Below are positions 1-15,033 of a stretch of DNA of 15,033 nucleotides, piece after piece (the first letter of the stretch is position 1; the number at the start of each line of letters is the position of its first letter). The translations under genes were made by a program, and so were the position numbers. Origin of the DNA: Methanobacteriota archaeon. Lineage in GTDB: Archaea; Halobacteriota; Bog-38; Methanoflorentales; Methanoflorentaceae. The stretch lies in the NCBI GenBank assembly GCA_003170935.1, contig PMYA01000155.1:1-15033 (forward strand), in the 5' to 3' direction. The notes under the pieces are model-generated. The model made no database searches. It saw nothing but the letters and a program-made list of their open reading frames with translations, and was not told where the DNA came from.

Positions 1-6
1 AACTAC

Positions 7-1197
7 TCAATATAGCCAAGCGCCACTGATCCAAATAAACATGTTATGAGTGGCTATGACGACAGCAATTGCACCGATCACGATATTTTTTTGCCAATTG
101 TCCGAAAGCATCAACCCAAGAAAAATGTATAATGGAAATATCCCCGCTACGAGGCGTACAAACGAATTGGGCCAAGTGTTTAGCAACAAGTAAGTGGCCA
201 GCGAGACGAACGAATACGCGGAAAGTGCTACATCCCTCTTGAGCATCGTCACGATTGTAGCGATTATTAGCAGGGTATCGATCAAGAATACAGGCAAAAT
301 AGCGTAGTTGAACGGCTGCCAGCTAGGCCCTTGGAAACCGAAACCATAAACACGCAGGTTATAAAACAGGTTTGTAACTGAGAGATTCCCGTTCCAGTTT
401 GCAGCCTCAACGCTTGATACTATGAACGGGTTACCGAAACGGTAGAAGTAGAAAAGGTAGAGCATTCCTAAACCTGCGCAGGTGATTATAATGACTGCAA
501 GTTGTCTGATGACTTGCGACCTCTGCCGTTGCGAAAAGAACCCATACAGCATATCGACAAGAAAAATAACAAGAATGAACGCGCCGATTTGGCGTGTAAA
601 AATGGAGAATATTGCGAAAAGCGTGGCGAGTCCAAACCTAGCCCGCTTCCAGAAGTAATACGCGCCGATCGTAAAGGCGAGAAAGATGGGCTCTGAATAT
701 GAAACGAGATTGCAGACAAGGAGCACCGGGAATACCATATAGGCGAAGCACACTCTGAGTCGGTACTTCTCATTAACGACAAGTGGCACGAGCTTGTAGA
801 GAAAGTAGAGGCCAAGGAACGAAAATGCATTTGAAATAAGCACTTCAACCCAGCGCATGGCTGCCGGTTGGTTTAAGCTGAAGATCTTGATCAAAAAGGG
901 ATACATCGGCGGAAACGCCGCTGAATTCGGATAATTATAAGCATACCCGTTATAAGCAATGGCCTGATACCATCCTCCATCCCATCTGGAAAGGAACATC
1001 GGATCTTGAAGCAACGCCGCAGGCTGATATCGTAGGCTTATCGCTATCGCTCCTAAGAGAACGATGATCTTTATCGCCGCATAAATCACTAGGGTGTTAA
1101 GCAGTCTGTCTTTTGTATAGTACTCGATGGTGTGCGCTACAAGCGCTTGAACCTTTTTTGATATGGTGTGGCACGTAGCCGAGAGTATGCTAAGCAT
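7..1197 (-). CDS. PIG-V-like integral membrane mannosyltransferase (GT-C fold)
   Basis: Predicted membrane glycosyltransferase of 396 aa that probably moves a sugar, likely mannose, from a polyprenyl-phosphate donor onto a lipid or glycan on the outer face of the membrane. The sequence shows roughly nine to eleven hydrophobic segments. After the first (about residues 34-54) comes a loop with RWDGGWYQAIAYNGY (71-85) and AAFPPMYPF (93-101), the pattern typical of PIG-V/COG5542 proteins. The acidic residue D73 is the expected GT-C catalytic-type residue. A YSEPIFLAF segment (167-175) and TRQIG (201-205) are also PIG-V-like. The ATG start has no Shine-Dalgarno sequence. The gene is divergent from a polyprenyl-phosphate sugar synthase that could make its donor. 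Family membership is fairly sure; the sugar and acceptor are not known. Confidence 0.75.
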   Translation of the reverse strand: MLSILSATCHTISKKVQALVAHTIEYYTKDRLLNTLVIYAAIKIIVLLGAIAISLRYQPAALLQDPMFLSRWDGGWYQAIAYNGYAYNYPNSAAFPPMYPFLIKIFSLNQPAAMRWVEVLISNAFSFLGLYFLYKLVPLVVNEKYRLRVCFAYMVFPVLLVCNLVSYSEPIFLAFTIGAYYFWKRARFGLATLFAIFSIFTRQIGAFILVIFLVDMLYGFFSQRQRSQVIRQLAVIIITCAGLGMLYLFYFYRFGNPFIVSSVEAANWNGNLSVTNLFYNLRVYGFGFQGPSWQPFNYAILPVFLIDTLLIIATIVTMLKRDVALSAYSFVSLATYLLLNTWPNSFVRLVAGIFPLYIFLGLMLSDNWQKNIVIGAIAVVIATHNMFIWISGAWLY

Positions 1198-1498
1198 GAG
1201 AGGTGTTGAATAATCGTAACGCGTATTGTGTGTTCATCCTCACTTAAACAATTTCTTTAGATAAATCAAAATCTTATCACGTGCGTCGAGTAACACTCGC
1301 ATCGGTGCTTCTTACGCCGATATCAAATGCTGCACTTTAAAAGTTAATTCAACCTGAACGACGTCCAGTGTGCGGAGTGCACTAAGCGCTAAGGGGCACC
1401 CGCCAAAGGCCAAACGTGCAACACTCTTAGGCAAATCCGGTATTAAGTTGCTGTCACACTTCCCCAAACAGCAGACTCTTTATGGAGCGCCTGCCGTA
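1198..1498. other. Divergent intergenic region between the two glycosyltransferase genes
   Basis: About 300 bases if the plus-strand gene starts at 1499. An A/T-rich stretch at about 1255-1275 (minus-strand ATTTATC) could be the TATA element for the membrane mannosyltransferase. On the plus strand CTTTAAAAG (1335-1343) is a good TATA-like box; at the usual archaeal distance it would start transcription near 1365. Frame 1370-1498 is open from a GTG codon, so part of this stretch may be coding. Nothing else is recognisable. Confidence 0.4.
1335..1343 (+). promoter_or_regulatory. TATA-like box for the DPM-synthase/GtrA gene
   Basis: CTTTAAAAG resembles the archaeal TATA consensus and is the best such match ahead of this gene. 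The expected transcription start (about 25 nt downstream, near 1365) lies just before the GTG codon at 1370, so it allows either a near-leaderless GTG start or a leader of about 130 nt to the ATG at 1499. Confidence 0.4.
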
Positions 1499-2635
1499 AT
1501 GCTAACAGAAGTTACGTTTCCTACAGATAATAGCTCAGAATCAATGCACGACAATACCTCTTTGTCTATAATTATCCCTACATACAACGAACGAGACAAT
1601 CTAAGCGAGCTTCTGGTACGAATTCATCGTTCTGTGGGGTCACTGAACTACCTTTATGAAGTCCTTATTGTTGATGACGATAGTCCCGACGAAACTTGGA
1701 AGGTTGCTGCTCGTTATTCAAAAAATTATCCTGTGCGAATTCTACGAAGAAAAGGGAAAAGAGGACTTTCAACAGCCGTTTTGGAGGGGATCAAAAATTC
1801 ACACTACGATATTGTTGTCGTCATGGACGGTGATCTGCAACACCCTCCTGAAATGATACCGAAGTTGATCTCTGCCGTAAGTAATGGAGCGGACATAGCG
1901 ATTTGCAGTCGGTTTGTCGAACAGAAGACTTTGGCACAGTTCGGTTTGTTTAGACGGATTATGTCAAAAGGTGCTGATTTAATCGCCAGAACTTTGTTCC
2001 GGCAGCTTCGCAGTATAAAGGATATTGAGTCCGGCTTTTTCGCCTTTCATAAGGACGTTATTGCGCATGCGAACCTCAACCCAGTGGGATACAAGATACT
2101 CTTGGAAATCCTCGTTCAAGGAGACTATAAGACGGTTTCAGAGATCCCATACAGATTTGATGAAAGAAGAACCGGAGCAAGCAAACTGGGGATTAACGCT
2201 GCTATGAGTTATATCTATCACATGTCGAGCCTTTTTTTAAGGTCAGGCGAACTTCACCGGTTTTTGAAGTTCGGTGCAGTAGGGGCTGTAGGCGGTATTT
2301 TCAATCTAGCAGTACTCTACTTTTTGACAGAGCTCGGTGTATATTACCTAATATCGGGGCTCATTGGCATTGAGGCAGGCCTCCTTTTAAACTTCTTTTT
2401 GAATAGATCATGGACGTTTAAGGATCGACAAACCCAAGGATTTGGATACTTGCTCACCGCCTTATACAGGGATCACGCCGTGAGATTTGTTGGGATTGTG
2501 GTCAACCTCATGATCTTATGGCTTCTAACCAGCTTGTTCGGTCTTTACTATCTCACGTCGCAAATAATTGGCATCGTAGTGGCTATGTTTTGGAACTATG
2601 GCGGTAACCAGTGGTGGACGTGGGAAGCCGCTTAG
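1499..2635 (+). CDS. Polyprenyl-phosphate sugar synthase (DPM1-like GT2) with C-terminal GtrA membrane domain
   Basis: Predicted dolichol-phosphate-mannose-synthase-type enzyme that transfers a sugar from a nucleotide sugar to a polyprenyl phosphate at the membrane. From the ATG at 1499 it is 378 aa. The GT2 domain starts with SIIIPTYNERDN (23-34), then IVDDDSPDETW (57-67) and the metal-binding DGD in VVMDGDLQHPPE (107-118). Residues about 253-375 form a GtrA domain with four hydrophobic segments and the paired motifs FLNRSWTF (300-307) and WNYGGNQWWTW (365-375). Pyrococcus DPM synthase has this GT-A plus four-helix layout. The start is uncertain: an in-frame GTG at 1370 adds 43 residues of no recognisable domain, and an ATG at 1544 begins just before the conserved region. 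None has a good Shine-Dalgarno sequence. Mannose is the likely sugar but glucose or another is possible. Confidence 0.85.
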   Translation: MLTEVTFPTDNSSESMHDNTSLSIIIPTYNERDNLSELLVRIHRSVGSLNYLYEVLIVDDDSPDETWKVAARYSKNYPVRILRRKGKRGLSTAVLEGIKNSHYDIVVVMDGDLQHPPEMIPKLISAVSNGADIAICSRFVEQKTLAQFGLFRRIMSKGADLIARTLFRQLRSIKDIESGFFAFHKDVIAHANLNPVGYKILLEILVQGDYKTVSEIPYRFDERRTGASKLGINAAMSYIYHMSSLFLRSGELHRFLKFGAVGAVGGIFNLAVLYFLTELGVYYLISGLIGIEAGLLLNFFLNRSWTFKDRQTQGFGYLLTALYRDHAVRFVGIVVNLMILWLLTSLFGLYYLTSQIIGIVVAMFWNYGGNQWWTWEAA

Positions 2636-2643
2636 AGCTGTTT

Positions 2644-2687
2644 CTAGTTCGTTAGAAGCTCGAACAATCTTCTTAACGCGAAACTAG
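2644..2687 (+). terminator. Long imperfect hairpin just after the DPMS/GtrA stop codon
   Basis: CTAGTTCGTTAGAAG (2644-2658) can pair with CTTCTTAACGCGAAACTAG (2669-2687) with a few bulged bases, leaving a 10-nt loop. It begins nine bases after the TAG stop. It may act as a transcript 3' end or stability element. No strong T run follows, so a terminator role is tentative. Confidence 0.4.
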
Positions 2688-2879
2688 CAATAACCTTTGC
2701 TGATAACCGGTCAACGAACAACATTGATTCCTGCGCTTGATAGAACGATTGCCCATAAGCTTGTAGCCCTTCTTCTTCTTGTTGCTACTCCCCCGTAGTT
2801 CATCAGACTGGACTTAAAACGTGGTGTTACTGTGAGCCGAGGTTGGCAGATCTCAAGTGCGCTTCTCAAACAAAAAACA
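2688..2879. other. Convergent intergenic region, no gene recognised
   Basis: This lies between the hairpin after the plus-strand glycosyltransferase and the end of larE. It contains a CTTCTTCTTCTTG tract near 2769 and an A6 run at 2872-2877. On the minus strand that run is T6 directly after the larE stop, a plausible archaeal oligo-T terminator. A 79-codon minus-strand frame here runs into larE and looks like chance. Nothing else is recognisable. Confidence 0.4.
2872..2877 (-). terminator. Oligo-T tract after larE
   Basis: Read on the minus strand, six consecutive T residues begin two nucleotides after the larE TGA stop. Oligo-T tracts act as intrinsic terminators in archaea. No hairpin is evident, and the assignment rests on position alone. 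Confidence 0.3.
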
Positions 2880-3746
2880 TCATAGCCGGGACGAATTCGG
2901 CTTCGCAGAACTTGGTGCAACGTCCATGCTCCCGGATCTGAGCCACTCAAGATCCAACGTCACATAGGTAAACCCGAGCTTGACGAACGCTTCGGCTATA
3001 GCTGAACTATGTAGAATTATAGCTCTCGCATCCTCCTTGCCGATTTCTATGCGGGCGAAACCGTTATGGTCTCTTACCTTTCCTCTCACGATCCCAATTG
3101 CTTGTAACATCCATTCAGCTTGTCTCACCCTTTCAATTCGCTCTTTGGTGACTATCGTGCCATAAGGAAAAGACGTAAGGAGACACGCGTTGGAAGAAAC
3201 GTTTGCATTCGGTAAGTCGAGCGCTCGCGCGAAGCTTCTCACCTCATCTTTGGTAAGGCCAATCAAAGGTGATGTGACGTTAAATTCTTTCAAAGCTTTC
3301 AGGCCGGGCCTATAGACATTCAGATCGGATGCATTCGTGCCGTCCATAACCGTATTCAAGTGCAGTTCATTAGCCAAGTCACGGAGAGCGCTAAACGTGA
3401 GCTTTTTGCAGTAATAACATCGTTCAGGATCGTTGTGCTTAATTTCTGGTACAATCAAAGGATTGAGAGCAATCGAGAGATGCTTGATGCCTATGGCTTT
3501 AGCCGTTGCAGCAGCGTGTTCAAGCTCGCCGTGACGAAGCGCACCATTATTTACCGTCACGGCAACTGCTGAGTCCCCCAATTCCTGCTTGGCAAGCACT
3601 GCGACCACTGTGCTGTCAACTCCGCCTGAAAACGCTATCAATACACTACGGTGCGAGCGAATATAAGCACGCACTCGTTCGAGTTTGTCATCTTGAAAGT
3701 CGCAGGCGTTTCGTGACGTTTTTTTTCGCCCAGCAGTGGTTGGCAT
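2880..3746 (-). CDS. larE: LarE-type ATP-dependent sulfur transferase (PP-loop), three-cysteine form
   Basis: Predicted LarE, 288 aa, near the family's usual length. LarE adenylates a carboxylate and inserts sulfur during synthesis of the nickel-pincer cofactor of lactate racemase; archaeal homologues may serve other sulfur-insertion reactions. The PP-loop signature SGGVDST is at residues 40-46. RCYYCKK gives C110 and C113, and SNACLLTSFPYG gives C188, where LarE proteins carry the sulfur-related cysteine. The C-terminal LEWLRSGSMD matches the family ending. Having C110, C113 and C188 together fits the LarE subgroup known to bind a [4Fe-4S] cluster that carries sulfur, rather than the one-cysteine type that sacrifices its own cysteine. 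No Shine-Dalgarno sequence is visible; a minus-strand TATA-like CTATTTATC about 25 nt upstream of the ATG suggests a leaderless transcript. It is divergent from a radical SAM gene. No larA, larB or larC is in the window. Confidence 0.88.
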   Translation of the reverse strand: MPTTAGRKKTSRNACDFQDDKLERVRAYIRSHRSVLIAFSGGVDSTVVAVLAKQELGDSAVAVTVNNGALRHGELEHAAATAKAIGIKHLSIALNPLIVPEIKHNDPERCYYCKKLTFSALRDLANELHLNTVMDGTNASDLNVYRPGLKALKEFNVTSPLIGLTKDEVRSFARALDLPNANVSSNACLLTSFPYGTIVTKERIERVRQAEWMLQAIGIVRGKVRDHNGFARIEIGKEDARAIILHSSAIAEAFVKLGFTYVTLDLEWLRSGSMDVAPSSAKPNSSRL

Positions 3747-3775
3747 GGTGTTGATATAATGGTACGGTGATAAAT

Positions 3776-3792
3776 AGCCCTATCAAAGGGCT
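3776..3792. promoter_or_regulatory. Perfect inverted repeat in the larE/radical SAM divergent promoter region
   Basis: AGCCCT (3776-3781), a 5-nt spacer and AGGGCT (3787-3792) form a perfect 6-bp dyad in the 82-bp gap between two divergent starts. One arm overlaps the TATA-like sequence proposed for larE. It could be an operator shared by both genes, or a small RNA hairpin. No regulator can be assigned. Confidence 0.35.
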
Positions 3793-3828
3793 CAGCGTAT
3801 GTAAGCTAATGCTGCTTTAAGGATATAT

Positions 3829-4836
3829 ATGAGCGGGGAAGTTAAGGACAAAAGCGCGGAGATCAAAGCCCTTCTTATTGCAGAGGGGGGAGTTGATATT
3901 GACGAAAGGGTCCTTGGACGTATCACAACTCCCGCCTCAGGGCCAGGAGCGGGCCTAAAGTCGTTCTTTTTACGATTTAAGGGTCACCGGGTTCGTTTAG
4001 GAATAAAACACGATTCTCGGCTTAAGGCATCGCTTGACGGAGACGAGGTAGTCATCCATGATCAAGAAAAAGAGATTGTTCGCGGATATCTCGAAGATGC
4101 CATCGCCCACTGTCCTGGGCAAGTATTTATTACAGTCAGCGAGGTCTGCATTTTCAACTGCCAGTACTGCCCTGTACCACTTCTGGAGGGTTCAGTTAAG
4201 GACCTGAGCGATGTTGAGACCAAGATTTCACGGATTCTTGACGATCCGAAGCTAGCAGACAAGCTAAAGGCTATCTCGTTGACGTCCGGCGTTGAAAAGT
4301 CGGCACAACACGAAGCCGAGCGAATCGCAGTAATTGTTCACGCGCTAAGAGAGAAGTACGATCTCCCAATCGGTGTGTCTGTTTATCCGACCCAAAATTC
4401 AACGAAGCTGTTGAAAGAAGCCGGAGTTGACGAAATAAAGTACAACGTCGAAACGATGGACCGTCAGCTCTTTATCAAAATGTGCCCAGGGCTCTCACTC
4501 GACCTCATATTAGAGGCGCTCAAAGATGCAGTTAGCGTTTTCGGCCGAAACAAAGTGTTTTCGAATATCCTCGTGGGCTTAGGTGAGGACGACAGTTCAA
4601 TTATAAGCGGCATGCACGAACTGATTGAGATGGGTGTGATACCGATACTCAGAGCCGTCGTTGAGCATCCCTTACGCGTCGAAACGGGCATGCGGCGGCC
4701 CTCTGCAGAACGCCTCTTGCGACTCGCACGAAAGGAGCGCGAACTCCTCGACGAGTTTGGTCTGCGAGCCGACATAGCAGAAACGATGTGTGCCCCGTGC
4801 ACTGGCTGCGATCTAATACCACATCGGGATGTCTAA
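3829..4836 (+). CDS. Radical SAM protein of unassigned function with C-terminal CxxCxxC
   Basis: A 335-aa radical SAM enzyme. The motif CIFNCQYC (C107, C111, C114) is the CxxxCxxC that binds the [4Fe-4S] cluster and S-adenosylmethionine. LTSGVEK (151-157), the GVSVYPT strand (182-188), IKYNVETMD (203-211) and SNILVGLGED (245-254) follow the usual barrel order, with a layout reminiscent of biotin-synthase-like enzymes. Residues 1-100 are an N-terminal extension before the barrel. The last 20 residues contain MCAPCTGCDL (C321, C324, C327), which could bind an auxiliary Fe-S cluster or zinc. AAGGAT (3819-3824), four bases before the ATG, is a good ribosome binding site. It is divergent from larE, so a shared sulfur or cofactor pathway is possible. 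I do not recognise the exact family and assign no substrate. Confidence 0.8.
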   Translation: MSGEVKDKSAEIKALLIAEGGVDIDERVLGRITTPASGPGAGLKSFFLRFKGHRVRLGIKHDSRLKASLDGDEVVIHDQEKEIVRGYLEDAIAHCPGQVFITVSEVCIFNCQYCPVPLLEGSVKDLSDVETKISRILDDPKLADKLKAISLTSGVEKSAQHEAERIAVIVHALREKYDLPIGVSVYPTQNSTKLLKEAGVDEIKYNVETMDRQLFIKMCPGLSLDLILEALKDAVSVFGRNKVFSNILVGLGEDDSSIISGMHELIEMGVIPILRAVVEHPLRVETGMRRPSAERLLRLARKERELLDEFGLRADIAETMCAPCTGCDLIPHRDV

Positions 4837-4956
4837 CGCCGTCTGCTAACATGTTTCACACTGCTTGCATCACATGGACTGATAGCGTACGCTGGCAATT
4901 CAAATAGCACATTCAGATGTCGAACGCGATGTAACTCGGTCCGACACTGCCTTTAG

Positions 4957-5997
4957 TTAAGAGGATAGTGAATCAAAAAAAGCTGGCCAGAATGGATCTT
5001 GTTTTGGTATTGCGAGCTGATTGACCGACCCGTCACGTCGCTTAATTGTCCTTGTTTCTACATCGTCGGTAACCTTCCCAATAATCGACGCATCTATACC
5101 TTCTGAGCGCAGTTTACTGATGACGTTTGCTGAACGGTCTGGTCTAACTGTAATTAGCAAAGAACCTTCAGCGATCGCGGCGACAGGGTCGATTCCAAAG
5201 GTTTCGCATACTATCCTCACCTCATCCGGATAGATGAACGCTTCCTCATGGATCTCCATGCCGACTCCGCTGGCACTCGCTATCTCGTAGAGCCCTCCGA
5301 TAACCCCCCCCTCAGTTGCATCGTGCATCGCTGTTACCCCTCCGGCATCCATTGCCAAAAGGGCATCTGCCACGACCGTCATCTGTCTGCACAACGCCTT
5401 TGCCCTCTCCACTAGAGCCGGGGCGTACCTCTTCAACAGCTCCTTTTCTTTGATAACTGCAAGGATTCCTGCCGTTTCTATTGCAGGCCCCTTAGTCAGA
5501 ATTACGTCGTCACCAGGCGTTGCCCCTGCCGGTGTCACATATCCGTGCTTGTCGGCGATTGCAAACACGGTAACGCCGCCTATGGTCGGAGCAGCAAAGC
5601 CCGGATAGTACCCCGTGTGACCGCCAACAATCGCTATTTCAAGCTCCAAAGCCGCGCTGTGAATGGCGTCTAAGATAGTACGAAAGTCCACTTCATTTGT
5701 CTCGGGAGGCATTAAAAGCGAATAAGTCATGTACCTCGGCTTAACGCCCATGACTGCTACGTCGCTCGCCCCTATATGAACGGTGTACCATCCAAACATG
5801 TCCAAGGGCTGGTGAGGGATGGCGAAGATTGGGTCCTCTGCGATTACGAGGACCTTGTCATTCCCGACATCGATGACCGCCGCATCGACGCCCGTCATCG
5901 GCGGCACGATGACTGTGTCATCGCTCTTGCCCAAACGTGAAAGTAAAAAGGTGGTGAAGATTTCCTGGTCGATCTTTCCGATCTTACGATCTGCCAC
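4957..5997 (-). CDS. AIR synthase-related protein (PurM/HypE/ThiL superfamily)
   Basis: ATP-binding protein of the AIR-synthase fold, 346 aa from the proposed GTG. Visible are GKIDQEIF (7-14), a nucleotide-site region MTGVDAAVID (34-43), VHIGASDVAVMGVKP (73-87), IVGGHTGYYPG (123-133), and AMHDATEGGVIGGLYE (223-238), which resembles HypE. HypE itself ends in a cysteine that carries the carbamoyl/cyano group; this protein ends FFDSLSS, so it is probably not a cyanide-ligand maturase. The start: a longer frame reaches an ATG at 6039, but that would overlap thiN by 56 nt. The GTG at 5997 has GAGG five to seven bases upstream and gives a 14-nt overlap, better suited to translational coupling. The overlap with thiN suggests a related role, perhaps a phosphorylation in thiamine or another cofactor pathway. 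A divergent ThiL-like role is possible but not shown. Confidence 0.75.
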   Translation of the reverse strand: MADRKIGKIDQEIFTTFLLSRLGKSDDTVIVPPMTGVDAAVIDVGNDKVLVIAEDPIFAIPHQPLDMFGWYTVHIGASDVAVMGVKPRYMTYSLLMPPETNEVDFRTILDAIHSAALELEIAIVGGHTGYYPGFAAPTIGGVTVFAIADKHGYVTPAGATPGDDVILTKGPAIETAGILAVIKEKELLKRYAPALVERAKALCRQMTVVADALLAMDAGGVTAMHDATEGGVIGGLYEIASASGVGMEIHEEAFIYPDEVRIVCETFGIDPVAAIAEGSLLITVRPDRSANVISKLRSEGIDASIIGKVTDDVETRTIKRRDGSVNQLAIPKQDPFWPAFFDSLSS

Positions 5998-6571
5998 TAT
6001 AGCGCCTCGCAATTTCACAGATTTCCTCTGAGACATCAATAGGATCGTGCCCTATGAGGACAGAAACAGGCTCCTTGCCAACAGCACCCGTTTCATAGAA
6101 TATCTTCGGGATTGCGCCGCCCGCTGCCTTGATCGCTGCTTGAACTTTCCATGGCATTGAGGCGCCTTCAGTATCCTTGATTTCCTCCGGTTCATTCCTC
6201 CGGTCGATCACGCTAAAAACCCAACCTTTGGATCTGCAATACTTCTCAAGCCATCGGGCCAAAGCGGGGTTACTGGTGAAGTTTATGGCTGCCCTAACAG
6301 ATGAGTCAGTTTTCCTGAACTCTACGAGGAGCCTAGCCATATGACTTGATGCTCCAAATCGAGGCTTGCCTGCTGCGTGAGGCAAACCGTTGACGACAGT
6401 TATCCGTCCTTCTACCCCGAGCACGTCTTCTCGAGTTTCAGCATTTGGAAGCGCATATACGAGGTTAGTTCTGACCTCTGGGATTAGTGCCGCAAACTCA
6501 CTGCATCCCTCAATGAGGTCTAAGGCGAGCGCCATTTTTCCACGCATTTCAATTTGATCGACCTGCTCCAT
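5984..6571 (-). CDS. thiN: Stand-alone ThiN-type thiamine-phosphate synthase
   Basis: ThiN joins the pyrimidine and thiazole phosphates into thiamine phosphate in many archaea, replacing bacterial ThiE. The protein is 195 aa and is a single ThiN domain. Visible family features are ALIPEVRTNLVYALPNA (28-44), GRI (55-57), FGASSHMAR (72-80), R93 and N97 in the RAAINF segment, RRNEPEE (124-130), and YETGAVGKEP (159-168). ThiN is often the C-terminal half of ThiDN or is fused to an HTH domain in the ThiR regulator; here it stands alone. An upstream ATG at 6607 exists, but GGGAGG (6577-6582, minus strand) sits correctly for the ATG at 6571. Its end overlaps the AIR-synthase-like gene by 14 nt. It is divergent from HTH-nadA. 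Whether it is catalytic or a sensor remnant cannot be settled here, but the domain looks intact. Confidence 0.85.
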   Translation of the reverse strand: MEQVDQIEMRGKMALALDLIEGCSEFAALIPEVRTNLVYALPNAETREDVLGVEGRITVVNGLPHAAGKPRFGASSHMARLLVEFRKTDSSVRAAINFTSNPALARWLEKYCRSKGWVFSVIDRRNEPEEIKDTEGASMPWKVQAAIKAAGGAIPKIFYETGAVGKEPVSVLIGHDPIDVSEEICEIARRYSGRS

Positions 6572-6805
6572 CAAATCCTCCCAGGTTCTGATAAGTTTAC
6601 TGAGCAATGCAGATTGCTATCATAAGTAATAATCGGCGTAAACCTGTACTTTTCAACGCAGGTCGCTACCGATTAAGCGCACAAAGATGTGATGAGTTAA
6701 AATAGCGGTGCAAGGCACTAATAGTGAACCCGGACCACCGATTGCCTTTATGTGCCCTTTCAACGTATTTACAGATGGTTACAAATCGGCGCACGCTAGA
6801 CCCAA

Positions 6806-6842
6806 ATGTTACAATTGTTTAATATAACAATTGTTATAACAT
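6806..6842. promoter_or_regulatory. Tandem palindromic operator candidate upstream of nadA
   Basis: TATAACAATTGTTATA (6823-6838) is a perfect 16-bp palindrome. A second ACAATTGT core lies at 6811-6818 inside TTACAATTGTTTAA, with centres 16 bp apart. The whole block is bounded by ATGTTA (6806-6811) and TAACAT (6837-6842), itself an inverted repeat. Its symmetry suits a dimeric HTH protein, and the adjacent gene encodes one. It lies about 95 bp before the nadA ATG and 235 bp before thiN. An alternative is that TTTAATATAA here is itself a TATA element. Confidence 0.55.
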
Positions 6843-6899
6843 TACATGGCTTGTGTAGCACACATCTAATAGTTTAGTTTTTCAAACAAAACAAAGAGC

Positions 6900-6905
6900 T
6901 ATAAA
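6900..6905 (+). promoter_or_regulatory. TATA box for HTH-nadA
   Basis: TATAAA, within CTATAAAGG, matches the archaeal TATA consensus well. The expected start of transcription about 25 nt downstream is within ten bases of the ATG at 6936, implying an almost leaderless mRNA. This agrees with the lack of a Shine-Dalgarno sequence before nadA. Confidence 0.5.
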
Positions 6906-6935
6906 GGCGCCATATCGAGTCATCTTCCTAGCGTT

Positions 6936-8153
6936 ATGCAAAACAAACGATTCCCATGTGAGATCGCAGTTTGGCGCATCCTGCCCACCATCCGCTCCGA
7001 GATTGCTAAACAACTAGCTAGCCTCGGCCTGCCTCAGATGGTGATTTCAAAGCGGCTCGGTATTACGCAGCCTGCAGTAAGCCAGTACGTGACGAAAAAA
7101 CGAGGGATGACCTTCGCAGTTAGTGATGAGGCTCAAACACTCATCCAATCGCTAGCAGAAGACGTCGCACGTGGAAAAGACCTTAATCTCAACGAGCGGA
7201 TGTGTGAGATATGCGCGAACGTCCAAGGCAATGATAAATGCACCTTTGAGTCGATATCTATGAAAAATCGTTTAAGAACACTGAAAGAGGAGAACAACGC
7301 CGTTATTTTAGCGCATAACTATCAATGCGCAGAGGTTCAGGATATCGCCGACTACGTGGGGGATTCGTTTGAGCTTTCAAAAATCGCATCTGAGCTTGAT
7401 TGCTCGACAATCGTGTTTTGCGGTGTCGATTTCATGGCAGAAATCGCCGCCATTCTTTCGCCGGAAAAGAGTATACTTTTACCAGTGAAAGAAGCGATAT
7501 GCCCGATGTCGCGTATGATTGGCCGAAACGACGTACGACAACTGAAGAAACGCTATCCAGAGGCCCCGGTCATATGCTACGTAAACACCTCAGCTGACGT
7601 TAAGGCTGAGTGCGACGTGTGTTGCACGTCAGCAAACGCCATAAAGATCATAAACGAGCTTGACGCAGACCGAATCGTGTTTGTCCCCGATCGAAATCTC
7701 GGGGACTATCTCGCGTTAAAGACTGACAAAGAGATCATCTCGTGGGACGGCTTTTGTCCGACACACCAAATGATTACTCTTGGAGATGTACTTATCAAAC
7801 GGCAGGAACAGCCGGACTGCGAGATCGTGGTGCATCCTGAGTGTCGACCTGAAGTTATCGCAGCGGCAGACTTTGTTTACGGAACGGGGGGCATGTTACG
7901 TCACGCTTCGAGAAGCACCGCACGTCATATCGCCATCGGAACCGAGGTAGGCATGCTCCATCGGCTCGCGACGCAGGAACCAAGCAAGGAATTTACTGCA
8001 CTCACTAACGCTATTTGCCCGAACATGAAGCGCACACACCTTGAGGACGTGATCCACGCTCTCGAACAGACGAAACATCGTGTCACCGTACCTGAGGACG
8101 TTCGCAAAGACGCTAAAAAAGCTCTTGACAAGATGCTTGAGATGGGCGTCTAG
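6936..8153 (+). CDS. nadA: Quinolinate synthase NadA fused to an N-terminal COG2522-type HTH domain
   Basis: NadA condenses iminoaspartate with dihydroxyacetone phosphate to quinolinate, the NAD precursor, using a [4Fe-4S] cluster. This 405-aa protein has two parts. Residues 1-105 are a predicted DNA-binding module: FPCEIAVWRILPTIRSEIAK (6-25), an HTH with ISKRLGITQPAVSQYVTKKRG within 37-57, and a cysteine group C90, C93, C102 (MCEIC...KC). This matches archaeal COG2522 regulators, some of which are fused to ThiN (ThiR). Residues about 109-405 are a complete NadA: AHNYQCAEVQDIADYVGDS (126-144), FCGVDFMAE (161-169), NTSADVKAE (217-225), HPECRPEV (300-307), AICPNMKRTHLEDV (359-372). The expected cluster ligands are C162, C303 and C361. 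The frame is continuous with no Shine-Dalgarno sequence at either the ATG or at M109, so the fusion looks real. An iscU gene follows. The fusion suggests an enzyme that also regulates transcription, possibly its own. Confidence 0.9.
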   Translation: MQNKRFPCEIAVWRILPTIRSEIAKQLASLGLPQMVISKRLGITQPAVSQYVTKKRGMTFAVSDEAQTLIQSLAEDVARGKDLNLNERMCEICANVQGNDKCTFESISMKNRLRTLKEENNAVILAHNYQCAEVQDIADYVGDSFELSKIASELDCSTIVFCGVDFMAEIAAILSPEKSILLPVKEAICPMSRMIGRNDVRQLKKRYPEAPVICYVNTSADVKAECDVCCTSANAIKIINELDADRIVFVPDRNLGDYLALKTDKEIISWDGFCPTHQMITLGDVLIKRQEQPDCEIVVHPECRPEVIAAADFVYGTGGMLRHASRSTARHIAIGTEVGMLHRLATQEPSKEFTALTNAICPNMKRTHLEDVIHALEQTKHRVTVPEDVRKDAKKALDKMLEMGV

Positions 8154-8242
8154 GAATCTGCTGACCTTAGAAAAAAAGAGTCATTATATGGCTCCACGTC
8201 TAAAAACAGGTAAAAAGGCAAAAAGACGATGCAAGGAGCGTT

Positions 8243-8695
8243 ATGTATAGCGACAAAGTAATGCTACATTTTATGAACCCGCACAATATGGGGGAGATCG
8301 AAAACCCAAGCGGTGTGGGTGAGGTCGGGAACCCGGTGTGTGGCGACCTGATGCAGATTCAGATTAAGGTGGAAGACGGGATTCTTACCGACGTCAAATT
8401 CAAGACGTTCGGCTGCGGGGCGGCTATCGCCACGAGCAGTATGGTAACCGATTTGGCGATGGGGAAGACGATTGAAGAGGCCTTAAAGATTACACGTAAC
8501 GACGTGGCCGAGAGCCTTGAGGGGTTGCCGCCGGTGAAGATGCACTGTTCAAATCTGGCTGCAGACGCACTCCACGTGGCAATTGAGGATTACTTGAAGA
8601 AAGAGGGGCGTGGCGAGTGGCTTGACGGTAAGAAGAAGGGCCCAAAGAAAAAGCCTGCAACAAGAAAGAGCGTGAAACGCCAGCAGACCGGCTAA
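8243..8695 (+). CDS. iscU: IscU/NifU-type Fe-S cluster scaffold protein
   Basis: Scaffold on which [2Fe-2S]/[4Fe-4S] clusters are built before transfer to apoproteins. It is 150 aa; the conserved part is residues 1-128. The three cluster cysteines are C33 (NPVCGD, with D35), C58 (FGCGAA) and C102 (MHCSNLAADAL). LPPVK (95-99), the site bacterial HscA recognises on IscU, is retained. The last ~20 residues are a lysine/arginine-rich tail (KKGPKKKP and following) not found in typical IscU. AAGGAG four bases before the ATG is a strong ribosome binding site. It lies 89 bp after nadA on the same strand, and NadA needs a [4Fe-4S] cluster, so joint expression is plausible. No cysteine desulfurase (IscS/NifS) gene is beside it. 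Confidence 0.92.
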   Translation: MYSDKVMLHFMNPHNMGEIENPSGVGEVGNPVCGDLMQIQIKVEDGILTDVKFKTFGCGAAIATSSMVTDLAMGKTIEEALKITRNDVAESLEGLPPVKMHCSNLAADALHVAIEDYLKKEGRGEWLDGKKKGPKKKPATRKSVKRQQTG

Positions 8696-8732
8696 CGCTT
8701 AATTCTAAACAACGCTTCTATTTAAACAGATC

Positions 8733-9249
8733 CTACTCAGCATTTATTCGTGCCAAGACATCGGTGGCAGCCTCATCACCAACACGCGTGAGGTCCACCC
8801 CACCATTTTTTAGCAAGATGAGCGTTGGATATTCACTAACCCCCCGTTGACGTGATGACTATCCCAGGATAACTCGCCTGTGGCACAAATCCTGGATCGC
8901 CTTCATAAAGGACGGTAACAACATACCCTTCATTAGTGTATTGGGCAATCGCTGCCTCACAATAAGGACAGCCGCGTTCCGCGTAAATCGTTACGCTTTT
9001 TGTTGTTGTGGTGGTGAAAGGAGTTGGAGTCGGCGTTGACGTTGGAGTCGGCGTTGACGATGGCGTAGGAGTCGGCGTGGGAGTAACTGCCTGAACGCTA
9101 GAAGTCGCTTTCGATGAAATCGTCTGAGTCGACGAGTTATTAGCAGTCGATTGAGTCGGTGACGCGGTTGGTCCACTGCATCCAGCTGCTATTACGCAAA
9201 AAAGCAACACGGCACACACTGCTAATGTAGCTGTTTGTTTTTTCGTCAA
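8733..9249 (-). pseudogene. Glutaredoxin-like lipoprotein interrupted by a +1 frameshift in a G6 run
   Basis: Predicted membrane-anchored thiol-disulfide protein facing outside. The TTG at 9249 has GAGGTG just upstream and gives a lipoprotein signal: MTKK, a hydrophobic stretch, and lipobox IAAGC (cysteine 24). Residues 25-80 are a Ser/Thr/Pro linker with TPTPTP repeats. From 85 follows VTIYAERGCPYC, with a glutaredoxin CPYC at 94-97. The frame stops at 8836-8838 right after a run of six G (8840-8845). Removing one G continues the frame as VSEYPTLILLKNGG... to a TAG at 8733-8735, adding 35 residues with the thioredoxin-fold cis-proline motif YPTL and giving 171 aa. As written the product is a 137-aa truncated protein. 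The cause may be a real mutation, slippage or phase variation, or a sequencing error. The repaired end is 37 bp from the iscU stop. Confidence 0.78.
9024..9059. repeat. Two perfect 18-bp tandem repeats in the lipoprotein linker
   Basis: TTGGAGTCGGCGTTGACG occurs twice in a row (9024-9041, 9042-9059), followed by a degenerate continuation to about 9085. On the minus strand it encodes the Ser/Thr-Pro repeats of the lipoprotein's linker. Such repeats can change in number by slippage, so linker length may vary between strains. Confidence 0.8.
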
Positions 9250-9296
9250 ACTTACACCTCGACAAAGTAATAAGTCACTTTGGATGCAAAAAGACT

Positions 9297-9307
9297 CCAA
9301 TATACAT
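9297..9307 (-). promoter_or_regulatory. TATA-like element for the lipoprotein gene
   Basis: On the minus strand ATGTATATTGG is TATA-like and would start transcription near 9275. That leaves a short leader containing the GAGGTG ribosome binding site of the TTG start at 9249. It argues against the upstream in-frame TTG at 9300, which would lie inside the promoter. Confidence 0.35.
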
Positions 9308-9476
9308 AACTTTTCTGTCTGAAAACCAGTTTTAATGTCGTTTGCCGGTTATTTTCCAAAAAAGAGCGCTTTATGCTTCTTTCTTAATAGAGAAGGTAAA
9401 CCAAATCATCTATGTGATGCGTTACGACGCTTACGCAAACGTTAACGATCTCAAAGCGTTTTCCAAACCAGAAACC

Positions 9477-9485
9477 TTTATAATA
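9477..9485 (+). promoter_or_regulatory. TATA-like box for the rmlD-rmlA operon
   Basis: TTTATAATA, preceded by ACC, resembles an archaeal TATA box. It would start transcription near 9507-9510 and give a leader of about 30 nt before the rmlD ATG, containing the weak ribosome binding site AGGG (9527-9530). Confidence 0.4.
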
Positions 9486-9538
9486 AGCTGCAAGAGTGAA
9501 AAGTACTGGCAAGATTATCGCGTCACAGGGAATACATT

Positions 9539-10399
9539 ATGAAAGTAATGATAACAGGAGCAAGCGGGTTACTCGGTAGCGCCTTGCTTAGAGTGGCGCT
9601 ACAAAGCGACGTAATCGCTGTCGCTGCTTATAATAGTCATCCTCTCAACGGTGGCCTGCAGATGGATATCACTAAGCAAGCTCAGGTCAACGCTACTGTA
9701 AGTCGCGTCGCCCCGGACTACGTAATACATACTGCTGCCTTCACCGACGTCGATGCGTGCGAAACCGAACCGCAACGCGCTTGGGACATAAACGCACTCG
9801 GCACCAAGAACGTTGCCGAAGCTTGCGAGGAGCACGGAGCGAGATTAATCTACGTTTCGACCGATTACGTCTTTGACGGGGAAGAAGGCCCTTATTCAGA
9901 AGAGGCGCCAACTCGCCCCATAAACGTCTACGGCGAGTCAAAACTCGCTGGTGAACGATTTACTCTAGATAGCAGTGTCAATGCGATCGCTCGTGTATGC
10001 GTGCTGTACGGGCCCAACAAACCAAACTTCGTTACGTGGGTGATCAATTCACTACGCTCACATACACCTATTAACGTCGTAACAGATCAATACAACACGC
10101 CCACGTATGTCGGCAACTGTGCGCGTGCCCTGCTGCGCATGTGTGAGCTTGGACTAACGGGCGTTTATCACGTTTCAGGGCGCGAGCAACTCAATCGATA
10201 CGCCTTTGCCTGTGCTATCGCGGACGTGTTTGCGTTGGATAAAAAGCTTATTAACGAGATATCGACAGACACATTACAACAGCAAGCGCGACGGCCGATG
10301 AACTCCTCACTCAGAGTAGAGAAAGCTGAACGCGCCTTAGGGGTGCGCCTTGCAAACGTACACGAAGGGCTGACCCTTCTGAGGGACGAATGGCGATGA
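9539..10399 (+). CDS. rmlD: dTDP-4-dehydrorhamnose reductase
   Basis: The last step of dTDP-L-rhamnose synthesis: NAD(P)H-dependent reduction of dTDP-4-dehydro-L-rhamnose. The protein is 286 aa, the usual RmlD length. It is an extended short-chain dehydrogenase: the Rossmann motif GASGLLG is at 7-13, HTAAFTDVDACE (64-75) is the RmlD-typical strand, STDYVFDG at 107-114 holds the catalytic Ser/Thr, and YGESK gives Y131 and K135. The family-specific TPTYVG follows in the C-terminal half. AGGG lies about eight bases before the ATG. The stop TGA overlaps the rmlA ATG (ATGA), a sign of translational coupling. rmlB and rmlC are not in the window. A related SDR acting on another nucleotide sugar is less likely, given the rmlA partner. 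Confidence 0.87.
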   Translation: MKVMITGASGLLGSALLRVALQSDVIAVAAYNSHPLNGGLQMDITKQAQVNATVSRVAPDYVIHTAAFTDVDACETEPQRAWDINALGTKNVAEACEEHGARLIYVSTDYVFDGEEGPYSEEAPTRPINVYGESKLAGERFTLDSSVNAIARVCVLYGPNKPNFVTWVINSLRSHTPINVVTDQYNTPTYVGNCARALLRMCELGLTGVYHVSGREQLNRYAFACAIADVFALDKKLINEISTDTLQQQARRPMNSSLRVEKAERALGVRLANVHEGLTLLRDEWR

Positions 10400-11469
10400 A
10401 AGGATTATTACTTTCCGGAGGCAGCGGCACTCGACTCCGGCCGTTGACCCACAGCGGACCTAAACAACTGATCCCCGTTGCAAACAAGCCCGTGCTCATT
10501 TATGCGCTCGAGGATCTCCGAAAGGCAGGCATCACTGAAGTCGGGGTTATTCTTGGACTTAACGGCCGGGAACAGGTCATGGATCGGATCGGTGACGGGT
10601 CAGCATACGGCGTAAACGTCTCTTATATCGATCAAGGTGCTCCGCTCGGAATCGCACACGCAGTCGCTTGCGCAGAGGACTTCTTGGCGGACGATCCATT
10701 CGTCGTCTACCTCGGCGACAACATCCTGCGTTACGGGATCGCCCCACTGGTAGCAGAGTACAATAAGGGACAGTGCGACGCGGTTATCGCGCTACAGCGC
10801 GTGTCCGACCCTGAACGATACGGAGTCGCTGAAGTTGACGAACGCGGACGATTAATTAAACTCGTTGAAAAGCCCAAAAAACCGAAGAGTGATCTTGCCC
10901 TCGTTGGGGTGTACCTTTTTACCACCCCTATATTCAACGCAATTCGGCAGATCGAACCGTCAAGGCGAAACGAACTTGAAATCACCGACGCTATACAGAG
11001 ACTTATCGACACACGCTACTTCGTAAAGCACCACGTCATCCAGGGCTGGTGGAAAGATACTGGTATGCCTGAAGATATTCTCGAGGTCAACAGGCTCCTG
11101 CTTGATGACCTCGTGCCCCTCGTCCAGGGCACCGTTGAGGAAGGGGCTATACTAAAGGGCCGTGTTTCTATTGGCAAGGAATCGGTGCTGAAACACGGAT
11201 GCACCGTATTTGGCCCGACCATCATCGGGGAGAACTGCACCATCGATGCAGGGACGTACATCGGACCGTACACCTCAATTGGCGACAACACGCACGTTTC
11301 TGAGGCCCACATAGAAGATTCGATCGTTATCGGAGAGAGCGTTATCACGTGCAGAGAAACAATAGTTGAGAGTTTGATCGGTGATAAAACGCAGATCCGG
11401 TCGACCGATCAAAAGCTGCCCAAGGGGCATCGTCTCATTGTCGGCTCGGGCTCATCGATCGATTTGTAA
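10396..11469 (+). CDS. rmlA: Glucose-1-phosphate thymidylyltransferase, long form with left-handed beta-helix
   Basis: The first step of the dTDP-rhamnose pathway: dTTP plus glucose 1-phosphate to dTDP-glucose. The protein is 357 aa from the ATG at 10396. The N-terminal nucleotidyltransferase domain has LLLSGGSGTRLRPLT (4-18), PKQLIPVANKPV (22-33), VYLGDN (104-109, metal-binding D108) and VEKPKKPKSD (157-166). Residues about 245-335 are hexapeptide repeats (GPTIIGENC, TYIGPYTSIG, IVIGES), which place it in the long RmlA type common in archaea and actinobacteria rather than the ~290-aa RfbA. An ATG at 10390 is also in frame, but GAGGGA (10381-10386) is better spaced for 10396, which also gives the canonical MKGLLLSGG start and an ATGA overlap with rmlD. 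Confidence 0.88.
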   Translation: MKGLLLSGGSGTRLRPLTHSGPKQLIPVANKPVLIYALEDLRKAGITEVGVILGLNGREQVMDRIGDGSAYGVNVSYIDQGAPLGIAHAVACAEDFLADDPFVVYLGDNILRYGIAPLVAEYNKGQCDAVIALQRVSDPERYGVAEVDERGRLIKLVEKPKKPKSDLALVGVYLFTTPIFNAIRQIEPSRRNELEITDAIQRLIDTRYFVKHHVIQGWWKDTGMPEDILEVNRLLLDDLVPLVQGTVEEGAILKGRVSIGKESVLKHGCTVFGPTIIGENCTIDAGTYIGPYTSIGDNTHVSEAHIEDSIVIGESVITCRETIVESLIGDKTQIRSTDQKLPKGHRLIVGSGSSIDL

Positions 11470-11480
11470 CGATCGATCGA
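11455..11480 (+). terminator. Hairpin spanning the rmlA stop codon
   Basis: TCGATCGAT (11455-11463) pairs perfectly with ATCGATCGA (11472-11480), plus a possible T-G pair. The loop of about six bases holds part of the rmlA TAA stop codon (11467-11469). No T run follows closely, so it may be a 3'-end or stability hairpin rather than an intrinsic terminator. The arms are runs of GATC/TCGA and self-complementary. Confidence 0.45.
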
Positions 11481-11565
11481 ATCTAAGGCTAAAGATCACA
11501 ACGAACTGACCTGATTTTAGCAAAACAGTTATTACATACGCTCGTATTAGCTTATGGTGATTTAA

Positions 11566-11970
11566 GTGGAGGATAGCAACGCAACGATTAGCGAAGTCCT
11601 AGGGAACTTACAGCAGATTTTTAGCGGCGTTGAGTCTTTGGGTAAAGCCGTCGAGTTTGGTGACAAGGTTGCTATACCAATCTATCAGTTTAACTTTGGT
11701 ACAGGCGGCGGTGGCGGTGGCGGCCGCGAAGGGCGACCGAGTTCGGGCGTAGGGTTTGCACTCGGCGGAACAATCGGTCCCGTAGCAGTCATTATCCTTA
11801 CAAAGGACGTGCCAGGCCCCCAAGGAGTACAAATACACGAATTTGGGACAAACAAGCTCGGTGAGGCGCTTGCGGAGCTTATGCTCCGTTTATGGGAGAT
11901 GATTGAGTCGCAAATAGGCAAACGGGAAAAGCTCTCGAGCGAAAAGAAAGAGAAACTGATGAACATCTGA
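11566..11970 (+). CDS. YtfJ/GerW-family protein
   Basis: A 134-aa protein resembling the Spore_YtfJ (GerW) family, which is also found in non-sporulating bacteria and archaea and whose biochemical role is unknown. The pattern is a helical start, then GDKVAIPIYQFNFGTGGGGGGG (32-53), a short charged segment and FALGGTIGPVAVIIL (64-78), as in the family (strand, glycine run, strand with P-x-AVIxI). The C-terminal 40 residues are a charged helix. The GTG at 11566 is used: no other start fits ahead of the conserved core, and GGTGAT lies about five bases upstream. No membrane segment or cysteine is present. A helical hypothetical gene follows 27 bp later, so the two are probably cotranscribed. Confidence 0.72.
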   Translation: MEDSNATISEVLGNLQQIFSGVESLGKAVEFGDKVAIPIYQFNFGTGGGGGGGREGRPSSGVGFALGGTIGPVAVIILTKDVPGPQGVQIHEFGTNKLGEALAELMLRLWEMIESQIGKREKLSSEKKEKLMNI

Positions 11971-11997
11971 AGGATCAAACGACGGATAGGGCAGCGC

Positions 11998-12534
11998 ATG
12001 CAGCAAAAAGAAGAGATAGGAAGCCTTTTAAAGACGTGTGAGTTTGCGAAAGAGAGCGTCAGCGCGTTTTTACGCAGCATCAATGATTATATAGCCGTGG
12101 TAGAAGGGCTCCCCGCGGTCGCTAAGCCGCTCGTACGACGAGACTTGGAGGCAAACACAGGTATGAGCGCTGACGAATTGAAAGCGTTTTTAGAACGGCT
12201 CGGAACGCGATACAGCTCAATTTATGACGCAGCGCAGCGCATGACTTCCGCGCTTGCCAACGGAGGCGACGATGTGAATGTCGCCGCAGCAACGCTCAGC
12301 GAGGTTTCAGCCCCATTCATAGAAGGTGTGGATATTGCCGTAGAACAATTAGAAACAATGGCGATATACATGGAGGGACTTCCCGATAAGATCAATATGG
12401 TACCAGAAGCGTTCCTAAAGGCGGATTCCCGTGCTGAATTAATATCTTCCGTGCCTGGACGCGTCGAACGGGCTCGAGCGTTGAAAGAGCTCCTCGAAAA
12501 GACGAAAGAGGAGCTGAGTGCGGTAACTGGGTAA
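11998..12534 (+). CDS. Hypothetical helical protein paired with the YtfJ-family gene
   Basis: I do not recognise this 178-aa protein. It is rich in Ala, Glu, Leu and Lys and appears almost wholly alpha-helical, with heptad-like stretches at about 1-35 and 155-178. It has no signal peptide, no membrane segment and one cysteine (C14). EGLPAVAKPLVRRDLE (36-51) and MEGLPDKINMVPEAFLKA (124-141) are proline-punctuated linkers between helices; both begin EGLP, which hints at an internal duplication but is too short to prove it. It starts 27 bp after the YtfJ-family gene in the same direction and probably works with it. The ribosome binding site is weak. Its length and clean codon structure support a real gene. 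Confidence 0.65.
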   Translation: MQQKEEIGSLLKTCEFAKESVSAFLRSINDYIAVVEGLPAVAKPLVRRDLEANTGMSADELKAFLERLGTRYSSIYDAAQRMTSALANGGDDVNVAAATLSEVSAPFIEGVDIAVEQLETMAIYMEGLPDKINMVPEAFLKADSRAELISSVPGRVERARALKELLEKTKEELSAVTG

Positions 12535-12599
12535 GCACTGAATTACTAACACCTTAATTGTCGAGCTCGATTAGATTATAGATTCATATTAGTCGCCGT

Positions 12600-12673
12600 C
12601 GTGGCCTTGAAGGGCACAACGCAGAAACGCCCGAAAGTGCAAGCCACGAACAGCGTTTAGAGGCTAATTTTTT
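12600..12673 (+). terminator. Hairpin followed by T6 between convergent genes
   Basis: CGTGGCCTTG (12600-12609) pairs with CAAGCCACG (12640-12648) with one bulged C. Inside it, GGGC (12612-12615) can pair with GCCC (12629-12632). A T6 run follows at 12668-12673. It sits in the 148-bp gap between the YtfJ pair and the end of nrdD, as expected for a terminator. A small structured RNA is a less likely alternative. Confidence 0.45.
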
Positions 12674-12682
12674 AAGCTTGGA

Positions 12683-15025
12683 TCAGATGGTTCGTCCAAG
12701 AGCGATCCGGTTGCGATCCTTGAGCTCCTGTTTCTTGCCTTCGTTCCAGCTTGAAACCGCGCTCATATAGCCAGTTACGCGGGCGATGTGTTCGACGTTG
12801 TGCGAACCACAGTTAGCACATTCTTCGTGAAGGCCCCCCTCAACGTATGCATCATCAAGGCATAGCGTCAGATCACGACCTGGTGCGAAGTATCCGATCT
12901 GCGTGTTCTTGACGATGTTTAAACAGAGCTCCATGAGGCCTATAGGGTCAGGTTTCGCTTCCCCTAAGAAGATGTGTGTTAAATCTCCGCCGTCAAAGCA
13001 GTGGTAAAAGACCTGCTCATAGCGGAGTCGGTCAAAGAGGTCCACATTGGCGCTCACCGGGATATGCGTACCGTTTGAGTAGTAGATGGGCAGATCGCGG
13101 GACTTGTTCTTTATATACTGTTTGATCGCTCCAGAGACATTCCCCTCAACGACACGTCGGCACTTATCAGTAAATTCAGGGTTGAGGAGATCTGCAACGG
13201 CGAGTCGTTGTGCACTCGATTCTGCAGGCGTCCGAGCCAAGGCAATCTTGATGCCGTGTTCGCTTCCTACTTGTCGGCAGTATGCCTGGAGCTCGGTCAT
13301 TGCCCGTATCGCAAGTTCCCACGCTGCAGGATCTTCGTGTATAGCCGATCCAGTGTGATACTTAACCGCGTCGTTTACCCCGACCACACCTATAGTGTAA
13401 ACTAGGCTGTCGAAATCGTAGAGCTGCGGTCCTCGCTCCCCCGTGTTCGGATCACGTGGATGCTGTTGTAGGAACGGGAGCCGATTAGCATTGATAAGCG
13501 GTTCCATCCACTTACGTTTTATCAAGAAGAACTCGACGGCTTGATCGACGAGGTTCTTAAGGTTATCAATGAACGCGTCAGTGTCGTGTTCGGCACGGTA
13601 CGCCGCGCGTGGGACGTTAAGCGTGACGACATGCCACGATCCCATCGAGAAGTGGGCACCGTTTCTAAAGTAGAGCTTGTCATCAAAGTGCGGGTCTTCA
13701 TCTCTATCGACCTTGAACATGTACGCACAGCACTGATAGCAGGAGACTCCCTTACCCGCGCCCCTGTACTCCGGAACCATGTTATCGAAGTAGGTAGAGC
13801 CAAACGCCGCAGAGAGCTTAAATGCGGCTTCGTAGTTGTCTTCAAGGGTAGGTATCTCTGGGTGACCAAAATAAACGTCTTCAGGGCGAGGCACGAGGAA
13901 TGATGGTTCTATCGCGACTTCGGGTTTCGGGAAATTGAAGGGCTTCCCCCAGTTGTCGCCTTCAGTCATGACCTCCATCATAGCCTTAAAGGCGAGGCGC
14001 ACCTCGCGTTCAAACTCGCCGTAGGTCCGCAGCGGCGCTTGCTCACCGTCCCAAACCTTCCCATGCAACACGATGGGCTTGTCCTTCCACAACTCAGGAA
14101 CGCCCGGGGTGAGCTGAAGGCTGCTGAAGACCATCTGTCCGCCACGCGCGATGAATACCTGCGTGAGCTCATAGACCGTCTCTTGCATGAGCTGCTTGAT
14201 CTGCGTATAATCCAAGTGTTCAAGATGAGGGGCTAAAAAGGTCAAGAAGTTGTAGAAGCCTTGTCCGCCCGCGCAGTTAGTTTGCCCGGCAGCGAGCGCC
14301 TTGACCGCATGAAGGATGGCGACTTCGGGGCTCTTTGCGGGACCGGCAACGGATGCGTGTGCTCCGGTCCCGTCGGGCATCAGGCCATAGTAGAGGAAAT
14401 AACGCAGGTCGTAGTCGGCACAAAATGGCCGCACGTTTGCGTACTCCATGTCGTGAATGTGAAAGTCTCCCGAGCGGTGGCCGTCACCTATGCTCTGGGG
14501 GAGCATGAGCAGCACTTGCTGCTTGCTTAGCTTGTCGTGTTTCTTCTTGGCCGACGTTTCGGGGTTTGCAGTCAGATTAGAGTTCTCATTTACCTCGAAC
14601 CCCTCGCCATGATCGATGCGGTAGGCATCGTAGAGGGACGTTCCCACTCGTGAGCACGCTCGCGCCCATTCGCTGAACCCCTCCTCAAGCAAGACGAGGT
14701 TGACAAACTCTCGAATCAGCGGTCCAGTCAGTTCGTGCACGTCCATCCGTTTGATCTTCTTCTCAACGATGTCCGCGATGCGTCGCGCCTCAGCACGCTT
14801 CATGCCACGTTTCCCATAAAACGTCTGTGCGAGCGCCGTTTCACGAAGGAGCTGCTTAACGATCGCTTCGCTGTTCCAAGGGAGGATAAACCCGTCACTC
14901 GTCCGGACGAAGGGCATATCTTCGGCCTGTTCGCCAAAGAGCGTCGTCTGGAGGCTGCGGGGCTGAAGCATCGGGAGCAATGACTTCTTCGGGGAGTTAT
15001 TTCTCTTTCTTGTAGATATGGCCAT
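12683..15025 (-). CDS. nrdD: Anaerobic (class III) ribonucleoside-triphosphate reductase, glycyl radical enzyme
   Basis: Makes deoxyribonucleotides under anoxic conditions using a glycyl radical installed by NrdG. The protein is complete at 780 aa. Residues about 38-135 are an ATP-cone (FVRTSDGFILPWNSEAIVKQ, 39-58), the allosteric domain. The catalytic barrel includes SGDFHIHDMEYANVRPFCAD (185-204), TNCAGGQGFYNF (249-260), ARGGQMVFSSLQL (293-305) and SCYQCCAYMF (428-437), which holds candidate radical/redox cysteines. The glycyl radical site is RVTGYM, with G752. The C-terminal metal site has C722, C736 and C739, but the position three after C722 is D725 instead of the usual cysteine. The ATG at 15025 is preceded by TA, giving TAATG, so an upstream gene may end there. 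No nrdG is in the window. Confidence 0.95.
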   Translation of the reverse strand: MAISTRKRNNSPKKSLLPMLQPRSLQTTLFGEQAEDMPFVRTSDGFILPWNSEAIVKQLLRETALAQTFYGKRGMKRAEARRIADIVEKKIKRMDVHELTGPLIREFVNLVLLEEGFSEWARACSRVGTSLYDAYRIDHGEGFEVNENSNLTANPETSAKKKHDKLSKQQVLLMLPQSIGDGHRSGDFHIHDMEYANVRPFCADYDLRYFLYYGLMPDGTGAHASVAGPAKSPEVAILHAVKALAAGQTNCAGGQGFYNFLTFLAPHLEHLDYTQIKQLMQETVYELTQVFIARGGQMVFSSLQLTPGVPELWKDKPIVLHGKVWDGEQAPLRTYGEFEREVRLAFKAMMEVMTEGDNWGKPFNFPKPEVAIEPSFLVPRPEDVYFGHPEIPTLEDNYEAAFKLSAAFGSTYFDNMVPEYRGAGKGVSCYQCCAYMFKVDRDEDPHFDDKLYFRNGAHFSMGSWHVVTLNVPRAAYRAEHDTDAFIDNLKNLVDQAVEFFLIKRKWMEPLINANRLPFLQQHPRDPNTGERGPQLYDFDSLVYTIGVVGVNDAVKYHTGSAIHEDPAAWELAIRAMTELQAYCRQVGSEHGIKIALARTPAESSAQRLAVADLLNPEFTDKCRRVVEGNVSGAIKQYIKNKSRDLPIYYSNGTHIPVSANVDLFDRLRYEQVFYHCFDGGDLTHIFLGEAKPDPIGLMELCLNIVKNTQIGYFAPGRDLTLCLDDAYVEGGLHEECANCGSHNVEHIARVTGYMSAVSSWNEGKKQELKDRNRIALGRTI

Positions 15026-15033
15026 TAGCCCAC

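Follow-up and report, generated by a model that had tools for sequence, protein, structure and literature searches.

A quinolinate synthase fused to a putative sulfur- and Fe-S-responsive HTH regulator in an archaeal genome

Introduction

Regulators in which an HTH domain is fused to an enzyme are already known. One of them is ThiR, an archaeal thiamine regulator made of an HTH and a ThiN domain, and HTH+ThiN proteins occur at three loci in related genomes (L280, L282 and L286). The protein described here is encoded in a window of 15,033 nucleotides, the whole stretch of DNA that was analysed, and resembles ThiR in that a related archaeal HTH precedes a biosynthetic enzyme domain in one chain. 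It differs in its partner, the quinolinate synthase NadA with its cluster ligands kept, and in a sulfur-related operator and neighbourhood; unlike its family, the three ThiR-type proteins also have no N-terminal PC motif. Pfam found no ThiN domain in the fused protein, ThiN being encoded by a separate divergent gene.

NadR, NiaR, NrtR and NadQ are regulators of NAD metabolism, and in NadR, too, an HTH is joined to NAD enzymes. They and the present protein would have in common the control of genes for NAD biosynthesis, but they belong to other domain families, and none of their domains was found in it at E <= 1 with Pfam or NCBIfam. In bacteria, cysteine desulfurase, scaffold and sulfur genes are controlled by the HTH regulators IscR, SufR and CymR, which are partly Cys-bearing and autoregulated. 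The parallel lies in HTH regulation of sulfur and Fe-S genes, whereas the window protein has an HTH_3-like domain and an archaeal operator, ACAATTGT; Pfam detected in it neither Rrf2 nor any other named regulator family at E <= 1. NadA is also joined to a protein of sulfur and Fe-S supply in plastids, where SufE3 fuses it to the desulfurase activator SufE. SufE, however, is not a DNA-binding domain, and SufE-NadA fusions are, as far as we are aware, confined to plants. The stand-alone NadA proteins of Halobacteriota are the same enzyme without an HTH in the chain, the 297-aa relatives showing 70-85% identity.

In the literature searched, which included few subscription papers, we found neither an HTH-NadA fusion nor a comparable archaeal sulfur regulator with its operator. 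The main text of PMC11237513 has no occurrence of quinolinate or NadA, passages of PMC12068725 describe no HTH-NadA fusion or archaeal sulfur regulator like that of the window, and the literature matches listed for IssR1, possibly the name of an Fe-S regulator, concerned ISSR markers or unrelated subjects. Thus, while HTH-enzyme fusions as such are familiar, we found no description of HTH+NadA or of its archaeal sulfur regulon. The control of sulfur and Fe-S supply has, it seems, been little charted in methanogens and related archaea. These archaea depend heavily on Fe-S proteins (PMC9431491).

Results

The original prediction, made from the window alone, held that a single continuous frame encodes an HTH module and a complete NadA, and this was borne out by an ATG-to-TAG frame of 405 aa at 6936-8153 (Table 1). 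A search for the same architecture, which had been proposed with it, returned seven further proteins matching over the full query (396-405 aa, 85-98% identity) among the 120 matches listed of 7998 scored candidates, and no fusion outside this group was seen among those 120. In all eight fused proteins, the frame across the junction is unbroken and its length unchanged.

Table 1. Positions of the fused gene, its parts and neighbouring features in the window
Feature	Position	Strand	Remarks
LarE-type ATP-dependent sulfur transferase	2880..3746	-	TIGR00268 above cut-off
Radical SAM protein	3829..4836	+	homologue in the G197 sulfur island
AIR-synthase-like protein (AIRS)	4957..6039	-	overlaps thiN; below every NCBIfam cut-off listed
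thiN (PF10120)	5984..6607	-	divergent from the fusion; two-gene unit with AIRS
Weaker tandem copy of the predicted operator, TGTTACAATTGTTTAA	6807..6822	.	10.0 bits
Predicted operator, perfect 16-bp palindrome TATAACAATTGTTATA	6823..6838	.	97 nt before the ATG; 19.6 bits
Fused gene, putative HTH regulator domain + NadA	6936..8153	+	405 aa; architecture shared by P0002-P0008
HTH domain, residues 1-106	6936..7253	+	helices 34-41 and 45-52; C8/C90/C93/C102; family alignments, AF2 model
Junction/linker, residues 107-111	7254..7268	+	M109 = position of the stand-alone NadA start codon in split relatives
NadA domain (PF02445)	7269..8141	+	cluster Cys C189/C274/C361; Pfam, alignments
IscU/NifU Fe-S scaffold, downstream of nadA	8243..8695	+	TIGR03419 above cut-off

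The C-terminal part matches PF02445 over residues 112-402 (E 7.5e-116; profile positions 2-295 of 295), and the fused protein scores above the cut-offs of NF006878 and TIGR00550 in NCBIfam. Alignment to NadA of T. maritima, whose ligands we take to be C81, C168 and C254 in native numbering (chain index equal to native number + 7, as derived from the alignment), identified C189, C274 and C361 as the cluster cysteines, and all three are invariant in an alignment of 41 NadA sequences. The complete domain and C361 of the original prediction are thus retained, while its other two proposed ligands are replaced: C162 is matched by a Leu, and the Cys in HPEC is C303. By-eye mapping onto the T. maritima alignment showed that H127, Y129, S144, Y215, N217, S232, H300, E302 and T317, the roles of which are presumably those known from NadA structures, are kept; the position of T. 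maritima S209 is G316, a change common to shorter relatives (P0009). The C-terminal part is probably an ordinary, active quinolinate synthase. QRPTase_C (nadC-type) matches were found in 7/7 genomes of the genus. Elsewhere in the source genome, a short degenerate piece resembling a NadA N-terminus lies close to a contig end (G000:C130:163-342, L002).

The N-terminal HTH was weak in single-sequence Pfam searches (HTH_23, E 0.025; HTH_3, E 0.13), and all 15 aligned family members matched HTH_3 at E <= 1, the best at 2.2e-07. An AF2 model of the domain contains five helices (mean pLDDT 81), with 34-41 and 45-52 as the HTH pair; Foldseek found no PDB match to it at E <= 0.001. In the full-length model, a helix at 101-120 runs into NadA, pLDDT is under 50 at 99-104 and the HTH part has low confidence. 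An N-terminal HTH module with C90, C93 and C102 had been predicted and stands, together with a fourth family-wide Cys, C8, that had been overlooked; all four are invariant in 30 aligned sequences. Family alignments also showed P7, W13, R20, A47, S49, Y51, K55, R56 and G57 to be invariant alongside C8, C90 and C93. The label COG2522, given to the module in the original prediction, occurs nowhere in the literature searched.

The HTH has numerous relatives with the length of a stand-alone protein: 3179 of 4884 candidates scored E <= 1e-10 (120 matches listed), and the HTH profile matched at E <= 1e-8 in 194 of 246 genomes from the phylum. As read from the scores, the family falls into two groups, and the window HTH belongs to the higher-scoring group A, scoring 146.6 bits against profile A2, built with its own sequence among others. 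We compiled 80 group-A loci, hand-picked among the matches listed at one to five per genus, and hence neither random nor independent; three of them (the window, L005 and L006) entered through NadA and are omitted from counts out of 77. Of the 80 loci, 78 have the N-terminal PC motif, all 80 the CxxC, 65 a third downstream Cys and 64 the complete four-Cys pattern; the third downstream Cys is absent from the remaining 15, as well as from L113, a locus with a good site. The fused copy is the only group-A HTH found in the source genome; because that genome is only 77% complete, a second copy may be missing. The top HTH-profile scores came from proteins of 213-219 aa (P0122-P0133), two of which (P0122 and P0123) carry two HTH copies in tandem. 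A paralogous group B from the same phylum (L225-L244) includes one locus, L244, that resembles a shortened group-A copy.

In all six other genomes available for the genus (G001-G006), HTH and nadA form neighbouring but distinct genes, overlapping by 4 nt or lying 2-6 nt apart. In five of them the two genes differ in frame, the ATG of nadA and the stop codon of the HTH overlapping in one genome and being 2 nt apart in four; in the sixth they share a frame interrupted by TAG. The NadA frame of G004 has undetermined bases. Counted by eye, the NadA ATG follows the last Cys codon of the HTH after 18 nt and in frame in the window, after 20 nt at L005, L006, L007, L008 and L031, and after 21 nt with the in-frame TAG at L004. 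The original prediction had treated homologues split by a stop codon or frameshift at the junction as evidence against a fusion. Such splits are present in all six genomes, and the fused form nonetheless recurs in seven further proteins with the frame kept, so the split relatives indicate a derived fusion, not an abolished one.

A NadA tree of 52 rows, from which the shortened row P0026 was left out, placed the eight fused rows on one side of a single branch with support 67/92, and seven of the eight together at 100/96. The surrounding rows are split (five genomes of the genus) or have the length of NadA alone. Since all six other genomes of the genus are split and the fused rows fall on one side of a single branch, the fusion is derived and most likely arose once; a change in the small gap between the adjacent HTH and nadA genes would have brought both into one frame. 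We dropped derivation of the HTH from the adjacent ThiN by splitting of a ThiR, because the HTH of the genus pairs with nadA with or without adjoining thiN, and ThiN is a gene of its own in the G197 island as well.

The original prediction had proposed 6806-6842 as the DNA target, and both the predicted operator and its weaker copy fall inside this interval. The operator is the sole strong family site in the window, and its palindrome stands before the HTH gene in identical form in five of the six other genomes of the genus and with one mismatch in G005. Its core, ACAATTGT, was taken from the genus and searched for within 250 bp upstream of HTH genes outside it, where it occurred at 41 of 77 loci against 0.5 expected (letter shuffles, maximum 3 in 200) and at none of the 20 group-B loci. 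A 16-bp matrix (consensus wtTmACAATTGTkAaw) scored at least 14 bits at 50 of 77 loci and 0 of 20 in group B, having been trained partly on the same 77 loci, whose related genomes are not independent; in 22 of the 77, no upstream site reached 10 bits. This upstream analysis used six-frame profile matches, because antisense ORFs masked 26 of the 80 group-A HTH ORFs when neighbours were tabulated. The pattern extends to a Thermococci archaeon MAG, in which a tandem HTH-nadA gene pair has the site CTTAACAATTGTTAAG (L113). TATA-like matches lay 0-30 nt before the site in 21 of 55 cases, an uncontrolled count that would fit a repressor. With the only strong operator of the window in this interval, the HTH+NadA protein probably binds DNA at 6806-6842.

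To see where sites lie genome-wide, we examined four near-complete genomes selected for having group-A loci. The form TTMACAATTGTKAA gave 17 sites and no control matches: 8/8 within 35 kb in G197, 4/4 within 11 kb in G177, 2/2 within 0.6 kb in G016 and three dispersed sites in G139. Thirteen sites were counted in the genus, nine of them at the HTH promoter; the other four (G000:C79:7337, G003:C1:68611, G002:C63:30333 and G004:C73:27910), three of which share TCACAATTGTTA, lie elsewhere, and the genes beside those of G000, G003 and G004 had no evident sulfur link. Within the genus, therefore, the protein may control its own locus only. A large regulon of the fused HTH in its own genome was not supported, with two sites in G000 against one in the control.

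The genes surrounding group-A HTH loci largely concern sulfur. Neighbouring ORFs were clustered and representatives checked by Pfam and NCBIfam, with MoaD, MetX, CysE, ThiI and TtuA named by eye. Among the 80 loci, we counted cysteine desulfurase at 31, LarE at 28, FdhD at 21, NadA and MoeB/ThiF at 20 each, IscU at 11, MetY and MoaD at 10 each, MoaE at 9, and CysK and CysE at 8 each. With the three loci that entered through NadA set aside, 17 of 77 contained NadA, and one of these (L076) was taken as a longer stretch because NadA lies 3 kb away, as was L077 of group B. Of the 22 group-B loci used for neighbours (20 for upstream sites, L077 and L084 being below 85 bits), 13 had desulfurase, 8 IscU, 1 NadA and none LarE; since desulfurase and IscU are common there too, that context is not specific to group A.

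Sites of at least 15 bits were found before HTH, desulfurase, NadA, MoeB, MetY, LarE and other genes, and sites also precede HcyBio, TusA and PdxS/ThiN-AIRS. The sulfur island of G197 contains MetX, MetY, desulfurases, FdhD, a homologue of the radical SAM protein in the window, NadA, MoaE and the HTH, as well as LarE, CysE, CysK, MoaD, MoeB, PdxS, a ThiN-AIRS pair (L274) that resembles the pair in the window and has an operator-like site in front, and genes without evident sulfur link. In nadA upstream regions outside the genus, a site of at least 12 bits occurred in 9 of 76, about 2.4 being expected; six of the nine loci have an HTH gene in the flank and three (L138, L142 and L157) do not. 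Neighbours and sites together point to a role of the HTH family in sulfur trafficking and nadA.

The window has a comparable setting. G003 is syntenic with it for LarE, radical SAM, AIRS, ThiN, HTH, NadA, IscU, rfbD and rfbA, and carries about 5 kb extra between ThiN and the HTH, with MetY (PF01053) and, by eye, MetX- and FdhD-like genes. The operator lies between metY and HTH-nadA-iscU in G003 and between thiN-AIRS and the fusion in the window; this synteny and operator position place the fusion within a sulfur/Fe-S gene island. The radical SAM protein of the window has MSMEG_0568-family similarity below cut-off and recurs in sulfur islands (L195:1169; L196:8412), and in G197 and G213 the radical SAM gene has a site variant, ATTCACATATGTGAAT, upstream. 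At 8836-9300, the window also encodes a low-complexity Thr/Pro/Ser-rich protein with a signal-like start, a CPYC glutaredoxin-like motif and a weak Pfam match, and related pieces occur at the same place in G003.

Discussion

Drawing on the fusion, its split relatives, the operator, the conserved Cys and the regulon context, all read from sequence, we consider it rather likely that the protein is an autoregulatory, sulfur/Fe-S-responsive repressor fused to a NadA with intact cluster ligands. The N-terminal four-Cys HTH would be the regulator of an archaeal sulfur/Fe-S-trafficking regulon, binding a palindrome with the core ACAATTGT, presumably as a dimer. From its own promoter site, it would repress the fused gene, probably the downstream iscU and possibly the divergent thiN-AIRS unit. 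We infer that the protein likely responds to the supply of sulfur or Fe-S clusters, sensed through a metal or Fe-S site at C8/C90/C93/C102, and that a shortage of either would make it leave the promoter. Regulation and catalysis were probably both retained after fusion. NadA bears a labile cluster and relies on desulfurase and scaffold, features that would account for the control of nadA by an Fe-S regulator.

Several other readings have to be weighed. That assembly or sequencing joined two genes might be suspected of a MAG-type genome in 186 contigs, and one fused relative (P0008) lacks nine residues around window C162, by natural variation or sequence error. Nevertheless, jgi, ncbi, ena and lgn sources together supply the seven further full-length fused sequences, of which two represent clusters of 64 and 71 members; because these database proteins have the same architecture, such an artefact is extremely unlikely. 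The original prediction saw a possible self-regulating NAD enzyme; in this reading, the HTH would answer to NAD status, as in NadR, or to whether NadA is occupied by quinolinate or its precursors. The two domains in one polypeptide, an operator at the gene's own promoter and the excess of sites before nadA in other lineages would agree with this, but the same HTH is found alone elsewhere with sites mainly before sulfur genes, and its existence as a separate protein in the other six genomes of the genus implies sensing without need of NadA fusion. As the neighbours and sites of the family mostly belong to sulfur and Fe-S trafficking, with nadA one target among many, an NAD regulon is disfavoured, though NAD targets other than nadA are conceivable; NAD or quinolinate sensing may occur, nothing specific pointing to it, and we regard the self-regulating enzyme as decidedly improbable.

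The fusion could also be neutral or partly bypassed, with an internal start near M109 yielding free NadA while the HTH works unchanged. M109 does match the start of the 297-aa NadA in split relatives, but P0004 and P0005 have Lys and Ala there, and a separate NadA product is accordingly less likely for this pair, although GTG or TTG starts would still be compatible with the protein letters. With the junction frame unbroken and of constant length in all eight proteins, we judge a bypass quite unlikely. A further reading makes the NadA [4Fe-4S] cluster the present sensor, its loss altering DNA binding through the linker and tying Fe-S status to the regulon. Invariant cluster Cys, the short helical link in the model and the lone group-A HTH found in the genome are in its favour; on the other side, a conserved Cys set belongs to the HTH itself and occurs elsewhere without NadA, a second HTH copy may be missing from the incomplete assembly, and the HTH part and residues 99-104 are of low confidence in the full-length model. 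It appears unlikely, though by no means negligible.

Under the preferred reading, an autoregulatory sulfur/Fe-S repressor fused to NadA, the locus leads to a candidate for a widespread regulator that is open to testing, its operator being named and its regulon predicted. It also constitutes a natural experiment, in which the regulator is covalently joined to NadA, one Fe-S enzyme of that predicted regulon, and comparison of split and fused forms would reveal whether fusion to the enzyme alters sensing. There is, in addition, a small but appreciable chance of a direct switch from Fe-S enzyme to DNA, the sole repressor copy being coupled to NadA and the state of the exposed [4Fe-4S] cluster deciding operator binding. 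If so, an Fe-S-consuming enzyme would itself report on Fe-S supply, atop an undescribed and widespread archaeal sulfur-trafficking regulon.
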